From the NCBI RefSeq assembly GCF_003076755.1, contig NZ_QDKM01000004.1:186001-250000 (forward strand): a stretch of 64,000 bases of DNA, given 5' to 3'. The position numbers and the translations under genes are program-made. Each line of letters begins with the position of its first letter. Position 1 is the stretch's first letter. Below the pieces are notes generated by a model. That model did no database searches and was not told the origin of the DNA. It worked only from the letters and a program-made list of their open reading frames with translations. Source of the stretch: Pararhodobacter oceanensis. GTDB taxonomy: Bacteria > Pseudomonadota > Alphaproteobacteria > Rhodobacterales > Rhodobacteraceae. Of this stretch, positions 1-64,000 are shown piece after piece.

Positions 1-444
1 CGCCGGATGCATGAGCGGTTCGCGATGTTTGGCGGGCGCGCGGGTGGCTTGCTGAAGCAGATCACCCGCTCGGAGCAGATTGTCTATACGCCGATCAAGG
101 AAATCATCATGGAGCCGCCCTGGTTCAAGGGCCGTGTGGTTCTGGTTGGCGATGCCGCGCATGCTTCGACACCGTTCTGGGCGCAGGGTGCCTCGATGGC
201 GATCGAAGATGTGATCGTTCTTTACTGGCTGTTGCGCGAAAATCGGGATGTGCCGGATATTTTCAGCGAATGGCAAGAGCGCAGATTTGAGCGCTGTGCG
301 TTTGTCCAGAACGGATCGAAATCGACCGGGGTCAATGGCCATGCTGCGGGTCTGGAGGCGATGAACCGCGCGGCCGAACATATCCGCAACCATGCGCAAG
401 ACAATGTTAACAGTCGCTACGAGCGGCTCAATCAGCCGATTTGA
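1..444 (+). CDS. FAD-dependent monooxygenase, C-terminal part (cut by window edge)
   Basis: This is the end of a PHBH-fold aromatic hydroxylase. The reading frame is open to base 1, so the N-terminal dinucleotide-binding half lies outside the window. The GDAAH motif (bases 148-162) followed by PFWAQGASMAIED is the second FAD-binding signature of this family, which uses NAD(P)H and O2 to hydroxylate aromatic or polyketide-like substrates in the cytoplasm. The stop codon lies 10 bases before the start of the cupin gene, so the two are very likely in one operon with the two SnoaL-like genes and the TRAP permease that follow. The substrate cannot be read from this fragment. Confidence 0.85.
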   Translation, partial: RRMHERFAMFGGRAGGLLKQITRSEQIVYTPIKEIIMEPPWFKGRVVLVGDAAHASTPFWAQGASMAIEDVIVLYWLLRENRDVPDIFSEWQERRFERCAFVQNGSKSTGVNGHAAGLEAMNRAAEHIRNHAQDNVNSRYERLNQPI

Positions 445-454
445 GGGGCTATTC

Positions 455-1000
455 ATGACCAAACGACTTTCACCGCTGCGCCGCGTGGTCACGGGCCACA
501 ATGAACAGGGGCAAAGCATCATCATTGAGGACGGCGCGCCCCCGCGGGTGGCCAGGGTTCAGGCGCGGCCCGGCTATGCGATGGCCAATGTCTGGCGCAC
601 CGCCGCTTGCCCCAGCAATGTGCATGATGCCGACAGTATTCTGGAGCATAAAGGCGTGCTGCCGCCGAAACAGGGAACGGTGATCCGTGTGATCGACATT
701 CCGCCCGAGCCCAAAGACCCCGAGGAGCTGGAAAAAGTGCTGCATGCCACATTCCGCGAGCTTTATCCCGATGCCGATCACACCAAGGACAAGGCAGTTC
801 ATCAGGGGATGCATAAGACTGCGACGGTTGATTATGCCATTGTGCTTGCCGGGTCGATCACCGCGATCATGGATGAGGATGAGACGGTGTTGAATGCGGG
901 CGACATCCTGATCCAGCGCGGCACCAATCACGCGTGGTCCAACAGGTCGGAGGGTATGTGCCGCATCGCCTTTGTGCTGGTGGACGGGCAGTTTGAATGA
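455..1000 (+). CDS. Cupin-domain protein, 181 aa
   Basis: A single C-terminal cupin barrel (about residues 105-178) follows a less recognisable N-terminal part. Histidines 116, 120 and 159 sit where small cupins often hold a metal, but the canonical GxHxH motif is not clear. The ATG at 455 is chosen because GAGGGG lies 6 bases upstream and because an earlier start would overlap the monooxygenase. Cupins of this size in catabolic operons are often dioxygenases, isomerases or ligand-binding proteins; which applies here cannot be decided. It is translated right after the monooxygenase and is likely part of the same pathway. Confidence 0.75.
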   Translation: MTKRLSPLRRVVTGHNEQGQSIIIEDGAPPRVARVQARPGYAMANVWRTAACPSNVHDADSILEHKGVLPPKQGTVIRVIDIPPEPKDPEELEKVLHATFRELYPDADHTKDKAVHQGMHKTATVDYAIVLAGSITAIMDEDETVLNAGDILIQRGTNHAWSNRSEGMCRIAFVLVDGQFE

Positions 1001-1175
1001 GCCGGAGGTTTGCGCGACCCCGCGCGCCGAAGGCCCAGAGCCTGAATTTCGCGTGGTTATCTGCAGGACGGCGACCGGAGGGGGCGCGGCCATGGGGGCG
1101 CGCAGCATCGGTTCGGGCGACGGGGAAACCTTGCGGCGGGCCAGTGAGACAGACCTGAACACAACGGAGACGATA

Positions 1176-1595
1176 ATGCCGGATGCAGACAGCCATGAAG
1201 CCTATTTCCGCTCGGTTCTGACGGAGCTTTATGCGGGGAATTTCGAGCCTTTCAACGCCGCCATCGCCGACGACTATATTTGCCATACACCGGGGCGGAG
1301 CAGCATCGCTGGGGATTACCACGGCACCGAGCAGGCCGAGGTCAAACGCCCGAAAATGCGCGCCCTGACCGCGGGGAGTTTCAAGGTCAGAAAGCTGGGC
1401 GATATCTGTATTTCGGGTGATTGGGCGATGGTCCCGGTTGTCGTCTCCGCCGAGGCCGGTGACACGAAATTGGAGACGCCGGCTTTCGGGATCTGGCGGT
1501 TTCGCGGGGATAAGATCGTCGAGCATTGGGAGATGAATTTCGACCAATACGGGTTTGACGCCTTCGTCGCCGCGGCAGAAGCACAGGGCCGCTAG
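1176..1595 (+). CDS. SnoaL-like / NTF2-fold protein, copy 1 (139 aa)
   Basis: A small alpha+beta-barrel protein of the SnoaL/NTF2 superfamily, which includes polyketide cyclases, isomerases and dehydratases as well as non-enzymatic members. The C-terminal half has the typical 'FGIWRF-(D/G)-IVEHW' strand pair ending in a 'DQYxFDxFVAAAEA' helix. The start at 1176 is supported by CGGAGA a few bases upstream; the frame is open further upstream but would overlap the cupin. It is a tandem paralogue of the next gene, with matching length and roughly 40-45% identity by eye. About 175 bases separate it from the cupin, so it may have its own signal or processing site. Confidence 0.75.
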   Translation: MPDADSHEAYFRSVLTELYAGNFEPFNAAIADDYICHTPGRSSIAGDYHGTEQAEVKRPKMRALTAGSFKVRKLGDICISGDWAMVPVVVSAEAGDTKLETPAFGIWRFRGDKIVEHWEMNFDQYGFDAFVAAAEAQGR

Positions 1596-1597
1596 GG

Positions 1598-2017
1598 GTG
1601 GCGCTCGATCCGCAGGGCATCGCACAGTTGCGACAGGTGCTTTCCCAGCTTTATGACGGCAATGTCGCACCGTTCGAAGCGGCGCGGGCGGATAGCTATA
1701 CGCTGCATGTTCCCGGACAGAGCCGTATCGCCGGACGCTACCAAGGGGCCGCCGAAACCGCGCGGTTCATCGCCAGGCTGTCAGAGCTTAGTGGCGGAAC
1801 TTTCGCCGTCACGCGTACCGCAGAAATCTGCATCTCGGGGAACTGGGCGATGGTTCCGCTGCGGGTCACTGCCGCGGTCGATGATCTGCGGCTGGACATG
1901 CCGGCCTTCGGGATCTGGCGCTTTGACGGTGCGGAAATCGTTGAACACTGGACACTTCATATGGATCAATATGCGTTCGATAGATTCGTCGCAGCTGCGG
2001 AGGCACCATTGCCATGA
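1598..2017 (+). CDS. SnoaL-like / NTF2-fold protein, copy 2 (139 aa)
   Basis: This is the second of two tandem SnoaL-like paralogues. It starts with GTG only two bases after the stop of copy 1 and ends overlapping the ATG of the TRAP permease (ATGA), so it is translationally coupled on both sides. It shares with copy 1 the blocks 'PFxAAxADxY', 'EICISGxWAMVP', 'PAFGIWRF' and 'IVEHW'. Equal lengths and tight coupling suggest a duplication that could yield a heterodimer or two specificities on related intermediates. Substrate and catalytic residues are not assigned. Confidence 0.75.
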   Translation: MALDPQGIAQLRQVLSQLYDGNVAPFEAARADSYTLHVPGQSRIAGRYQGAAETARFIARLSELSGGTFAVTRTAEICISGNWAMVPLRVTAAVDDLRLDMPAFGIWRFDGAEIVEHWTLHMDQYAFDRFVAAAEAPLP

Positions 2018-3915
2018 GGGCATTACTGGACAGGCTGCACGTCATCTCGCATGGCATCACCGAAAAGATCGCCGCGCTGGGGGTTATCGGCATCCTCGGG
2101 ATTGGCTTTGTGACCGTCCTCGACGTGCTTTTGCGCTTCTTTTTCAACAATCCAATCGACGGGCTGAATGAAATCACCGCGCCGCTGCTGGCGCTGGGGG
2201 TCGCGGCCTGCCTGCCTGCCGGTGCCTCGGGCCGGGTCAATATCACCATCGACTTTATGCAAACTCTGGTCGGGACGCTCGGCTTTGCCTGGCTGCGTGC
2301 CTTGGGCTCGGGGTTGTTGTTGATCTTCCTGACCGTGGTGGTCTGGCGGCTGTTTGCGCTGGCCGAGCGCTACACGATGGTGGGGCGGACCTCGAACCTT
2401 TTGGAACTGCCGGTCGGGCTGATCCTCTATGTGGTGACCAGCGTGGTGGCGCTGACGCTGTTTGTCCAGCTGTTGCAGTTTGCGCTGCAGTTTTCGGATG
2501 CCTTCCGCTTAAGCCGCCGCGTCGGATACACGATCTGCGGCCTTTGCCTGCTGTTGATCCTCGGCTTTTTCGTGGTGCCTGCGCCCTATCAAGCCGTGGC
2601 GGCGGTGTTTACCGGAATGCAGCCGGCGTTTCTGGCGTTAACCTGTTTCGGGCTGATGTGGCTGATGGTGATTTTCTCGGTTCCGGTGGGGGCGGCGACC
2701 GGTCTGGCGGGGCTCTTGGGGTCGATGGTCATTCTGGGCTCAAACGCGGGGATGACCATGTTCGGGGGCCGCGTTCACCATATGCTGTTCAACGAAAGCC
2801 TCGCGGTGCTGCCGCTGTTTCTGATGATGGGGTCGTTTGCGACGGTTGCCGGCATGTCCTCCGAGATCTACCGCTTTGCCAATTCCGCAATCGGTCACCT
2901 TCGCGGCGGATTGGCGATGGCGACGATTCTGGGGTCGGCGGGGTTTGGTGCGCTGACCGGATCATCGCTGGCCACCTCGGCAACCATTGGCAAGGTCGCC
3001 TTGCCGGAAATGGCCAAGCGAAACTATAGCCGTTCATTGGCCGCGGGAACCGTGGCGGCGGGCGGCACGCTGGGGCAGCTTATCCCGCCCTCGACGGTGA
3101 TTGTGATCTATGCGCTGCTCGCCGAAGCCTCGATCGGCACGCTGTTTATCGCGACGATTGTTCCGGCCTTGCTTGCGGTCTGCCTGTATCTTGTCGCGAT
3201 CTCGATCACCGTGAAACTGTCGCCCGGCGGTGTCCCCAAGGGGGAACGGGTGCCGCGGATGCAGATGATGCGCGATTTCGGCAATGGCTGGCAGGTTATC
3301 GTGCTGATCACGCTGGTGATTGGCGGGATCTATACCGGCGTGTTCACCGAGACCGAGGCCGCGTCGGTTGGTGCCATCGCGGCCTTTGGCTTCGCAATTG
3401 CGCGCGGCAAGATCAATCGCGATACGATCTGGGCGGTGATGCGCGAGACGACCTCGACCATCGCGTTGATATATGTGCTGATCTTCGGGGCGACCAATTT
3501 CTCGTTCATGGTCGGCATATCCGGTGTCCCTGACCTGATGGTCGCGGGTATGACCGCGCTGACCACGACGCCGGTGCTGATCGTGATCATGATTGCCGCG
3601 ATCTATCTGGTTCTGGGCACGGTGATGGATACATTCGCGATTATGATCATCACCTTGCCGGTGTTCCTGCCGCTGGTTGAATCACTGGGGTTCGATCCGA
3701 TCTGGTGGGGCATTCTGACCATCTGTCTGGTCGAGATCGGCATGATCACCCCGCCGTTCGGATTGAATCTGTTCATCATGAAATCCATCGATCCGCATCT
3801 GAAATTGACCGATGTTTACAAAGGCGTCGCGCCCTTTGTTGTCGCAGATGTGGTGAAAATCGCGCTGTTGATTGGGTTTCCGATCATCGTGTTGTGGCTG
3901 CCCGGCACGCGGTGA
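2014..3915 (+). CDS. TRAP transporter fused permease (DctQ-DctM), 633 aa
   Basis: An inner-membrane TRAP (tripartite ATP-independent periplasmic) transporter permease in which the small DctQ-type subunit (about residues 15-170) is fused to the large DctM-type subunit (about 190-630). The DctM part shows the usual glycine-rich segments such as 'TGSSLATSATIGKVALPEM' and 'AGGTLGQLIPPSTVIVIY'. The family imports carboxylates and other organic anions using a sodium gradient and a periplasmic DctP binding protein. No dctP is in the window; it may lie upstream of base 1. The start overlaps the previous stop. Its position inside the catabolic operon suggests it imports the substrate degraded by the neighbouring enzymes. 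Confidence 0.92.
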   Translation: MRALLDRLHVISHGITEKIAALGVIGILGIGFVTVLDVLLRFFFNNPIDGLNEITAPLLALGVAACLPAGASGRVNITIDFMQTLVGTLGFAWLRALGSGLLLIFLTVVVWRLFALAERYTMVGRTSNLLELPVGLILYVVTSVVALTLFVQLLQFALQFSDAFRLSRRVGYTICGLCLLLILGFFVVPAPYQAVAAVFTGMQPAFLALTCFGLMWLMVIFSVPVGAATGLAGLLGSMVILGSNAGMTMFGGRVHHMLFNESLAVLPLFLMMGSFATVAGMSSEIYRFANSAIGHLRGGLAMATILGSAGFGALTGSSLATSATIGKVALPEMAKRNYSRSLAAGTVAAGGTLGQLIPPSTVIVIYALLAEASIGTLFIATIVPALLAVCLYLVAISITVKLSPGGVPKGERVPRMQMMRDFGNGWQVIVLITLVIGGIYTGVFTETEAASVGAIAAFGFAIARGKINRDTIWAVMRETTSTIALIYVLIFGATNFSFMVGISGVPDLMVAGMTALTTTPVLIVIMIAAIYLVLGTVMDTFAIMIITLPVFLPLVESLGFDPIWWGILTICLVEIGMITPPFGLNLFIMKSIDPHLKLTDVYKGVAPFVVADVVKIALLIGFPIIVLWLPGTR

Positions 3916-3943
3916 GGGGCAGGGGCCAGTATCAGGAGGTGAT

Positions 3944-4618
3944 ATGCCGAAATTGACGCTCTATGTCGCGCCGGGCTCTTGCGCCCGGGTGCCAACAATC
4001 GCGCTGGAGGAAATCGGCGTCCCCTTTGCCACCGAGCTGGTGCGGTTCAAGGCGCAGCAGCACAAGTCCGAGGCTTACCGCGCGCTCAATCCCAAGGGCA
4101 AGGTTCCGGTGCTGGTGGTCGATAGCACGCCCCTGACCGAGAATGTCGCGATCCTGAGCTGGTTAAACTCGCGCTTTCCCGACGCCGCGCTGCTTCCGCC
4201 TGTCGAGACGCCGTTTGCGCAGGCCCAGCAACTCTCGGATCTGGCGTTTGTCTCATCGACGCTGCATCCGATCGTCACCCGCATTCGCGTGCCCTATCTA
4301 TTCGGCTCGACCCCCGAGATCCAAGCGGATGTCCGCGAAAAGGGCATGACTGCGATGCAGCCCTTCGCGCAACTGCTGGAGGAGAGGTTCGATAAGGGGC
4401 GGTGGTGGTATGGCGAGAGCTGGTCGATCGTCGATGCCTATCTCTACTGGGTCTGGTGGCGGATTGTCGGCGCGGGGTTTCCGGTTGAGTGCTTTCCGCG
4501 CCTGCAGGACTTCGCTCAACGCATCGAGCGCCGCCCATCGGTGATGCGGGCTTTGGCGCGCGAGGCCGATCAGGAGCAGATGCTCAATGACGAGGGGCTA
4601 TCGCTCAATTTGACCTAG
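3944..4618 (+). CDS. Glutathione S-transferase family protein, 224 aa
   Basis: A cytosolic GST: N-terminal thioredoxin fold with 'LYVAPGSCARVPTIALEEIG', the cis-proline strand 'GKVPVLVV' and 'LTENVAIL' for glutathione gamma-glutamyl binding, then an all-helical C-terminal domain. The Cys/Ser next to the first helix (PGSCAR) resembles beta-class bacterial GSTs. The ATG at 3944 has a strong AGGAGG five bases away. It follows the TRAP permease by 28 bases on the same strand. The end overlaps the end of the convergent TetR gene by 14 bases. In such operons GSTs open rings, isomerise or detoxify electrophilic intermediates; the reaction here is unknown. Confidence 0.9.
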   Translation: MPKLTLYVAPGSCARVPTIALEEIGVPFATELVRFKAQQHKSEAYRALNPKGKVPVLVVDSTPLTENVAILSWLNSRFPDAALLPPVETPFAQAQQLSDLAFVSSTLHPIVTRIRVPYLFGSTPEIQADVREKGMTAMQPFAQLLEERFDKGRWWYGESWSIVDAYLYWVWWRIVGAGFPVECFPRLQDFAQRIERRPSVMRALAREADQEQMLNDEGLSLNLT

Positions 4619-5252
4619 CGTTTGGCGCGCGGATGAGCAGGTCGATGATCGCATCGGCGTGCGACTGAAGAGCCGCTTCGGAACTGATATCGCCGCCTTC
4701 CAGCGCATTGGTAAGCGCATAGAGCGCCATGGGAAATGAGCCGCCATGGGTGATCATAAAGAAGATCGTGCGGCTTGAGACATCCGGTATTGCCCCCTCG
4801 GCCTGGGCGCCGTCGATCAGGTCTTTGAGCAATTGGTAGAACGGCCCCACGAGGTTTTCTTTCAAAAACGCGCCGCGGGTGCCATCCTCGCCACCATCGT
4901 GAACAATGATGCGGCTCATCTGCGGCCAGCGCGCCGAGGCGGTAATGAAGGCGCGAATGAACGCCTTGAGTTCTTCGGTTTTGCTACCGCCGTCAAAGGC
5001 ATTGGCCGCGATCAGGTCTTTGGAAAAACACTCGACAAGATGGGTGATGGCCGCGATCCAGAGCGCATCCTTGGTGCCGAAATAATACCGCGCCAGCCGT
5101 TTGTCCGCCCCTGCCGCCTCGGCGATTTGACTGAGCGAGACGCCGTCAAAGCCACGTTTGGCAAAAAGATCAATCGAGGCGCGCAGCAGCGACAGTTTCA
5201 AATCACTACTGCTGTCGCCTTGCGGGCGTCCGGGCTTTCGGTCTGCAGTCAC
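4605..5252 (-). CDS. TetR/AcrR-family transcriptional regulator, about 215 aa
   Basis: An N-terminal helix-turn-helix (about residues 18-62, with 'GVSLSQIAEAAGADKRLARYYFG') is followed by a helical ligand-binding domain, the standard TetR layout. I chose the GTG at 5252 because AAGAGG lies 8 bases upstream and the protein then has the usual N-terminal length; a TTG at 5321 in the same frame would give 238 residues but has no clear ribosome site and would overlap the operator region. It is transcribed away from the DAPG-hydrolase-like gene, and two copies of a 16-bp palindrome lie between them. That arrangement is typical of a local repressor controlling itself and the divergent gene. Confidence 0.88.
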   Translation of the reverse strand: MTADRKPGRPQGDSSSDLKLSLLRASIDLFAKRGFDGVSLSQIAEAAGADKRLARYYFGTKDALWIAAITHLVECFSKDLIAANAFDGGSKTEELKAFIRAFITASARWPQMSRIIVHDGGEDGTRGAFLKENLVGPFYQLLKDLIDGAQAEGAIPDVSSRTIFFMITHGGSFPMALYALTNALEGGDISSEAALQSHADAIIDLLIRAPNARSN

Positions 5253-5323
5253 GGTCAATGCCTCTTTGCAAGGGTAGGTCTGGTGCAGCCTATACAATGC
5301 GGCGGGGGAGAAATGAAGCAAGT

Positions 5324-5339
5324 TTCCCCACTCGGGGAA
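5324..5339. promoter_or_regulatory. Palindromic operator, copy 1
   Basis: TTCCCCACTCGGGGAA is a 6+4+6 perfect inverted repeat in the gap between the TetR gene and the divergent gene at 5409. It matches the second copy (5356-5371) at 13 of 16 positions, and the two centres are 32 bases apart, about three helical turns. Binding by the adjacent TetR protein is inferred. Confidence 0.65.
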
Positions 5340-5347
5340 TTATTTCG

Positions 5348-5376
5348 TTGACATATTCCCCATACGTGGAATATCA
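5348..5376 (+). promoter_or_regulatory. Predicted sigma70-type promoter of the gene at 5409
   Basis: A consensus -35 TTGACA (5348-5353) is followed after 17 bases by ATATCA (5371-5376). The spacer contains operator copy 2, so a bound repressor would block polymerase directly. The match is by eye only. Confidence 0.55.
5356..5371. promoter_or_regulatory. Palindromic operator, copy 2
   Basis: TTCCCCATACGTGGAA matches copy 1 at 13 of 16 bases. It is embedded in a longer inverted repeat ATATTCC-N8-GGAATAT (5353-5374) and sits between the predicted -35 and -10 elements. Confidence 0.65.
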
Positions 5377-5408
5377 GGCTGGAAATGGTTTTGAAAAGGA
5401 TACCGGCT

Positions 5409-6134
5409 ATGAAGAAAACGATCCTCGCGGCAGTCGCCGTGGCAGCGGTAGGTGTCGCCGCTTTCGGTGTGCCGCCCTTTACCGGCCAGCCCACAGCGGG
5501 ATTTGCCGAGGGCGAGGCCGGTTTTGAAAGCGGCGTGCGGCGGTTGCCGAACGGTGTGGTCGAGGTCTCGGCCCTCACCCCGATGCCGGGGGTAAGCGCG
5601 GAGATGGTCGGCTGGTGGTTTGGCTCTTACCTGCAAACAACCGAACACTATCAGCGGTGGTTTCCGCAGGCCCATGTCTGGATGGATTGGGAGAACAAGA
5701 CGCCCGATGAATATATCGGCGCCAGCCATCTGGTGCATGAATATATCGGTGACGACCTCGCCATGTTGCGCATTCAATTCGTCCCCGCCGAAGAGATCCT
5801 TGGCGAGGTTGATCTGGGCGAAGACGATGTTGCGGTCTGTGCGCGGGTCGGCTTGCTTGAGGAGCCGCTCAATGTCGGCAGGATGTGTCACATCATTCGC
5901 AACACCGAGGATGGCGCGGAAATGCGCAGCCGTTTCTGGCTGGGCTTCGTCGCGGAACGCGATGGCAATGAGCAGGTCGCATCCTTAACTGGTCTGGTCG
6001 CGAATACCTATCTGGTGCGACAGCTGACCCTGAAGAATGACGCCGCAACCGCGCTGATGCAGCATTGTCTGGATGAAATGACCATTCTTGCCGGCTTCCT
6101 GCCCGGCCTTTTTGCGCAGGAAACCGCCACGTAA
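5409..6134 (+). CDS. DAPG hydrolase (PhlG)-like protein with N-terminal signal, 241 aa
   Basis: The protein resembles the 2,4-diacetylphloroglucinol hydrolase family, zinc enzymes that cleave a carbon-carbon bond to remove an acetyl group from acylated phloroglucinols. Seen here: 'EMVGWWFGSYLQTTEHYQRW', H80, E111, and an HxxxE pair H219/E223 near the C-terminus. From memory, PhlG binds zinc through H129, E160, H270 and E274; the H-to-E (31) and HxxxE spacings agree with that. Residues 1-23 look like a signal peptide or membrane anchor (KK then a long hydrophobic stretch), which is unusual for PhlG. AAAAGGA lies 8 bases upstream of the ATG. It is divergent from the TetR gene. Confidence 0.7.
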   Translation: MKKTILAAVAVAAVGVAAFGVPPFTGQPTAGFAEGEAGFESGVRRLPNGVVEVSALTPMPGVSAEMVGWWFGSYLQTTEHYQRWFPQAHVWMDWENKTPDEYIGASHLVHEYIGDDLAMLRIQFVPAEEILGEVDLGEDDVAVCARVGLLEEPLNVGRMCHIIRNTEDGAEMRSRFWLGFVAERDGNEQVASLTGLVANTYLVRQLTLKNDAATALMQHCLDEMTILAGFLPGLFAQETAT

Positions 6135-6170
6135 TCCCTTAGACCCTGCCAGCATAGATTGGAATTTCCG

Positions 6171-7009
6171 ATGGCTGAAATTGAAACGACACGGGCCGAT
6201 ATTCGCGCGCTGACCGGTGTGCATCTTTACCACAACTATATGTCAAATTGCTCGCAACGGGTGTCTCTGGCCCTGCGCGAAAAGGGCGTGGATTACGTCA
6301 GCCACCATATCGACCTGCAGCGGCAAGAGAATCTAACCGATGCGTTTGTTGCGCTGAACCCGAATAAAGTTGTGCCGGTTTTGGTTCACGATGGCCGCAC
6401 CTATGTCGAGTCGAATGATATCATCGACTATATAGATAAGGCGTTTGCGGGGCCGAAATTGATCCCTGATGATCCTCAGATTGTCGCTTTGACCGAGGCG
6501 TTGCTCTCCGCCTCGGCAGCGCTGCAAGACACGATCAAGTTTCTGACCTATGAGTTTTTGATGAAGCCGATCTCGTTGAAATCCGCGCGGAAAAACAATG
6601 CGCTGGAGGCCGAGGAGGTGGGCTCGGATCGCCACCGGTTCCTGACCGAGTTTCTGGCGCCCGGCGGTTTCACCAACGACCGTATCACCGCTGAGGTTGC
6701 GGCGCTTTCGGCGGCGTTTGATATGCTCGAGCACCGGTTGACCGATACGCCATGGCTGAGCGGCGCTACCTATGGTCTTGCCGATATCTCGTGGTTCCCC
6801 AATCTGCGCCGCGCCAAAATGATGCGCTATCCGCTGAACGTCATCCCGCATTGGCCGCATGGTTTGAGAGGGCGAGCGCGCGGGCCTCGATCAAAGCCTC
6901 GATCCTGCAGACCGAACAACTGGCCCCGCGCATGTTCATGGCAGCCTACAGCCGTTACCGCGCGTTGCGGGGAACCTCGATCTCGGCATATTTGGGTGCG
7001 TCGGGATAG
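6171..7009 (+). pseudogene. Glutathione S-transferase family gene with a -1 frameshift near base 6835
   Basis: The frame starting at 6171 gives a normal GST N-terminal domain ('MSNCSQRVSLALREKGVDY', 'NPNKVVPVLVHDG', 'VESNDIIDYID') and most of the helical domain up to 'RRAKMMRYPL'. From there the family-like ending ('ERHPALAAWFERASAR' and so on) continues in another frame and ends at 7009. One missing G after CTG at about 6834-6836 would restore a continuous protein of about 279 residues. As written, the first frame runs on to 7082 with an unrelated tail. It is either a genuine recent inactivation or a sequencing error. It sits downstream of the PhlG-like gene and probably in its operon. Confidence 0.8.
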
Positions 7010-7397
7010 TTTTTTGCAGGGCGCGGCGAGCAATTCGCAAGCTAAAGCGGCGTCTTCGCCAAACAGACGCGTGCGGGCGTAGATGCGGTTTCGCGTCGCG
7101 CCGCGCGCCTTGACCCATAATACAGCGAACGGTCGGTAGCTGCGCCTCGTCGTCACCTCGGACGAGAGGGCGCGTTATGCTCGGTCGGTCATTAGGCAAG
7201 ATCAGCGCAGCCGAATAGCGCCTCTCGCAGTATCCCCGCGACATTCATATCGCGCCAGAGACCACCTCGGGCTTTAGGACATGCCACGGCTCATGCGCCA
7301 AGCATGGACCGCCCGCGTTCAGCAGCCATAACGCAACCCGCTGAAATACCGTCGCTACATTGAGCGAGGGTGGTATCAACTGTGTTTGAAAGTGAAG
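7010..7397. other. Non-coding stretch between the frameshifted GST and tRNA-Gln
   Basis: I see no gene with plausible start, ribosome site and family resemblance, no strong hairpin and no repeat shared with the rest of the window. It forms the right edge of the accessory cluster and could contain degraded sequence. Confidence 0.5.
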
Positions 7398-7472
7398 TGG
7401 CTGGGGCGGTAGGATTCGAACCTACGATACACGGTACCAAAAACCGATGCCTTACCGCTTGGCTACGCCCCA
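7398..7472 (-). tRNA. tRNA-Gln (anticodon TTG)
   Basis: On the minus strand a TGGGGCG acceptor strand (7472-7466) pairs with CGCCCCA (7408-7402). The D arm (AGCCAAGCGGTAAGGC), anticodon loop TTTTGGT with TTG in place, the T arm with GGTTCGAATCC and an encoded CCA end are all present, and the identity matches bacterial Gln tRNAs. The closing base pair of the anticodon stem is a T-T mismatch. Confidence 0.95.
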
Positions 7473-7710
7473 ACTGAGGCGGTGTTTACCCAAGTGCTTC
7501 GCGGGCTGCAAGGGGGGGGATGAAGAATTTCCGCCTCTTTGTGCAAGATATTCTTTTTAAGGTGTTTTTTCCCGCTGGGGGCACCTCGGGGCGGGGCTGC
7601 GTCAGGCTGTGTCATTGCGATCAGCGGTTTGATTCTGGTTCTTTCACCGCCCTGCCAGAGCGTGTATGCCCCGAGGGTCAATTCGGGGATGAGAGCGAAA
7701 GTGAGGCGCC

Positions 7711-8877
7711 ATGGACTGGGACGTGATTGTGCTGGGCGCGGGCGCGGCGGGGTTGATGGCGGGGATCGAGGCGGCGCGGCGCGGGCGGCGGGTCTTGGTG
7801 CTCGATCATGCCAAGAAGCCGGGCGAGAAGATCCGTATTTCCGGCGGCGGGCGGTGCAATTTCACCAATCTGCATATCGCGCCCGAGCGGTTCCTGTCGC
7901 AAAATCCGCGCTTCGCGCTTTCGGCGCTGTCGCGCTATACGCAGCAGGATTTCATCGCGCGGGTTAACCTTAACGGCATCGCCTGGCATGAGAAAACCCT
8001 CGGGCAGCTGTTCTGCGACGGCTCGGCGCGGCAGATTGTCGATATGCTCTTGCGTGATCTTCATGCGGCGGGGGGCGAGTTGCGGCTTGGGGTGCGGGTC
8101 GAGGCGGTGCATGCCGGGTTTCGTGTCGAGACCTCCGAGGGGCCGCTGACCGCCGCCTCGGTGATTGTCGCGACCGGTGGCAAGTCGATTCCGAAGATGG
8201 GCGCCAGCGGATTTGGCTATGACATCGCCGAGCAATTCGGGCTGCGGTTGGTGCCGACGCGCGCGGGATTGGTGCCGTTGACCTTCACCGACACGCAGCT
8301 GGACTGGATGCGGCCCTTGGCCGGTGTTGCGGTGCCGGCGCGGGTCGGGGTGGCGGGGCAGAAGATCAGCTTTGACGAAGGGTTGTTGTTTACCCATCGC
8401 GGATTGTCCGGCCCGTCGATCCTGCAGATCTCGAGCTATTGGCGCGAGGGGCAGGCGATTACCGTGGATCTGGCGCCTGACCGGGATATTGCGGCGGAAG
8501 CGCAGGCGGCGCGGGCGCAGCATGGCAAGAAGGATCTGGTGAACTCGCTGGATCTACCTGAGAAGCTGGCGCGCAGCCTGACCGAAGGCGCCGGTCTTTC
8601 GGGGCGATTAGCCGATCAATCGAAGAAATCCCTCGCACTTCTGGCCGATGGGGTGCATCGCCAGCATCTGGTGCCCGCCGGAACCGAGGGCTACCGCACC
8701 GCCGAGGTCACGTTGGGCGGTGTGGACACCCGCGATCTGGATGCCAAGACGATGGAGGCGCGCAAGACGCCCGGCCTCTATTTCATCGGTGAGGTTGTGG
8801 ATGTAACCGGCTGGCTGGGCGGGTATAACTTCCAATGGGCGTGGTCGTCGGGCTGGGCGGCGGGGCAGGTGGCCTGA
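7711..8877 (+). CDS. NAD(P)/FAD-dependent oxidoreductase, HI0933/YhiN family, 388 aa
   Basis: A flavoprotein of the HI0933-like family. The N-terminal Rossmann motif 'VLGAGAAGLMAG' is followed by the family-specific 'KIRISGGGRCNFTN' loop; a central insert contains 'THRGLSGPSILQIS', and the C-terminus carries 'GEVVDVTGWLGGYNFQWAW', which closes the FAD site. Length is typical. These proteins are cytoplasmic and widely conserved, but their reaction is poorly known. The start has GAGG 5 bases upstream. It stands alone between tRNA-Gln and trmJ, and a short intergenic repeat (8896-8924) lies just after its stop. Confidence 0.92.
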   Translation: MDWDVIVLGAGAAGLMAGIEAARRGRRVLVLDHAKKPGEKIRISGGGRCNFTNLHIAPERFLSQNPRFALSALSRYTQQDFIARVNLNGIAWHEKTLGQLFCDGSARQIVDMLLRDLHAAGGELRLGVRVEAVHAGFRVETSEGPLTAASVIVATGGKSIPKMGASGFGYDIAEQFGLRLVPTRAGLVPLTFTDTQLDWMRPLAGVAVPARVGVAGQKISFDEGLLFTHRGLSGPSILQISSYWREGQAITVDLAPDRDIAAEAQAARAQHGKKDLVNSLDLPEKLARSLTEGAGLSGRLADQSKKSLALLADGVHRQHLVPAGTEGYRTAEVTLGGVDTRDLDAKTMEARKTPGLYFIGEVVDVTGWLGGYNFQWAWSSGWAAGQVA

Positions 8878-8895
8878 AGAACGCCCCGGCCCGCT

Positions 8896-8924
8896 CATCT
8901 GTCCAGAAATATCCTGGGGGTGAG
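8896..8924 (+). repeat. Short post-stop repeat, copy A
   Basis: One of five related sequences built around CATCTGTCCAGAAATATCC. It starts 19 bases after the stop of the flavoprotein gene. Copies D and A share almost 26 bases; B, C and E are more diverged. Confidence 0.6.
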
Positions 8925-8991
8925 CCCGGAACGGGCGAGGGGGCAACGCCCCATTAACCTTTACTGATCATCTGTCTGGCGCGGGCTTTTG

Positions 8992-9127
8992 CCCGGGCCG
9001 CGCCCGACCCTGGGTGGGCGCCCCGCCTTTGCCACGACGCGGCACACTCCAAAGCACTCGCGCCAGTCGAGCCTCAAACACCATCGCCAATGCGCCCTCC
9101 CGGGGGGAGGGTCGGGCGCGGCCCGGG
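8992..9127. repeat. Palindromic-ended intergenic element, copy 1 (136 bp)
   Basis: The ends are a perfect 20-bp inverted repeat, CCCGGGCCGCGCCCGACCCT and its complement at 9108-9127. A second, inverted copy lies at 27884-28013. The two share about 25-30 bases at each end while the centres differ. No transposase is present. This is a MITE-like or REP-like element. The whole gap 8878-9259 otherwise shows no gene. Confidence 0.7.
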
Positions 9128-9259
9128 GTGCCCCCGTGCCAGACAGTGAATCGAAAGCGACCATACCACCCGCATCCACTCTTGCGCGCGCGCATCCGGC
9201 GCGGTATGCGCGCGCTCATGGGATCGAGCTTGCGAGAATTGACAACCGAGAGGGGCTCT

Positions 9260-9991
9260 GTGCCCAGTGTGGTGCTGGTGCGCCCGCAGATGGGGCAGAA
9301 CATCGGCGCGGCGGCGCGGGCGATGCTGAACTTTGGGTTCGAGCATATGCGCCTGGTTGCGCCGCGCGACGGCTGGCCCAACCCCGAGGCGACGGCAATG
9401 GCCTCGGGCGCCAGTGTGGTGCTTGATCATGCGGGGCAATTCCCTGATCTGGGCACGGCGCTGGCCGATTGCGATTATGTCTATGCGACCACCGCCCGCA
9501 GCCGTGGGCTGGTCAAGCCGGTGCTGACGCCCGAGGCGGCGATGGCCGAGGCGCGGGCGATGATCGCGGCTGGCAAGAAGGTCGCGGTGCTGTTCGGGCC
9601 TGAGCGCGCGGGGCTGGAGAACGACGATGTCGCCCATGCCAATGCGATCATCACCGTGCCGGTAAACCCCGGTTTTTATTCGCTCAATCTGGCGCAATGC
9701 GTGCTGTTGATGGCCTATGAATATGCGCGGCAAACCAGCGATACGCCCGGCGCGCGGCTGGAACTGGCGGGCGCAGATCTGGCGACCGCGCAGGATGTGC
9801 AGCATCTGGGCGATCATTTTGAAGAGCGGCTCAGCAAGGCCGGCTTCTTTTTCCCCGAGGATAAAGCGCCGAGCATGAAGCTGACGCTGCGCAATATGTT
9901 CAGCCGCTGGGGGCTGACCCGCACCGAGGTGCAGATCCTCCACGGCGTGTTGCGCAAACTGGTTGGCCGCGACAGCTCCGGCGGCTCTTGA
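9260..9991 (+). CDS. trmJ: tRNA (cytidine/uridine-2'-O-)-methyltransferase TrmJ-type (SpoU family), 243 aa
   Basis: A SPOUT-fold methyltransferase that uses SAM to methylate the 2'-O of tRNA position 32. Signatures seen: 'VVLVRPQMGQNIGAAARAML' at the N-terminus, 'ALFGPERAGLEND'-like motif 2 (VLFGPERAGLEND) and the knot motif 'NPGFYSLNLAQCV', plus a C-terminal extension typical of TrmJ. I chose the GTG at 9260 because GAGAGGGG lies 4 bases before it and homologues begin right before VVLVRP; the open frame upstream runs through the repeat element and looks non-coding. It is followed by ctaA after 47 bases. Confidence 0.9.
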   Translation: MPSVVLVRPQMGQNIGAAARAMLNFGFEHMRLVAPRDGWPNPEATAMASGASVVLDHAGQFPDLGTALADCDYVYATTARSRGLVKPVLTPEAAMAEARAMIAAGKKVAVLFGPERAGLENDDVAHANAIITVPVNPGFYSLNLAQCVLLMAYEYARQTSDTPGARLELAGADLATAQDVQHLGDHFEERLSKAGFFFPEDKAPSMKLTLRNMFSRWGLTRTEVQILHGVLRKLVGRDSSGGS

Positions 9992-10038
9992 AGCTGCGCC
10001 GGACCGGCTCTAGCTTGGCGCGAGCAAAGGAGACCCCG

Positions 10039-11178
10039 ATGGCCAAACGTGCGATTTTTGAAGATGCTGGCGCGCCACAAGCGACGCGCACCGCGCCACC
10101 TCCACGCGGGATCGAAGGCCCGAGCGGCGCGCGCAAAGCCATCCGCGCCTGGCTCTGGCTGTTGTTCGCCATGGTCGTGGCGATGATCGCGGTTGGCGGG
10201 CTCACGCGGCTGACCGGCTCGGGGCTGTCGATCACCGAATGGCGCCCGGTCACCGGCGCGCTGCCGCCGATGAATGCCGCCGATTGGCAGGTGGAATTCG
10301 AGCGTTATCAACAGATTGACCAGTATCAACTGCTCAACGCCGGTATGACGCTGGGCGAGTTTCAATATATCTATTGGTGGGAATGGTCGCACCGGCAGCT
10401 GGGCCGGTTGATCGGGCTGGTCTGGGCGATTGGCTTTGTCTGGTTTTACCTGCGCAAACAGATCCCCGCGGGCTGGACCACGCGGCTGTTGATCCCCGGT
10501 GTGCTGGGTGGTGTTCAGGGCGCGATCGGCTGGTGGATGGTGCATTCGGGGCTGCAAGAGGGGATGGTGGCCGTGGCCTCCTACCGTCTGGCGCTGCATC
10601 TGGGGCTGGCCTTTGTGATCCTCGGCGTCTTGGCGTGGTATGCGTTTATGCTGGGCCGTTCAGAGGGCGCTTTGCTGCAGGCACGGCGGGCGCGCGAGGC
10701 GAAGCTGTTCTCGATGTCGACCGGTTTGATGCATTTCGCCTTTCTGCAGATCCTGCTCGGCGCCTTGGTCGCGGGGATCGACGCGGGGCGCGGTTATACC
10801 GATTGGCCGCTAATGGCGGGGGGAATTTTCCCGCCAGGCATGTGGGAGTTACAGCCCGTCTGGCGCAACCTCTTTGAGAACGATGGCACCGTGCAATTCA
10901 TTCACCGGGTTAGTGGGTATCTCTTGGCGATCTTTGGCGTGGTGGTCTGGCTGCGCGGACGGCGCAGCACCTATGCCAGCACCCGCGCGGGGTTTCATGC
11001 GGTGATCATTGTGATGCTGGCGCAGATCGCGCTCGGTGTGTTCACCGTGTTGCACGGCGCGCCGGTCTCGCTGGGAATCGCGCATCAATTCACTGCGGTG
11101 CTTTTGTGGGTGTTGATCCTGCGCGCCCGCCATTTCGCCCAGTTTCCGCTGGGTGGCACCATTCGGGGACGTTCATGA
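10039..11178 (+). CDS. ctaA: Heme A synthase CtaA, 379 aa
   Basis: An integral membrane monooxygenase that converts heme O to heme A for aa3-type cytochrome oxidase. The sequence has eight hydrophobic segments in two four-helix halves, the conserved 'GGLTRLTGSGLSITEW' after the first helix, 'YWWEWSHRQLGR' and 'QFIHRVSGYLL' carrying heme-ligand histidines. The N-terminal 40 residues are hydrophilic. The ATG at 10039 has AAGGAG 6 bases upstream. The stop overlaps the start of the M32 carboxypeptidase by four bases (ATGA). Confidence 0.95.
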   Translation: MAKRAIFEDAGAPQATRTAPPPRGIEGPSGARKAIRAWLWLLFAMVVAMIAVGGLTRLTGSGLSITEWRPVTGALPPMNAADWQVEFERYQQIDQYQLLNAGMTLGEFQYIYWWEWSHRQLGRLIGLVWAIGFVWFYLRKQIPAGWTTRLLIPGVLGGVQGAIGWWMVHSGLQEGMVAVASYRLALHLGLAFVILGVLAWYAFMLGRSEGALLQARRAREAKLFSMSTGLMHFAFLQILLGALVAGIDAGRGYTDWPLMAGGIFPPGMWELQPVWRNLFENDGTVQFIHRVSGYLLAIFGVVVWLRGRRSTYASTRAGFHAVIIVMLAQIALGVFTVLHGAPVSLGIAHQFTAVLLWVLILRARHFAQFPLGGTIRGRS

Positions 11179-12659
11179 CCGCAGTATTGACCGCATATGA
11201 GAAGCTCGCCGCGCATGAGCATGAGACTTGGGCGCTGGCGCAGGTGATGGGCCGTTTGGGCTGGGATCAGGAGACGATGATGCCACGCGGGGCGGCGGCG
11301 CAGCGCGGCGAGGAGATGGCGGCGCTGGAAAGCGTGTTGCACGCGCGGCGCAGCGACCCAAAGCTCGGTGAGTGGCTGGAGGCGGCAAAGGCGCCCGATG
11401 CCAAGGGCGAAGCGCTTTTGCGCCATGCGCGCCGGTCCTATGCCCGCACCACCAAAGTTCCGGCCGCATTGGCGGCGGAACTGGCGCGAGTGACGTCCGT
11501 GGCGCAGGGTGTCTGGGCGGAAGCGCGGGCCAAGGATGATGTGGCGCATTTCCTGCCCACGCTGGAGCGGGTGATTGCCCTGCGCCGCGAGGAAGCCTCG
11601 GCGCTGGCCACGGATGGCGCGCTTTATGATGCGCTTTTGGATGACTATGAACCCGGCACCTCGAGCGCCGAGATTGGCGCGATGTTCGACCGCATGCGCC
11701 CGCGACTGGTGGCGCTGGTCGATAAGGTTTTGGGCGCCGAGACGCAGCCTGCAGCGCTGAGTGGCAGTTTCAATGCCGAGGGGCAGATGCGCCTGTCGCG
11801 CAAGCTGGCCGAGATCACCGGCTATGATTTCAGCCGCGGGCGGCTGGATCTGGCGGTGCATCCGTTTTCCTCGGGCTCGGGCTCGGATGTGCGGATCACC
11901 ACGCGCGTCGCCGAGGGCGATCCGTTCAACTGCTTTTATTCCACCATCCATGAATGCGGCCATGCCTGCTATGAGCAAGGGATTGCGCCGGAGTTCGCGT
12001 TTTCGCCGCTGGGCGAGGGCGCCTCGATGGGGGTGCATGAAAGCCAGAGCCGGATTTACGAGAACCAGTTTGGGCGCTCACGGGCGTTCTCGGGCTATCT
12101 GTTCGAACAGATGCGCGGTGAGTTCGGGGATCTGGGGATCGGCGATGCGCAAGCCTTTTATGGCGCGGTCAACCGGGTCAACACCGGCTATATCCGCACC
12201 GAGGCCGATGAGGTGCATTACAATCTGCACATCATGATGCGCTTTGATCTGGAGCGCGCGCTGATCGCCGGTGATCTGGAAGCGGGCGATCTGGAGGCGG
12301 CGTGGAACACGCGGTTCCTCAAGGATTTCGGCGTTGCGGTGGATAAGCCGTCGAATGGCATGTTGCAGGATGTGCATTGGTCGGTGGGGCTGTTTGGCTA
12401 TTTCCCGACCTATGCCTTGGGCAATGTCTATGCCGGTTGCCTGATGCAGGCGCTGCGCGGGGATCTGCCGGATCTGGATGCGCAACTGGCCACGGGCGAA
12501 TGGTCGGCGGCGACGGGCTGGCTGCGCGAGAAGGTGCAGGTTCACGGCGGGCTGATGGAGCCGCGGGAGACGATTACGCAGGCTTGCGGGTTTGAGCCTT
12601 CCGAGGCGCCGTTGCTGGAGTATCTGGAAGCGAAGTTCGGCGAGATTTACCGGGTTTAA
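11175..12659 (+). CDS. Carboxypeptidase M32 (Taq family), 494 aa
   Basis: A zinc metallocarboxypeptidase. All five family landmarks are visible in order: 'HPF', 'DVRITTR', the zinc-binding HExxH as HECGH (residues 259-263), 'HESQSRIYEN' and 'IRTEADEVHY'. Length is typical. It removes C-terminal residues from peptides in the cytoplasm. The ATG at 11175 overlaps the ctaA stop, giving translational coupling, although no functional link to heme A is known. A perfect 8-bp hairpin lies downstream. Confidence 0.95.
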   Translation: MTAVLTAYEKLAAHEHETWALAQVMGRLGWDQETMMPRGAAAQRGEEMAALESVLHARRSDPKLGEWLEAAKAPDAKGEALLRHARRSYARTTKVPAALAAELARVTSVAQGVWAEARAKDDVAHFLPTLERVIALRREEASALATDGALYDALLDDYEPGTSSAEIGAMFDRMRPRLVALVDKVLGAETQPAALSGSFNAEGQMRLSRKLAEITGYDFSRGRLDLAVHPFSSGSGSDVRITTRVAEGDPFNCFYSTIHECGHACYEQGIAPEFAFSPLGEGASMGVHESQSRIYENQFGRSRAFSGYLFEQMRGEFGDLGIGDAQAFYGAVNRVNTGYIRTEADEVHYNLHIMMRFDLERALIAGDLEAGDLEAAWNTRFLKDFGVAVDKPSNGMLQDVHWSVGLFGYFPTYALGNVYAGCLMQALRGDLPDLDAQLATGEWSAATGWLREKVQVHGGLMEPRETITQACGFEPSEAPLLEYLEAKFGEIYRV

Positions 12660-12717
12660 AGGCGAAACGCTGTCGCGTTTGCGGGTTGCCACGCGCCCAT
12701 ACTGTCTTTGGTCCGCT

Positions 12718-12740
12718 CGGGAGGGTTTTCCACCCTCCCG
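12718..12740. terminator. Hairpin between convergent M32 and pgl genes
   Basis: CGGGAGGG and CCCTCCCG form a perfect 8-bp stem with a 7-base loop. There is no long T run, so termination is inferred from position between convergent genes. Confidence 0.5.
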
Positions 12741-12744
12741 AACC

Positions 12745-12774
12745 CACCCGAGGATATTTAGGGCATAAAGTGGG
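12745..12774 (-). repeat. Short post-stop repeat, copy B
   Basis: Contains AGGATATTTAGGGCATAAAG, 21 of whose neighbours match copy C at 18945-18976 with few differences. It lies just after the stop of pgl when read on the minus strand. Confidence 0.55.
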
Positions 12775-12781
12775 GGCTTGG

Positions 12782-13456
12782 TTACGGCGCCCAGTGGACC
12801 GTGGCATCGCCGAGAATGGCGGCGATCGGGGCCTCGTTTGGCGAAAGTTTGCGGGCTTTTTGATAGGCCTCGCGCTTGTCCTCGCCGGTGATCAGCACAT
12901 GCAACGCATAGGCCTCACTGAGTACCCGCGCCGAAAGGGTCACCCGCGGCTCATCTGCACCGGGGGCCCAGATCGGCAGGGCGGCGGGGGCGTCATCGGA
13001 CAGCGCCAACTCCAGATTGTCGGCGCCGGGGAAAAGAGACGCGGTGTGCATATCCGCGCCCATGCCGACCAGCGCCACGTCAATCGGCAGGATGTCGGAT
13101 AGCGCGGCGTTGACCTCAGCCATCGCGTCGGAAGGCGCGGGCAGGGGGCGCCAGAGCGGGATCAGACGGGCGGCGGCGGCCTTGTCGCGCAGCAGGCGCT
13201 CGCGGATCAATCGGGCGTTGGAGCGGGCGTGATCCTCGGGCACCCAGCGTTCATCACCGGGCAGGATGTCAATCCGCGCCCACTCCAGATCGGCGGCGGC
13301 CAGAAGGTCAAACACCGGCCCCGGCGTGCTGCCACCGGGCACGGCAAAGACCACGCGCTCGCGGCGGCCCAGAGCATTGCGCAGGTCGCGCGACAGGGTG
13401 CGCGCCACTTGCAGCATCATCATATCGGTGTCGGGGTAGTCGATAAAATCGGTCAT
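12782..13456 (-). CDS. pgl: 6-phosphogluconolactonase, 224 aa
   Basis: Hydrolyses 6-phosphogluconolactone to 6-phosphogluconate, the step after glucose-6-phosphate dehydrogenase. The DevB-type sequence shows 'VFAVPGGSTPGPVFDLLA' near residue 40 and 'ILPGDERWVPEDHARSN', the phosphate- and substrate-binding signatures. Length is normal for the family. The start overlaps the zwf stop (ATGA), so the two enzymes are translationally coupled and serve the Entner-Doudoroff and pentose phosphate routes. Confidence 0.95.
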   Translation of the reverse strand: MTDFIDYPDTDMMMLQVARTLSRDLRNALGRRERVVFAVPGGSTPGPVFDLLAAADLEWARIDILPGDERWVPEDHARSNARLIRERLLRDKAAAARLIPLWRPLPAPSDAMAEVNAALSDILPIDVALVGMGADMHTASLFPGADNLELALSDDAPAALPIWAPGADEPRVTLSARVLSEAYALHVLITGEDKREAYQKARKLSPNEAPIAAILGDATVHWAP

Positions 13457-14901
13457 CGGATCTCTCGCCAGCGTCTATCGTCGCGGTGCATGAGCATAAG
13501 CGCATTCTCGGGACCAGACGAGCCTGGATCATAAGGCTCGGGGGATTCGGCGGTTTTCTGCCATTCGGCAATGATCGGATCGGTCCAGGCCCAGGCGGCC
13601 TCAACCTCGTCACCGCGCATGAACAGGGTCTGGTTGCCGCGGATCACATCCATGATAAGCCGTTCATAAGCATCAGGAATATGCGCGTCCTCGCCCAGAG
13701 CCTCGGCAAAGGACATATCGAGCGCCACATCCTTGAGCCGCATGCCGCCGGGGCCGGGTTCCTTGATCATCACCCGCAGGGTCATGCCTTCATCCGGTTG
13801 CAGGCGGATCACCAGAACATTGGTGCGCCAAGGCACGGTCTCGCCAAAGATCGAATGCGGCGGATCGCGGAAGGTCACGGCGATTTCCGAGGCGCGGGCG
13901 CGCAAGCGCTTGCCGGTGCGCAGGTAAAAGGGCGTGCCCTTCCAGCGCCAGTTGGAAATCCCGACCTTGAGCGCGATATAGCTTTCGGTCTGCGAGTCCG
14001 GCGCGCCGATATCCTCATGGAATGACGCGCTTTCGGCGCCCGCTTGATACTGCCCGCGCACGATATCGCGCGCAAGAACCGGATCGAGCGCGTTGATAAC
14101 CTTGAGTTTTTCGTCGCGCACCGCATCAGGTTCAAAGCAATAGGGCGGCTCCATCGCGATCAGGCAGAGAAGCTGCATCATATGGTTTTGCACCATATCG
14201 CGCATCGCCCCCGCGCGGTTGTAATAATCGCCGCGCCCGCCAATGCCGACGGATTCAGCCACGGTGATCTGCACATGATCGACGAAACGCGCGTTCCACA
14301 GGGGCTCGAACAGCACATTGGCAAAGCGCACCGCCATCAGGTTCTGGACGGTTTCCTTACCCAGATAATGGTCGATCCGGTAAATCTGTTGCTCGTTGAA
14401 ATGCGCCGCCAAAGTCTGGTTGAGGGCGCGCGCCGAGGCGAGATCATTGCCGAAGGGTTTTTCCACCACGATCCGCGTGTCGGGCGAGATCAGGCTGAAT
14501 TTGCCCAACTGCGCGGCCAAAGCGCCGAACAGCGAGGGGCCGACCGAGAAATAGAAGGCGCGCACCACATCGGGGCGGATTTTGGTGGTAAGATCGCTCC
14601 AGCCCTGATCGCTCGCGGCATCGACGGTCACATAATCGAGCATCTCGATGAAACTGGCGCGCGATTTGGCGTCGGGGGCGGTATCGCCCATGAATTCATC
14701 AAAGGCCTCGGAGACCATCGCCTGAAACCCCGCGCGGTCCAGATCGCTGCGGGCGGCGCCGATCACCCGCGCCTCGGGCGGCATCTGCCCCTCGGCAAAG
14801 CGGCGGAACAAGGCCGGCAGGATCTTGCGCCGCGCCAGATCGCCGGTGGCGCCAAAGATGACCAGATCAAAGGCGTCGACGGGAATTACGCGCGAGACCA
14901 T
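13453..14901 (-). CDS. zwf: Glucose-6-phosphate 1-dehydrogenase, 482 aa
   Basis: Oxidises glucose-6-phosphate with NADP+. The nucleotide-binding motif 'VIFGATGDLARRK' is at residues 14-26 and the substrate-binding 'RIDHYLGKE' near residue 175; both are canonical. The ATG at 14901 is preferred over one nine codons upstream because AGGAAA precedes it. It is the first gene of a two-gene minus-strand operon with pgl. In many Rhodobacterales the pgi gene follows directly; here pgi lies 2.4 kb beyond the start of zwf on the opposite strand. Confidence 0.97.
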   Translation of the reverse strand: MVSRVIPVDAFDLVIFGATGDLARRKILPALFRRFAEGQMPPEARVIGAARSDLDRAGFQAMVSEAFDEFMGDTAPDAKSRASFIEMLDYVTVDAASDQGWSDLTTKIRPDVVRAFYFSVGPSLFGALAAQLGKFSLISPDTRIVVEKPFGNDLASARALNQTLAAHFNEQQIYRIDHYLGKETVQNLMAVRFANVLFEPLWNARFVDHVQITVAESVGIGGRGDYYNRAGAMRDMVQNHMMQLLCLIAMEPPYCFEPDAVRDEKLKVINALDPVLARDIVRGQYQAGAESASFHEDIGAPDSQTESYIALKVGISNWRWKGTPFYLRTGKRLRARASEIAVTFRDPPHSIFGETVPWRTNVLVIRLQPDEGMTLRVMIKEPGPGGMRLKDVALDMSFAEALGEDAHIPDAYERLIMDVIRGNQTLFMRGDEVEAAWAWTDPIIAEWQKTAESPEPYDPGSSGPENALMLMHRDDRRWREIR

Positions 14902-15058
14902 GGCGGTTTCCTGATGTTTATCTAGCATGTTTGCGGTAACTTCTTGATAGGTTCAGGGCCAGAAACCATTCTGTGACGCGTTTGTCCAGCATGTTCACCT
15001 GCCGCCACATCCCGCCGCGCATGGCAAAAGCGGCGCTGGCGGGCGGTTCCGCGACAGA

Positions 15059-15643
15059 TTATGCCTCGAGTTCGCTGTCCCAATAGAGGAAATCGGCCCA
15101 GCTATTGTGCAGCCGCTTGGGCGGAAACCGGCGGCCGTTGTTGATCAACTGCTGGGCCTCGGGGCGACGCGCGGGGCGGCGCAGATGCAGCCCCGAGGCG
15201 CGCAGGGTTTTCGAGCCCTTGCGCACATTGCAGGGCGCGCAGGCGGCGACGACATTCTCCCAGCTGGTGACACCGCCGAGCGCGCGCGGGATCACATGGT
15301 CAAAGGTCAGATCCTGATGGGCGCCGCAATATTGGCAGGAAAATTCATCGCGCAAGAAAAGATTAAAGCGCGTGAAGGCCACGCGCTTTCTGGGTTTGAC
15401 GAAATCCTTCAGCACGACAACCGAGGGGATATTCATCTCGAAGCTTTGAGAATGCACGGTTTCCTCATATTCCGCGACAATCGAGACGCGGTCGAGGAAC
15501 ACCGCCTTCACCGACTCCTGCCAAGGCCAGAGTGACAGCGGCAAATAGGAAAGCGGGCGGTAATCAGCGTTTAACACCAAGGCCGGAAACTGAGAGTTGG
15601 CGTGTGGATCACGCACAAAATCGTGCCGGAAGTCGCCGTCCAT
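15059..15643 (-). CDS. HNH endonuclease family protein, 194 aa
   Basis: The central part has the zinc-ribbon and beta-beta-alpha-metal fold of HNH nucleases: 'CQYCG' (first Cys pair), 'LTFDHVIPRALGG' (HNH first His in DHV), 'NVVAACAPCNVRKG' (second Cys pair and Asn). This 190-residue type is a single-copy, chromosomally conserved protein in many alphaproteobacteria, so it is probably a housekeeping DNA-processing or repair nuclease and not part of a mobile element. Its substrate is unknown. It lies between zwf and an esterase, all on the minus strand, with 150-base gaps on both sides. Confidence 0.88.
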   Translation of the reverse strand: MDGDFRHDFVRDPHANSQFPALVLNADYRPLSYLPLSLWPWQESVKAVFLDRVSIVAEYEETVHSQSFEMNIPSVVVLKDFVKPRKRVAFTRFNLFLRDEFSCQYCGAHQDLTFDHVIPRALGGVTSWENVVAACAPCNVRKGSKTLRASGLHLRRPARRPEAQQLINNGRRFPPKRLHNSWADFLYWDSELEA

Positions 15644-15795
15644 CGAATCGCATTCCCCTGTCGTCGAACCACATACGGAAGCCGCTTACCTGCGACTATA
15701 TCCGCTGTTCGCTCGCTGACAACCCCGCACGCGATCACAGGCGCGCGCGCGGGAATTTGTCAGTGTTATCGGGGATTTATGCGGCGATCTGCGCG

Positions 15796-16461
15796 CTATT
15801 TCGGCAGTTTCTCTGCCAGAAAGCCGAGCGCCAGCGACAGGCCTTCATTGTCAATCGAATGGCCCAGCCCCTTGCAGACATGGGCGTAGACCTCGAAACC
15901 GGCTTTGGTCAGGGCGTCGGCGGCCTCGGGCAGGGATTGCACCGGCACCATCGGATCGGCGTCACCATGGACCAGCAGGACCGGCGGTTTGCTACTGGTC
16001 TCGGCTTGCAGGGTGTCGGGATCGAGCAAGCGGCCAGAGAATCCAACCAAACCGGCAATCGGCGCGGTGCGGCGCGGGGCAATATGCAGGCTCATCATCG
16101 TGCCCTGCGAAAAGCCGACAAGCGCCAGCGCCGAAGCGTCGAGAGCTTCATCCGCCAGCACCTTGTCGATGAAGGCGTTGAGGTCTTCACTCGCCTGCGC
16201 TTGACCGGCACGCGCGACATCCTCAGGCGTGCCATCCATATGGGGGATGCCAAACCACTGGAATCCCATCGGATTTCCGGCGCAGCGCTCGGGTGCATCG
16301 GGGCTGTAAAAGGCGGTATTCGGCAGATGCGGGGCGAGGGGATCGGCCAATCCGATCAGATCGGCACCATTGGCGCCATAGCCGTGGACAAAGATCACCA
16401 CGGATTTGGCAGTGCCTTTCGCAGCCCCTTTGCGGGCCGAAGTCAGGGGACGAGGGGACAT
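15796..16461 (-). CDS. Alpha/beta hydrolase, phospholipase/carboxylesterase family, 221 aa
   Basis: An esterase of the YpfH/acyl-protein-thioesterase type. Seen: 'VIFVHGYGANGADL' (oxyanion region), nucleophile elbow GFSQG within 'LVGFSQGTMMS', acid in 'LLVHGDADPMVP' and catalytic His in 'CKGLGHSID'. The ATG at 16461 has AAAGGAAA just upstream; longer starts would overlap the glycosylase gene. It begins 10 bases after that gene's stop on the same strand, so they form an operon. The natural ester substrate is unknown. Confidence 0.9.
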   Translation of the reverse strand: MSPRPLTSARKGAAKGTAKSVVIFVHGYGANGADLIGLADPLAPHLPNTAFYSPDAPERCAGNPMGFQWFGIPHMDGTPEDVARAGQAQASEDLNAFIDKVLADEALDASALALVGFSQGTMMSLHIAPRRTAPIAGLVGFSGRLLDPDTLQAETSSKPPVLLVHGDADPMVPVQSLPEAADALTKAGFEVYAHVCKGLGHSIDNEGLSLALGFLAEKLPK

Positions 16462-16471
16462 GGGTTTCCTT

Positions 16472-17119
16472 TCAGGCGATGCCTTCACGGCGTTTGGCAT
16501 GATGGTAGTAATGCCAGAGCAGACCGGCGGCAACCGTGCGCCAGGGCGCCCAGGCTTCGGCCATCACGCGCATCGGTTTTTCGCGCGGGCGTTCGGCCAG
16601 ATCAAACAACAGCCGCGCGCTTTCCTGCAGCGCCAGATCATTGGGCGCAAAGACATCGGCGCGGCCAAGGCTGAACATCACATAGACCTCGGCGGTCCAG
16701 CGGCCAACCCCGGGCACGGCGGTGAGGGTGGCGATAATTTCGGCATTTGGCGCTTCGCGAAGTGATTCAAAGTCTATCGAAGCCTCGGCCAATGCCTTGA
16801 TATAACGCGCTTTCTGGCGTGACAGCCCCAAGCCGCGCAGGGTCTCGTCGCTGCTGTTCAGGATCGGCGCGGGTGTGGTCATCCCCGCCGTCTCAAGCCG
16901 CGACAGGATCGCCCGCGCCGAAGCCACCGAGACCTGCTGGCTGACAATCGCGCCAACCAGCGCCTCGAACTCGTCGCCACGGCGTCGCAAGGGGGGCGGG
17001 CCGCAAAGCTCCAGCACCTGCGCAAACCGCGGCTCGATCTGCGCCAGATAGGCGGCGCCCTCGGCCATACAGGCCTCGGTGGTCAGGATACGATATGCGT
17101 TCATGGCGGCATCATGCAT
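16472..17119 (-). CDS. DNA-3-methyladenine glycosylase II (AlkA-like, HhH-GPD), 215 aa
   Basis: A base-excision-repair glycosylase that removes alkylated purines. The helix-hairpin-helix 'LTAVPGVGRWTAEVYVMF' is followed by the catalytic aspartate in 'FAPNDLALQ', the classic HhH-GPD arrangement. It lacks the N-terminal beta domain of E. coli AlkA, as do many bacterial members. The start is uncertain: ATG at 17119 (chosen; AGG nearby) or 17104. It is probably co-transcribed with the esterase downstream and divergent from pgi. Confidence 0.9.
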   Translation of the reverse strand: MHDAAMNAYRILTTEACMAEGAAYLAQIEPRFAQVLELCGPPPLRRRGDEFEALVGAIVSQQVSVASARAILSRLETAGMTTPAPILNSSDETLRGLGLSRQKARYIKALAEASIDFESLREAPNAEIIATLTAVPGVGRWTAEVYVMFSLGRADVFAPNDLALQESARLLFDLAERPREKPMRVMAEAWAPWRTVAAGLLWHYYHHAKRREGIA

Positions 17120-17282
17120 GGACCTATCGCCCCTGCAACCCTGCATCTCGGTATGATCTGTTGCGAAAACCCTGCACCCCACGGGCGATTGTCGCATTGC
17201 GGCCACATCTCGGGCATTAGCTCTGGGCATTGCGCGCAGTTCTTGGCAAAAAGACGCTATAGGAACGTTTTAGGCAGATTTC

Positions 17283-18905
17283 ATGGATAATTGGGCCGCA
17301 CTTCGCGCATGTAAACAGGCAAGCGCCACTCGCAGGATCACGGATCTCTTTGACGATCCGGCCCGCGCTGCAGAGTTTTCGGTCACCCTCAGTGACGCCG
17401 CCACGGGGCCGGTGCACTTCGACTATTCCAAAACCAATATCGACGCCGAGACCCGCGCGGCGCTGATTGATCTGGCCGAAGCATCAGGATTAGAGTCGCG
17501 CCGTAACGCGATGTTTTCCGGTGAGAAAATCAATGTGACCGAGGGCAGGGCGGTGCTGCATACGGCGCTGCGCAATCTTGACGGCAGCCTTGAGGTCGAG
17601 GGCGAGGACGTCATGCCGGAAGTCCGCGCCACGCTGGCACGGATGGAGAGTTTCGCGCGGGATCTGCGCGACGGGCGCATTCGTGGCGCCGGTGGGCGGA
17701 TCACCGATGTGGTGAATATCGGCATCGGCGGCTCGGATCTGGGACCGGCGATGGCGGCAATTGCGCTGGCGCCGTTCCATGACGGCCCGCGCTGTCACTT
17801 TGTTTCGAACGTCGATGGCGCCCATATCCATGATGTGCTGGACGGGATCGACCCCGAGACCACGCTGGTGATCGTCGCCTCGAAAACCTTCACCACCGTT
17901 GAGACGATGACCAACGCGGAAACCGCGCGGGCGTGGATGGCGCGCACGGTGCGTGATCCGGCGCGGCAGTTCGTGGCGCTCTCGACGGCGCAGGATAAGA
18001 CCACCGCCTTTGGCATTGATCCGGCTCGGGTTTTTGGCTTTGAGGATTGGGTCGGCGGGCGCTATTCGATGTGGGGGCCGATCGGGCTGAGCCTGATGAT
18101 CGCCATTGGCCCGATGAATTTTCACGCCTTTCTCAAGGGCGCCTCGGTGATGGACCAGCATTTTCTGACCGCGGATCTGGCGCAGAATATGCCGGTGATG
18201 CTGGCGCTGGTGGGGGTCTGGCACCGGCAGGTACTGGGCTATCCGACACGGGCAGTTTTGCCGTATGATCAACGACTTGCGCGGCTTCCGGCCTATTTGC
18301 AGCAGCTCGAGATGGAATCGAACGGCAAACGCGTGGCGATGGATGGATCGGAGTTGGAGATCCCTTCGGGGCCGGTGGTTTTTGGCGAGCCGGGCACCAA
18401 TGGGCAGCATGCGTTTTACCAATTGATCCATCAAGGCACCGATATCGTGCCCTGTGAATTCCTGCTGGCGGCGAAGTCGCATGAACCGGCGCTGGCGCAT
18501 CATCACCGCTTGCTGGCGGCGAATTGTCTGGCGCAGGCCGAGGCGCTGATGACCGGCCGCAGCCTTGATGAGGCGAAGGCGCTGATGAAGGCCAAGGGGT
18601 TCAAGGGTGCAGAGCTGACGCGGCAGGCCAAGCACCGCGTGTTTCCGGGCAATCGGCCCTCGACGACGCTGGTCTATCCGCAACTGACCCCGGCGATGCT
18701 GGGGGCGATTGTGGCGCTTTATGAGCACCGTGTGTTTGTCGAAGGTGTGGTGCTGGGGATCAACTCGTTCGACCAATGGGGCGTGGAGTTGGGCAAGGAA
18801 CTGGCGGTGCAATTGCTGCCGATGGTTGATGGATCCAAACCTGCTGAGGGCCGTGATGGTTCGACCCAAGCGCTGATCGCGGCGCTGCGCGAGATGGGGA
18901 TTTAA
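17283..18905 (+). CDS. pgi: Glucose-6-phosphate isomerase, 540 aa
   Basis: Interconverts glucose-6-phosphate and fructose-6-phosphate. Family signatures are clear: '[11 protein letters not shown]' near residue 145, '[13 protein letters not shown]', '[12 protein letters not shown]' and '[19 protein letters not shown]', and the second signature '[18 protein letters not shown]'. Length matches the long bacterial form. It stands alone on the plus strand, opposite to zwf-pgl. A GC-rich hairpin and repeat copy C follow the stop. Confidence 0.97.
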
Positions 18906-18908
18906 GGG

Positions 18909-18925
18909 GAGGGGCGTTGCCCCTC
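18909..18925. terminator. Hairpin after pgi
   Basis: GAGGGGC and GCCCCTC make a perfect 7-bp stem with loop GTT, three bases past the stop. No T run, so the call rests on stem strength and position between convergent genes. Confidence 0.45.
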
Positions 18926-18944
18926 TCTTGGCCTAGGGCCAATT

Positions 18945-18976
18945 CACACCCCAGGATATTTTCGGCATAAAGTGGG
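18945..18976 (-). repeat. Short post-stop repeat, copy C
   Basis: Contains AGGATATTTTCGGCATAAAG, close to copy B. Read on the minus strand it begins right after the stop of the alkaline-phosphatase-family gene. Confidence 0.55.
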
Positions 18977-18977
18977 C

Positions 18978-19814
18978 TTAGCTTAAGAAGGGCGCGGCTA
19001 TCATCGTCTCGGCGATCGGCGCGCCGAGGCGGCTCAGGATGGTCGGCGCGAGCTGCAATTGGTCGAGCAGCGTGTCGCGGCTCGGACCCGTCGCGTCGCC
19101 GAAATAATAGAGCGCGAAATCCTGCTGGTCGCTGCCGGTGCCGCCGTGATGGCCGCGCAGGCTTTGACCGTGATCGGCGGTCACAATCACCTCATAGCCC
19201 ATTGCGCGCCATGCCGGCAGGAAATTGGCCAGCATCGCGTCCATCAGGGCGCAGGCATTGTCCATCTGGATGCAGTCATGCCCGAAGCGGTGGCCCATGG
19301 AATCCAGCGTGCAGGTGTGCAGGATGCCGTAGGTCAGATCAAAGCGCTTGCACAGCGAGGTCAGCGTGGCGAAGAGATCGGCGTCGCAGGGCGTGGCCTG
19401 ATTGTCATGGTTATAGGCGGTCATCGTATGAAAGCGCCCGTGGTTAATGCTGGGGCTCTTGGGCTCGTCATATTCGATATCGCGGACCATATCGAAGGGG
19501 GCGCGGTTGAAAAACTCGGACCACCACGAATGGGTGACGGCGCCGGTGGTGCCGCCGGCAAGCCGCGTCTGGCTGAAAATGTCAGGCATTTGCACGCGGT
19601 GGATATGGCCGTTGCTGAGCACGCCGTGAACTTGCGGCGGGGTGCCGGAATGGATCGAGGCATAGCAGGGGCCCGACATCGAGGGCAGCGAGGCGCGCAT
19701 CCGCCAGACCTGCGCTTCTCCGGAACGCACCCAGCCCTCAAGCGCGCCGAAATAGCGCCGCCAATTGGCATAGGGAACACCGTCGAGCACGATGAGAAGG
19801 AGTTTTCCGGTCAT
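18978..19814 (-). CDS. Alkaline-phosphatase-superfamily hydrolase (NPP/phosphodiesterase type), 278 aa
   Basis: Resembles the nucleotide pyrophosphatase/phosphodiesterase branch: 'LLLIVLDGVPYANW' supplies the first metal-binding Asp, 'RASLPSMSGPCYASIHSG' the region of the nucleophile, 'TLDSMGHRFGHD' and 'VIVTADHGQS' later metal ligands. Shorter than typical secreted NPPs and without a signal peptide. The start at 19814 skips an unlikely N-terminal extension. It is divergent from betC over 163 bases, so both may respond to the same signal; a role on choline- or nucleotide-type esters is possible but not shown. Confidence 0.8.
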   Translation of the reverse strand: MTGKLLLIVLDGVPYANWRRYFGALEGWVRSGEAQVWRMRASLPSMSGPCYASIHSGTPPQVHGVLSNGHIHRVQMPDIFSQTRLAGGTTGAVTHSWWSEFFNRAPFDMVRDIEYDEPKSPSINHGRFHTMTAYNHDNQATPCDADLFATLTSLCKRFDLTYGILHTCTLDSMGHRFGHDCIQMDNACALMDAMLANFLPAWRAMGYEVIVTADHGQSLRGHHGGTGSDQQDFALYYFGDATGPSRDTLLDQLQLAPTILSRLGAPIAETMIAAPFLS

Positions 19815-19977
19815 GGGGCAGCCTGTGTTGGTGGCGGTCAGATTCGGCAAGCCTAGGGCGATATCGCAGCTGTGACCAGTGGTCGAAAACCCGCCTTTGG
19901 ACGCGGCAAATTCCCTTTGGAGAAATCACCATCTGCGGCTAATGATCGGGGCATATTGATTGAGCAGAAAGCGCGCC

Positions 19978-21483
19978 ATGACCTCTCCGAATATCTTGAT
20001 CCTGATGGTGGACCAGCTGACCGGCACCCTGTTTCCCGACGGGCCGGAGGCGTTTTTGCACACGCCCAATCTGCGGCGGTTGGCAGAGAGATCGCAAAGG
20101 TTTTCAAAGGCGTATTGCGCAAGCCCGCTGTGTTCGCCCTCGCGCGCCAGTTTCATGGCCGGTCAATTGCCGCGGCGCACCGGGGTCTATGACAATGCGG
20201 CGAATTTTCCTGCCGACACGCCCTGTTTTACCCATCATCTGCGCCGCGCGGGCTATCAGACGTCGCTCTCGGGCAAGATGCATTTTGCCGGACCGGACCA
20301 GATGCACGGGTTCGAGGAGCGGTTGACCACCGATATCTACCCGTCGGATTTCGGCTGGACGCCGGATTACCGCAAGCCCGGTGAGCGGATTGACTGGTGG
20401 TATCACAACCTCGGCTCGGTGACTGGCGCAGGCGTGGCCGAGATCACCAACCAGCTGGAATATGACGATGATACCGCGCATCAGGCCTGCCAGAAGCTGT
20501 TTGATCTGTCGCGCGGGCATGATCCGCGGCCGTGGTGCCTGACGGTGAGTTTCACCCATCCGCATGACCCCTTTGTGGCGCGGCGCAAGTATTGGGATCT
20601 CTATGAGAATTGCGCCGAGATCGAGCCAGAGAAAGCGGTAGATTACGAGGCTCTCGACCCGCATTCGCAGCGGCTGCTGGACAGTTTCGACTGGCGGAAT
20701 TTTGACATCACCAAGGACCAACAACGCCGCGCAAGGCGCGGATATTACGCGAATATTTCCTATATTGATGACAAGATCGGCGAGATTTTACAGCCCCTTG
20801 AGGACACGCGGCAAGAGGCGGTGATCGTCTTTGTCTCGGATCACGGCGAGATGCTGGGCGCGCATGGGCTGTGGTTCAAAATGAGCCTGTTCGAGGAGTC
20901 CGCGCGGGTGCCCCTGATGATCGCGCTGCCCGAGGGGCGCTCGGGACGCGTTGATCAGCCGGTGAGCACGCTGGATATCCTGCCGACACTGGCCGATCTG
21001 GCGGGCATCCCGATGGCGGAAATCACGCCTTGGACCGACGGCGAAAGTCTGGTGCCGTTGATGAATGGCACCGGCGGGCGTGGGCCGGTGCCGATGGAAT
21101 ATGCCGCCGAGGGCACGGTGACGCCATTGGTCGGGCTGGTCGATGGGCCGTGGAAATATATCGCCTGCAGCGCCGATCCCGAGCAGCTGTATAATCTGGA
21201 TAGCGATCCGGGTGAGCAGCACAATCTGGCGCAGGATCCGCAGGCGGCGCCGGTGCTCGAGCGAATGCGGGCGATGAGCCGCGCGCGTTGGGATCTGGAG
21301 GCGTTTGACCGCGAGGTGCGTGACAGTCAGGCGCGGCGCTGGCTGGTCTATGATGCGCTGCGTCAGGGGAAGTTCGAGGCTTGGGATTTCCAGCCATACC
21401 GTCCGGCCTCGGAGCGCTATATGCGCAACCATATGGATTTGAACATCCTTGAGGACGCCCAGCGATACCCGCGCGGGGAATGA
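19978..21483 (+). CDS. betC: Choline-sulfatase BetC, 501 aa
   Basis: Hydrolyses choline-O-sulfate to choline and sulfate, feeding glycine-betaine synthesis and sulfur supply. The sulfatase signature CSPSR (residues 52-56) holds the Cys converted to formylglycine; metal-binding 'ILILMVDQLTG', 'GKMHFAGPDQMHGF' and 'VFVSDHGEMLGAHGLW' are present, and the C-terminal 'RRWLVYDALRQGKFEAWDFQP' segment is specific to choline sulfatases. The ATG at 19978 is chosen over a TTG six codons upstream. No bet dehydrogenase or BetI regulator is in the window. A GACCAGTGGTC palindrome lies at 19874-19884 in the divergent promoter region. Confidence 0.9.
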   Translation: MTSPNILILMVDQLTGTLFPDGPEAFLHTPNLRRLAERSQRFSKAYCASPLCSPSRASFMAGQLPRRTGVYDNAANFPADTPCFTHHLRRAGYQTSLSGKMHFAGPDQMHGFEERLTTDIYPSDFGWTPDYRKPGERIDWWYHNLGSVTGAGVAEITNQLEYDDDTAHQACQKLFDLSRGHDPRPWCLTVSFTHPHDPFVARRKYWDLYENCAEIEPEKAVDYEALDPHSQRLLDSFDWRNFDITKDQQRRARRGYYANISYIDDKIGEILQPLEDTRQEAVIVFVSDHGEMLGAHGLWFKMSLFEESARVPLMIALPEGRSGRVDQPVSTLDILPTLADLAGIPMAEITPWTDGESLVPLMNGTGGRGPVPMEYAAEGTVTPLVGLVDGPWKYIACSADPEQLYNLDSDPGEQHNLAQDPQAAPVLERMRAMSRARWDLEAFDREVRDSQARRWLVYDALRQGKFEAWDFQPYRPASERYMRNHMDLNILEDAQRYPRGE

Positions 21484-21505
21484 CGCCTGAAGTGTGCGCG
21501 AACTG

Positions 21506-21895
21506 TTAGGCGACCTCGATCAGTTTCACCGTCAGATTGGGGCAAACCGCGCGGACCTCGCGAATGACCAGCTCGGCGCGGGGCAGGGGTTGGGTCAGCA
21601 CAAAGAAATTGCCGCTGTAGGCCAGAGCGCTCACCGTGATCGCCAGATCGACGATATCCCAATCCGGCGAGATCAGCGGCCCGACGATGGCATCGGGGCG
21701 GATACTGTCCAGCATCGCCGCGTTGAGCATCCGTTTATGGGTCACGATCACCGACTGCGCGCCGGGTTTGGGAGACAAAAGCTCCATCACAGCGGGCGCT
21801 TCGACCACAAGGATGCGTTGCGCGGTGATCAGCGCCTGATCCACCGGCAGCACAGGAGTGAAGATTTGACGCTTGGCTTTACAATACAAGGGCAC
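21506..21895 (-). CDS. Conserved hypothetical protein with receiver-like fold pattern, 129 aa
   Basis: Not recognised by name. The predicted pattern alternates strands and helices ('RILVVEAPAVMELL', 'QSVIVTHKRML', 'PDAIVGPLIS', 'FFVLTQPLPRAELVIREV'), which looks like a response-regulator receiver or a related flavodoxin-like fold, but the usual acidic pocket is not evident. I chose the GTG at 21895 because AAGAGG lies 6 bases upstream; an ATG at 21979 would add an unlikely leader. A perfect TTAA-N7-TTAA site 85 bases upstream suggests CtrA control. It is convergent with betC. Confidence 0.6.
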   Translation of the reverse strand: MPLYCKAKRQIFTPVLPVDQALITAQRILVVEAPAVMELLSPKPGAQSVIVTHKRMLNAAMLDSIRPDAIVGPLISPDWDIVDLAITVSALAYSGNFFVLTQPLPRAELVIREVRAVCPNLTVKLIEVA

Positions 21896-22338
21896 AGGGA
21901 ACCTCTTGACGCTAACAGCGAGAACCCCGGACCATCCAGAACTCGTCACGCATACATGGAAAGCTTGTTTTCCAATCAATTAACAACTCGTTAACTTTGC
22001 TCTGCGATTGCGCGGATCGGCTAGCGAAGGCGGGTTTTTCGGGGTCTGCGGCGAGGTTTGTTGCGCTTTGGCCACGCGGGATTTGTCTATATGTTGAGGG
22101 TCTTTGATAGCGAAGAGCATCATCTTTGATCTTTTAATAACATAATATCTATTATGCGGCTATCGGATGTGTCAATTTGGCGGGCCCATAGCACCCTGTA
22201 AACACCCCCTGCGACCGTCCCAAGAGCCATCATCGCGCATGTTTTGGCTGATCCGCAGGAAGCGCGCTTTGCTTTGCCTGCGCATGGCGTTAAGGCTATG
22301 CCACTTTCAGCCTTTACCCATCCCGGAGCCTGCCAGCT
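21896..22338. other. Long intergenic region before rpe
   Basis: No gene seen. It carries a CtrA-type box (21980-21994) and, further on, an unusually AT-rich patch with a perfect palindrome CATAATA-TC-TATTATG (22141-22156) flanked by GATAGC and GCTATC near 22108 and 22159. The palindrome may be an operator or part of a structured transcript. Confidence 0.5.
21980..21994 (-). promoter_or_regulatory. CtrA-type binding site
   Basis: TTAACAACTCGTTAA fits TTAA-N7-TTAA exactly, followed by C as in many CtrA sites. It lies 85 bases upstream of the GTG start of the receiver-like gene on the minus strand. CtrA binding is inferred from the consensus only. Confidence 0.55.
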
Positions 22339-23040
22339 ATGCGTTTTTCTCGTGACATCAAAATCGCCCCGTCGATCCTTTCTGCGGATTTCGCCGACTT
22401 TGGCCGTGAGATACAGGCGATCGAGGCTCAGGGCGCCGATTGGGTGCATGTCGATGTGATGGACGGGCATTTTGTGCCCAATCTGACCTTTGGTCCGCCC
22501 GCCGTCGCGGCGTTTCGTAAGCATGTGAAAACCGTGATGGATGTGCATTTGATGATCGCGCCGGTCGATCCCTATATCGAGGCGTTTGCCGAGGCTGGCG
22601 CCGATATCATCACCGCCCATGTCGAGGCCGGACCGCATATCCACCGCACGCTGCAAGCCATTCGTGCGACAGGGAAAAAAGCCGGTGTGGCGCTCAACCC
22701 CGGAACCCCTGCCGAGGCGATTGCGCATGTGTTGGATCTGACCGATCTGGTCTGTGTGATGACCGTGAACCCCGGGTTTGGCGGACAGAAATTCATTGAT
22801 ATGCGCGACAAGATCCGCAGCCTGCGGGCGATGATCGGCGACCGGCCGATCCATATTGAAATCGACGGTGGTGTGACGCAAGAAACCGCGCCACTGGTGG
22901 CCGAGGCCGGTGCCGATGTGCTGGTCGCAGGCTCGGCGGTGTTCAAGGGCGGCTCGGTCGCCACCCCTGCCCCATATGGCGAGAATATCCGCGCCATCCG
23001 GCTGGCCGCCGAAGCCGCCTGTGGCGCGAAAGTCGTCTGA
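22339..23040 (+). CDS. rpe: Ribulose-phosphate 3-epimerase, 233 aa
   Basis: Interconverts ribulose-5-phosphate and xylulose-5-phosphate in the pentose phosphate and Calvin-type cycles. A TIM barrel with '[15 protein letters not shown]', metal ligands in '[19 protein letters not shown]' and 'DVHLMI', catalytic Asp region 'IEIDGGV' and phosphate-binding 'LVAGSAVF'. Length is typical. A hairpin follows at 23064-23090. Confidence 0.95.
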
Positions 23041-23365
23041 TATCAGGGAGTTACCGCGAGCCGTTCCGGTGGGCCTGGGCCGCACCGGAAAGCCTCGCTG
23101 TATCGGGTTGGGACTAGATACCGCAAGTGTACGCGGATCACCGGCAAAACAAACAACCCAGATCCGAGCCGGATTGGGTGCATGATCGTCAAGTCAGTGA
23201 TTACTCGTAATAAAATTACGTATAGTGGGCTAACGCGGGAAATGTCAGTATGAAATACCCTACCTTTAGGGTCTAATTCTGTCTCTTAGAGGCTGACGTG
23301 ATGAATTGAATTCATTTTTTGGGGCCGCGCTTGCCGCCAAGGCTGGCTGCCGGCCCCCACCCCGT
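23041..23365. other. Intergenic region between convergent rpe and luxR-type gene
   Basis: No gene seen. TTCCGGTG/CACCGGAA forms a perfect 8-bp stem at 23064-23090 (possible rpe terminator without T run), and CGTAAT-AAA-ATTACG forms a 6-bp inverted repeat at 23206-23220 in an AT-rich patch. Confidence 0.5.
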
Positions 23366-24223
23366 TTAGCTGCGCGCGGAGGTCTCGGAGGGGCTGGGAT
23401 CGATCAGGAACACCTGATTGAGAAACGCGGCTTTGATCAGCGCCTGCGCGGTCGTATCCACCCCCAGCGTGTCACGCGCGAGGCGCAGGTGTTTGTCGAC
23501 GGTGGGCGCGCTGATGCCCATGATGGTGGCGATATCCGCCGAGGTTTTGCCCTCGGCCACCCATTCCAGAACCTCGCGCTGCCGCAAGGTCAGATGGCCG
23601 CGGGGCGTCGGATAGGGCAGCGCCGAGAGGCAGCGATGGGCGCTGGCGGCGGCGACGAAAACCACCTCGCGGGCGACCGCAAGCAGCGCGTCGATATCCT
23701 CTTGGGTCTTGTCGGGCGGGCCGACCAACGCCATCACCGCATTGCCGCGGCTGCTGTTTTTCGGAAACCCGATGGTGCAGCCGATCAGCAGATCATTGCG
23801 GGTGAAAAACTCTTGCGCGGCGGGGTCGAGTTCGAACCAGTCCCCTACCCCGCAATCCTCTTGATCCATCGACCAACTGGCAACACCGGCGTTTTCCAAT
23901 GCCCAGTGGAAGGTCGCGCTTTGCCGGTAGAAAAGCTGATTGACCAGCGTCGTCTCGACATCCGCCGAAAGCGTTGACATCACAAGGTAATCTTCGGGCG
24001 CGCCCAGCCTTGCGCCAAAGGAATCCGGTGAATAGCCGTAGATCGCATGGGCAAAGCCGAGGTCGCGAAAGAACCGGCAGGTCAGCGTCCAGATCTCGTT
24101 TTGATCGGTGGCCAGCATCAGGGCATTCAGATGGCGCGAGAAACTGGGTAGGGTCAGCGCCTGCGACGCGCGCGCGCCCACTCCCGGAGGACCATGGGCG
24201 TCGTCAAATGCTTGGAATTCCAT
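23366..24223 (-). CDS. LuxR-family regulator without adjacent luxI (solo), 285 aa
   Basis: An N-terminal autoinducer-binding-type domain (about residues 28-185) with 'WSMDQEDCGVGDWFELD' and 'IGCTIGFPKNSSRGNAVMALVG', joined to a C-terminal LuxR helix-turn-helix (about 212-268: 'LTLRQREVLEWVAEGKTSADIATIMGISAPTVDKHL', here split over several motifs). No AHL synthase gene lies nearby, so it is a solo that may sense a self-made or foreign signal. The ATG has GAGGG just upstream. There is a 19-residue tail after the HTH. Confidence 0.85.
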   Translation of the reverse strand: MEFQAFDDAHGPPGVGARASQALTLPSFSRHLNALMLATDQNEIWTLTCRFFRDLGFAHAIYGYSPDSFGARLGAPEDYLVMSTLSADVETTLVNQLFYRQSATFHWALENAGVASWSMDQEDCGVGDWFELDPAAQEFFTRNDLLIGCTIGFPKNSSRGNAVMALVGPPDKTQEDIDALLAVAREVVFVAAASAHRCLSALPYPTPRGHLTLRQREVLEWVAEGKTSADIATIMGISAPTVDKHLRLARDTLGVDTTAQALIKAAFLNQVFLIDPSPSETSARS

Positions 24224-24484
24224 TCACCCTCGCTCGGTTAAATGCGCGCGCATCGTCTATGCTTTGCACAGGACACCGAATCTGGCGCAGTCGATGATCA
24301 TTGTCGACACAATCTCCTCAGAAAGTTAACCGGTTTGCAACCTATTAGTGCACCCCCCAGTCAACATCGCGTTAAACGTGTGAATCGGTCGGATAGAATA
24401 GCCCGACCGGCGGGAGATAGAGACAAGCGGAGTTGGTCAGGATTGGCAAGGCCAAGTGTGGTGACAGAACATCGGGGGCAACAG
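24224..24484. other. Intergenic region upstream of the LuxR gene and downstream of tsf
   Basis: No gene is supported here. The stretch holds the promoter region of the LuxR-type gene. The tsf terminator begins at its right edge. Confidence 0.45.
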
Positions 24485-24512
24485 AAAAGGGGCACCACTT
24501 GCGTGATGCCCC
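24485..24512 (-). terminator. Rho-independent terminator of rpsB-tsf
   Basis: On the minus strand GGGGCATCAC-GCAA-GTGGTGCCCC forms a 10-bp stem with one G-U pair and a stable GCAA tetraloop, followed by TTTT. It begins 24 bases after the tsf stop. Confidence 0.85.
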
Positions 24513-24535
24513 TCGTGTCATACGGCGTAAAAGGG

Positions 24536-25429
24536 TTAGCCGTTCATTTTTGCGACTTCGGCCGCGAAGTCTTCTTCTTTTTTCTCGATGCCTTCGCCGA
24601 CAGCCATGCGCACGAAACCGGTGATCTCGACGCCGGCCTCTTTCGCCGCCTGCTCGACCGTCAGGTCGGGATTGATCACAAAGGCCTGACCCAACAGCGT
24701 ATTCTCGGCCAGATATTTCTTCATCCGGCCCGGAATGATGTTGTTGGTGATCACATGCTCGGGCTTGGGCTTGGCGGCTTCGGTGTTTTCTTCCAAGGCC
24801 TTGGCGGTCTGCACCTGCAGTTCGCGTGCCAGCAGCTCGGGGTCCATGGTGGCCTCGGAGAGCGACAGCGGGTTGGTCGCAGCGATATGCATGGCCAACT
24901 GCTTGCCGATGCCGCTATCGGCACCTTTCATCGCAACCAGAACGCCGATTTTGCCCAGACCGTCAGCGGCGGCGTTGTGCACATAGGCCGCAACCGCATC
25001 GCCTTCCAGCGTCGCCATCCGGCGCAGGGTCAGGTTCTCGCCGATGGTGGCGACGGCGCCGGTCAGCGTCTCGTCAACGGACTTGCCACCGAGGTCAGCA
25101 GCTTTGAGCGCCTCGAGATCACCGGCGTTCACGGCTGCCGCGGTGAAATCACGCACCAGCTTTTGGAAGTCGGCGTTCTTGGCGACAAAGTCGGTTTCCG
25201 AGTTCACTTCGACGGCCACGCCTTTGTTGCCCTCGACGATGACACCAACCAGACCTTCGGCGGCCACACGGTCGGCCTTTTTCGCGGCTTTCGCGAGGCC
25301 CTTGGTGCGCAGCCAGTCAACCGCGGCTTCCATGTCGCCGTTGTTTTCGGTCAGCGCCTTCTTTGCGTCCATCATGCCTGCGCCCGTGGAGTTGCGCAGT
25401 TCTTTCACCATCGCAGCGGTAATCGCCAT
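24536..25429 (-). CDS. tsf: Elongation factor Ts, 297 aa
   Basis: Guanine nucleotide exchange factor for EF-Tu. Starts with '[20 protein letters not shown]', the UBA-like N-terminal domain, and contains the Tu-contacting 'SETDFVAKN' near residue 80, followed by the dimerisation core. Length and motifs are standard. It follows rpsB by 111 bases on the minus strand in the conserved rpsB-tsf operon; a GC-rich hairpin (GCGGGC/GCCCGC, 25490-25513) in the gap may act as an attenuator. Confidence 0.98.
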
Positions 25430-25540
25430 GGGTCAAACTCCTTAAAATGGAAATGCGGGCAGGGTCGTCCCGGCCCGGCGATAGGGAATGCGGGCAGGGT
25501 TGCCCCCGCCCGCCGTCATTTAACGCGCGGTGTCGCGATC

Positions 25541-26317
25541 TTAGGCTTCAGCGGCCGGAGCGTCTTCGGCGACGGCTTCGTCTTCCGGTGCTTCTTCCAG
25601 CTCGCCCAGATCAACGCCAGCAGCGCCCAATTGGGCCGACATACCGTCGAGTGCCGCGCGCGAAACCAGATCGCAATAGAGCGCAATCGCGCGGGCCGCA
25701 TCGTCGTTGCCCGGGATGATGTAATCGACACCATCCGGCGCGCAGTTGCTGTCAACCACGGCGACAACCGGAATGCCCAGCTTGCGGGCTTCCTGGATGG
25801 CCAGGTCTTCTTTGTTCACGTCGATCACGAACAGAAGGTCCGGCAGACCGCCCATTTCGCGAATGCCGCCCAGCGAGGCCTGCAGTTTGATCTGGTCACG
25901 CTCCATGCCCAGACGCTCTTTCTTGGTCAGGCCTTCGGCGCCGCTTTCCAGAGCTTCGTCAATCTTTTTCAGGCGATTGATCGACTGCGACACGGTTTTC
26001 CAGTTGGTCAGCGTGCCGCCGAGCCAGCGGTGGTTCATGTAGTATTGTGCGCATTTCTCGGCGCTATCGGCAATCTGCTTGGCTGCCTGACGCTTGGTGC
26101 CGACGAACAGCACACGGCCGCCACGGGCCACGGTGTCGCGGATCGCCTTGAGCGCCTGATCCATCATCGGGACGGTTTGCGTCAGGTCGAAGATGTGGAT
26201 GCCGTTGCGCTGGCCGTAGATATACGGGCCCATGCGCGGGTTCCAGCGCTGCGTCTGGTGACCATAGTGAACGCCAGCTTCCAAGAGCTGACGCATGGAG
26301 TATTCGGGAAGCGCCAT
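25541..26317 (-). CDS. rpsB: 30S ribosomal protein S2, 258 aa
   Basis: Binds the 30S head-body hinge and recruits S1. '[20 protein letters not shown]' and '[18 protein letters not shown]', '[11 protein letters not shown]' and '[14 protein letters not shown]' are textbook S2 signatures. The C-terminus has the acidic Ala/Glu tail seen in alphaproteobacterial S2. The start MALPEY is chosen at 26317 with AAAGGAAA upstream. First gene of the rpsB-tsf operon. Confidence 0.98.
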
Positions 26318-26547
26318 GTGGTTTTCCTTTTCCGGTTTGCGCCTAGGGCAAGACATTCAGGGCAGATGCCCAACCGGTGGACCTTGCAGGATGTCTCCCT
26401 GCTTGGCCCTGCCTCGCCTGTGAAGTGCGCGCCCATTACCGCGAACTGTGCATGGCGGCAAGGGCAAAGGCGCGGAATGCGGGCAATATACCGGTTTATC
26501 AGCCGTTTCGGGCGGAATGTCGCGGGTTTGCGCCTGCCCATGCGGTG

Positions 26548-27345
26548 TTACAGGTCCGGCGCGCCCTCTGCCAGTGCGGTGAGCGCGCGTTTGCGCGGTG
26601 CCGGCATGGCGGCGATATCGAGGCAGGTGAACACATGGCATGTGTCGAGCGCGCGGTCGATCACCAAATGATCCGACACCCAGCCGCCCATCGCCAGATA
26701 GGCGCGCAAAAGCGTCGGGAGCTGCGCCTGCCCCTCCAAGCTGGGCGTGCACTGCGCGGTAAAGCGGATCGCCTCGGTCGCGGTGGCCTTGGGGCGCTGG
26801 GTATCGGGGCCAAGGTGGCGCGCGGCCAGATAGGTGAGCGCCGGTGTCAGAGGTGCGGGATCGGCGCCCTGAAACGACGTGCAGCCGATCAACCGCCCTG
26901 CCCCGCTGCGCAACACCATACGCGCGACGGCGGCCCATAGGAGCCGCATGACCTCGGCCTGTTGCATGCGGTCACTTTGCGGCGCGGCGCAGAGGCGGCC
27001 GAGTTCGATCATGGGGAAATTATCTGATTGTGGGCTGAGAAGTGGCGTCAGATCATAGGCCTGCGCAGTATAGCCCTGCAGCAGGCTGGGGGCGTCGCGG
27101 TGGATGCGCAGCCGTGCGGTTGCCAGAGGTGCCTGATCCTCCTCACCAAGCCAGAGGTGCAGGCTATCTGCGTCATAGGCGTCCGCGTCTTCTGCACCCG
27201 CGTCACCGCGAAACACCTGTGCGCGCAGTATCTGCAGCGCGGCAAGCTCATACCCCTGCGCCAGCCGCGCCTGCCAGCGCCCGCGCCGGATTGGCGGGCC
27301 GAAAGTGCTGCACACGCTGTCTGGGGCATCACGGAGGGTGGACAT
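26548..27345 (-). CDS. olsB: L-ornithine N-acyltransferase OlsB-like, 265 aa
   Basis: Resembles OlsB, the acyl-ACP-dependent acyltransferase that makes lyso-ornithine lipid, the first step of ornithine-lipid synthesis at the inner membrane. Seen: '[15 protein letters not shown]', 'ELGRLCAAP' and '[14 protein letters not shown]', typical of this GNAT-related family. olsA is not in the window. Its end is about 230 bases upstream of rpsB on the same strand, and it is divergent from msrB with a 47-base gap. Ornithine lipids often replace phospholipids under phosphate limitation. Confidence 0.78.
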
Positions 27346-27392
27346 ATCGCGCGTATCTCCTAAATCAACAGGCAGACAAGTGGAGCAGTATA

Positions 27393-27791
27393 GTGACCGA
27401 TAAGATATCCAAAACCGATGCCGAATGGCAGGCCCAGCTATCGCCGATGGCCTATAAAGTCACCCGCGAGCATGGCACCGAGCGCGCCTTTACCGGCGAT
27501 GACTTCCCGAAAGCCGAGGGTGTGTTCAACTGCGTGTGCTGCGGCGCGCCGCTGTTTACCTCGGGTGAGAAATACGATTCGGGCTCGGGCTGGCCGAGTT
27601 TCTGGGCGCCGAAAGAGGGTGCCCCGATCGGCACCAAAGAGGACCGCAGCCTGATGATGCGCCGCACCGAGGTGCATTGCGAGCGCTGTGACGCGCATCT
27701 GGGGCATGTGTTCCCCGATGGGCCGCAGCCGACGGGGCAGCGGTATTGTGTCAACGGCGCGGCGCTGACCTTTGAGCCGAAGGGGGAGTAA
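27393..27791 (+). CDS. msrB: Peptide-methionine (R)-S-oxide reductase MsrB, 132 aa
   Basis: Repairs the R-epimer of oxidised methionine. The zinc-binding pairs 'CVCCG' and 'CERC', '[11 protein letters not shown]', '[10 protein letters not shown]' and catalytic Cys in 'RYCVNGAAL' are all present. It uses a GTG start with GGAG 7 bases upstream; no in-frame ATG fits better. No signal peptide is seen, so it is cytoplasmic. Confidence 0.95.
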
Positions 27792-28065
27792 GGGGCAATT
27801 TGGCCTCCTCGATCCGGCGCTACATATAGAGCGCCGGATTCTCCGGTTCGCCACCGATCACCCGTCACGCCCGTGGGAACCACGGGCCGCGCCCGACCCT
27901 CCCCCCGGGAGGGCGCTTTGGCGAGGTCACTCATTGCCCAATCGAGATCAACGCTTTTGAGCGCAGCGCGTTGTTGAACGGATGCGGCGCCCACCCAGGG
28001 TCGGGCGCGACCCTTTGCGCGTTGCCTCGAGCCCGCAACGCCAAGGCTCGGCTGGAGATCAATGC
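27792..28065. other. Intergenic region holding the second palindromic-ended element
   Basis: Between the convergent msrB and bamE genes. It is mainly occupied by the repeat at 27884-28013 and then the bamE terminator. No gene is seen. Confidence 0.5.
27884..28013. repeat. Palindromic-ended intergenic element, copy 2 (130 bp), inverted
   Basis: The ends GGGCCGCGCCCGACCCT (27884-27900) and its complement (27997-28013) match at 16 of 17 positions. Its complement aligns with copy 1 (8992-9127): both have GACCCTGGGTGGGCGCC at one end and GCGCCCTCCCGGGGGGAGGG at the other, with unrelated centres. Confidence 0.7.
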
Positions 28066-28096
28066 AAAAACGCGGCCCGAAATGGGGCCGCGTTTT
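28066..28096. terminator. Terminator of bamE (bidirectional shape)
   Basis: AAAACGCGGCCC and GGGCCGCGTTTT form a perfect 12-bp stem with a 6-base loop. The A/T ends give T runs in both directions; the nearest stop is that of bamE on the minus strand. Confidence 0.8.
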
Positions 28097-28131
28097 GCGT
28101 TGTATCAGTTGGGTGTGCCCGTGCCGCGCGG

Positions 28132-28590
28132 TTACAGGAATGCGCCCGGGGTGAACTGGCCCAGGACCCGCAGCACCTGGCTGAGCACGGTGGGCGTCGG
28201 GCCCAGAGTGGTGACACGGCGCGACAGGGTGACGACTTCACCCGCCTCGAGACCGAATCGCTCGATGTTGCTCACGCGGTCGCGTTGATCAAAGCTGATC
28301 GCGACCACCTGCCGGTCGACCTCTTCGGGCGCACGCCAAGAGCGCTGACGCCAGTCGGATTGCACATAGAACCAGCCCGAACCCTCCATCACCCCGCCAA
28401 TACCGGGGCGGCCGATCTTCTCGGCAACCGTGTCGCGGGTGTCCTGACCGACCTCGACCGCGCTCAATTGCTCTGGCGAGGGCGCATAGCCGTGGTAGCG
28501 CATCACCGGCGAACAGGCGGCCAGCACCACGGCCAGCACCGCCAGTCCCAGCCATCTTGCGACGCCCTTTTGTGAATTGAGCTTGTTCAT
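28132..28590 (-). CDS. bamE: Outer-membrane assembly lipoprotein BamE (SmpA/OmlA), 152 aa
   Basis: A signal peptide with lipobox LAAC (Cys about residue 26) precedes the SmpA/OmlA domain: 'EVGQDTRDTVAEKIGRPGIGG' followed by 'GWFYVQSDWRQRSW', the tyrosine-rich strand pair of this family. It is predicted to be lipid-anchored and to assist the BamA complex at the outer membrane. Length is somewhat longer than E. coli BamE, with a C-terminal extension as in other alphaproteobacteria. It is divergent from yceD over 200 bases. Confidence 0.9.
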   Translation of the reverse strand: MNKLNSQKGVARWLGLAVLAVVLAACSPVMRYHGYAPSPEQLSAVEVGQDTRDTVAEKIGRPGIGGVMEGSGWFYVQSDWRQRSWRAPEEVDRQVVAISFDQRDRVSNIERFGLEAGEVVTLSRRVTTLGPTPTVLSQVLRVLGQFTPGAFL

Positions 28591-28790
28591 AGCGGCTCCC
28601 GTCCCATATCTGTAGCGTCATGACCCGGTGCACGGCGGCGACACTCACGTGCTGCAACCCGGCCTGGGGGCATCGGGGCTAGAACCCCTCACCGCCTTTG
28701 GATTACAGAAAGCCAGAGCAACGTTCAAGAATGGAACACCACGGCGCGGCTTTGGTCGCTGAACCGTGAATAGGAGAAAATCGAGGCCCC

Positions 28791-29366
28791 ATGTCCGATA
28801 CCGCCCCCCTGCGCCAATCCACCAGTGCCAGCCTGCCGCTGCGCGTCGCCGATCTGCCCAACCGGACGGGCGTGGATTTCACCCTGACCCCCGATGCCGA
28901 GGCCCGCGCCGCGATTGCCGAGCGGCTTGATCTGCAACGGCTGCGCAAGCTGACATTCACCGGCAAGCTGCGCCCGGACGGGCATCATGACTGGCAGCTT
29001 GAGGCAACCTTGGGCGCCACAGCGGTGCAAAGCTGCGTGGTGACATTCGCGCCGGTGACCACACGGCTGGATGTGCCGGTGCAGCGCCGGTTCCTGCGCC
29101 GGATGCCGGAAATCACCGATATCGAGGTGGAAATCCCCGATGATGATATCGAACCACTGGGACCGGTGATTGATCTGGGCGAGATCATGGAAGAGGCGCT
29201 CAGCCTCGCCCTGCCCGATTACCCGCGCGCCGAAGACGCCGATGAGACCGCCCTGCCCGGCGTGATCACCGCCGGAGATGAGGCCGCGCCCGCCGCCGAA
29301 GAGCCCGAGCGGCAGACGCCTTTTGCCAATCTCTCCTCGCTGTTGAATGCGAAAAAGGACGAGTGA
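28791..29366 (+). CDS. YceD/DUF177 family protein, 191 aa
   Basis: A DUF177 protein, whose family members sit next to rpmF and are linked to 23S rRNA accumulation or L32 biogenesis. Seen: 'SCVVTFAPVTTRLDVPVQRRF' and the acidic 'DIGxIMEEALSLALPDYPR'-like block (here DLGEIMEEALSLALPDYPRA). The final residues include 'FANLSSLL', usual for the family end. It lacks an obvious zinc cluster; one Cys (near residue 83) is conserved in many members. It is the first gene of the yceD-rpmF-plsX-fabH-ihfA-merR series. Confidence 0.88.
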   Translation: MSDTAPLRQSTSASLPLRVADLPNRTGVDFTLTPDAEARAAIAERLDLQRLRKLTFTGKLRPDGHHDWQLEATLGATAVQSCVVTFAPVTTRLDVPVQRRFLRRMPEITDIEVEIPDDDIEPLGPVIDLGEIMEEALSLALPDYPRAEDADETALPGVITAGDEAAPAAEEPERQTPFANLSSLLNAKKDE

Positions 29367-29552
29367 CCCACCCGCTATTGCGCCGAATCTGCGGAATCAT
29401 GCTTGCGCCGGAGCAAAAAAGCCGTATTTTCCGCGCTTCAGGCAAGACAGGGCTTTCACAAACCGCTCAGGCGGTATAAAGCCCGCAGCAGATTAACTTT
29501 CCACCGTTACGGGCGCGCTGATTGTGCCCGCAGAAGATATCAGAGGTTTACC

Positions 29553-29759
29553 ATGGCCGTTCAGCAGAACCGCGTGACCCGTTCCCGTCGTAACATGCGC
29601 CGCGCGCATGACGCTCTCGTTGCGGGCAACCCGAATGAGTGCTCCAGCTGCGGCGAACTCAAGCGTCCGCACCACGTATGCCCGTCCTGCGGTCATTACG
29701 ACAGCCGCGAAGTCGTGGCGCAGGCGACCGAGGTCGATCTGGACGACGACGCGGCCTAA
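29553..29759 (+). CDS. rpmF: 50S ribosomal protein L32, 68 aa
   Basis: Starts '[20 protein letters not shown]', as alphaproteobacterial L32 does, and keeps four cysteines in two CxxC pairs ('CSSCGE', 'CPSCGH'), so this is the zinc-binding form. The ATG has AGAGG upstream. It lies between yceD and plsX, the usual order, and links ribosome production with phospholipid synthesis. Confidence 0.97.
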
Positions 29760-29782
29760 GGTTCGCGTCCGGCTCCGGTCAG

Positions 29783-30910
29783 ATGACTTCCAACCAGGAT
29801 CACTTACCCACCGGGCAACCGGATGACGGCGCTCCTCGGGGCAAGGTTATCGTATCGGTTGACGCGATGGGCTCGGATCAAGGTCCGTCCGTGGTGGTTG
29901 CCGGTTGTGCACGCTCGGCGCGCAGTGATTCGGATCTGGGTTTTCTACTGCATGGAGATTCCGCGGTTCTCGAACCGTTGGTCGCCCGTCAGCCCGCGCT
30001 GACGGGCCGTTGCACCATTGTCCATGCGGATGAAACCGTGACCATGGACGACAAGCCCAGCCATGTGATGCGCCACGGCAAGAAGACCTCGATGTGGTCG
30101 ACGATTGGCGCGCTGAAAAGCGGTCAGGCCCATGCCGCCGTGTCCTGTGGTAACACCGGCGCGCTGATGGCGGTGTCGATGATCCAGCTGCGCCGGATGG
30201 AGGGGGTCAACCGCCCCGCCATCGCCTGCCTCTGGCCGGCGCGTGGCAAACACGGGTTCAACACGATGCTGGATGTCGGCGCGGATATCAAAGCCGAGGC
30301 CGAGGATCTGCTGGCCTATGCGATCATGGGCGTGACCTATTTTCGCAACGGGTTTGGCGAGGAACGCCCGCGTGTCGGCCTGCTGAATGTCGGCACCGAA
30401 GAGCATAAGGGCCGCGCCGAGATCAAGGAAGCACATGAATTGATCGCCGATCATGCCGAGATCGGGCGCTATGAATTTGTCGGTTTTGTTGAAGGCAGCG
30501 ATATCCCCTCGGACCGTGTGGATGTGATTGTCACCGACGGGTTCACCGGCAATATCGCGCTGAAAACCGGCGAAGGCACCGCCAAACTGGTCGCGGATTT
30601 CCTGCGCGAATCGCTCAAGTCCAGCGCTTTGGCGCTGCTTGGGGCGATGCTCGCCAAGGGCGCCTTGGGCAAACTCACCGCCAGAATCGATCCGCGCCGG
30701 GTCAATGGCGGGGTGTTTCTGGGGCTCAACGGCACGGTGGTGAAATCGCATGGGTCGGCGGATGCCACCGGCGTCGCGGCGGCGATCGGACTGGCCGCAA
30801 AACTGGCACAATCGGGATATCACGGGCGGATGGCAGAACGGCTTGTGATTGCCGCGCAAGCAGTCCAGAATGCTGCGGATGCATCGGCCCAAAACGGAGA
30901 CAGGTCATGA
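29783..30910 (+). CDS. plsX: Phosphate acyltransferase PlsX, 375 aa
   Basis: Makes acyl-phosphate from acyl-ACP, the donor for PlsY in phosphatidic-acid synthesis; a peripheral membrane protein. 'VSVDAMGSDQGP', 'AAVSCGNTGALMA', 'LLNVGTEEHKG' and 'VDVIVTDGFTGNIALKT' are the family signatures. It starts 23 bases after rpmF and its stop overlaps the fabH start (ATGA), coupling the two lipid enzymes. Confidence 0.97.
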   Translation: MTSNQDHLPTGQPDDGAPRGKVIVSVDAMGSDQGPSVVVAGCARSARSDSDLGFLLHGDSAVLEPLVARQPALTGRCTIVHADETVTMDDKPSHVMRHGKKTSMWSTIGALKSGQAHAAVSCGNTGALMAVSMIQLRRMEGVNRPAIACLWPARGKHGFNTMLDVGADIKAEAEDLLAYAIMGVTYFRNGFGEERPRVGLLNVGTEEHKGRAEIKEAHELIADHAEIGRYEFVGFVEGSDIPSDRVDVIVTDGFTGNIALKTGEGTAKLVADFLRESLKSSALALLGAMLAKGALGKLTARIDPRRVNGGVFLGLNGTVVKSHGSADATGVAAAIGLAAKLAQSGYHGRMAERLVIAAQAVQNAADASAQNGDRS

Positions 30911-31893
30911 CCGCCACCACCGTTAAACGCGCTGTGGTTATCGGCAGTGGTCACTACCTGCCCGAACGCTGCGTGGAAAACTCTGAGTTTACAGCGACTT
31001 TGGACACGTCCGACGAATGGATCGTGTCACGCTCGGGGATCGAGCGGCGCCATTTCGCCGCCGAGGGCGAAAATACCTCGCATCTGGCGATCCATGCCGC
31101 GCGTGCGGCATTGGAACAGGCCGGTATCAAGGCCGAAGACCTCGATTCGATCATCGTTGCCACCTCGACGCCGGATATGACCTTCCCCGCCGTGGCGACC
31201 ATGGTGCAGGCGGAAATCGGCGCCCATAAAGCCTATGCCTACGACATGCAGGCGGTCTGCGCCGGTTTCATCTATGCGCTGGCCAATGCCAATGCGCTGA
31301 TCGTTTCGGGTCAGGCGCAGCGGGTGATGGTGATCGGCGCCGAGACCTTTAGCCGGATCATGGACTGGACCGACCGCGGCACCGCTGTGCTGTTCGGTGA
31401 CGGCGCCGGTGCGCTGATCCTGGAGGCGCAGGACGGCGACGGCAGCACCGAGGACCGCGGCATACTGTCCACCGATCTGAACGCCGATGGCCGCTACCGC
31501 GATATTCTCTATGTCGATGGCGGCGTTTCCAGCACCGCCACCGCGGGCTGTCTGCGTATGCAGGGCAAGGAAGTCTTTCGCCATGCCATTGAAAAGCTGG
31601 CGCAAACCGCCGATACCGCGCTGGAAAAAGCGGGGCTTGGCTCGGATGATATCGACTGGATCGTGCCCCATCAGGCCAATATCCGCATCATTCAGGGCAC
31701 CGCGCGCAAGCTCAATCTGCCGATGAGCAAAGTGATTGTGACGGTGCAGAACCACGGCAATACCTCGGCGGCCTCGATCCCGCTGGCGCTTTCGGTGGGC
31801 GTTGCCAATGGCCAGATCAAACGCGGCGACCTGATCGTCAGCGAGGCGATCGGCGGCGGTTTGGCCTGGGGCGCGGTGGTGCTGCGCTGGTAA
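30907..31893 (+). CDS. fabH: 3-oxoacyl-ACP synthase III FabH, 328 aa
   Basis: Catalyses the first condensation of fatty-acid synthesis from acetyl-CoA and malonyl-ACP. The catalytic Cys is residue 118 in 'DMQAVCAGFIYAL'; the His lies in 'VPHQANIRI' (about 255) and the Asn in 'NHGNTSAASIPLAL' (about 285). Length and motif order are standard. Translationally coupled to plsX. Confidence 0.97.
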   Translation: MTATTVKRAVVIGSGHYLPERCVENSEFTATLDTSDEWIVSRSGIERRHFAAEGENTSHLAIHAARAALEQAGIKAEDLDSIIVATSTPDMTFPAVATMVQAEIGAHKAYAYDMQAVCAGFIYALANANALIVSGQAQRVMVIGAETFSRIMDWTDRGTAVLFGDGAGALILEAQDGDGSTEDRGILSTDLNADGRYRDILYVDGGVSSTATAGCLRMQGKEVFRHAIEKLAQTADTALEKAGLGSDDIDWIVPHQANIRIIQGTARKLNLPMSKVIVTVQNHGNTSAASIPLALSVGVANGQIKRGDLIVSEAIGGGLAWGAVVLRW

Positions 31894-32008
31894 TTGGCGC
31901 GATCTTCACCTGCTGTGCAAACAACGCCTCGCAAACCACGCTGTTGACAGCAGAATTTCCTTGTAGCATCGTTTAAGACTTGGGCGCCTGTCCGCCGAAG
32001 GGGGAAAG

Positions 32009-32314
32009 ATGAGCGAAAAAACACTGACACGTATGGACCTGAGCGAAGCGGTTTTCCGCGAGGTCGGGTTGAGCCGCAACGAATCCTCGCAACTGGTTGA
32101 ATCCATTATTCAATACATGTCCGACGCTTTGGTGAACGACGAGCAGGTCAAGATCTCGTCCTTTGGCACTTTCAGCGTCCGCGCCAAGGCCGAACGGCTG
32201 GGCCGCAATCCGAAAACCGGCGAAGAAGTGCCGATCAGCCCGCGCCGCGTGCTCTCGTTCCGGCCCTCGCATCTGATGAAGGACCGTGTCTCGAGCGGGA
32301 ATCTGCGCGGGTAG
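32009..32314 (+). CDS. ihfA: Integration host factor subunit alpha, 101 aa
   Basis: A DNA-bending HU/IHF-fold protein. '[19 protein letters not shown]' and the DNA-inserting arm '[20 protein letters not shown]' identify the alpha subunit. The ATG has GGGGGAAAG just upstream. It follows fabH by 115 bases and precedes the MerR-like regulator by 9 bases, the widespread alphaproteobacterial order. Confidence 0.97.
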
Positions 32315-32323
32315 GCATAAGGC

Positions 32324-33316
32324 ATGAAAAAAGCGCCCGAGGCGTTTCGCACGATCAGCGAGGTCGCCGAGATCCTGAAAACTCCTGCGCATGTGTTGCG
32401 GTTTTGGGAGAGTAAATTCTATCAGATACGTCCGGTGAAACGCGCCGGTGGGCGGCGCTATTACCGGCCCGATGATGTGACGCTGATCAACGGCATCCGC
32501 ATTCTGCTGCAAGAGCAAGGCATGACCATTCGCGGCGTGCAGCGGGTGTTGCAGGAAAACGGCGTGAAACATGTCACCGCTTTGGGCGCGGAACTGGCGA
32601 TGTCGCCCGAGGCCGCAGGCGATATCAGCGCGGTCGAAAGTGCCGAACTGGCGGTGATCGAGGGCAAGGCCACGTCGCTGCCGATTGCCGATACGGTTGA
32701 GCCGGTGTCGGGGTCAGTATCGGGGCCCGCATCAGGGTCGGTGCGCGCACAGCCTGACAGTGTCGCGACTGAGGCAACGGAGGATACAGCGGGCGTGGCA
32801 GCTGAGGATGCACTCGCCGCGAAAGTCGTCGCCGAGCGTTCCGAGTCGCCCCGTGCTGTGTCGCCGGTTGAACCCGCCCTGCCCGTTGCCAAAGCGCCCG
32901 AGGCGCCCGAGGCGCCCGACCCCGCACCCACCGCAAGCGCTGAGACGCAAGCGCCCAAAGCAATGGATGAGGCCGCGGAACCAAGCGCAGAGGTTCCCCC
33001 CGAGGCGCCTGTGGTGGCGGACGCCACGCTCGACGACAGCTCTGACGGCGACTCAATTGAACCCAAGGCCCCTGACGCACCGCGCGAGAGCGCTGAGGCT
33101 GACGACACGCCAACGGCTTCGCAGGTCGCTGAAGCAAGCGCTGCATCCGCCCCCGCAACGCCGGAGGCGGACAGCCGCCCGCGGATCGCGCAGATTCTGC
33201 GGGCCACACCGCGTGGACAACTGGGGACCACGCACGAATCGCTCGAGCATCTGTCGCGCCGGATTGATGTTTTTCTCGACCGGATGTCCGAAGCCTCGGG
33301 CGCCGGACGCTGGTAA
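32324..33316 (+). CDS. MerR-family transcriptional regulator with long disordered tail, 330 aa
   Basis: The first 75 residues are a MerR winged helix ('[20 protein letters not shown]', '[13 protein letters not shown]'), the type found next to ihfA throughout alphaproteobacteria and of unknown regulon. Residues about 105-290 are a low-complexity Ala/Pro/Glu/Asp tail with repeated APEAPEAP-like units, and a short conserved C-terminal segment ([13 protein letters not shown]...) closes the protein. No metal-binding cysteines of classical MerR are seen. Nine bases after ihfA, so co-transcribed. Confidence 0.9.
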
Positions 33317-33398
33317 ACACATGATGATGTGGATTTCCCCGCGAAAGGGTCAAATTGATGCTTGCCCCCGCCGCCAAAACGGGTAGAACCCACCTCGT

Positions 33399-33476
33399 CG
33401 GGCTGTGGCGCAGCTTGGTTAGCGCGTCCGTCTGGGGGACGGAAGGTCGTGAGTTCGAATCTCGCCAGCCCGACCA
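33399..33476 (+). tRNA. tRNA-Pro (anticodon GGG)
   Basis: CGGGCTG (33399-33405) pairs with CAGCCCG (33466-33472). The anticodon stem TCCGT/ACGGA encloses CTGGGGG, giving GGG. D arm, T arm with GAGTTCGAATCTC and encoded CCA (33474-33476) are complete. Confidence 0.96.
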
Positions 33477-33533
33477 TTTTTCACCGGCCCGTGGCAGCAA
33501 TGTCGCGGGCCGTGTCTGTTTCGCGAGGACGTG

Positions 33534-34628
33534 ATGGCCCTGACCCCAGATACCACCGGCGTGCTGCCGTCGCAGATCCTGCGCGAGTTGGTCGCCCAAG
33601 ACGTCCTGTCCGGCACGCCCGCGATCCTGCCCGATCAGCTACAGCCTGCGAGCCTTGATCTGCGGTTGGGATCGGTGGCGGTGCGTCTGCGCGCCTCCTT
33701 CCTGCCCGGCAAAGGGCGCAGCGTCGCCGAGCGTCTGCCCGAGTTCGAGATGCACCGCTTTGATCTGCGCGACGGCATGGTGCTGGAAAAGGGCTGTGTC
33801 TACGTTGTGGAACTGATGGAGCGCGCCAATCTACCCGCCGCGATCCATGCGGTGACCAACGCCAAAAGCTCGACCGGACGCTTGGATCTTTTGGTCCGCG
33901 TGATCACCGATGAGGGCGTCGAGTTTGACCGTGTGGCGCCGGGCTACAGCGGCCCGCTCTATGCCGAGATCTGCCCGCGGTCTTTCTCGGTGCTGGTGCG
34001 GCCCGGTATGCGGCTCAACCAGATCCGGCTGCGGCAGGGGCAAGCGGTGCTGGATGACGCCGAATTGACCGCGCTACACGCGCAGACGCCGCTGGTCTCG
34101 GGCGAGGCGGTGATCTCCGAAGGTTTGGGCTTTTCGGTCGGTCTACGCCCCGAGAGCGGCGATCTGGTCGGCTACCGCGCCAAACCACATGCGGGGGTGA
34201 TCGATCTGGACCGGATCGGCGCCTATGATCCGGCGGATTTCTGGGAAGAACTGCGCGCGGATAACGGGCGGCTGATCCTTGATCCCGGCGCGTTTTATAT
34301 TCTGGTCAGCCGCGAATCGGTCTCGATCCCGCCGGGCTATGCGGCGGAAATGGCGCCCTATCTGGCAATGGTCGGCGAATTTCGCGTGCATTACGCCGGT
34401 TTCTTTGACCCCGGGTTTGGCTATGCGGCGGCGGGCGGCGCGGGTGCGCGCGGGGTGCTGGAGGTGCGCTGCCATGAGGCGCCCTTTGCGCTGGAAGACG
34501 GGCAGATCGTCGGGCGGCTGGTCTATGAGCGGATGGCGGAAGTGCCGGATGCGCTTTACGGGGTTGAGATCGCGTCAAATTATCAGGGGCAAGGGTTGAA
34601 ACTGGCGAAGCATTTTCGCGCAGGGTGA
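33534..34628 (+). CDS. dcd: 2'-deoxycytidine 5'-triphosphate deaminase, double-domain type, 364 aa
   Basis: Deaminates dCTP to dUTP for thymidylate synthesis. About twice the length of E. coli Dcd: it has two dUTPase-like halves. The first half shows 'LPDQLQPASLDLRLGS' and 'SSTGRLDLLVRVITDEGVEFD', the second 'LDPGAFYILVSRESVSIPPG' and 'FDPGFGYAAAGG'. This long form is common in alphaproteobacteria. GAGG precedes the ATG at 33534. A 13-bp palindrome follows the stop. Confidence 0.92.
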   Translation: MALTPDTTGVLPSQILRELVAQDVLSGTPAILPDQLQPASLDLRLGSVAVRLRASFLPGKGRSVAERLPEFEMHRFDLRDGMVLEKGCVYVVELMERANLPAAIHAVTNAKSSTGRLDLLVRVITDEGVEFDRVAPGYSGPLYAEICPRSFSVLVRPGMRLNQIRLRQGQAVLDDAELTALHAQTPLVSGEAVISEGLGFSVGLRPESGDLVGYRAKPHAGVIDLDRIGAYDPADFWEELRADNGRLILDPGAFYILVSRESVSIPPGYAAEMAPYLAMVGEFRVHYAGFFDPGFGYAAAGGAGARGVLEVRCHEAPFALEDGQIVGRLVYERMAEVPDALYGVEIASNYQGQGLKLAKHFRAG

Positions 34629-34633
34629 TTAGG

Positions 34634-34667
34634 ATGAATGTCTGACGTTTTAGTGTCAGACATTCAT
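34634..34667. terminator. Perfect 13-bp inverted repeat between convergent genes
   Basis: ATGAATGTCTGAC and its complement flank an 8-base loop GTTTTAGT. It sits 5 bases after dcd and 4 bases before the stop of the membrane-protein gene. It is not GC-rich and has no T run, so it could also be a protein-binding site. Confidence 0.5.
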
Positions 34668-34671
34668 GATC

Positions 34672-35694
34672 TCACACCGTCGCCGCGTTGGTTTTCGCCG
34701 CCAGATCGCCCTTGGCCCAGCCTTTGATCACTTGAAAAGCGATCCACGGGATCAACGCGCTGGACAGCAGCAAGAGCGCCCAGCCGATCCAGAGCCCCGC
34801 TGCACCCAAGCCCCAGAGTGCCGCAGAGGCACTGGCGGCCAGCGGGAAGGTCAGCGCCCCCCAGAGCGGGGTGAAACCGGCGCTGAGCAGCCAGCGCGCC
34901 GAGACCAGCAGCGCCAGCAGGATCGCCATTGCCAAGATACCGAAGGCTAGCGCCAGCGTCGGATAGTCGAGCAGCGCCGAGACCGTGGTCAACAGGCTTG
35001 CGGGCGCCAGATGGATCGCCAGCAAGGGGCGCAGGGGCGCGGGCGGGATGCGGCGGATCAATTGCCAGAGACTGATCGCCCAGATGAGCGCGGCGGCGAT
35101 ACACGCGCCGATCAAGATCAGCCGCGATGTTCCGAAATACCCCAGCGGCACCAGCGCCAGCGGGGCGATGATATAGCCCGCATAGGTCAGATGGAACACC
35201 GGCGTGACCACGCGCGCCTCCGGCGCACCGGTGAAGAATTGCCATGCGATCAACACCCCGAGGGCAAATAGCCCGAAGAGCCCGACCGAGACCACGCCCA
35301 AGGCCACTGCGGGTGCGATTGGCACCAAGGCTGCCGCCGCCAGCGAGAAAGACAGCATCATCGCCGCAAGCCCGGCGCGGCCCGGCAGAACGGCGAGTTC
35401 TTCCAATATGATCCCCGGGCGCCGCAGTGGTTTCGACAGCCATGCGAGCAGCGCAAAGGCAAACAGCACCAGCGTCGCGCCGAGGATCACATCCGAGATC
35501 GGCGCGACGGGATACATGCCGGGCCGCGCCGCCATCGCGCGCCATGCCAGCCCGAGGCCGAAGAGCCCGAGGATGGGCGGAAAGATCGCCGGAGGGGTGC
35601 GGCTCCACAGCCCTTTGGGCTGCGAGACCAAGGGCGGCGGTGGCGGGAAATGGCGGGGTTTCAGGCTGGGGATTTTCTGCGGATCGTTGGACAT
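34672..35694 (-). CDS. TDT/SLAC1-type membrane transporter (tellurite-resistance/dicarboxylate family), 340 aa
   Basis: Around ten hydrophobic segments follow a proline-rich hydrophilic start ('FPPPPPLVSQPKGLWSRTPP'). 'IFPPILGLFGLGLAWRA' at the first helix and 'LLAIHLAPASLLTTVSAL' in the middle are typical of the TDT family that includes TehA and plant SLAC1 anion channels. Roseobacter members are often annotated as tellurium resistance proteins, but transport of an anion is a safer description. The ATG at 35694 is chosen because upstream codons lack family resemblance. Convergent with dcd and divergent from glk. Confidence 0.8.
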   Translation of the reverse strand: MSNDPQKIPSLKPRHFPPPPPLVSQPKGLWSRTPPAIFPPILGLFGLGLAWRAMAARPGMYPVAPISDVILGATLVLFAFALLAWLSKPLRRPGIILEELAVLPGRAGLAAMMLSFSLAAAALVPIAPAVALGVVSVGLFGLFALGVLIAWQFFTGAPEARVVTPVFHLTYAGYIIAPLALVPLGYFGTSRLILIGACIAAALIWAISLWQLIRRIPPAPLRPLLAIHLAPASLLTTVSALLDYPTLALAFGILAMAILLALLVSARWLLSAGFTPLWGALTFPLAASASAALWGLGAAGLWIGWALLLLSSALIPWIAFQVIKGWAKGDLAAKTNAATV

Positions 35695-35851
35695 GGTCAC
35701 TCTGCAAACTACGGGGAACGCCGTGCGACTCTCTCGCGTCCCTGCGCGCTGCGCAAGGTGGCTGCCTGTCGCACGCAGGCGCAGCGCATATTCCCGTGGT
35801 TTCACCCGCGTCCTTGGGCTATCACAGCGTGAGAATAGCTTTGAGATCGAG

Positions 35852-36862
35852 ATGACCGACCCTTTGCCCCCCCAATTGCCCCCCACACGAGCGCCGCATC
35901 TGGTGGCCGATATCGGCGGCACCAATACCCGCGTGGCGCTGAGTGATGGCGGCGTGCTGCGGCAAGGCTCGATCCGGCGCTATGCCAATCAGGCGCATCG
36001 CTCGCTGGCAGAAATCCTGCGGAAGTTTCTGGCCGAGATGGCGACCGATGACTGCGCCGGTCTTTGTCTGGCGGTGGCGGGGCCGGTGCAGGGTGGTGTG
36101 GCGCAGATGACCAATCTTGACTGGCGGATCTCTGCGGCCGAGCTGGACAGGATCGGCAATACCACGCGGATCACCCTGTTGAACGACCTGCAAGCGCAAG
36201 GACATGCGCTGGCATCGCTGGACGCGCGGCATTTGCATCCGTTGATTTCGGGCCCGCCTGCCCCAGACACTGCCCCAGCCACTGCCACCGCGACCAGATT
36301 GGTGGTTGGCGCCGGCACCGGTTTTAACGCCGCAGCGGTGCATCAAATGGAGGGGCACAGCTTTGTCACCGCCTCGGAAAGCGGGCATATCCATCTGCCG
36401 CAGCATGGCGAGACCGAACAGGCCCTCGCCCGCCATCTGGCGCAGCAGCACGGCATTGCCAGCGTGGAAGAGGTGCTTTCGGGGCGCGGGTTGGCGGCGC
36501 TGCATCATTGGCGCTGCGGCGAGCAGATCGCGCCCGGGGCGTTGATTGAACGGGTGGCGGCGGATGATCAGGCACGCCAGACGGCGGCGCTTTATGCGCA
36601 GATCATGGGGCGGGTGTTGGCGTCTTTGGCGTTGATCCATCTGCCCTATGGCGGGATTTACCTGATCGGCGGCGTGGCGCGGGCGATGGCGCCGCATCTG
36701 ACCGCGCTTGGCATGGCCGAGAGTTTTGCCGAGATGGGGCGGATGTCCGCAGAGATGTCGGCGTTTTCCGTGCATCTGGTCACCGATGACTACGCCGCGC
36801 TGACCGGTTGCGCCGCCTATCTTGAGGCGCAACGCGACGCGCCGCCGCCGCTCAGCGCTTAA
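35852..36862 (+). CDS. glk: Glucokinase, 336 aa
   Basis: Phosphorylates glucose with ATP, feeding pgi and zwf encoded elsewhere in the window. 'LVADIGGTNTRVAL' (about residues 17-30) is the phosphate-1 motif, 'GLCLAVAGPVQGG' and 'VVGAGTGFNAAAV' the next, and 'GGIYLIGGVARAM' the adenosine motif. Proteobacterial Glk family by sequence. The ATG at 35852 is chosen by homology; the frame stays open upstream but has no clear ribosome site there. Confidence 0.93.
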   Translation: MTDPLPPQLPPTRAPHLVADIGGTNTRVALSDGGVLRQGSIRRYANQAHRSLAEILRKFLAEMATDDCAGLCLAVAGPVQGGVAQMTNLDWRISAAELDRIGNTTRITLLNDLQAQGHALASLDARHLHPLISGPPAPDTAPATATATRLVVGAGTGFNAAAVHQMEGHSFVTASESGHIHLPQHGETEQALARHLAQQHGIASVEEVLSGRGLAALHHWRCGEQIAPGALIERVAADDQARQTAALYAQIMGRVLASLALIHLPYGGIYLIGGVARAMAPHLTALGMAESFAEMGRMSAEMSAFSVHLVTDDYAALTGCAAYLEAQRDAPPPLSA

Positions 36863-36901
36863 ACCCTTGTTGCCGCGCCGCGCAGGGGTCATATCAAGGG
36901 C

Positions 36902-37588
36902 ATGTTACGTTTTACCCCCATCCTTTTGGCGCTGATCTACGGGCTGTTGATGTGGCAGTTTTCGGCCTGGCGCACCAAGCGCGAGCTCGACGCGAATGCG
37001 ACGCCGCTATCGGACCCTGCGCTGAACGCGCTGACCCAGCGTATGGCGCAGGCGCTGGATCTTAAGAAGATCCGCGTGCATGTCTATGAAATCGCTCCGA
37101 TAAACGGATTGGCGGCACCCGACGGGCGGATCTTTTTGACCCGCGGCTTTCTTGAGCGTTACCGCGCCGGTGAGGTCAGCGCCGAAGAGCTGGCCTCGGT
37201 GATTGCCCATGAATTGGGCCATGTGGCGCTTGGCCATACGCGCCGCCGGATGATTGATTTCTCAGGACAAAACGCGGTGCGCGTGGCGCTTTCGGCGGTG
37301 CTGGGACGGTTGTTGCCCGGTGTCGGTGTATGGATCGCCAACGGGTTGGTGTCATTGCTGGCGGCGGGGCTGAGCCGCAAGGATGAATATGAGGCCGACG
37401 AATATGCTGCTGCGCTGCTGACCAAGGCGGGGATCGGCACGGCGCCGCAAAAGGCGCTACTGGGCAAGCTGGAGCATCTGACCGGTATGCGCGGCGCGCC
37501 GCCGGTCTGGCTGGCCTCGCATCCAAAAACCCCCGACCGGATCAAAGCGATCGAGGCATTGGAAGCGCGCTGGCAGGACCCCGCGTGA
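36902..37588 (+). CDS. M48-family zinc metallopeptidase, membrane-anchored, 228 aa
   Basis: An N-terminal hydrophobic segment (residues 2-20) anchors a short M48 (HtpX/Oma1/Ste24-like) domain. The zinc site HELGH within 'VIAHELGHVALGHTRRR' and the third ligand in 'KDEYEADEYAAALL' are intact, and the family tail 'LASHPKTPDRIKAIEAL' is present. It probably degrades or cleaves membrane or periplasmic proteins. Thirty-nine bases after glk on the same strand. Confidence 0.92.
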   Translation: MLRFTPILLALIYGLLMWQFSAWRTKRELDANATPLSDPALNALTQRMAQALDLKKIRVHVYEIAPINGLAAPDGRIFLTRGFLERYRAGEVSAEELASVIAHELGHVALGHTRRRMIDFSGQNAVRVALSAVLGRLLPGVGVWIANGLVSLLAAGLSRKDEYEADEYAAALLTKAGIGTAPQKALLGKLEHLTGMRGAPPVWLASHPKTPDRIKAIEALEARWQDPA

Positions 37589-37595
37589 CACAGCG

Positions 37596-37614
37596 AGGGG
37601 CGGGTGACGCCCCT
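37596..37614. terminator. Hairpin after the M48 gene
   Basis: AGGGGCG and CGCCCCT form a perfect 7-bp stem with a 5-base loop, 8 bases past the stop. There is no T run. Confidence 0.45.
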
Positions 37615-37656
37615 GCCCCGCCGGTTCAGACATTGGTTCAACCTCGCCCCTCAAGC

Positions 37657-38214
37657 CTATGATTTAGCAAGTTCTTTCTCATGCATCCAAGCGGCGTGTT
37701 TGGGCGCGCGTTTGGTCTGGCTCCACTCTTCGAGCATCTGCCATTTCACCGCATCCATCCGCGCCAGCATCGCCTCTTCTTCGGGGTCCGGGCAGGCCAG
37801 CTCGCAGCGGTGACCGTTGGGATCAAAGAAGTAAATCGAGTGGAACAGCGAATGATCGGTGACGCCGAGAACCTCGACACCATTGGCCTCGAGATGCTCT
37901 TTGAAGGCGATCAGGGTTGCGCGGTCCTTCACCTTATAGGCGATATGCTGGCACCATTCCGGCGTGTTCGGATCGCGGCCCATTTCGGGTTTGGTGGGCA
38001 GTTCAAAGAACGCCAGCACATTGCCCTGACCGGCATCGAGAAAGATGTGCATATAGGGATCAGGCTCATGAGTGGAGGGCACTTTGTCCTCGGCAATCGC
38101 CAGAATGAAATCCATGTTCAGCATTTTGCCATACCATTCAACGGTTTCTTTGGCGTCCTTGCAGCGATAGGCAACGTGGTGCATCTGGTCGATCTTCAGG
38201 ATTGGCGCGGTCAT
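37657..38214 (-). CDS. VOC-superfamily protein (glyoxalase/extradiol-dioxygenase fold), 185 aa
   Basis: Two beta-alpha-beta-beta-beta modules with metal-ligand candidates: 'MHHVAYRCKD' near the start, 'CQHIAYKV' in the middle and 'HRCELACP' at the end. That pattern fits type I extradiol dioxygenases and related VOC enzymes. The C-terminal 35 residues are helical and family-specific. GGAGG lies 5 bases before the ATG at 38214. A perfect 12-bp palindrome lies about 20 bases upstream of the start and may control it. Substrate unknown. Confidence 0.85.
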   Translation of the reverse strand: MTAPILKIDQMHHVAYRCKDAKETVEWYGKMLNMDFILAIAEDKVPSTHEPDPYMHIFLDAGQGNVLAFFELPTKPEMGRDPNTPEWCQHIAYKVKDRATLIAFKEHLEANGVEVLGVTDHSLFHSIYFFDPNGHRCELACPDPEEEAMLARMDAVKWQMLEEWSQTKRAPKHAAWMHEKELAKS

Positions 38215-38233
38215 CTGGTCCTCCACAATATCA

Positions 38234-38245
38234 TTGCAATTGCAA
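38234..38245. promoter_or_regulatory. Palindrome upstream of the VOC gene
   Basis: TTGCAATTGCAA is a perfect 12-bp palindrome ending 20 bases before the start codon, in the likely promoter or leader. No regulator gene adjoins it. Confidence 0.4.
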
Positions 38246-38300
38246 CGGTATCGCTTGGTAGCAGGATCCGCGCGCTTCTGTCAACTCTTCTCATATGCAA

Positions 38301-38326
38301 CGAGGGCGCGCCAAGGCACGCCCTCG
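38301..38326 (-). terminator. Hairpin after the secreted hypothetical gene
   Basis: CGAGGGCG and CGCCCTCG form the base of an 11-bp stem with one mismatch and a short loop, about 20 bases after the stop at 38346 on the minus strand. No T run follows. Confidence 0.5.
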
Positions 38327-38345
38327 GTCGTCGCAAATCCGTGGG

Positions 38346-38879
38346 TCAGTAGCGGCGCAAGCGCAGGTCGAGCATCTGCGTGCCGTAATTGTCATACATT
38401 ATGACAGTGTTCGGCCCCGCGGCATTGGGGGTCATGCGCATGGCGGTGCCCAGATGCAGGTTCATCGCACCCGCCACCGCGCCGCAATCGCGCAGCGCCG
38501 AGATCATCCGCATGGCGCCAAAGCGCTGTGGCGTGGCGAAGGCGCTGACGGTTTTCGCGTTGCAGGGCGCGTGAAACCCGATCTCGCGCGGTGCGAAAAG
38601 CGGCGGTGCCAGACGTGCGCGCGGCAGCATATGGCGCGGCGCCAGCCTGCGCGGCGCAGTGGTCATATCCGAGAGCATCGCACGCAACATCACCTGCGCG
38701 CGGCTGTCGCGCGGCAATCCCGGCGTGATCTGGTGCAACCGCGTGCTATGGGTGATCATCGGTGCAGGGCGCGCGCCCATCAGATCGCGGATCGTCGAGG
38801 TCGCATCCGCCGCGGCGGCCTGGGCCGAGATCACGGTACAAAACACCGCCGTGAGGAGTTTGGGAATCGCATGGGTCAT
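38346..38879 (-). CDS. Secreted hypothetical protein beside the curlin gene, 177 aa
   Basis: Not recognised. A clear signal peptide (about residues 1-24, 'LLTAVFCTVISAQAAAADA') precedes a basic, Met- and Pro-rich middle ('TAPRRLAPRHMLPRARLAPP') and a C-terminal part with two cysteines and 'NTVIMYDNYGTQMLDLRLRRY'. The last 25 residues look like paired beta strands. It lies 153 bases downstream of the curlin-repeat gene on the same strand with a strong terminator between, so expression may be partly uncoupled. A role as minor fibre subunit or chaperone is a guess from position only. Confidence 0.65.
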   Translation of the reverse strand: MTHAIPKLLTAVFCTVISAQAAAADATSTIRDLMGARPAPMITHSTRLHQITPGLPRDSRAQVMLRAMLSDMTTAPRRLAPRHMLPRARLAPPLFAPREIGFHAPCNAKTVSAFATPQRFGAMRMISALRDCGAVAGAMNLHLGTAMRMTPNAAGPNTVIMYDNYGTQMLDLRLRRY

Positions 38880-38910
38880 TTGATCTATCCTTTTGAAAAT
38901 ACGTGATGAA

Positions 38911-38951
38911 AAGAAAAGGGCCGCGAGGTGGAGGGGACACTCGCGGCCCTT
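38911..38951 (-). terminator. Strong terminator after the curlin-repeat gene
   Basis: AAGGGCCGCGAG and CTCGCGGCCCTT form a perfect 12-bp stem with a 12-base loop, followed on the minus strand by TTTTCTT. It separates the curlin gene from the secreted companion gene and may set their ratio. Confidence 0.85.
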
Positions 38952-39032
38952 ACGGCGGGCATTGGTGAAAGGGGAGCTTGGCACCAAGGCCCGGTCGTGA
39001 GGGGCGCGGTTAGTGCGCCGGTATGGCGTGCA

Positions 39033-39470
39033 TCAGTTCTGCACGATCGCAACTGTGTTGTCGGAGCCGACCGAGACGACACCGGCAGAGTTGTTATGCC
39101 CGACCTGCACCACAGCGGTCACATTGCGCTGGCCGCATTGCACGGTCTGGGCGGAATTATTGCTGCCGATCTGGCCGACACCGAGGACATTATGGCCGCC
39201 GCACTGGTGGCTATCGACATAGTTGTTCGAGCCCGCCTGCCCGACCGATGTGCTGTTGTGATGCCCGTCTTGGGTGTTGATCGAGACATTGGAATGTCCG
39301 TCTTGCAACACGGTGAGGCGCTGGCCGTGACCGCTCTGGCCGCCGCCGACCGAGTTATTGGCGCCCCACTGTTCGACCCAGACGCGATGACCGCCGGCAA
39401 GCGCCGGAGCCGCGGTGGCGGTGATCATCAGGACGACAGAAGCAGCTTTGAAGGTTTTAGCGAGGAACAT
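39033..39470 (-). CDS. Curlin-repeat (CsgA/CsgB-like) secreted protein, 145 aa
   Basis: A signal peptide (about residues 1-24, ending APALAGG) is followed by at least eight consecutive 11-residue units of form QxGxxNxxxxx: for example QDGHSNVSINT, QDGHHNSTSVG, QAGSNNYVDSH, QIGSNNSAQTV and QVGHNNSAGVV. Curlin subunits fold as beta-solenoids in which such Q/N ladders stack, so an extracellular functional amyloid is likely. Two units carry a cysteine (QCGGHN, QCGQRN), which is unusual. The start at 39470 fits the signal peptide. No csgG, csgE, csgF or csgD is in the window. Confidence 0.82.
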   Translation of the reverse strand: MFLAKTFKAASVVLMITATAAPALAGGHRVWVEQWGANNSVGGGQSGHGQRLTVLQDGHSNVSINTQDGHHNSTSVGQAGSNNYVDSHQCGGHNVLGVGQIGSNNSAQTVQCGQRNVTAVVQVGHNNSAGVVSVGSDNTVAIVQN

Positions 39471-40017
39471 GGGAAACTCCGTTGATATGGGGGCGAGGAC
39501 GCCGGTTTGAAAAGTGTTTGGGTCGAATGTCGAAAGGCGCTGTGGGCCGGTGGTTCGGATCAAGCGCTGTCCGATGGGTTCAGATTGCCGGTGATGCTGC
39601 GGTCAAACAAAATCACCGGCGCGAAACGTGATAACGCGGCGGATGTTATCGGATATCAGCGGGTGATCCCGCTTGCGGATTGCCATGAAATCAACGGGTT
39701 ACCGCGGGTGGTTGCCTGAGTCGCGGCGGGTCTTTGTGCGGGCTTTTGGCTGGGCTTAGATTGACAGTCGCGCCGATCTATCGCCAACTGCGCGCGACAT
39801 TCCGGTGCGGTTATCCGATAGCAGCACCGGCTCGCGGTGAATGACGATAAAGGACGCGCCTGCCTGCCCGATCCTTTGGTGATCCAAGCCGAATCGGGTG
39901 CGCAACGGCAGGCTGGTCATCAGGTGAGTCGCGCTGTATTCGCCAGACCACCCTCGCCACCCGCCAACCCGCGCCAACTTCGGGCGGGTTGCCAACACTT
40001 CTTGAGGACTGACAAAA
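39471..40017. other. Intergenic region upstream of the curlin gene
   Basis: About 550 bases without a supported gene. An open frame of 70 codons (39507-39719) has no ribosome site or family resemblance. The promoters of the curlin gene (minus) and RHH gene (plus) should lie here. Confidence 0.5.
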
Positions 40018-40020
40018 GTG

Positions 40021-40296
40021 ATGCGGCCCGAAAAACACTCATTAACGCTGAAAGGCCACCGCACCTCGGTGTCGCTCGAGCCCGAGTTCTGGGCCGCGTT
40101 TCTAGAATTGGCCGCCCGTCGCGGGCTGGGGATCAATGCACTGGCCGCGGAAATCGACATTGCGCGCGGCGATCAGGGGCTGGCCTCGGCGATTCGCGTC
40201 GCCGTGCTCAACGATCTGCTGGAACAGGCCAGTAACGACGAGCCGCCCGCACCAGCGCCGCCCGCTCATCTGTCCAAAAATATCCCGCAGGGGTGA
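40021..40296 (+). CDS. Ribbon-helix-helix domain protein, 91 aa
   Basis: A small RHH protein: 'HRTSVSLEPEFWAAFLELAARRG' forms the strand and first helix, 'INALAAEIDIAR' the second. This pattern fits an RHH DNA-binding family common in alphaproteobacteria, often single-copy and of unknown target. GAGGA precedes either a GTG at 40018 or the ATG at 40021. The last ten codons, including the stop, fall within copy D of the post-stop repeat, so the C-terminus HLSKNIPQG is probably repeat-derived. Confidence 0.82.
   Translation: MRPEKHSLTLKGHRTSVSLEPEFWAAFLELAARRGLGINALAAEIDIARGDQGLASAIRVAVLNDLLEQASNDEPPAPAPPAHLSKNIPQG
40267..40296 (+). repeat. Short post-stop repeat, copy D
   Basis: CATCTGTCCAAAAATATCCC is nearly identical to copy A (8896-8924). 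Unlike the other copies it overlaps the end of a coding sequence and supplies its stop codon. Confidence 0.6.
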
Positions 40297-40359
40297 ATTG
40301 GCCGCAGGCCAAGAGGGGGCGCGAAGCCCCCTTTCTCCTTCCACCGACAGCCGCCAGAG

Positions 40360-40878
40360 TTACAGCGCCCGCAGACCGGCGCGGAACCGGCGCATATTTT
40401 CTTGGTAAATCACCGCCGAGCCGCGCAGCCGCTCGATCGCCGCCGCGTCCAGCTGGCGCACCACTTTGCCCGGCGCGCCCATCACCAATGAGCCGTCGGG
40501 GATCACCTTGCCCTCGGTGATCAGCGCCCCTGCCCCGATCAGGCAATTCTTGCCGATCTTGGCGCCGTTCAACACCGTCGCCCCCATGCCGATCAACGTC
40601 TCGTCGCCGATGGTGCAGCCGTGGAGGATGACATTATGCCCGATGGTGCAATCGCGCCCGATGACCAGCGGATAGCCGAAATCGGTGTGCAAAGTGCAGC
40701 CTTCCTGCACATTCGAGCCCGCGCCAACCTCGATCCACTCATTATCGCCGCGCAGGGTGGCGCCGAACCAGACCGAGGCACCCGAGAGCATCCGCACGCG
40801 GCCGATCACGCTGGCGCTTGGCGCGACCCAGCTGTCGGCGTCAATCTCGGGGGTCAGGTCGTCAAGCGCATAGAGCAT
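40360..40878 (-). CDS. Gamma-carbonic-anhydrase-family protein, 172 aa
   Basis: A left-handed beta-helix of hexapeptide repeats ('[20 protein letters not shown]', '[17 protein letters not shown]'). Candidate zinc-ligand histidines occur in 'CTLHTDFG' and '[10 protein letters not shown]', at spacing fitting the trimeric gamma class. Many such proteins lack proven anhydrase activity, so the reaction is tentative. The ATG at 40878 is chosen because the family starts there; upstream codons look non-coding. Minus strand, just downstream of gmk. Confidence 0.88.
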
Positions 40879-40930
40879 CGGGGGTCTCCGGTTTGGCGGG
40901 TGATATAGGCGGGTCGCGGTGTTTCGGCTC

Positions 40931-41584
40931 TCAGCTTCGGGCACCAATCTGGCGGGCCTCGAATTCCTTGTTGAGGCCGCGCACAAAGTCATTGAGGCCG
41001 GGCATGCGGTCGGCGCGGGCGCGTTCGGCCTTGACGATAGTTTTCAACTCTTCCTCGGCTTGATCCGGGTCGTCGTTGACGATCACATAGTCATATTCGG
41101 CCCAATGGCTGATCTCGTCGCGCGCCTCGGACATGCGCAGGGCGATCACCTCGTCGCTGTCCTGCCCGCGCGCGCGCAGCCGCGATTCCAGCGCCTCGAT
41201 CGATGGCGGCAGGATAAAGATCGACAGCACATTCTGCGCCAGCGTCGAGCGCCGCACCTGCTGCCCGCCCTGCCAGTCGATATCAAACAGCGTGTCGCGG
41301 CCTTCCATCATCGCAGCCTCGACCGGCCCTTTCGGGGTGCCGTAGAAATTGCCGAAGACCTCGGCGTGTTCCAGCATCTCCTCGGCCTCTACCATGCGCT
41401 CGAATTCGGCTTTGCTGGTGAATTGGTAATCGACACCGTCGATCTCGCCGGGGCGCGGGGCGCGGGTGGTGGCCGAGACCGAGAATTTCAGCGAGGGGTC
41501 CCAAGCCATCAGGCGTTTCGCCATGGTGGATTTTCCGGCCCCCGAGGGCGACGACAAGATAATGAGAAGCCCGCGGCGCTGCAT
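40931..41584 (-). CDS. gmk: Guanylate kinase, 217 aa
   Basis: Phosphorylates GMP to GDP. P-loop '[16 protein letters not shown]' begins near residue 8; '[20 protein letters not shown]' binds GMP and '[13 protein letters not shown]' follows. GGAG lies 5 bases upstream of the ATG at 41584, right after the yicC stop, so the two are co-transcribed. Confidence 0.97.
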
Positions 41585-41586
41585 GA

Positions 41587-42522
41587 TCACTCCAAATTTT
41601 GTATCTGCTCGCGCATCTGGTCGATCACGGTCTTGAGGTCAAGGCCGATCCTTGTCAGCTTGGGGTTCTGCGACTTGGAACACAGGGTGTTGGCCTCGCG
41701 GTTGAACTCTTGCATGAGGAAATCCAGCTTGCGCCCGTTCGGCTGTTTGGCCGCCAGCAGCAGGCGCGCGGCGGCGATATGCGCCTCGAGCCGGTCCAGT
41801 TCCTCGGTGACATCGGTTTTCACCGCGATCAGCGCCAGCTCCTGCTCGAAGCGCCCCGCCTCGACATGCGGCGCGGTTTCCTGCAGGCGTTGCAGCGCGG
41901 ATTTCAGCGCAATGTGCTGGTCCATGCGCCGCTCGCTGGCGGCGGCGCGGGCCTCATGCACCAAAGCGGCAATGGTGATCACCTGCCGGTCGATGACCTG
42001 CGCCATCGCCGCGCCCTCGGCGGCACGGTTGGCGTCAAAATCGGCGATCAACGGGGTGGCGTGGTCCAATAATGCGGCCACCAAGGGCGCGGCGGCGCTC
42101 AGATCGGGGCCGCTGTCGATCACCCCGCGCATCGCCAGAATATCCGCAGCGCTAACCGGCTGCAGGGTCAGATGGTGCGCCGCCGCATGGGTCTCGATCT
42201 TGCGCAGCAGGGCGAGCGCGGCGTCGAGGGCCTGGCCATTGAGGCCATGTACAGCGCTATGATCGGGGCTCTCGCTTGCTGTCTCTTCGGAATGTTCGCG
42301 CCGCGTGACCCGCAGCGAGGTGGTGACATGGCCGCGTTTGATCACCTCGGGCAGGCGTTTGCGCAGCGCCGGTTCCAGCCCCTCCAGCCAATCCGGCAGG
42401 CGAAACCGCAGATCCAGCCCGCGCCCGTTGACGCTGCGGATCTCCCATTGGCACGCAAAGACTCCGCTATCGGTGGCGATTTCGCAACTCGATGCGGCGT
42501 AACCTGTCATAGATTTAACCAT
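41587..42522 (-). CDS. yicC: YicC/YloC-family endoribonuclease, 311 aa
   Basis: Conserved RNase family active on single-stranded RNA and linked to sRNA turnover. '[12 protein letters not shown]' is the typical start, the middle shows '[18 protein letters not shown]', and the C-terminus '[20 protein letters not shown]' plus '[13 protein letters not shown]' is the family signature. It precedes gmk, the usual order in proteobacteria. A CtrA-type box lies 31 bases upstream. Confidence 0.94.
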
Positions 42523-42552
42523 TTTTTCAGATTTTATCCCTACCGAGGTGAA

Positions 42553-42567
42553 TTAAGGCTACATTAA
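42553..42567. promoter_or_regulatory. CtrA-type binding site
   Basis: TTAAGGCTACATTAA fits TTAA-N7-TTAA. It lies between divergent yicC (31 bases) and the PAS gene (159 bases); either could be the target. Consensus match only. Confidence 0.45.
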
Positions 42568-42725
42568 GGCATAAGTAAGACTTCTCAATCAAAAGTAATA
42601 AGTAGACAATGGGATCGACCAAACCTCTGCGACGCGCGCAAATGCGCTGAGATTGCGCGAAATGCGCCCGCAATGCGCCCTCTGGGCTGGAATTGGTCGG
42701 CCTTTGGTCCAACTGGAGACGAGTG

Positions 42726-43382
42726 ATGACGGTGATTCGCATATTCGACGACCACGCTGCGCCCGAGGCTGCGACGGGCGTGTCGCGGCTGACCGGTCTG
42801 TTTCAACCGCAGCCGCTGAGCTATCCGGCGGTGGACACTGTGGTCAGCCATTGGGAGGTGCTGCGCGGCCAGAAACTGGCGCCTGCACGCGCGCAGATTG
42901 ACCCACGCTGTCTGGGGGACTGCCTCGATAAACTGTTCATTGCCGAGCAGGTCGCCCCCGGCATCGCCAGATTTCGCCTGTGTGGTCAACAGTTTACCAA
43001 CCTCTTGGGGATGGAGCCGCGGGGCATGCCGCTGAGCGTGCTCTTTGCCCATGAGGCGCGCGGCAATCTGGCCGCGGCTCTGCGGCAAGTGGCGCAAGGG
43101 GTGCGCGCGGTGCTGCCCCTGCGCGCCGAGAAAGGCCTTGGCCGTCCGGGGATGGACGGGCTGCTGGCGCTGATGCCGCTGACCGATCACGAGGGCAATA
43201 TCACCCGCATTCTGGGGGTGATGGAGACCCATGGTCAGGTCGGCCATGCGCCGCGCAAGTTCCGTCTGACCACACCGCTGCCGCAGGGCATGGAGCGCCA
43301 GACCAGCGCGCCGACCCCCGCGCCTGAACGGCCCTCATCCAAACCCTTGCTGCGGGTGCTCAAGGGCGGATTGAGCGCATAA
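42726..43382 (+). CDS. PAS-domain protein (PAS_5-like), 218 aa
   Basis: Looks like the alphaproteobacterial single-PAS family: 'DTVVSHWEVLRGQKLAPARA' and 'FRLCGQQFTNLLGMEPRGM' are its hallmarks, followed by 'LLALMPLTDHEGNITRILGV'. No histidine kinase, GGDEF or HTH part is attached; the last 40 residues are disordered. It may sense a ligand or redox state and act through a partner. Divergent from yicC over about 200 bases with a CtrA-type box. Confidence 0.8.
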   Translation: MTVIRIFDDHAAPEAATGVSRLTGLFQPQPLSYPAVDTVVSHWEVLRGQKLAPARAQIDPRCLGDCLDKLFIAEQVAPGIARFRLCGQQFTNLLGMEPRGMPLSVLFAHEARGNLAAALRQVAQGVRAVLPLRAEKGLGRPGMDGLLALMPLTDHEGNITRILGVMETHGQVGHAPRKFRLTTPLPQGMERQTSAPTPAPERPSSKPLLRVLKGGLSA

Positions 43383-43417
43383 AAAAGGGGATCGGTCGCC
43401 CCGATCCCCTTAATTTT
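43383..43417. terminator. Bidirectional terminator between PAS and aroG genes
   Basis: AAGGGGATCGG and CCGATCCCCTT form a perfect 11-bp stem with loop TCGCC. On the minus strand it ends in a run of six or more T, strong for aroG; on the plus strand it ends TTAATTTTATT. Confidence 0.88.
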
Positions 43418-43449
43418 ATTGGCTTTTTCGACAAAACCGCCGCGAACTG

Positions 43450-44820
43450 TTAACCGGCTTTGCGGGCCATGTCCTTGCGCCGCTCGGACAGTTCCTCGGC
43501 CACCAGAAACGCCAGTTCCAGCGATTGGCTGGCGTTCAGGCGCGGGTCGCAGGCGGTGTGGTAGCGGCTCGAGAGATCCTCATCCGAGACCGCATGAAGC
43601 CCGCCGGTGCATTCGGTCACATCCTTGCCAGTCATCTCGAAATGCACGCCGCCGGGGATTGTGCCCTCGGCTTTGTGGATCGCGAAGAACTCGCGCACCT
43701 CTTGCAGCACCCGCTCGAACGGGCGGGTCTTGAAGCCGGTGGCGGATTTCACCGTGTTGCCGTGCATCGGATCACAGGTCCAGAGCACATTCGCGCCCTC
43801 TTCCTGCACCGCTTTGATCAGCCGCGGCAGGTGGTCACCGGCTTTGCCCGCGCCGAAGCGGCAGATCAGCGTCAGGCGACCGGCCTCATTCTCGGGGTTC
43901 AGCCTGGCCATCAGCACCTTGAGATCCTCGGCGCTGATCGTCGGGCCGCATTTCAGCCCGATCGGGTTTTGAACGCCGCGGCAGAATTCGACATGGGCGC
44001 CGTCGGGCTGGCGGGTTCGGTCGCCGATCCAGATCATATGGCCCGAGCCCGCGACTGGCAGGCCGGTGGTCGAATCAATCCGGCAGAGCGCTTCTTCGTA
44101 TTCGAGCAACAGCGCCTCATGCGAGGTGAAGAAATCCACCGTCTCCATCGCGTCGATGGTGGCGCTGGTGACACCGGCGGCGGTCATGAAGTCGAGCGCA
44201 TCGGTGATCCGGTCGGTCAGCTCGCGGTAGCGTTTGGCGTTCTCGCCTTCGGTGAAGCCCAGCGTCCAGGAGTGCACCTTATGGATATCCGCGAAACCGC
44301 CCTTGGAGAAAGCGCGCAGCAGGTTCAGGCTGGCCGCGGCTTGCGTGTAGGCCTGCAGCATCCGCGAGGGATCGGGGATCCGCGCCGCTTCGGTGAAATC
44401 AAAGGCATTGATGATATCGCCGCGGTAGCTGGGCAGTTCGACACCGTCGACAACCTCCATCGGGGCCGAGCGCGGCTTGGCGAACTGACCCGCCATGCGA
44501 CCGACTTTGACCACCGGCACTTTGGCGCCAAAGGTCAGCACCACCGCCATCTGCAGCATCACTTTGAAAGTGTCGCGGATCAGGTCGGCGCTGAATTCCC
44601 CGAAGCTCTCGGCGCAGTCGCCGCCCTGCAGCAGGAACGCGCGACCGGCAGCCGCCTCGCCTAGCTGGCGCTTGAGATCCCGCGCTTCACCGGCAAAGAC
44701 CAGCGGCGGAAACTGGGCCAGCTGGCCCTCGACCGCGGCCAGCGCCGCTGCATCGGGATAATCCGGCATTTGAATGCGCGGTTTGTTACGCCAGTTGGAT
44801 TTGCTCCAAGATGTGGTCAT
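43450..44820 (-). CDS. aroG: Class II DAHP synthase (3-deoxy-7-phosphoheptulonate synthase), 456 aa
   Basis: Joins phosphoenolpyruvate and erythrose-4-phosphate to begin the shikimate pathway. The plant-like class II form is recognised by '[15 protein letters not shown]', '[17 protein letters not shown]', '[13 protein letters not shown]', '[12 protein letters not shown]' and '[10 protein letters not shown]'. Length is standard. It is divergent from the GlxA-type regulator gene across 219 bases that include a 12-bp tandem repeat. Confidence 0.96.
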
Positions 44821-44940
44821 TTTCGCCTCCGTCGGTGGGCCATGGCGCGGGTTTCGGCGCTATGGCAGCGGTATCAGCGCTCTTTACACCGGCTCACGGA
44901 GGCTTGCAAACCCGCATTGGCCGCGCTACCGGCAAGGGAG

Positions 44941-44976
44941 TTGCCTAGCGTATTGCCTTGCGTGTTGCCTTGCGAG
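44941..44976. repeat. 12-bp tandem repeat, three units
   Basis: TTGCCTAGCGTA, TTGCCTTGCGTG and TTGCCTTGCGAG follow each other without gaps. They resemble the four-unit array at 59251-59298; first units agree at 10 of 12 bases. The array lies 64 bases before the chosen start of the GlxA-type gene. Confidence 0.6.
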
Positions 44977-45039
44977 GCCGGAAATTTCCTGATTGGATTG
45001 ACCTGCCACCTCCGGCATATTGTTAGAACGGCTTTCAAG

Positions 45040-46203
45040 ATGAGCTACGCCCCCGGTTCACGCCCAGCCCCCAAAGCTGCCAATCCCCATGGGCAAGTGC
45101 CTGCGGGAAAGGATTCGCCCCGGCGCTCGCCCGCCACCGCATCGGCCCCTGCTTCGACGCGGATGCCACGGGAAAACGCCCGCCAGCGGCATTTCGTGTT
45201 CCTCTTGCTCAATGATTTTACCCTGCTGTCATTTTCCGCCGCGATCGAGCCTCTGCGCATTGCCAACCGGATGAGCGGGCAGTCAATTTACTCATGGACG
45301 GTGATTTCCGAGGGTGGCGGCGATGTCACTTGTTCCAACGGCACAAGGCTGCGCGTTGACAGTGGATTGACCGATATCGGGCGCGATGATGTGGCGATTG
45401 TCTGTGGCGGGGTCGGCGTCAAGGCGAATACCACCACCGTGGTGATGAACTGGCTGCGCCGCGCCGCGCGCAAGGGGTCGGTGATCGGCGGGCTTTGCAC
45501 CGGCGCGCATACGCTGGCGGCGGCGGGATTGCTCGACAACCGCCGCGCCACCATCCACTGGGAGAATCGCGACGGTTTCCTTGAGGAGTTCATCGAGACC
45601 GATCTGACCAAATCGGTGTTCGTGATCGACGGCAACCGGCTGACCGCCGCCGGTGGCACCTCGTCGATTGACCTGATTCTGACGCTGATCGCCGATGATC
45701 ATGGCAAGGATCTGGCGAATGCGGTGGCCGACCAGTTGATCTATACGACGATCCGCACCGATCGCGATATCCAGCGGCTGTCGATCCCGACGAGAATCGG
45801 TGTCCGCCATCCGCGTCTGAGCCGGGTGATCGAGCGCATGGAGCAGTCGATTGAAGAGCCGGTCTCGCCCGCCGATCTGGCGCAGGAGGTCGGCATGTCG
45901 ACGCGCCAGCTTGAGCGATTGTTCCGGCGCTATCTGAACCGCAGCCCGAAACGCTATTATATGGAGTTGCGGCTGGCGCGGGCGCGCAATCTGCTGATGC
46001 AGACCGACCTGAGCGTGATCAATGTGGCGCTGGCCTGCGGCTTTGCCTCGCCGTCACATTTCTCGAAATGTTACCGCGCACAATATGGCACCACCCCCTA
46101 CCGCGAGCGCGGCGCACATGGGATGGACGACGAGATGGGCGCCGAGCCGGGCGAAGAGGATACCAGCCTGCCCGACGATATTATGAGCGACGGCGACAGC
46201 TGA
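45040..46203 (+). CDS. GlxA-family AraC-type regulator (DJ-1/PfpI plus HTH), 387 aa
   Basis: After a disordered, Pro/Ala-rich start (about 45 residues) comes a DJ-1/PfpI domain ('FVFLLLNDFTLLSFSAAIEPL', nucleophile-elbow Cys in 'GLCTGAHTLAAAGLL'), then two AraC helix-turn-helices ('LAQEVGMSTRQLERLFRRYL', 'VALACGFASPSHFSKCYRA'). Relatives such as GbdR, CdhR and ArgR control uptake and breakdown of quaternary amines and amino acids. The following ABC transporter operon is a plausible target. The start is uncertain: ATG at 45040 is used; 45163 would remove the disordered part. Confidence 0.88.
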   Translation: MSYAPGSRPAPKAANPHGQVPAGKDSPRRSPATASAPASTRMPRENARQRHFVFLLLNDFTLLSFSAAIEPLRIANRMSGQSIYSWTVISEGGGDVTCSNGTRLRVDSGLTDIGRDDVAIVCGGVGVKANTTTVVMNWLRRAARKGSVIGGLCTGAHTLAAAGLLDNRRATIHWENRDGFLEEFIETDLTKSVFVIDGNRLTAAGGTSSIDLILTLIADDHGKDLANAVADQLIYTTIRTDRDIQRLSIPTRIGVRHPRLSRVIERMEQSIEEPVSPADLAQEVGMSTRQLERLFRRYLNRSPKRYYMELRLARARNLLMQTDLSVINVALACGFASPSHFSKCYRAQYGTTPYRERGAHGMDDEMGAEPGEEDTSLPDDIMSDGDS

Positions 46204-46408
46204 CCGTGGCCTCATGCGGCGGGGATTTTACCGCGACGATCCGCGATTTCCCTTATTTTACAGCACTTTGGGAGGGTGCATAAGGGGGCTTGCAAAAGAT
46301 GAATATTTTGAGTTGAAAATTGGGGGTCAGCCCCTCTGTTCAAACCGAAATACCGGCGATAAGGTTCGCTGACAACAATAAGTCTAACAACACAAGGGAG
46401 TGTGTTTC

Positions 46409-47590
46409 ATGAAAAAATTGGTTCTTGCCAGCGCTATCTCAGCGCTCGCCGCAGGCGGGGCTTTCGCCGAAGATATCAACATCGGTGTGATCCTTGGGTT
46501 CACCGGCCCGCTGGAATCCATCACCCCTGGCATGGCTGCCGGTGCGGAAATGGCGATGAGCGAAGTCAACGCCGGTGGCGGCATCCTCAGCGGGTCGATG
46601 ATCAACTCGGTGCGCGCCGACAGTACCTGCATTGACAGCGCCGCCGCACAGGCCGGTGCCGAACGTCTGATCACCTCGGACAATGTGGTTGCGATCATGG
46701 GCGCCGACTGCTCGGGCGTGACCCGCGCAATCCTGGAAAACGTCGCTATGGCGAACGGCATTCCGATGATCTCGCCCTCGGCCACCTCGCCCGGTTTCAC
46801 CGAGTTCGATTCGGGCGGTCTGTTCTTCCGCACCTCGCCGTCGGATGCGCGTCAGGGTCAGGTTCTGGCCGATATCCTCGTGCGTCGCGGCATCACCAGC
46901 GTCGCCACCACCCATACCAACAACGACTATGGTCTGGGTCTGGCCACCGCCTTCAACGAAGCCTTTGAGGCGGCTGGCGGCACGGTCACTGCGACTGTTC
47001 CCCACGAAGAAGCCAAGGGCGACTATTCGGCAGAAGTCGGCGCGCTGGCCTCGGCTGGCGGTGAAGCGCTGATGGTTCTGGGCTATGTCGACGGTGGCGG
47101 CAGCATGATCTCGACCGCTTGGGATCTGGGCGCATTCGACCACTTCTTTGTCGGTGACGGCGTCTATGGCGACGATCTGCTGCCGCGCATCGGTGAGGCC
47201 GCCAGCGGTCTGGTCGGCACGGTGCCTTGGGCCGTGGGTGCTGCGGCTGACCGCTTTGTCGAAGTCTACACCGAAGCCGGCGTTGACGGCGCAAGCTCGT
47301 ATGTGGCGGAATCCTATGACGCCGCTGCGCTGCTGATGCTGGCCGCACAGGCCGCAGGCGAAGCCACCCCCGCAGGCATCGCTGCCAATGTGCTGAATGT
47401 GGCCAACGCACCGGGCGAGGAGATCTTTGCCGGTGATCTGGCCCGCGCGGTGCAGATTCTCGCCGAAGGTGGTGAGGTCAACTATCAGGGTGCCACCAAT
47501 GTCGAGCTTATCGGCTTTGGCGAAGCCTCGGGTAGCTACCGTGAGTTCAACGTCGTCGACGGCGACTTTGCGACGGTTCAATACCACTAA
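46409..47590 (+). CDS. Branched-chain-amino-acid-type ABC transporter substrate-binding protein, 393 aa
   Basis: A periplasmic type I binding protein: signal peptide 'KKLVLASAISALAAGGAFA' then 'INIGVILGFTGPLESITPGM' and 'GIPMISPSATSPGFTEF', hallmarks of the LivJ/Leu-Ile-Val family. Mature length is normal. AAGGGAG lies 8 bases before the ATG. It heads a complete five-gene transporter. The family takes amino acids, amides, urea and aromatic acids, so the ligand stays open. Two hairpins follow before the ATPase genes and probably keep this gene's transcript in excess. Confidence 0.9.
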   Translation: MKKLVLASAISALAAGGAFAEDINIGVILGFTGPLESITPGMAAGAEMAMSEVNAGGGILSGSMINSVRADSTCIDSAAAQAGAERLITSDNVVAIMGADCSGVTRAILENVAMANGIPMISPSATSPGFTEFDSGGLFFRTSPSDARQGQVLADILVRRGITSVATTHTNNDYGLGLATAFNEAFEAAGGTVTATVPHEEAKGDYSAEVGALASAGGEALMVLGYVDGGGSMISTAWDLGAFDHFFVGDGVYGDDLLPRIGEAASGLVGTVPWAVGAAADRFVEVYTEAGVDGASSYVAESYDAAALLMLAAQAAGEATPAGIAANVLNVANAPGEEIFAGDLARAVQILAEGGEVNYQGATNVELIGFGEASGSYREFNVVDGDFATVQYH

Positions 47591-47618
47591 GGTTCTGCAC
47601 ATTTAGGCTATAATACCG

Positions 47619-47646
47619 GGCCCGGGGGGGTTATGCTCCTCGGGCC
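47619..47646 (+). terminator. Hairpin 1 between binding-protein and ATPase genes
   Basis: GGCCCGGGG pairs with CCTCGGGCC, 9 bp with one G-U, loop about 10 bases. It lies 29 bases after the stop; the following AATTATT is weakly T-rich. A leaky terminator or 3'-end stabiliser is likely. Confidence 0.55.
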
Positions 47647-47661
47647 AATTATTGGGTAAAC

Positions 47662-47684
47662 GCCCCCCCGCAAACGAGGGGGGC
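47662..47684 (+). terminator. Hairpin 2 just upstream of the ATPase gene
   Basis: GCCCCCC pairs with GGGGGGC over 7 bp with a 9-base loop, ending 20 bases before the ATG at 47705. It may slow translation or mark an mRNA processing point. Confidence 0.45.
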
Positions 47685-47704
47685 ACCCATGAACGGGGGG
47701 ATCC

Positions 47705-48493
47705 ATGATACAGGTCGAGAACCTGCATAAGCACTTCGGCGGCTTTCACGCGGTCGATGGTGCCACACTGCATATTGCTGAAAAATCTATCACCGGGCTG
47801 ATCGGTCCGAACGGGGCGGGAAAAACCACCCTGTTCAACGTGATCGCCGGTGTGCTCAAACCGACATCGGGCAAGGTGCTGATGGCCGGTGAGGATATCA
47901 CCGGGCTTGAGCCACATGAGCTGTTTGACAAGGGGCTGTTGCGCACCTTCCAGATCGCCCATGAATTCGCCTCGATGACCGTGCGCGAGAACCTGATGAT
48001 GGTGCCGCCGGGACAATCGGGCGAGAACCTGTGGTCAACATGGTTCCACCGCGCGCGCATCGCGCAGGAGGAAGCGACGCTGCGCCGCAAGGCCGATGAG
48101 GTGCTGGAATTCCTCACCATCGACCATATCGCCGATGAGAAAGCCGGAAATATCTCGGGCGGGCAGAAAAAGCTGCTGGAACTGGGCCGCACCATGATGA
48201 CCGACGCGCGGATCGTGTTCCTTGATGAGGTCGGCGCCGGCGTCAACCGCACCCTGCTGAACACCATTGCCGATGCCATCGTGCGTCTGAACCAAGAGCG
48301 CGGCTATACCTTCGTGGTCATCGAGCACGACATGGATTTCATCGGCCGCATTTGCGATCCGGTGATCTGTATGGCCGAGGGCAAGGTTCTGGCCGAAGGC
48401 AGTCTCGACGAGATCAAGGCCAACGAGCAGGTCATCGAAGCCTATCTCGGCACCGGCTTGAAGAACAAAGTCACCGCAGGAGCGGGCGCATGA
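47705..48493 (+). CDS. ABC transporter ATP-binding protein, LivG type, 262 aa
   Basis: Walker A 'GLIGPNGAGKTTLFNVI' (about residues 32-48), Q-loop, signature 'NISGGQKKLLELGRTMM' and Walker B 'IVFLDEVGAGV' are present. In LivG relatives the Walker B usually reads LLDEPxAG; here V replaces P. The family-specific C-terminus 'GKVLAEGSLDEIKANEQVIEAYLG' marks it as the LivG-like partner. Cytoplasmic face of the importer. A repeat (copy E) lies between it and the LivF-like gene. Confidence 0.93.
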   Translation: MIQVENLHKHFGGFHAVDGATLHIAEKSITGLIGPNGAGKTTLFNVIAGVLKPTSGKVLMAGEDITGLEPHELFDKGLLRTFQIAHEFASMTVRENLMMVPPGQSGENLWSTWFHRARIAQEEATLRRKADEVLEFLTIDHIADEKAGNISGGQKKLLELGRTMMTDARIVFLDEVGAGVNRTLLNTIADAIVRLNQERGYTFVVIEHDMDFIGRICDPVICMAEGKVLAEGSLDEIKANEQVIEAYLGTGLKNKVTAGAGA

Positions 48494-48530
48494 GTGGCCC
48501 GCAGTTCGGGCCTTATGCCGCCTTGGGGAG

Positions 48531-48562
48531 CCTCCGGCGGGAGTATTTAAAGCAAGATGAAA
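48531..48562 (+). repeat. Short post-stop repeat, copy E (diverged)
   Basis: CCGGCGGGAGTATTTAAAGC and the following bases resemble copies B and C (GGATATTT then GCA and AAG). It lies 37 bases after the LivG-type stop, in the opposite orientation to the other copies relative to the preceding gene. Confidence 0.4.
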
Positions 48563-48574
48563 TTGGGGGCACGC

Positions 48575-49285
48575 ATGTCTGAGCCATTCTTGATTGGCGA
48601 TGCGATGACCGGCGGTTATGGCGGCGCGGATATTCTGCATGGCTGCACGATTGCCGTGGAAAAGGGCCAGATTGCAGTGATTGTCGGCCCCAATGGCGCC
48701 GGGAAATCCACCGCGATGAAGGCGGTCTTCGGGATGCTGAACCTGCGTTCGGGCGCGGTGCGTCTGGGTGGCGAGGATATCACCGCGCTCAGCCCGCAGG
48801 CACGGGTCAATAAGGGCATGGGATTCGTGCCGCAGACCAATAATATCTTTCCCTCGATGTCGGTCGAAGAGAACCTTGAAATGGGCGCCTTCATCCGCAC
48901 CGATGATTACGCCCAGACGATGGAACAGGTCTATACGCTGTTCCCGATCCTGCGTGACAAGCGCCATCAGGCGGCGGGGGAGCTCTCGGGCGGGCAGCGC
49001 CAGCAGGTGGCGGTGGGCCGTGCGTTGATGACCAAACCTTCGGTGTTGATGCTTGATGAGCCGACGGCGGGGGTCTCGCCCATCGTGATGGATGAATTGT
49101 TTGACCGGATCATCGAGATCGCCCGCACCGGCATCTCGATCCTGATGGTCGAGCAAAACGCGCGGCAGGCGCTGGCGATTGCCGATAAAGGCTATGTGCT
49201 GGTGCAGGGCGCCAACCGGTTCACCGACACCGGCGAGGCCTTGCTGGCCGATCCCGATGTGCGCCGCAGTTTCCTGGGGGGCTGA
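48575..49285 (+). CDS. ABC transporter ATP-binding protein, LivF type, 236 aa
   Basis: Second ATPase of the importer. Walker A 'VIVGPNGAGKSTAMKAVFG', signature 'ELSGGQRQQVAVGRALM' and Walker B 'VLMLDEPTAGVSP' are canonical, and 'LMVEQNARQALAIADKGYVL' is the LivF ending. The ATG at 48575 is chosen by homology with a G-rich site a few bases upstream; another ATG lies six codons earlier. Confidence 0.94.
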   Translation: MSEPFLIGDAMTGGYGGADILHGCTIAVEKGQIAVIVGPNGAGKSTAMKAVFGMLNLRSGAVRLGGEDITALSPQARVNKGMGFVPQTNNIFPSMSVEENLEMGAFIRTDDYAQTMEQVYTLFPILRDKRHQAAGELSGGQRQQVAVGRALMTKPSVLMLDEPTAGVSPIVMDELFDRIIEIARTGISILMVEQNARQALAIADKGYVLVQGANRFTDTGEALLADPDVRRSFLGG

Positions 49286-49388
49286 GGATGACCGGCTTTT
49301 ATACTGACAAAATCCATCCTGCGCGCGGCGCGGACCACGGCGCGCCCTGCGGGGCCCCGTCCTTTGAAACATGCGGAGATTTCATCTG

Positions 49389-50399
49389 ATGGACGCCCTC
49401 AACGCATTGATAATGTTGGCCAACTTCGTTCTGATCCCGGCCACCGCCTATGGCAGCCAATTGGCGCTCGGCGCATTGGGGATCACCCTGATCTACGGTA
49501 TTTTGCGGTTCTCGCATTTCGCGCATGGCGATGTGATGGCGATTGGCACCGCGGTGGTGATCCTGACCACTTGGGGCCTGCAGGGCGCCGGTGTCAGCTT
49601 CGGGGTTCTGCCGACGGCGCTTTTGGCGCTGCCGGTGGGGATCGCCTTTACCATCCTGTATCTGCTGGCCATGGACCGTGTCGTTTACCGGTTTTACCGG
49701 CGCGTGCGGGCCAAGCCGATGGTCTTTGTGATGGCCTCGCTGGGGGTGATGTTTGTCACCAACGGCCTCACCCGTCTGTTGATCGGACCGGGCGAGCAGC
49801 GCTTTGCCGATGGCGCGCGGTTTGTGATCTCGGCGCGTGATTTTCGCACCTGGACCGGGCTCTCGGAGGGGCTGGCGCTGCGCTCGACGCAGTTGCTGAC
49901 CGTGGTAGTGGCGCTGATCGCCATGGGGATTCTGTTTTATTTCCTCAACCGCACGCGGTCGGGGAAATCCATGCGCGCCTATTCCGACAATGAGGATCTG
50001 GCGCTTCTGTCGGGGATCAACCCCGAGCGCGTGGTGATGATCACCTGGGTGATCGCAGGCACATTGATGTGTCTGGCGGGCACGCTTTACGGGCTGGACA
50101 AGATCTTCCGCCCCTTCACCTTTTTCCAATTGCTGCTGCCGATGTTTGCGGCGGCGATTGTGGGCGGATTGGGCAACCCTCTGGGGGCGATTGTCGGTGG
50201 CTATGTCATCGCCTTTTCGGAACTGGGGGTAACCTATGCGTGGCGGCGCTTTGCGGGGTATTTCCTGCCGCCCGACTGGATGCCCGAGGGGCTGATGCAG
50301 ATCCTGCCCGTCGATTATAAATTCGCCGTCACCTTTGCCATTCTGGTCTTGGTGCTGATCTTCCGTCCCACCGGTATCTTCAGGGGGAAAGTGATATGA
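49389..50399 (+). CDS. ABC transporter permease, LivH type, 336 aa
   Basis: An inner-membrane permease with about eight hydrophobic helices. 'QLALGALGITLIYGILRFSHFAHGDVMAIG' (here read in parts) near the start and 'AAIVGGLGNPLGAIVGGYVI' near the end are LivH signatures; 'SGINPERVVMITWVIAGTLM' is the cytoplasmic loop that contacts the ATPases. The start at 49389 is preferred; 49371 is possible. The stop overlaps the livM start (ATGA). Confidence 0.92.
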   Translation: MDALNALIMLANFVLIPATAYGSQLALGALGITLIYGILRFSHFAHGDVMAIGTAVVILTTWGLQGAGVSFGVLPTALLALPVGIAFTILYLLAMDRVVYRFYRRVRAKPMVFVMASLGVMFVTNGLTRLLIGPGEQRFADGARFVISARDFRTWTGLSEGLALRSTQLLTVVVALIAMGILFYFLNRTRSGKSMRAYSDNEDLALLSGINPERVVMITWVIAGTLMCLAGTLYGLDKIFRPFTFFQLLLPMFAAAIVGGLGNPLGAIVGGYVIAFSELGVTYAWRRFAGYFLPPDWMPEGLMQILPVDYKFAVTFAILVLVLIFRPTGIFRGKVI

Positions 50400-51700
50400 A
50401 CCCGACTTTGCGTGCATTTCTACTCTTCGGCCTTGTCGGGCTGGCGCTGTTGTTCACCGGCTTTAACCAAAGCTGGACCCTCGCCCTGACGATCCTCAAT
50501 ATGAGCCTGATTTCGGCGGTTCTGGCGCTGGGGGTCAACCTGCAATGGGGCTATGCCGGGCTGTTCAACGTCGGGATCATGGGCTTCACCGCGATCGGCG
50601 GTTTGGCGGTGGTGCTGATCTCGGCCGATCCGGTGCCCGAAGCCTGGAGCGCTGGCGGTCTGGGCGCCCTGATGGGGCTGGCTCTGGGTGCGGCGACGGT
50701 GATGGCGGCGATTGCGGTCTGGAACCGGATGCAGCCCAGCCTCGCCCGCGTCTTGGCGCTGATTGCCACGCTGGTGGTCGGCTATGTCATCACCCGCTCG
50801 GTCTTTGCACCGGCGCGGGAGGCGATCATGGCGGTCAATCCGGCGACCGAGGGCTATCTGGGCGGCGCAAGCCTGCCGGTGCTCCTGTCATGGCCGGTGG
50901 GCGCTTTGTTCGCCGCGGGTCTGGCTTGGGTGATCGGTAAGATCAGCCTCGGCTTGCGGTCGGATTATCTGGCGATTGCAACGCTGGGCATCTCGGAAAT
51001 CGTCATTGCCGGGATGAAGTTCGAAGGCTGGCTGTCGCGCGGGGTGAACAACGTCGCCGGTCTGCCGCGTGCGGTGCCACGGCCGGTGGAGTTGCAGGGC
51101 TCGGGCTTTGTGCAATCCCTGTCCGAGCGCAGCGGTATCGACATTGTCGAGATGGCCTCGATTGTCGAGAAACTGGGCTATGCGGCTTTGTTCTCGGTGG
51201 TGCTGATCATGCTGATCGTGCTCTCGGAACTGGCGCTGAACTCGCCATGGGGCCGGATGATGCGCGCCATTCGCGACAATGAGATCGCGGCGCGGGCGAT
51301 GGGCAAGGATGTCAAAGCGCGGCATCTGATGATCTTTGTGCTGGGCTCGGCGATCTGTGGCTTGGCCGGTGCGATGATGGTCACATTGGACGGGCAGTTG
51401 ACGCCGGGCACCTATGAACCGCTGCGCTTTACCTTCCTGATGTGGGTGATGGTGATTGTCGGCGGTTCCGGCAACAACTGGGGCGCGGTGCTGGGCGGAA
51501 TGGTGATCTGGTTCCTCTGGGTGCAGGCCGAGCCTCTGGGCCGCGCGGTGATGGAACTGTTGACTTCCGGCATGGCCGAGGACAACGCGCTGCGCATCCA
51601 TCTGGTCACCCAGGCTGCGCATACGCGGTTGATCCTGATGGGCTCGGCGCTGTTGTTCATGCTGCGGTTTGCGCCGCGCGGGTTGATCCCCGAGAAATGA
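50396..51700 (+). CDS. ABC transporter permease, LivM type, 434 aa
   Basis: The second permease, about ten hydrophobic segments. 'NLQWGYAGLFNVGIMGFTAIGG' and 'LRSDYLAIATLGISEIVIAG' and 'RDNEIAARAMGKDVKARHLMIF' are LivM signatures. At 434 residues it is longer than most LivM, with extra periplasmic sequence around residues 210-250. Coupled by overlapping codons to livH upstream and to the MobA-like gene downstream. Confidence 0.92.
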   Translation: MNPTLRAFLLFGLVGLALLFTGFNQSWTLALTILNMSLISAVLALGVNLQWGYAGLFNVGIMGFTAIGGLAVVLISADPVPEAWSAGGLGALMGLALGAATVMAAIAVWNRMQPSLARVLALIATLVVGYVITRSVFAPAREAIMAVNPATEGYLGGASLPVLLSWPVGALFAAGLAWVIGKISLGLRSDYLAIATLGISEIVIAGMKFEGWLSRGVNNVAGLPRAVPRPVELQGSGFVQSLSERSGIDIVEMASIVEKLGYAALFSVVLIMLIVLSELALNSPWGRMMRAIRDNEIAARAMGKDVKARHLMIFVLGSAICGLAGAMMVTLDGQLTPGTYEPLRFTFLMWVMVIVGGSGNNWGAVLGGMVIWFLWVQAEPLGRAVMELLTSGMAEDNALRIHLVTQAAHTRLILMGSALLFMLRFAPRGLIPEK

Positions 51701-52296
51701 GCAAGGGTCATTTGCGGCTGGTGTTACTGGCTGCCGGGTCATCGCGGCGCATGCGCGGCGGTGACAAACTACTGGAGCCTGTCGGCGGGGTGCCATTACT
51801 GCGGCGGCAGGCGCTGGCCTGTCTGCAGGCGGTGGCAGGGGGCGAGATCGGGGCGGTGGCGGTGACGCTCGCCCCTTCCCGCCCTGCCCGTCTGGCGGCG
51901 CTTGAGGGTTTGGCGATCACCGCGCTGCCGGTGCCTGATGCCGAGGCGGGAATGAGTGCCAGCCTCAAGGCGGCGGCAGATTGGGCCGAGGGGCATGCGC
52001 TGATGGTGGTGCCCGGTGATATGCCGGAATTGACCGCACAGGATTTCCACAAGATGGCCACGGCTTACGTCGGGGTCGGCCTGCGTGCGTGTGATGACGC
52101 AGGCGTGCCCGGGCATCCGGTGATCTTTCCGCCCGAGGCGCTGCCCGCATTTGCCGCATTGTCGGGCGATGAGGGCGCGCGGGCGATCCTGCGCGCGCAT
52201 CCGCCCGCGTTGATCCCCTTGCCGGACAGGCGCGCCACAACCGATCTTGATACCCCTGAGGATTGGGCGGCGTGGCGCGCGGAGGCTGGGGTCTAG
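51697..52296 (+). CDS. MobA-like nucleotidyltransferase (NTP_transf_3, MocA/PucB type), 199 aa
   Basis: 'LVLLAAGSSRRMRGGDKLLEP' is the nucleotide-binding start of the family and 'LMVVPGDMPELTAQDF' its metal site; 'PGHPVIFPPEALPAF' supports the MocA/PucB subgroup, which adds CMP to molybdopterin for xanthine-dehydrogenase-type enzymes. It overlaps the livM stop (ATGA), so it is co-expressed with the transporter. That suggests a link between the imported compound and a molybdenum hydroxylase, none of which is in the window. The stop overlaps the convergent P450 end. Confidence 0.8.
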   Translation: MSKGHLRLVLLAAGSSRRMRGGDKLLEPVGGVPLLRRQALACLQAVAGGEIGAVAVTLAPSRPARLAALEGLAITALPVPDAEAGMSASLKAAADWAEGHALMVVPGDMPELTAQDFHKMATAYVGVGLRACDDAGVPGHPVIFPPEALPAFAALSGDEGARAILRAHPPALIPLPDRRATTDLDTPEDWAAWRAEAGV

Positions 52297-53474
52297 CCTT
52301 CGACCATCAAACGGGTGAGCCCGTGGAAATGGTAGCGGTCGGCGAATTGCGGTGGCTCGGTCAGGCGCAGATCCGGTAAACGCTGGAAGAGGATCGGCAG
52401 CGAGGCCGCCAGTTCCAGCCGCGCCAAGGGCGCGCCGACGCAGAAATGCAGCCCGACACCGAAGGCCAGATGCGGCTTGAGCGGGCGTTCGGGGTTGAAG
52501 ATATGGGCGTCTTCCCATGCGCCGGGATCGCGTCCGGCGGCGGCGAGCATCACACCGACCTGATCGCCGGGCTGGAACACATGGCCCATGACGTCGATTT
52601 CCTCATAGGCCCAGCGGGTGAACATATGTAGCGGTGGATCAAAGCGCAGAAGTTCCTCGATGGTGCCTGCCAATTTCGCCTCGCCCAGCCAATCCTTCGG
52701 CCCGCCCTGTTCAAGCAGGGTTTTGACGCCGTTGCCGATGCCGTGCACCGTCGCCTCATGACCGGCGTTGAGCAGCAGAATGCAGGTGGTGATCAACTCA
52801 TCGGTCGAGAGTTTCTCGCCCGCTTCTTCGGCGCCGATCAGATGGGTGATCAGGTCATCGGCGGGTTTGGCGCGGCGTTCCTCGACATAGCTGCGCATGA
52901 AATCCGAGAAGGCCGCGCTGGAGCGCGCCGCGATATCTTCCAGCTCGCGCGTGCGGTTGGCTTGATACATCGCCACCATGTCATGCGACCAGCGCAAGAG
53001 ATCGTCTTTCATCTCTTCGGGCACGCCAAGGAGGCGCGAGATGATCACTACGGGGATCACCTGCGCGAAGGCTTCGATCAGGTCAAAGGGGCCAGCGGGG
53101 AAATCATCGATCAACTGATGGGTGAGTGCCTCGATCTCGGGGCGCAGTTCATTGATCCGGCGCGAGGTGAAAGCGCGCAGCACCAAAGAGCGCAGGCGGG
53201 TGTGGGTTGGCGGCTCCAACTCCAGCATCGAATGCGCCTCGATGGCGTAGAAGGGCGCGGTATGCGGGGCGATCGGCTGGCGTTTGCTTTCGGGCACTTC
53301 GCGGCCAAAACGGCGGTCGCGCAGGATCGCATTGGCGGCGGCCTGACCGAAAACACAGGGCATCTGATACTCGTCCCAATAGACCACCGGCCCCAAGGCC
53401 CGCGCGCGGTCATAGAAGGGATAGGGGTTTTGCACGAACTCCGGATCAACGGGGGATTGCGAGATATGCTGCAT
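52293..53474 (-). CDS. Cytochrome P450, 393 aa
   Basis: A soluble bacterial class I P450. I-helix 'LLLNAGHEATVHGIGNG' (acid/Thr pair for O2 activation), ExxR as 'EELLR', and heme loop 'FGVGLHFCVGAPLAR' with the Cys ligand at residue 345 are all intact. 'MLELEPPTHTRLRSLVLRAF' is the usual C-helix region. AAAGGA precedes the ATG at 53474. No ferredoxin or reductase gene adjoins it, so redox partners are encoded elsewhere. Substrate unknown. Confidence 0.95.
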   Translation of the reverse strand: MQHISQSPVDPEFVQNPYPFYDRARALGPVVYWDEYQMPCVFGQAAANAILRDRRFGREVPESKRQPIAPHTAPFYAIEAHSMLELEPPTHTRLRSLVLRAFTSRRINELRPEIEALTHQLIDDFPAGPFDLIEAFAQVIPVVIISRLLGVPEEMKDDLLRWSHDMVAMYQANRTRELEDIAARSSAAFSDFMRSYVEERRAKPADDLITHLIGAEEAGEKLSTDELITTCILLLNAGHEATVHGIGNGVKTLLEQGGPKDWLGEAKLAGTIEELLRFDPPLHMFTRWAYEEIDVMGHVFQPGDQVGVMLAAAGRDPGAWEDAHIFNPERPLKPHLAFGVGLHFCVGAPLARLELAASLPILFQRLPDLRLTEPPQFADRYHFHGLTRLMVEG

Positions 53475-53758
53475 CGGATGTCCTTTCACTGAGCGCGGAA
53501 CTTGCCCGCCGGTTGGGGGAAGGTCAAGCGGCGGGCAGATGAGGTGATCTGGTTTTGGCGGCGTGGATTTTATCCGTGATTATGGGGGGTTGCTGTTGGT
53601 CGCGGTTGATCGGATCAGTGGATTTTCCGCTGGGGTGAGGCAGGATCGCAGGGCATATGCTGACACGCCAATGAGGCGTTTCAGGTCATCGCAGCAGGCT
53701 CTGGCCGGTCATCCGTATCACGATTGAACCCTTGTGTTGCCTGCGCCGACCTATCCGC

Positions 53759-54142
53759 ATGACCCAGATCCTCCCCGCCTCAATGGCCCCGCATGCGCCC
53801 GCAAAACCCTCTGCAACACGGGCCAGCGCGCCGCCCTCCTGCCGGATGCGCGGCACGCTGGCCCTGTTGATCTTGGCGCTATTGGCGGGGGTCGCGGCAC
53901 AGATGCCGATGCGCGGCGATGTTTTGGGGCTCTTGGCCGGTGTCGCCGGATCGCTGGGCGTTGCCGGTGTGATCACCGCGCCCGAACGCCGCCCGTTGCT
54001 GGCGATTTGCTGGAGCGCGCTGGCCTTCGCCCTGCCCGTCACCCTGACTTTGGCCGATATGGGGCTGGCGGCGGGCAGTGTGATGACCGGCGGCGCGTTG
54101 CTGTTATGGGCGCTGATCGCGCAGCCCGCCAGACAAGGGTGA
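53759..54142 (+). CDS. Small hypothetical membrane protein, 127 aa
   Basis: Not recognised. A basic, Pro/Ala-rich N-terminus of about 40 residues is followed by three to four hydrophobic segments ('LALLILALLAGVAAQ', 'LLAGVAGSLGVAGVI', 'LLAICWSALAFALPVTLTLA', 'GGALLLWALIA'). No ribosome site is obvious at the ATG, so the gene is less certain than its neighbours. The 284 bases before it show nothing else. Confidence 0.45.
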   Translation: MTQILPASMAPHAPAKPSATRASAPPSCRMRGTLALLILALLAGVAAQMPMRGDVLGLLAGVAGSLGVAGVITAPERRPLLAICWSALAFALPVTLTLADMGLAAGSVMTGGALLLWALIAQPARQG

Positions 54143-54170
54143 ACCGGGTCTGACGGGCTTGGCCGAGGGC

Positions 54171-55562
54171 TTACTGACGCGAGAGCGCGTCAAGCACACG
54201 CACCCAGCTACGGATGCCTTTGTGGAAGCTTTCCAGATCGTATTTCTCGTTCGGCGAATGGACCTGATCATCATCGCGGCCAAAGCCGATGAGCAGTGAA
54301 TCCATGCCCAGAAGCGTCTGGAAATACCCCGCAATCGGGATCGAGCCGCCGCAGCCGATGAAGGCAGCCGGACGCGGCCATTCATCCGACAGCGCCTCGC
54401 GCGCGGCTTCAAAGGCGGGGTTGTCGACCGGCATCACCGTGGCGGGCGATCCCTCGGGCTCGAGGATTTCAAACTTGCAATCCGCCGGCACGCGCGCCGC
54501 GACATGGCGCTCAAAGGCGGCGAGGATCGCCTCGGGGTCTTGGGTGCCGACCAGCCGGAAGCTGATTTTCGCATGCGCCTGCGAGGGCAACACGGTTTTG
54601 AAACCGGCGCCGGTATAGCCCGAGGTCATACCGTTGATCTCGCAGGTCGGGCGCGACCAGATCATTTCAAGCGCGCTGCGGCCCTGCTCACCGGCGGGAA
54701 TGCTCAGATCAACGTCACCAAGGAAGGCGTCGGCGTCAAAGCCCAGATCATCCCATTGCGCGCGCTGCGCGTTCGACAGTTCCGGCACGCCGTCATAGAA
54801 ACCGTCCAGCGTGATGCGTCCGGTCTCGTCATGCAGATCGGCCAGCACCCGCGCCATCACTCGCGCGGGGTTCATCGCCGCGCCGCCATACATGCCCGAG
54901 TGCAGGTCTTTGTCCGGTCCGGTGATGCTCAGTTCCAGCTTGGCCAAACCGCGCAACGAGGTGCTGATCGCGGGGGTCTGCGGGTCGAACATGCCGGTGT
55001 CGCAGATCAGCGCCAGATCGGCCTTCAGCGCCGCGGCGTGTTCCTCCATATAGGGCACCAGCGAGGGCGAACCGGATTCCTCCTCGCCCTCAAAGAACAT
55101 CGAGACCTTGACCGGCAGGCTGCCATGCACCGCTTTCCACGCGCGGCAGGCCTCGACAAAGGTCATCAACTGCCCCTTGTCATCCGCCGCACCGCGCCCG
55201 CGGATCACCTTGCCGTTGGCGGTTTCCTCGACTGCGGGATCAAAGGGGTCGCGGCTCCAAAGCTCAAGCGGATCAACGGGTTGCACGTCGTAGTGACCGT
55301 AGAACAGCACATGCAGCCCCTCAACATCGCCCGCGTCATGGGCCACGACCATCGGATGACCGGGGGTGGCGTGTTTTTCTGATGCGAAACCAAGGGATTG
55401 TAGCTCATTCACCATCCAATCGGCGGCGCGGTCGCAATCCTCTTTGAACGCCGGATCGGTCGAGATCGACGGCACCCGCAGCAGCGCCTTTAGCCGCTCG
55501 AGGGAATCGTCGAGCGTGCTGTCGACATGGGCAAGAACCGGATCAAGAGCCTTGGAAGTCAT
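54171..55562 (-). CDS. M20-family dipeptidase, 463 aa
   Basis: A zinc dipeptidase of the CNDP/PepV-like branch. 'FYGHYDVQPVDPLELW' and 'RGAADDKGQLMTF' hold the first metal ligands, 'FFEGEEESGSPSL' the catalytic Glu pair, and a dimerisation domain is inserted (about residues 200-340). Length fits. The ATG at 55562 begins the family-like sequence 'LDPVLAHVDSTLDDSLERL'; a longer open frame upstream lacks resemblance. Cytoplasmic, acts on short peptides. Confidence 0.92.
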   Translation of the reverse strand: MTSKALDPVLAHVDSTLDDSLERLKALLRVPSISTDPAFKEDCDRAADWMVNELQSLGFASEKHATPGHPMVVAHDAGDVEGLHVLFYGHYDVQPVDPLELWSRDPFDPAVEETANGKVIRGRGAADDKGQLMTFVEACRAWKAVHGSLPVKVSMFFEGEEESGSPSLVPYMEEHAAALKADLALICDTGMFDPQTPAISTSLRGLAKLELSITGPDKDLHSGMYGGAAMNPARVMARVLADLHDETGRITLDGFYDGVPELSNAQRAQWDDLGFDADAFLGDVDLSIPAGEQGRSALEMIWSRPTCEINGMTSGYTGAGFKTVLPSQAHAKISFRLVGTQDPEAILAAFERHVAARVPADCKFEILEPEGSPATVMPVDNPAFEAAREALSDEWPRPAAFIGCGGSIPIAGYFQTLLGMDSLLIGFGRDDDQVHSPNEKYDLESFHKGIRSWVRVLDALSRQ

Positions 55563-55794
55563 GGAATATTTCCCTTTTGTTGCGGCGCATATCAGATGCG
55601 ACAAATCTTGGCGCCAACCTAGTCCGCTGGTGATTCCGATGTCCAGTCCCCCGCAGGCTTGGCGCCGGGTCAATTGCGCCGGTGAAATCCCGCCGATGGA
55701 ATAAGAAACCATCCGGCTATCGCCGCGGCAGGGGCTGCACTTGCCTGAAAAACCTTGTAAACTTGACCGGCAAGTTTTCGGAATGGAGCCCTTT

Positions 55795-56385
55795 ATGACC
55801 CCTCGCGCGACCCTGAAACCGGTTTTGATCCCTGCCCTTTGCGCGCTGCTTGCCAGCGCCGCCGCCGCTGATCCGGTGGATACCGGCGCGGCGCGTGAGC
55901 AGCTTTACCGCGCCGACCGTGTGGAAGTGGTGCGCTATCACACCTCGGGGCTGGATGAGGACGAACTGCAGGTGCTGACCACGGTCGCGCAGAGCCAGAA
56001 ATACTATGCCGCGCTGGCCTTTGCCCCCGAGGCCGGGATCATGGCGGAACCTACTGTTATGTCGGCCAATTTCCACAATATCGAGGCCGCGCGCGAGGCG
56101 GCATTATCGACCTGCAACGAGCGGCGCAGCGGCGGCGCGCGCTGTGTCATCGCAATGGAAGTGCGTCCGCAGGGCTGGGAGCCGCGCAATCTGCAACTGA
56201 GCGCCGATGCCACCACCCATTTCAATGACGACTACCGCCGCGCGACGGGCACGCGGGCTTTTGCAATCTCGGCGAGCACCGGCCAATGGGGCGTGGCGCT
56301 TGGTGATGGCGCGCAGGATGAGGCCGTTTCCGCCTGTCAAGGGGAGACGAATGTTTCCGATTGTGCCGTTGTCATTGCAGACTAA
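55795..56385 (+). CDS. Secreted hypothetical protein, DUF4189-like, 196 aa
   Basis: A signal peptide (about residues 1-26, 'LIPALCALLASAAAADP') precedes a mature part with two similar halves: 'KYYAALAFAPEAGI...AAREAALSTCNER...CVIAMEV' and 'RAFAISASTGQWGVALGDGAQDEAVSACQGE..DCAVVIAD'. Each half has Tyr/Phe-Ala strand, an Ala-rich helix and a Cys pair, as in DUF4189 proteins. GGAG lies 6 bases before the ATG. It lies just before hemA on the same strand; any link to heme synthesis is only positional. Confidence 0.7.
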   Translation: MTPRATLKPVLIPALCALLASAAAADPVDTGAAREQLYRADRVEVVRYHTSGLDEDELQVLTTVAQSQKYYAALAFAPEAGIMAEPTVMSANFHNIEAAREAALSTCNERRSGGARCVIAMEVRPQGWEPRNLQLSADATTHFNDDYRRATGTRAFAISASTGQWGVALGDGAQDEAVSACQGETNVSDCAVVIAD

Positions 56386-56554
56386 GAGTTTTATGAGTGA
56401 ATACACTCGGGTGCGACATAATACTAAATTGATCCAGGTCATGGTTGTGTAGCATGTTAAACATATATGGGTGGTCTTGCAGTCCAAAGGCATCGAATTG
56501 CACCCGTTTGCCGCAGTCACCACCCGCCCCAGCCAGCCGCTACGGAGAGATCTC

Positions 56555-57778
56555 TTGACTTACGACGCCGCCCTGAACACTGCATTGCAACGCCTGCATG
56601 ACGAGGGGCGCTATCGCACCTTCATCGACATCGAGCGTCGCAAAGGGCAATATCCGCATGCGATCTGGCGCAAGCCCGACGGCACCGAAAAGAACATAAC
56701 CGTCTGGTGCGGCAACGATTATCTGGGCATGGGGCAACATCCGGCGGTGCTGGCAGCGATGCATGAGGCGCTGGATGCCACCGGCGCCGGTTCGGGCGGC
56801 ACGCGCAATATTTCGGGCACCACGCTTTATCACAAGCGGCTTGAGGCGGAACTCGCCGATCTGCACCGCAAAGAGGCGGCGCTGGTCTTTACTTCGGCCT
56901 ATATCGCCAATGACGCGACGCTGAGCACCCTGCCGCGGCTGTTTCCGGGGCTGATTATCTATTCCGACGCGCTCAACCATGCCTCGATGATCGAAGGCGT
57001 ACGCCGCAATGGCGGTGAAAAGCGGATTTTCCGGCATAATGATGTGGCGCATCTGCGCGAGTTGCTCGCCGCCGATGATCCCGTCGCGCCGAAACTGATC
57101 GCTTTTGAGTCGATCTATTCGATGGACGGGGATTTCGCCCCGATCAAGGAAATCTGCGATCTGGCTGATGAATTCAACGCGCTGACCTATATCGACGAGG
57201 TCCATGCGGTGGGCATGTATGGTCCGCGCGGCGCTGGCGTCGCCGAGCGTGACGGGCTGATGCACCGGCTGGATATCATCAACGGCACCATGGCCAAAGC
57301 CTACGGCGTGATGGGCGGCTATATTGCCGCAAGCGCGAAAATGGTAGACGCAATAAGGTCTTACGCGCCGGGCTTCATCTTTACCACCTCGATTGCTCCG
57401 GCGATTGCGGCGGGTTGCGCGGCCTCGATCAAACATCTGAAAACCGATCAGGCACTGCGTGACAAACAGCAGGAATACGCCAGCATTCTGAAAACCCGCC
57501 TCAAGGCGATGGGACTGCCGATCATTGATCACGGCAGCCATATCGTGCCGGTGCATGTCGGCGATCCGGTGCATTGCAAGGCGATTTCGGACATGCTGCT
57601 TGAGGAATACGGGATTTACGTGCAGCCGATCAACTTCCCCACGGTGCCGCGCGGCACCGAGCGGCTGCGCTTTACCCCCTCGCCGGTGCATGATCCCAAG
57701 GAAATCGACCGTGTGGTGCGCGCGATGGACGCGATGTGGTCGCATTGTGCGCTGAATCGTGCCGAACTTTCGGCATGA
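56555..57778 (+). CDS. hemA: 5-aminolevulinate synthase, 407 aa
   Basis: PLP enzyme making 5-aminolevulinate from glycine and succinyl-CoA (Shemin pathway, typical of alphaproteobacteria). '[20 protein letters not shown]' , '[13 protein letters not shown]', '[19 protein letters not shown]' and the PLP lysine in '[13 protein letters not shown]' are diagnostic. The TTG at 56555 is chosen: GGAGAG lies 5 bases upstream and the protein is then 407 residues, equal to the Rhodobacter enzymes as I recall them. A degenerate FNR-like motif (TTGAT-N4-GTCAT, 56429-56442) lies about 112 bases upstream. Confidence 0.96.
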
Positions 57779-57927
57779 CAACGCCTTTGTCTTCAAATGC
57801 TTATTTCGTTCTGCTAAGATACCTATAAGAGGTCGTTCCAAGGTGACTCGAAAGATGGTTTCCCGCCGTTGATCGAGACTTAGGTGAAAGCGACCCATTC
57901 GGGCAGGCGGCAATCAGGGACAGAGCG

Positions 57928-59184
57928 ATGATCTGGCGGAAGGAACTACCTCCGGCGCAGACCGACGACGGGCAACGGGGCTTCGACGACTTCGAACTCC
58001 AGCTTGGCGATGTGTTGCGCGGTGAACGGGCGACTTTGGGCAAATCCTTATTGGATGTCCAACGGGAGCTGCACATTCGTGCAGCCCATATTGCTGCTAT
58101 CGAGAATGGCGAACTTGAGGCTTTCGAGACCCAGAGTTTCGTGGCCGGTTTCGTGCGCTCTTATGCGCGCTATCTCGGCATGGACCCGGAATGGGTCTAT
58201 GAGCGGTTTTGCATCGAGCATAATTTTCAGGTCGCCCATGGCATGTCGAATGGCGCCATCGGGGCCAGCCGCACCGCCAAGCAGATCCCGGTGCATGATC
58301 CGCGCGGCGCGCCGCTGAAAGGGGTTGGCTTGCTGCCCGACCCGACGCCCTTCTGGCACCGTGTTGAACCCGGTGCTCTGGGCTCGGTGACGGTGCTGAT
58401 CGCGCTGATCCTCGGGCTGGGCTTTGCCGGCTATACCGTGCTCAAGGAAGTGCAACGCGTGCAGGTGGCCCCCGCTGATATGGTGCCGAATGTGGTCAGT
58501 GATTTCGATCCGCTGGCGCCGGGCGCGGGTATCGGCAGCCGGGCGACCGCTTTTGATTCCGATCCGCTGACCTCGGCGCAGGGCACCGGCCCTGCCCTGA
58601 GCGGTCAACGCAGCGCCGACGCCACCACGGTCAGCAGCACCAGCCCAAGCGCGGGCAGCGCTGAAGGCATGGTGCGTATCGCCCGTCCGCAGGCGCTGGA
58701 TGTGCCGGTATTGACGCCGCGCGACGGGCCGATTGCGGCGATTGTGCCGGTCGCACCGACGCCCTCGCCGCGGGCGATCACCACCGATGACGCGGTGGCG
58801 CAGGCTCTGGCCGATGCGCTGGATGATGCCGCCGCGCCGCAGGTGCTGGCCGCGGGGCCGGACACGGTGGAACTGCTAGCCGTGCGCCCCTCGTGGTTGC
58901 GGGTGCGCGCCGCTGATGGCTCGGTGGTCTTTGAGCGTATTCTCGACGCGGGCGAACGCTATACGATCCCGCAGACCGAAGAGCCGCCGACGCTCCATGC
59001 GGGCAACTCGGGCTCGGTCTATTTCCTGATCAACGGCGAGGCTTATGGCCCCGCCGCGCCCGGAGCACAGGTGGTGCGCAATATCCCGCTGGATGTCGCC
59101 GCGCTGCGTGAGGGGTTCGCGGTGGCCGATCTGGACCGCGACGACGATCTGGCGGTGCATGTCGCCCGTCTGCGCGACGAGTAA
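57928..59184 (+). CDS. RodZ-like helix-turn-helix membrane protein, 418 aa
   Basis: An N-terminal Xre/HTH_25 domain (about residues 22-90, '[20 protein letters not shown]', '[14 protein letters not shown]'), one membrane helix near residues 153-173, a Thr/Ser/Pro-rich periplasmic linker and a C-terminal DUF4115 domain ('[20 protein letters not shown]', '[17 protein letters not shown]'). This matches RodZ, which links MreB to the envelope in rods. The neighbour ispG supports the call, as rodZ-ispG adjacency is widespread. Confidence 0.88.
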
Positions 59185-59250
59185 CCACCGCCAATATCGG
59201 CCCGCAGTTGCCGCTGCGGGCCTTTTCCATTCCCGATCTCCGCCCCCCTA

Positions 59251-59298
59251 TTGCCACGCGTATTGCCACCCGCATTGCCAGGCACATTGCCACGCCTC
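59251..59298. repeat. 12-bp tandem repeat, four units
   Basis: TTGCCACGCGTA, TTGCCACCCGCA, TTGCCAGGCACA and TTGCCACGCCTC are contiguous. Period and sequence match the array at 44941-44976. It lies 54 bases before the ispG start, in the gap after the rodZ-like gene. Confidence 0.6.
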
Positions 59299-59351
59299 GC
59301 CTCGCGGCTTATGTCAGGGGCATCAGGTTTTCATGGCCAACGAAAAGACAT

Positions 59352-60479
59352 ATGACACATAATCCGATCCGCCCCTGGCGCAACATCGAGCGCCGCCCCT
59401 CGCGCAAGATCATGGTTGGTTCGGTGCCGGTCGGTGGCGATGCGCCGATTTCGGTGCAGACGATGACCAACACCGATACCGCCGACGTCAAAGCCACGGT
59501 GACGCAGATCCTTGCCGCCGCCGAGGCCGGCGCCGATATCGTCCGCGTATCCGCCCCCGACGAGGCCGCGACCAAAGCCCTGCATGAGATCGTGCGCGAA
59601 AGCCCGGTGCCGATCGTCGCCGATATCCATTTCCACTATAAACGCGCGATTGAGGCCGCCGAGGCCGGTGCCGCCTGTCTGCGGATCAATCCGGGCAATA
59701 TCGGCAGCGCCGAGCGCGTGCGCGAAGTGATCAAAGCGGCGCGTGATCATGGTTGTTCAATGCGCATCGGTGTCAACGCCGGATCGCTGGAAAAGCACCT
59801 GCTCGATAAATACGGCGAGCCCTGCCCCGAAGCGATGGTCGAATCCGGTCTCGATCATATCAAGCTGTTGCAGGACAATGACTTTCACGAGTTCAAAATC
59901 TCGGTGAAAGCCTCGGATGTGTTTTTATCCGCCGCCGCCTACCAGCAATTGGCCGAGGCCACCGACGCGCCGATCCATCTGGGCATCACCGAGGCCGGCG
60001 GCTTTGTCTCGGGCGCGGTGAAATCAGCGGTCGGCATGGGCAATCTGTTGTGGGCGGGGATCGGCGACACCATCCGCGTCTCGCTTTCGGCTGATCCGGT
60101 CGAGGACGTGCGGGTGGGTTACGAGATCCTTAAATCTCTGGGCCTGCGCACCCGCGGCGTGCAGATCATTTCCTGTCCTTCCTGCGCGCGGCAGGGGTTT
60201 GACGTGATCAAGACCGTGCAGACCCTTGAGGACCGCCTCTCGCATATCAAAACCCCGATGAGCCTGAGCATTATCGGTTGTGTGGTCAACGGGCCGGGCG
60301 AGGCGCTGATGACCGATCTGGGCTTTACCGGCGGCGGCGCGGGCTCGGGGATGATCTATATGGCGGGCAAGCAGAGCCATAAGATGTCGAACGCGCAGAT
60401 GGTTGATCATATTGTCGAATTGGTCGAACAGCGGGCCGAAGAGATTGCCGCCGAGGCCAAGGATACCGCGGCGGAATAA
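59352..60479 (+). CDS. ispG: 4-hydroxy-3-methylbut-2-en-1-yl diphosphate synthase (flavodoxin), 375 aa
   Basis: Iron-sulfur enzyme of the MEP isoprenoid pathway. A TIM barrel ('[19 protein letters not shown]', '[10 protein letters not shown]', '[19 protein letters not shown]') is followed by the cluster-binding half with '[13 protein letters not shown]' and '[12 protein letters not shown]', giving the three Cys and Glu ligands. The ATG at 59352 fits family starts. A strong hairpin follows the stop. Confidence 0.97.
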
Positions 60480-60505
60480 CCCCGCGCAGGGGTGACACAG
60501 AAAAG

Positions 60506-60531
60506 CGCCGCGAGAGGGATATCTCGCGGCG
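60506..60531 (+). terminator. Hairpin after ispG
   Basis: CGCCGCGAGA and TCTCGCGGCG form a perfect 10-bp stem with loop GGGATA, 26 bases past the stop. Only TTACAG follows, so the T run is weak. Confidence 0.65.
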
Positions 60532-60641
60532 TTACAGTCTACTCAACGCATTTCTGCGCGCCAACGGGAGAAGACATCTGCACGGATATATCCGCACATA
60601 GTCTTCACCTCTGTTGATATGGGACGCTGGCGAAAACGGCG

Positions 60642-60655
60642 TTGATCTGGATCAA
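60642..60655 (+). promoter_or_regulatory. Perfect FNR/FnrL box
   Basis: TTGATCTGGATCAA matches TTGAT-N4-ATCAA exactly. TTATCT at 60678-60683 could be the -10 element; a start near 60690 would put the box at -41.5, the classic activating position. The target would be the FliG-like gene. Confidence 0.7.
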
Positions 60656-60736
60656 TTCGGTTAATTTATTGCGCTTGTTATCTGCAAGTTAACCTCCTGC
60701 GGCGATGCTGGGCCTGTTCACTCTTGGATGGGACGC

Positions 60737-61873
60737 ATGGCACAGAATACCGCATCAAAAACCGCCCTCACGGCATCAACATCACTTGGCGGCCACGCCG
60801 CCGCAGTCAGCGCCGCTGATGGCAAACGCTATGGCACCAGTCCGGCGGGACGGCGCATTCCATCGCTCAGCGGTCGCCAGAAAGCGGCGATCATGGTGCG
60901 CCTGCTGCTCAGCGAGGGCGCGGACCTGAAGCTCAACAATCTGCCCGAGGATATTCAAACGGCATTGACCGAGCAATTGGGCGATATGCGGCTGGTAGAC
61001 CGCGACACGATGTCTTCGGTGGTCACCGAATTTGTCGAGACATTGGAACAGGTTGGCCTCAGCTTTCCGGGCGGGATCGAGGGCGCGCTCAAGGCTTTGG
61101 ACGGCCGTCTCAGCCCCGGCGCGGCGCTCAAACTGCAAAAGATCGCGCGCACCCGCGATGGCGCCGATCCGTGGAACCGGATTCTGGCGGCGGATGCGGA
61201 AACCCTGCTTGATGTGCTGGAGCCCGAAAGCGCCGAAGTGGCAGCGGTGGTGGTTTCCAAACTGCCGGTGGCGCGGGCGGCGGAACTCTTGGGTAAAATG
61301 CCCGGTGAACGCGCGCGCCGCGTCGCCTATGCGGTGGCGCTGACCGAGGGGATCGCACCGGCGATGGTTGACCGGATCGGCAGCTCGATCGCATTGGAAC
61401 TAGACGGACGCCCGCCGCGCGCCTTTGCCATCTCGCCCGCAGCGCGGGTCGGCGCGATCCTGAACTCGGCGGCAGCGCCGGTGCGGCAAGCGCTGCTTGA
61501 CGGCCTCAGCGAGAAAGACGAAGGATTCGCCGATGTGGTGCGCAAGAATATCTTCACCTTCGCCCATATCCATGAGCGGCTCGGCACCCGCGACGTGCCG
61601 AAAGTGCTGCGCGAGGTCGAGCAAGGCGAATTGATCACCGCGCTCGCCGCCGCCCTGCCCCTGCCCGATACCGACGAGGGGCGCACGGCGGAATTCCTGC
61701 TGGCCAATATGTCGCAACGCATGGCCGCAACCCTGCGCGACGAGGTGGAAGCCCGCGGTAGGGTCAAGATGAAAGAGGCGGAATCGGCAATGGCCAATGT
61801 CGTCGCCGCGCTACGCGATCTGGCCGATAGCGGCGAGATCACGCTGCTGACCGATGACGACGACGAGGACTGA
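60737..61873 (+). CDS. fliG: FliG-family protein (flagellar motor switch-like), 378 aa
   Basis: The layout follows FliG: a helical N-terminal region, a middle with 'ETLLDVLEPESAEVAAVVVSKL' and 'AAELLGKMPGERARRVAYAV', and a C-terminal torque domain with 'IFTFAHIHERLGTRDVPKVLREVE', 'AEFLLANMSQRMAATLRDEV' and 'VVAALRDLADSGEI'. The 45 residues before the FliG-like part are low in complexity. Sequence is diverged and no other flagellar gene is nearby. The start is uncertain (60737 or 60728). Confidence 0.8.
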   Translation: MAQNTASKTALTASTSLGGHAAAVSAADGKRYGTSPAGRRIPSLSGRQKAAIMVRLLLSEGADLKLNNLPEDIQTALTEQLGDMRLVDRDTMSSVVTEFVETLEQVGLSFPGGIEGALKALDGRLSPGAALKLQKIARTRDGADPWNRILAADAETLLDVLEPESAEVAAVVVSKLPVARAAELLGKMPGERARRVAYAVALTEGIAPAMVDRIGSSIALELDGRPPRAFAISPAARVGAILNSAAAPVRQALLDGLSEKDEGFADVVRKNIFTFAHIHERLGTRDVPKVLREVEQGELITALAAALPLPDTDEGRTAEFLLANMSQRMAATLRDEVEARGRVKMKEAESAMANVVAALRDLADSGEITLLTDDDDED

Positions 61874-61884
61874 TGGCAGAGAAT

Positions 61885-61909
61885 AGGCGCCGCAGGGGGT
61901 GCGGCGCCT
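61885..61909 (+). terminator. Terminator of the FliG-like gene
   Basis: AGGCGCCGCA and TGCGGCGCCT form a perfect 10-bp stem with loop GGGGG, 11 bases past the stop, followed by TTGTGTGTGT. Confidence 0.75.
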
Positions 61910-62012
61910 TGTGTGTGTCGTGACGATTTGAATTTACCGATTGGTGTCAGTGCAATTGTTCTGCAATCGCGGGTTCAGGCCACCGGCCAAAGCGCATTGA
62001 TCGCGATACTTG

Positions 62013-63320
62013 CTAGCTATCACTCACCAATAGCGTTTCGAACTGGCGCTTCTGGCGTGGCGACCACGAGAGCGTCAGGGTGATACCTTCGCCAGCCGTT
62101 TCCTCTGACAAAACAATGCCTTCTTCATAGGCCCAAGCCCGCGCGCGGCCCTGTTCATGGCCCAAGTCGACGCTTTCGACCCAGCGCACCTCGCCGAGTG
62201 CGGTGCCCACGGCATCGATCAGATCCTCAAACCCGCGTCCGGTCAGCGCCGAGGCCGCAACCACGGTCTCGCGCCGGTCGGCAATATTCAGATGCGGATC
62301 ATCTGCCGGCAGCAGGTCGATTTTATTCCAGACCTCCAGCTTTGGCACCTCGGGATTGACCCCGAGATCTGCCAGAATCGTCTCGACATCATGCGCCTGT
62401 GCCTCGGTTTCGGGGTGGGCAATGTCGCGCACATGCAGGATCAGATCCGCCTCGAGCACCTCTTCGAGCGTAGCGCGGAAGGCGGCGATCAATTGCGTCG
62501 GCAGATTGGAGATAAACCCCACCGTGTCCGACAAGATCACCTGCAAACCGCCCGGCAGCGTGACCGCGCGCATGGTCGGGTCCAGCGTGGCAAAGAGCAT
62601 GTCCTTGACCATCACCTCGGCGCCGGTCAAACGGTTGAAAAGTGTGGATTTTCCGGCGTTGGTATAGCCGACGAGTGCGACCACCGGATAGGGAATGCGG
62701 CGCCGCGCAGCGCGGTGCAATTCGCGGGTCTGGGCGACTTTTTCCAACTGTTTGCGCAGCCGCACCACCTGCACGTCAATCGCGCGCCGGTCCGCCTCAA
62801 GCTGGGTTTCCCCCGGCCCGCCGACAAAACCAAAGCCACCGCGCTGGCGTTCCAGATGGGTCCAGGCCCGCACCAACCGTGTGCGTTGATAGCTCAACGC
62901 CGCAAGTTCGACCTGCAACACGCCCTCACGGGTGCGCGCGCGATCGGCGAAAATCTCTAGGATGAGACCGGTGCGATCCAGCACTTTGATGTCCCAAGCG
63001 GTCTCGAGATTGCGTTGCTGCACTGGTGACAAAGGGCCGTCGACGAGCACGAGATCAACCTCGTCCGCCTCGATCAAACCCTTGATTTCATCCACTTTTC
63101 CCGAACCGAACAACATCGCCGGAAGGGCCCGCGGCAAGCGCACAACCATTGATCCGACGACCTCGATCCCCGGCAGCGCCATCGCCAGCGAGAGCGCCTC
63201 ATTCAATGCGGTATTGGCGTCGCGGGCGTGATGTGCACCGCGGATATCGGGATGCAGGACCAGCGCGCGCTGCTCACGCGTGCCGCCGCTGCCACCGAGT
63301 TCAGACACCTCGATCGTCAC
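62013..63320 (-). CDS. hflX: GTPase HflX, 435 aa
   Basis: A ribosome-associated GTPase that rescues stalled ribosomes. N-terminal HflX domain ('GSGKVDEIKGLIEADEVDLVL', here in parts; 'FADRARTREGVLQVELAAL'), the linker 'GGFGFVGGPGETQLEADRR', then G1 'LVGYTNAGKSTLFNRL', G3 'DTVGFI' and G4 'NKID'. GTG start at 63320, 21 bases after hfq. The hfq-hflX order is conserved across proteobacteria. Confidence 0.96.
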   Translation of the reverse strand: MTIEVSELGGSGGTREQRALVLHPDIRGAHHARDANTALNEALSLAMALPGIEVVGSMVVRLPRALPAMLFGSGKVDEIKGLIEADEVDLVLVDGPLSPVQQRNLETAWDIKVLDRTGLILEIFADRARTREGVLQVELAALSYQRTRLVRAWTHLERQRGGFGFVGGPGETQLEADRRAIDVQVVRLRKQLEKVAQTRELHRAARRRIPYPVVALVGYTNAGKSTLFNRLTGAEVMVKDMLFATLDPTMRAVTLPGGLQVILSDTVGFISNLPTQLIAAFRATLEEVLEADLILHVRDIAHPETEAQAHDVETILADLGVNPEVPKLEVWNKIDLLPADDPHLNIADRRETVVAASALTGRGFEDLIDAVGTALGEVRWVESVDLGHEQGRARAWAYEEGIVLSEETAGEGITLTLSWSPRQKRQFETLLVSDS

Positions 63321-63341
63321 CGGCGCAAACCCGAAACCGCG

Positions 63342-63575
63342 TTACTCTTCGCCATTATACAATGAGATCGGCTGGCCCGGCATGATCGTCGAGATCGCGT
63401 GTTTATAGACCAGCTGGCTTTGACCTTCGCGGCGCAGCAGCACGCAGAAATTGTCAAACCAAGTGATCACGCCCAAGAGTTTCACGCCATTGATCAGAAA
63501 AATCGTCACCGGAACCTTGTTCTTGCGCACATGGTTCAGGAATGCGTCCTGCAGGTTTTGCTTGTCCACGGCCAT
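63342..63575 (-). CDS. hfq: RNA chaperone Hfq, 77 aa
   Basis: Sm-like hexameric RNA chaperone. '[20 protein letters not shown]' (Sm1) and '[16 protein letters not shown]' (Sm2 with YKHA) are canonical; the short form lacks the long C-terminal tail, as in other alphaproteobacteria. Upstream of hflX and downstream of trkH on the minus strand. Confidence 0.98.
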
Positions 63576-63764
63576 TTTCTTTACCTTTTTTTATTGGCCC
63601 GCGCGGCTTTGCGCCGTCGCAGATCCTCCCGTTATCTGTTGAGTATGAAGCGCCACCCGTTAAGTTTCCAGACCAAAATACCAGCATTTCAGGCGGATAG
63701 CGGCGCTCATGACCTCATCTCGTTCAATGTCAGAGCCTCCCTTAGTCGAAATTTTATCAAATGG

Positions 63765-64000
63765 CTACTGCCGTCCCAGGAAAAGCGCCAGAAAAACCAG
63801 AATTTCCAATCGCCCCAGCACCATCGACAGTGCCAGAATCGCCCGCGCGGGGTCGCTGACCAAGGTCCAATAGAGCGGTGCCTGCCCCGCGACGCTGACC
63901 AGAGGGCCGGTGTTTGACAGGCTGGAGACGGCGAAAATCAGGCTGGTCTCAAGGCTCATGCCGCTGAGCAGCAAGAGCGCCACCACGACAATCGCGGTCA
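63765..64000 (-). CDS. trkH: Trk potassium uptake protein TrkH, C-terminal end (cut by window edge)
   Basis: Only the last 78 or so codons are present; the frame is open to the window edge. 'FAVSSLSNTGPLVSVAG' matches the fourth pore-loop region and 'ARAILALSMVLGRLEILVFLALF' the last helix of TrkH. The integral membrane protein works with TrkA. trkH-hfq-hflX is a conserved order in Rhodobacterales, supporting the call. Confidence 0.85.
   Translation of the reverse strand, partial: TAIVVVALLLLSGMSLETSLIFAVSSLSNTGPLVSVAGQAPLYWTLVSDPARAILALSMVLGRLEILVFLALFLGRQ

Follow-up and report, generated by a model that had tools for sequence, protein, structure and literature searches.

Analysis of the first 7 kb of a 64,000-nucleotide stretch of the Pararhodobacter oceanensis genome (contig NZ_QDKM01000004.1, positions 186,001 to 250,000; hereafter the window) and of its surroundings suggests, with a probability of roughly 0.6, that two separately controlled units adjoin at this place: unit A for the import and ring cleavage of an aromatic compound, and unit B for inducible detoxification by a TetR regulator and a membrane-anchored PhlG-like hydrolase. 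The PhlG-like gene, its TetR gene and the second GST gene are placed in a unit of their own because their operator differs, because the gene ends at the junction are convergent and overlap, and because each half recurs without the other. Gene content, two sets of palindromes, separate recurrence, conserved residues and the predicted fold and anchor were all established by computation.

All families listed in the preliminary description (a hydroxylase, a cupin, two SnoaL-like proteins, DctQM, two GSTs, a TetR regulator and a PhlG-like protein) were matched by Pfam (Table 1). Some details needed correction: the FAD hydroxylase gene extends past the window edge, with its frame opening 708 bp before it (L010:9293), and the second GST does not form a single frame. 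Its homology passes from one frame to another at about 6845 to 6875, position 7009 is the end of the second frame, and Yoonia maricola (L082) carries an intact counterpart. The upstream genes, named beforehand as the place to look for dctP and ring-cleavage enzymes, do include them: immediately before the window come dctP, genes for an extradiol-type dioxygenase, an amidohydrolase and two FAA hydrolases, and a further TetR gene (L010:7422-8084). Unit A begins 6.6 kb ahead of the window, ends at position 4618 and holds the extradiol-type dioxygenase, the FAA hydrolases, the decarboxylase-like amidohydrolase, DctP, the FAD hydroxylase, the cupin, both SnoaL-like proteins, the fused DctQM and the first GST. 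In unit B the TetR gene diverges from the PhlG-like gene, which is followed by the second GST; the end of the TetR gene overlaps that of the convergent unit A operon (4605 versus 4618).

Table 1. Features of units A and B and of the right-hand border, in window positions, with Pfam E-values or other evidence
Feature	Position	Strand	Evidence or remark
Unit A, FAD-dependent hydroxylase (3' part)	1..444	+	FAD_binding_3 1.1e-28
Unit A, cupin protein	452..1000	+	Cupin_2 3.4e-7
Unit A, SnoaL-like protein 1	1176..1595	+	SnoaL_2 6.8e-7
Unit A, SnoaL-like protein 2	1598..2017	+	SnoaL_2 9e-7
Unit A, TRAP permease, DctQ-DctM fusion, 633 aa	2014..3915	+	DctQ 3.2e-12, DctM 2.1e-84, one frame
Unit A, first GST-like gene, last of the operon	3944..4618	+	GST_N_2 3.6e-13
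Unit B, TetR regulator, convergent with first GST	4605..5252	-	TetR_N 4.1e-11
Candidate operator B, copy 1, palindrome with 1 mismatch	5323..5340	.	also scores as terminator-like hairpin
TTGACA, likely -35 box of PhlG-like gene	5348..5353	+	sequence
Candidate operator B, copy 2, directly behind -35 box	5354..5373	.	relatives-only matrix 22.4
Unit B, PhlG-like protein (241 aa), putative C-C hydrolase anchored in the membrane by its N-terminus	5409..6134	+	PF18089 1.7e-41
Unit B, second GST-like gene, frame disrupted	6171..7009	+	GST_N_3 8.5e-19; compared with intact L082 copy
tRNA-Gln (ttg), right-hand border, in neither unit	7398..7472	-	

The idea that an aromatic acid is taken up and broken down suits the half with the TRAP, hydroxylase and cupin genes, and gains strength from the upstream genes. 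The best solved relative of the FAD hydroxylase is 6-hydroxynicotinate 3-monooxygenase (1.4e-34), and all three TRAP components are present, DctP (6.4e-36) directly upstream of the window and DctQ and DctM fused. In the C-terminal domain of the upstream VOC protein, H, H and E positions align with 3b59 and 2zi8; we take these to be the iron ligands of type I extradiol dioxygenases. The protein falls below the named extradiol equivalog cut-offs, with 43.2 bits at best against 321.4 for HpaD. The match of the upstream amidohydrolase to gamma-resorcylate decarboxylase (PDB 2dvt, 1.8e-55) includes the E-x-H, H, H and D positions, presumably in the roles of that enzyme's motif, while the protein's top match, 3nur (3.6e-57), is named just 'Amidohydrolase'. 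Based on this content, a small, probably carboxylated aromatic compound would be imported by the TRAP system, hydroxylated by the FAD hydroxylase and probably decarboxylated by the amidohydrolase. The two-domain VOC protein would then open the ring by extradiol cleavage and the FAA hydrolases would hydrolyse the product, with the first GST, the cupin and the SnoaL-like proteins (tandem copies, 53% identical) as helper or isomerisation steps; the substrate and the order of these reactions are presumptive.

Among known catabolic clusters, those closest to unit A are found in sphingomonads, on plasmids pNL2 of Novosphingobium aromaticivorans and pLA3 of N. pentaromativorans, whose VOC proteins are 43% and 45% identical. 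Like unit A, pNL2 carries an FMO (39%), a cupin (30%) and FAA hydrolases nearby, and on pLA3 the VOC gene has an amidohydrolase (29%) and FAA hydrolases among its neighbours. Unlike unit A, neither shows an annotated TRAP transporter within the 25 kb compared, or a match to the SnoaL pair; both have MFS transporters and pNL2 a TonB receptor. Relatives of SnoaL-like protein 2 were absent at 1e-12 from 197 other genomes of the family, no match was found in plasmids for this protein (limit 1e-5) or DctQM (limit 1e-100), and none in viral contigs for the cupin. A literature search for a cluster with TRAP, extradiol, cupin and FAA genes returned no paper in which four of the five terms sought occurred together.

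Three copies of one palindrome, candidate operator A, are spread over the two divergent promoter regions of unit A. The pattern, which was derived from these three sites themselves, is perfect at three places in the genome, all within the AMH/FAH2 and dctP/FMO intergenic regions. A matrix built from the two dctP/FMO sites scored the third at 18.7, compared to a simulated maximum of 16.2; in related clusters no operator A was found, the best score being 9.5. Our guess is that the upstream TetR reads it. At the unit B promoter the sole match is a lopsided stretch just before the PhlG-like start (5384-5402), which scored 13.4 with the dctP/FMO matrix (simulated range 9.9 to 16.2) and shares 14 of 18 bases with the dctP/FMO region (no more than 13 in any of 15 shuffles). 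This hints weakly that the PhlG-like gene might be cross-controlled.

The PhlG-like protein reached 142.7 bits with DAPG_hydrolase (PF18089), above the gathering cut-off of 22.7, and alignment with relatives places its start most likely at 5409 and not at 5385. Its predicted model (pLDDT 87.9, helix at residues 2-19) folds as PhlG, of Bet v1-like type, with Z 20.0 to 5xey, 19.3 to 3hwp and 12.8 to the next entry; in the rows of the fold comparison no family other than PhlG and phloretin hydrolase rose above the level general for Bet v1 proteins. By sequence (5.5e-19) as well as by fold, its best solved relative is the Mycobacterium abscessus phloretin hydrolase (5xey, 5xe5); the fold alignments give 24-29% identity. 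A catalytic His and four metal ligands (H, E, H, E), roles which we assume from PhlG, align with 3hwp and are kept in 33 of 33 rows. Cys160 is present in all 27 anchored rows and in none of the six unanchored ones; both counts leave out L089, with a stop inside the matched stretch, and the partial L093.

The protein shares its Pfam family, fold and aligned metal and catalytic residues with the 2,4-diacetylphloroglucinol hydrolase PhlG of Pseudomonas fluorescens. Compared with that enzyme, it carries an additional cysteine and, at its N-terminus, a membrane anchor, and its gene lies outside any phloroglucinol biosynthesis cluster. It scored 58.7 bits against the NCBIfam PhlG equivalog cut-off of 600. 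The genome gave no match to PF00195 (type III polyketide synthase) at E 0.001, and no gene for the synthase PhlD of phl clusters occurred among the searched neighbours. The protein is read as an inducible, periplasm-facing C-C hydrolase: the helix would hold it in the inner membrane with the domain towards the periplasm, where a Cys144-Cys160 disulfide may form and where it would cut the C-C bond joining an acyl group to an aromatic ring.

For the TetR gene of unit B, either the GTG at 5252 or the TTG at 5321 may be the start. Two candidate operator B sites lie between it and the PhlG-like gene, and a scan of 3900-7400 detected no consensus sigma-70 promoter. With a matrix built from relatives only, the second copy scored 22.4, while the next site in the window reached 11.7 and the best in 20 simulated windows 14.1. 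Each of three held-out loci in which a TetR orthologue is present likewise has two sites (14.5 to 29.6), and the top score was 14.6 in the loci without such an orthologue (14 of 21 scanned). The perfect pattern, drawn up with the window site in view whereas the matrix was drawn up without it, occurs genome-wide at the unit B promoter alone and was not found at the unit A promoters.

The divergent pair with a palindrome in between resembles PhlH/PhlG-type regulation. In Pseudomonas, one report (PMC8003664) places the TetR gene of the repressor PhlH beside phlG and an operator between the two genes, as in unit B. No entry named PhlH was found among the 40 PDB matches listed for the TetR of unit B, several of which carry generic names; the two may still be related. 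This TetR would act as a repressor of the hydrolase gene, bound to the two palindromes overlapping the gene's promoter, and an acylated phenolic ligand would free it, making unit B an inducible detoxification unit.

The halves were not met together in any other genome examined. PhlG is present in one of 198 genera of the family; A-type clusters, sought via the VOC gene, occur in three of 197 other genera (L062, L104, L105), without PhlG and at only 25-54% identity. In L104 and L105, GSTs 54% and 47% identical to the first GST are found near VOC, FMO and DctQM. Conversely, of 13 further alphaproteobacterial loci that were compared, seven have TetR, operator and PhlG together without unit A. TetR-PhlG pairs lacking unit A are found on Sulfitobacter plasmids and in Yoonia, Shimia and others, and 7 of the 28 other loci have a TetR 52-66% identical in the vicinity of PhlG. 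An orthologous unit A set was absent from 33 other PhlG loci (31 distinct). The neighbourhood comparison leaves out L073 and L078, from the same genomes as L061 and L060, and the distant, unanchored L054, L055, L056 and L043. A conserved gene order of the whole set was rejected, as no genome but the window's own, among those examined, had both halves. For the combined set, the sequence evidence points to separate transcription and no co-occurrence elsewhere, the two outcomes that the preliminary description had named as speaking against its reading.

The preliminary description had proposed a single pathway for an acylated aromatic or polyketide-like compound, of which the uptake and breakdown half is supported, whereas the PhlG-like, TetR and second GST genes probably do not belong to it. 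In such a pathway the PhlG-like enzyme would remove the acyl group of an acylated phenol while this is still in the periplasm; the phenolic product would then enter through the TRAP system and be degraded further by the ring-cleavage genes. A periplasm-facing deacylase ahead of an importer is chemically sensible, both sets do adjoin in one genome, unit A does hold uptake and ring-cleavage genes, and the weak stretch at 5384-5402 precedes the PhlG-like start. The differing main operators, the convergent gene ends and the separate recurrence nevertheless make this proposal improbable. An alternative that we regard as possible, though short of even odds, is that the enzyme serves not defence but scavenging or signal quenching of some other acylated aromatic or polyketide, which the TetR would sense. 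Its low identity to PhlG and phloretin hydrolase (24-29%), the spread of its relatives across Alpha- and Gammaproteobacteria and a neighbouring metallo-beta-lactamase-fold hydrolase (5 of 29 loci) favour this, while its aligned catalytic set is that of two enzymes cleaving acyl-phloroglucinols.

The region could also be a patchwork in which a tRNA gene collected unrelated cargo, with no link in unit B beyond TetR and PhlG and with a decaying second GST; we hold this to be unlikely. The 3' end of tRNA-Gln points towards the genes, the left flank gave only short scattered matches in five genus relatives, and the second GST is broken. That this gene lies directly 3' of PhlG in just 1 of 28 other loci counts against unit B as drawn. 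Against a patchwork, no 14-base repeat of the tRNA that could mark island borders was found within C4:166001-250000, and a Yoonia locus retains TetR, PhlG and the second GST together.

Under the two-unit reading, one pathway guess becomes two separately testable units, each with exact candidate operator sites, and candidate operator B could lead directly to the inducer, hence to the substrate. PhlG destroys an antibiotic of root bacteria. A broader proposal, doubtful at present, is that the anchored enzymes with the added disulfide form a family in Alpha- and Gammaproteobacteria, many of them marine, which in Alphaproteobacteria, often with their own TetR and conserved operator, act as an inducible, self-contained defence against antibiotics of the acylated phenol type that others make. 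If so, an antibiotic-inactivating activity otherwise known from Pseudomonas PhlG would be placed in a new setting, acting on acylated phenols beyond the cytoplasm, and would hint that such compounds occur in the sea. Our search of open-licence papers found none on the anchored group. A DNA-level search for the cluster in 18 genomes of the genus returned, among the matches listed, mostly the TRAP permease.

All gene families listed in the preliminary description were present in the window (C4:186001-250000 of the 4.08-Mb genome). The FAD hydroxylase is truncated at the window edge, the two SnoaL-like genes stand in tandem as copies sharing 53% identity, and the second GST (GST2), although its family was correctly named, is spread over two frames. 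The start of the PhlG-like gene is probably the one tabulated, since relatives start there. The reading of these genes as one pathway for an acylated aromatic or polyketide-like compound was half right: with dctP and a VOC protein upstream, unit A makes a credible cluster for uptake and ring cleavage, beginning outside the window, but the TetR gene, PhlG-like gene and GST2 most likely form a separate unit, B, adjoining it. Of most interest is the anchored form of PhlG, which has a candidate operator to itself.

Features of the region. L010 covers the 10 kb that precede the window, and subtracting 10000 from an L010 position gives the window position; its genes are listed in order. L009 lies further upstream.
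Feature	Coordinates	Strand	Remark
Possible other catabolic set	L009:180-7826 (C4:166180-173826)		upstream of unit A
Gamma-glutamyltransferase			L010, first
SBF-like transporter			L010
Two-domain VOC protein, FAA hydrolase, amidohydrolase		minus	L010
Second FAA hydrolase, TetR		plus	L010
dctP		minus	L010, last; divergent from hydroxylase
SnoaL-like pair	window 1176-2017		unit A
TetR gene	window 4605-5252 (start uncertain)	minus	unit B
Candidate operator B, first copy	window 5323-5340		one mismatch
Candidate operator B, second copy	window 5354-5373		perfect
Operator-A-like stretch	window 5384-5402		just before PhlG start
PhlG-like gene	window 5409-6134	plus	unit B
GST2	window 6171-7009		unit B
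Frame shift in GST2 homology	window ~6845-6875		against intact Yoonia maricola copy (L082)
tRNA-Gln (followed by an HI0933-like gene)	window 7398-7472		
Repeat, ~150 bp	window 8995-9146		between two conserved genes
Metallo-beta-lactamase-fold hydrolase	L082:8844-9887		adjoins PhlG-like gene

Both parts proposed for an upstream search, dctP and a ring-cleavage enzyme, were found in L010. The VOC protein aligned with extradiol dioxygenases at H, H and E, which we take to be the iron ligands, and matched none of the named extradiol models at cut-off; the amidohydrolase matched gamma-resorcylate decarboxylase (1.8e-55). The set further upstream carries a VanA-type Rieske oxygenase, a pyridine-nucleotide reductase and a pentapeptide-repeat protein and, by eye only, a NitT/TauT-like ABC transporter, an SDR, an alpha/beta hydrolase and a flavodoxin-like protein.

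Five of the 198 family genomes, among them that of the window itself, encode the VOC protein. Three of the four others (L062, L104, L105) hold within 19.5 kb an FAD hydroxylase (~34%), DctP (32-35%) and a nearly full-length fused DctQM (42-43%); the fourth (L106) has the hydroxylase and no TRAP match. GST1 identity reaches 54% in L104 and 47% in L105, and FAA hydrolase matches are weak (25-27%). The three loci represent the same kind of cluster as A, orthology being unproven because identities are modest. The cupin was found in 8/198 family genomes, and besides L062 its loci hold parts of the unit A set only: DctP, partial DctQM and amidohydrolase in L065, partial DctQM and DctP in L068, and in the remainder the cupin, accompanied in L063 and L067 by a GST match. 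At 1e-60 the hydroxylase alone was present in 3/198 family genomes. At 1e-12 no relatives of the SnoaL pair turned up in the other 197 genomes of the family, and the second SnoaL-like gene had none among plasmids at 1e-5.

The two units were not seen together in any other genome examined: neither PhlG nor its TetR was found at the four VOC loci, and orthologues of the hydroxylase, cupin, SnoaL, DctQM and first GST were found at none of 33 PhlG loci (31 distinct), where weak matches were DctQM 24% (L042) and GST1 26% (L070) and 34%, partial (L089). The PhlG-like protein occurs in the window's own genome alone among the 198 of the family, PF18089 in 9/385 class genomes. Twenty of 72,556 plasmid records encode it, six of them from Sulfitobacter pontiacus (~72%); in the two Sulfitobacter records inspected a divergent TetR 66% identical to that of the window accompanies the gene, and the sole unit A match is a TRAP permease (24%) ~6 kb from PhlG. 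When 84,980 species genomes were scanned with alignment A1, at least 24 loci emerged, a lower bound as the scan relied on two peptide patterns; of these, 9 were named as or belonged to Alphaproteobacteria and 12 to Gammaproteobacteria (21 in all), many of them being in marine genera. A window-like TetR (52-66%) lies near PhlG at 7 of 28 non-window loci examined for neighbours, all seven among the 13 alphaproteobacterial loci. A broad TetR group covers 13/29 loci, window included, five being Gammaproteobacteria (23-25% to the window's TetR), and another group four. A metallo-beta-lactamase-fold hydrolase, the fold called by Pfam on the L082 copy only, adjoins the PhlG-like gene at 5/29 loci (L060, L079, L081, L082, L089), and at three of the seven (L060, L079, L082) its gene lies between TetR and PhlG. 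Both sequences inspected (L060, L079) have an N-terminal hydrophobic stretch. A GST directly 3' of PhlG (56%) was seen at one of the 28 loci, in Yoonia maricola.

The TetR-PhlG intergenic regions of relatives have in common a 20-bp palindrome, TATTCYAC-N4-GTRGAATA, mostly in two copies. A matrix of seven sites from four relatives, window excluded, scored the perfect window site highest (22.4; runner-up in 64 kb 11.7; maximum of 20 simulated windows 14.1). Three loci that have a TetR orthologue and were left out of the matrix (L078, L079, L082) carry two sites each (14.5-29.6). Among loci lacking such an orthologue (14 scanned of 21) the highest score was 14.6, for a site in L058 that is not close to PhlG. 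The genome-wide pattern, drawn up with the window site in view, is perfect only there and with up to one mismatch occurs at 12 places, versus 2 for the reversed control. TTGACA immediately precedes the second copy, the promoter scan giving no full consensus promoter at the unit B promoter region; the first copy doubles by score as a terminator-like hairpin. In Shewanella and Vibrio (L076, L077, L083, L085, L086) a distant TetR (23-25%) lies directly 3' of the PhlG-like gene; operator-B-like sites there are weak, two of them, in Vibrio, ~0.2 kb before PhlG (L083 12.5, L085 9.4).

Unit A has a different palindrome, TTCYYTTTRAAARGAA (candidate operator A), twice in the dctP/hydroxylase gap and once between the amidohydrolase and second FAA hydrolase; the upstream TetR may be the protein that binds it. 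These are the only perfect places in the genome, with one further one-mismatch place and none for the control; as the pattern was derived from these three sites, it is informative solely through its rarity elsewhere. With a matrix built on the dctP pair the third site scored 18.7; ten simulated runs reached at most 16.2. The same matrix found no operator A in L062, L104, L105 or L106 (best 9.5), so the element is either lineage-specific or weakly conserved. The split between the units would not be clean if operator A also controlled the PhlG-like gene: the stretch just before the PhlG start has 14/18 bases in common with the dctP/hydroxylase region, more than any of 15 shuffles (<=13), but its matrix score of 13.4 falls within the simulated range (9.9-16.2). 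Since it is non-palindromic and takes in the likely ribosome-binding site, we take the likeness as chance, though operator A might exert some cross-control on unit B.

The PhlG-like protein aligned with phloretin hydrolase (5.5e-19) and PhlG (4.2e-15), keeping the residues that we take to be four metal ligands and the catalytic His, which are present in 33/33 alignment rows. Its model (pLDDT 87.9) shows a helix spanning residues 2-19 together with a loose linker, and its fold is closest to phloretin hydrolase (Z 20.0) and PhlG (Z 19.3), other Bet v1-like proteins reaching at most 12.8. The hydrophobic N-terminus is common to 27 rows and missing in six more distant ones, upstream frames having been examined for L055, L056, L091 and L092 among these. 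Cys160 occurs in 27/27 anchored and 0/6 unanchored rows and Cys144 in 26/27 and 6/6, counts that ignore relatedness and include two of the 25 distinct anchored genomes twice. The two cysteines lie on neighbouring model strands (141-149, 154-166), and we infer a disulfide, which would make the domain periplasmic. The whole genome has no PF00195 match, which makes it unlikely that the host itself synthesizes a Pseudomonas-type phloroglucinol.

In Pseudomonas, phlG is repressed by PhlH, which binds the phlH-phlG intergenic region and from which DAPG frees the DNA (PMC8003664, PMC7062750, PMC11878095); M. tuberculosis Rv1775 is a proposed PhlG-type C-C hydrolase (PMC8562490). The anchored group is not described in the literature covered, mostly outside subscription journals, on PF18089, DAPG with Sulfitobacter, and anchored, periplasmic or marine PhlG.

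To the right of unit B, the tRNA-Gln/HI0933-like pairing is kept in at least seven genus relatives, but this genome's sequence left of the tRNA has only short scattered matches in the five relatives compared. The repeat has more than 20 further copies in the genome and shorter matches in genus relatives.
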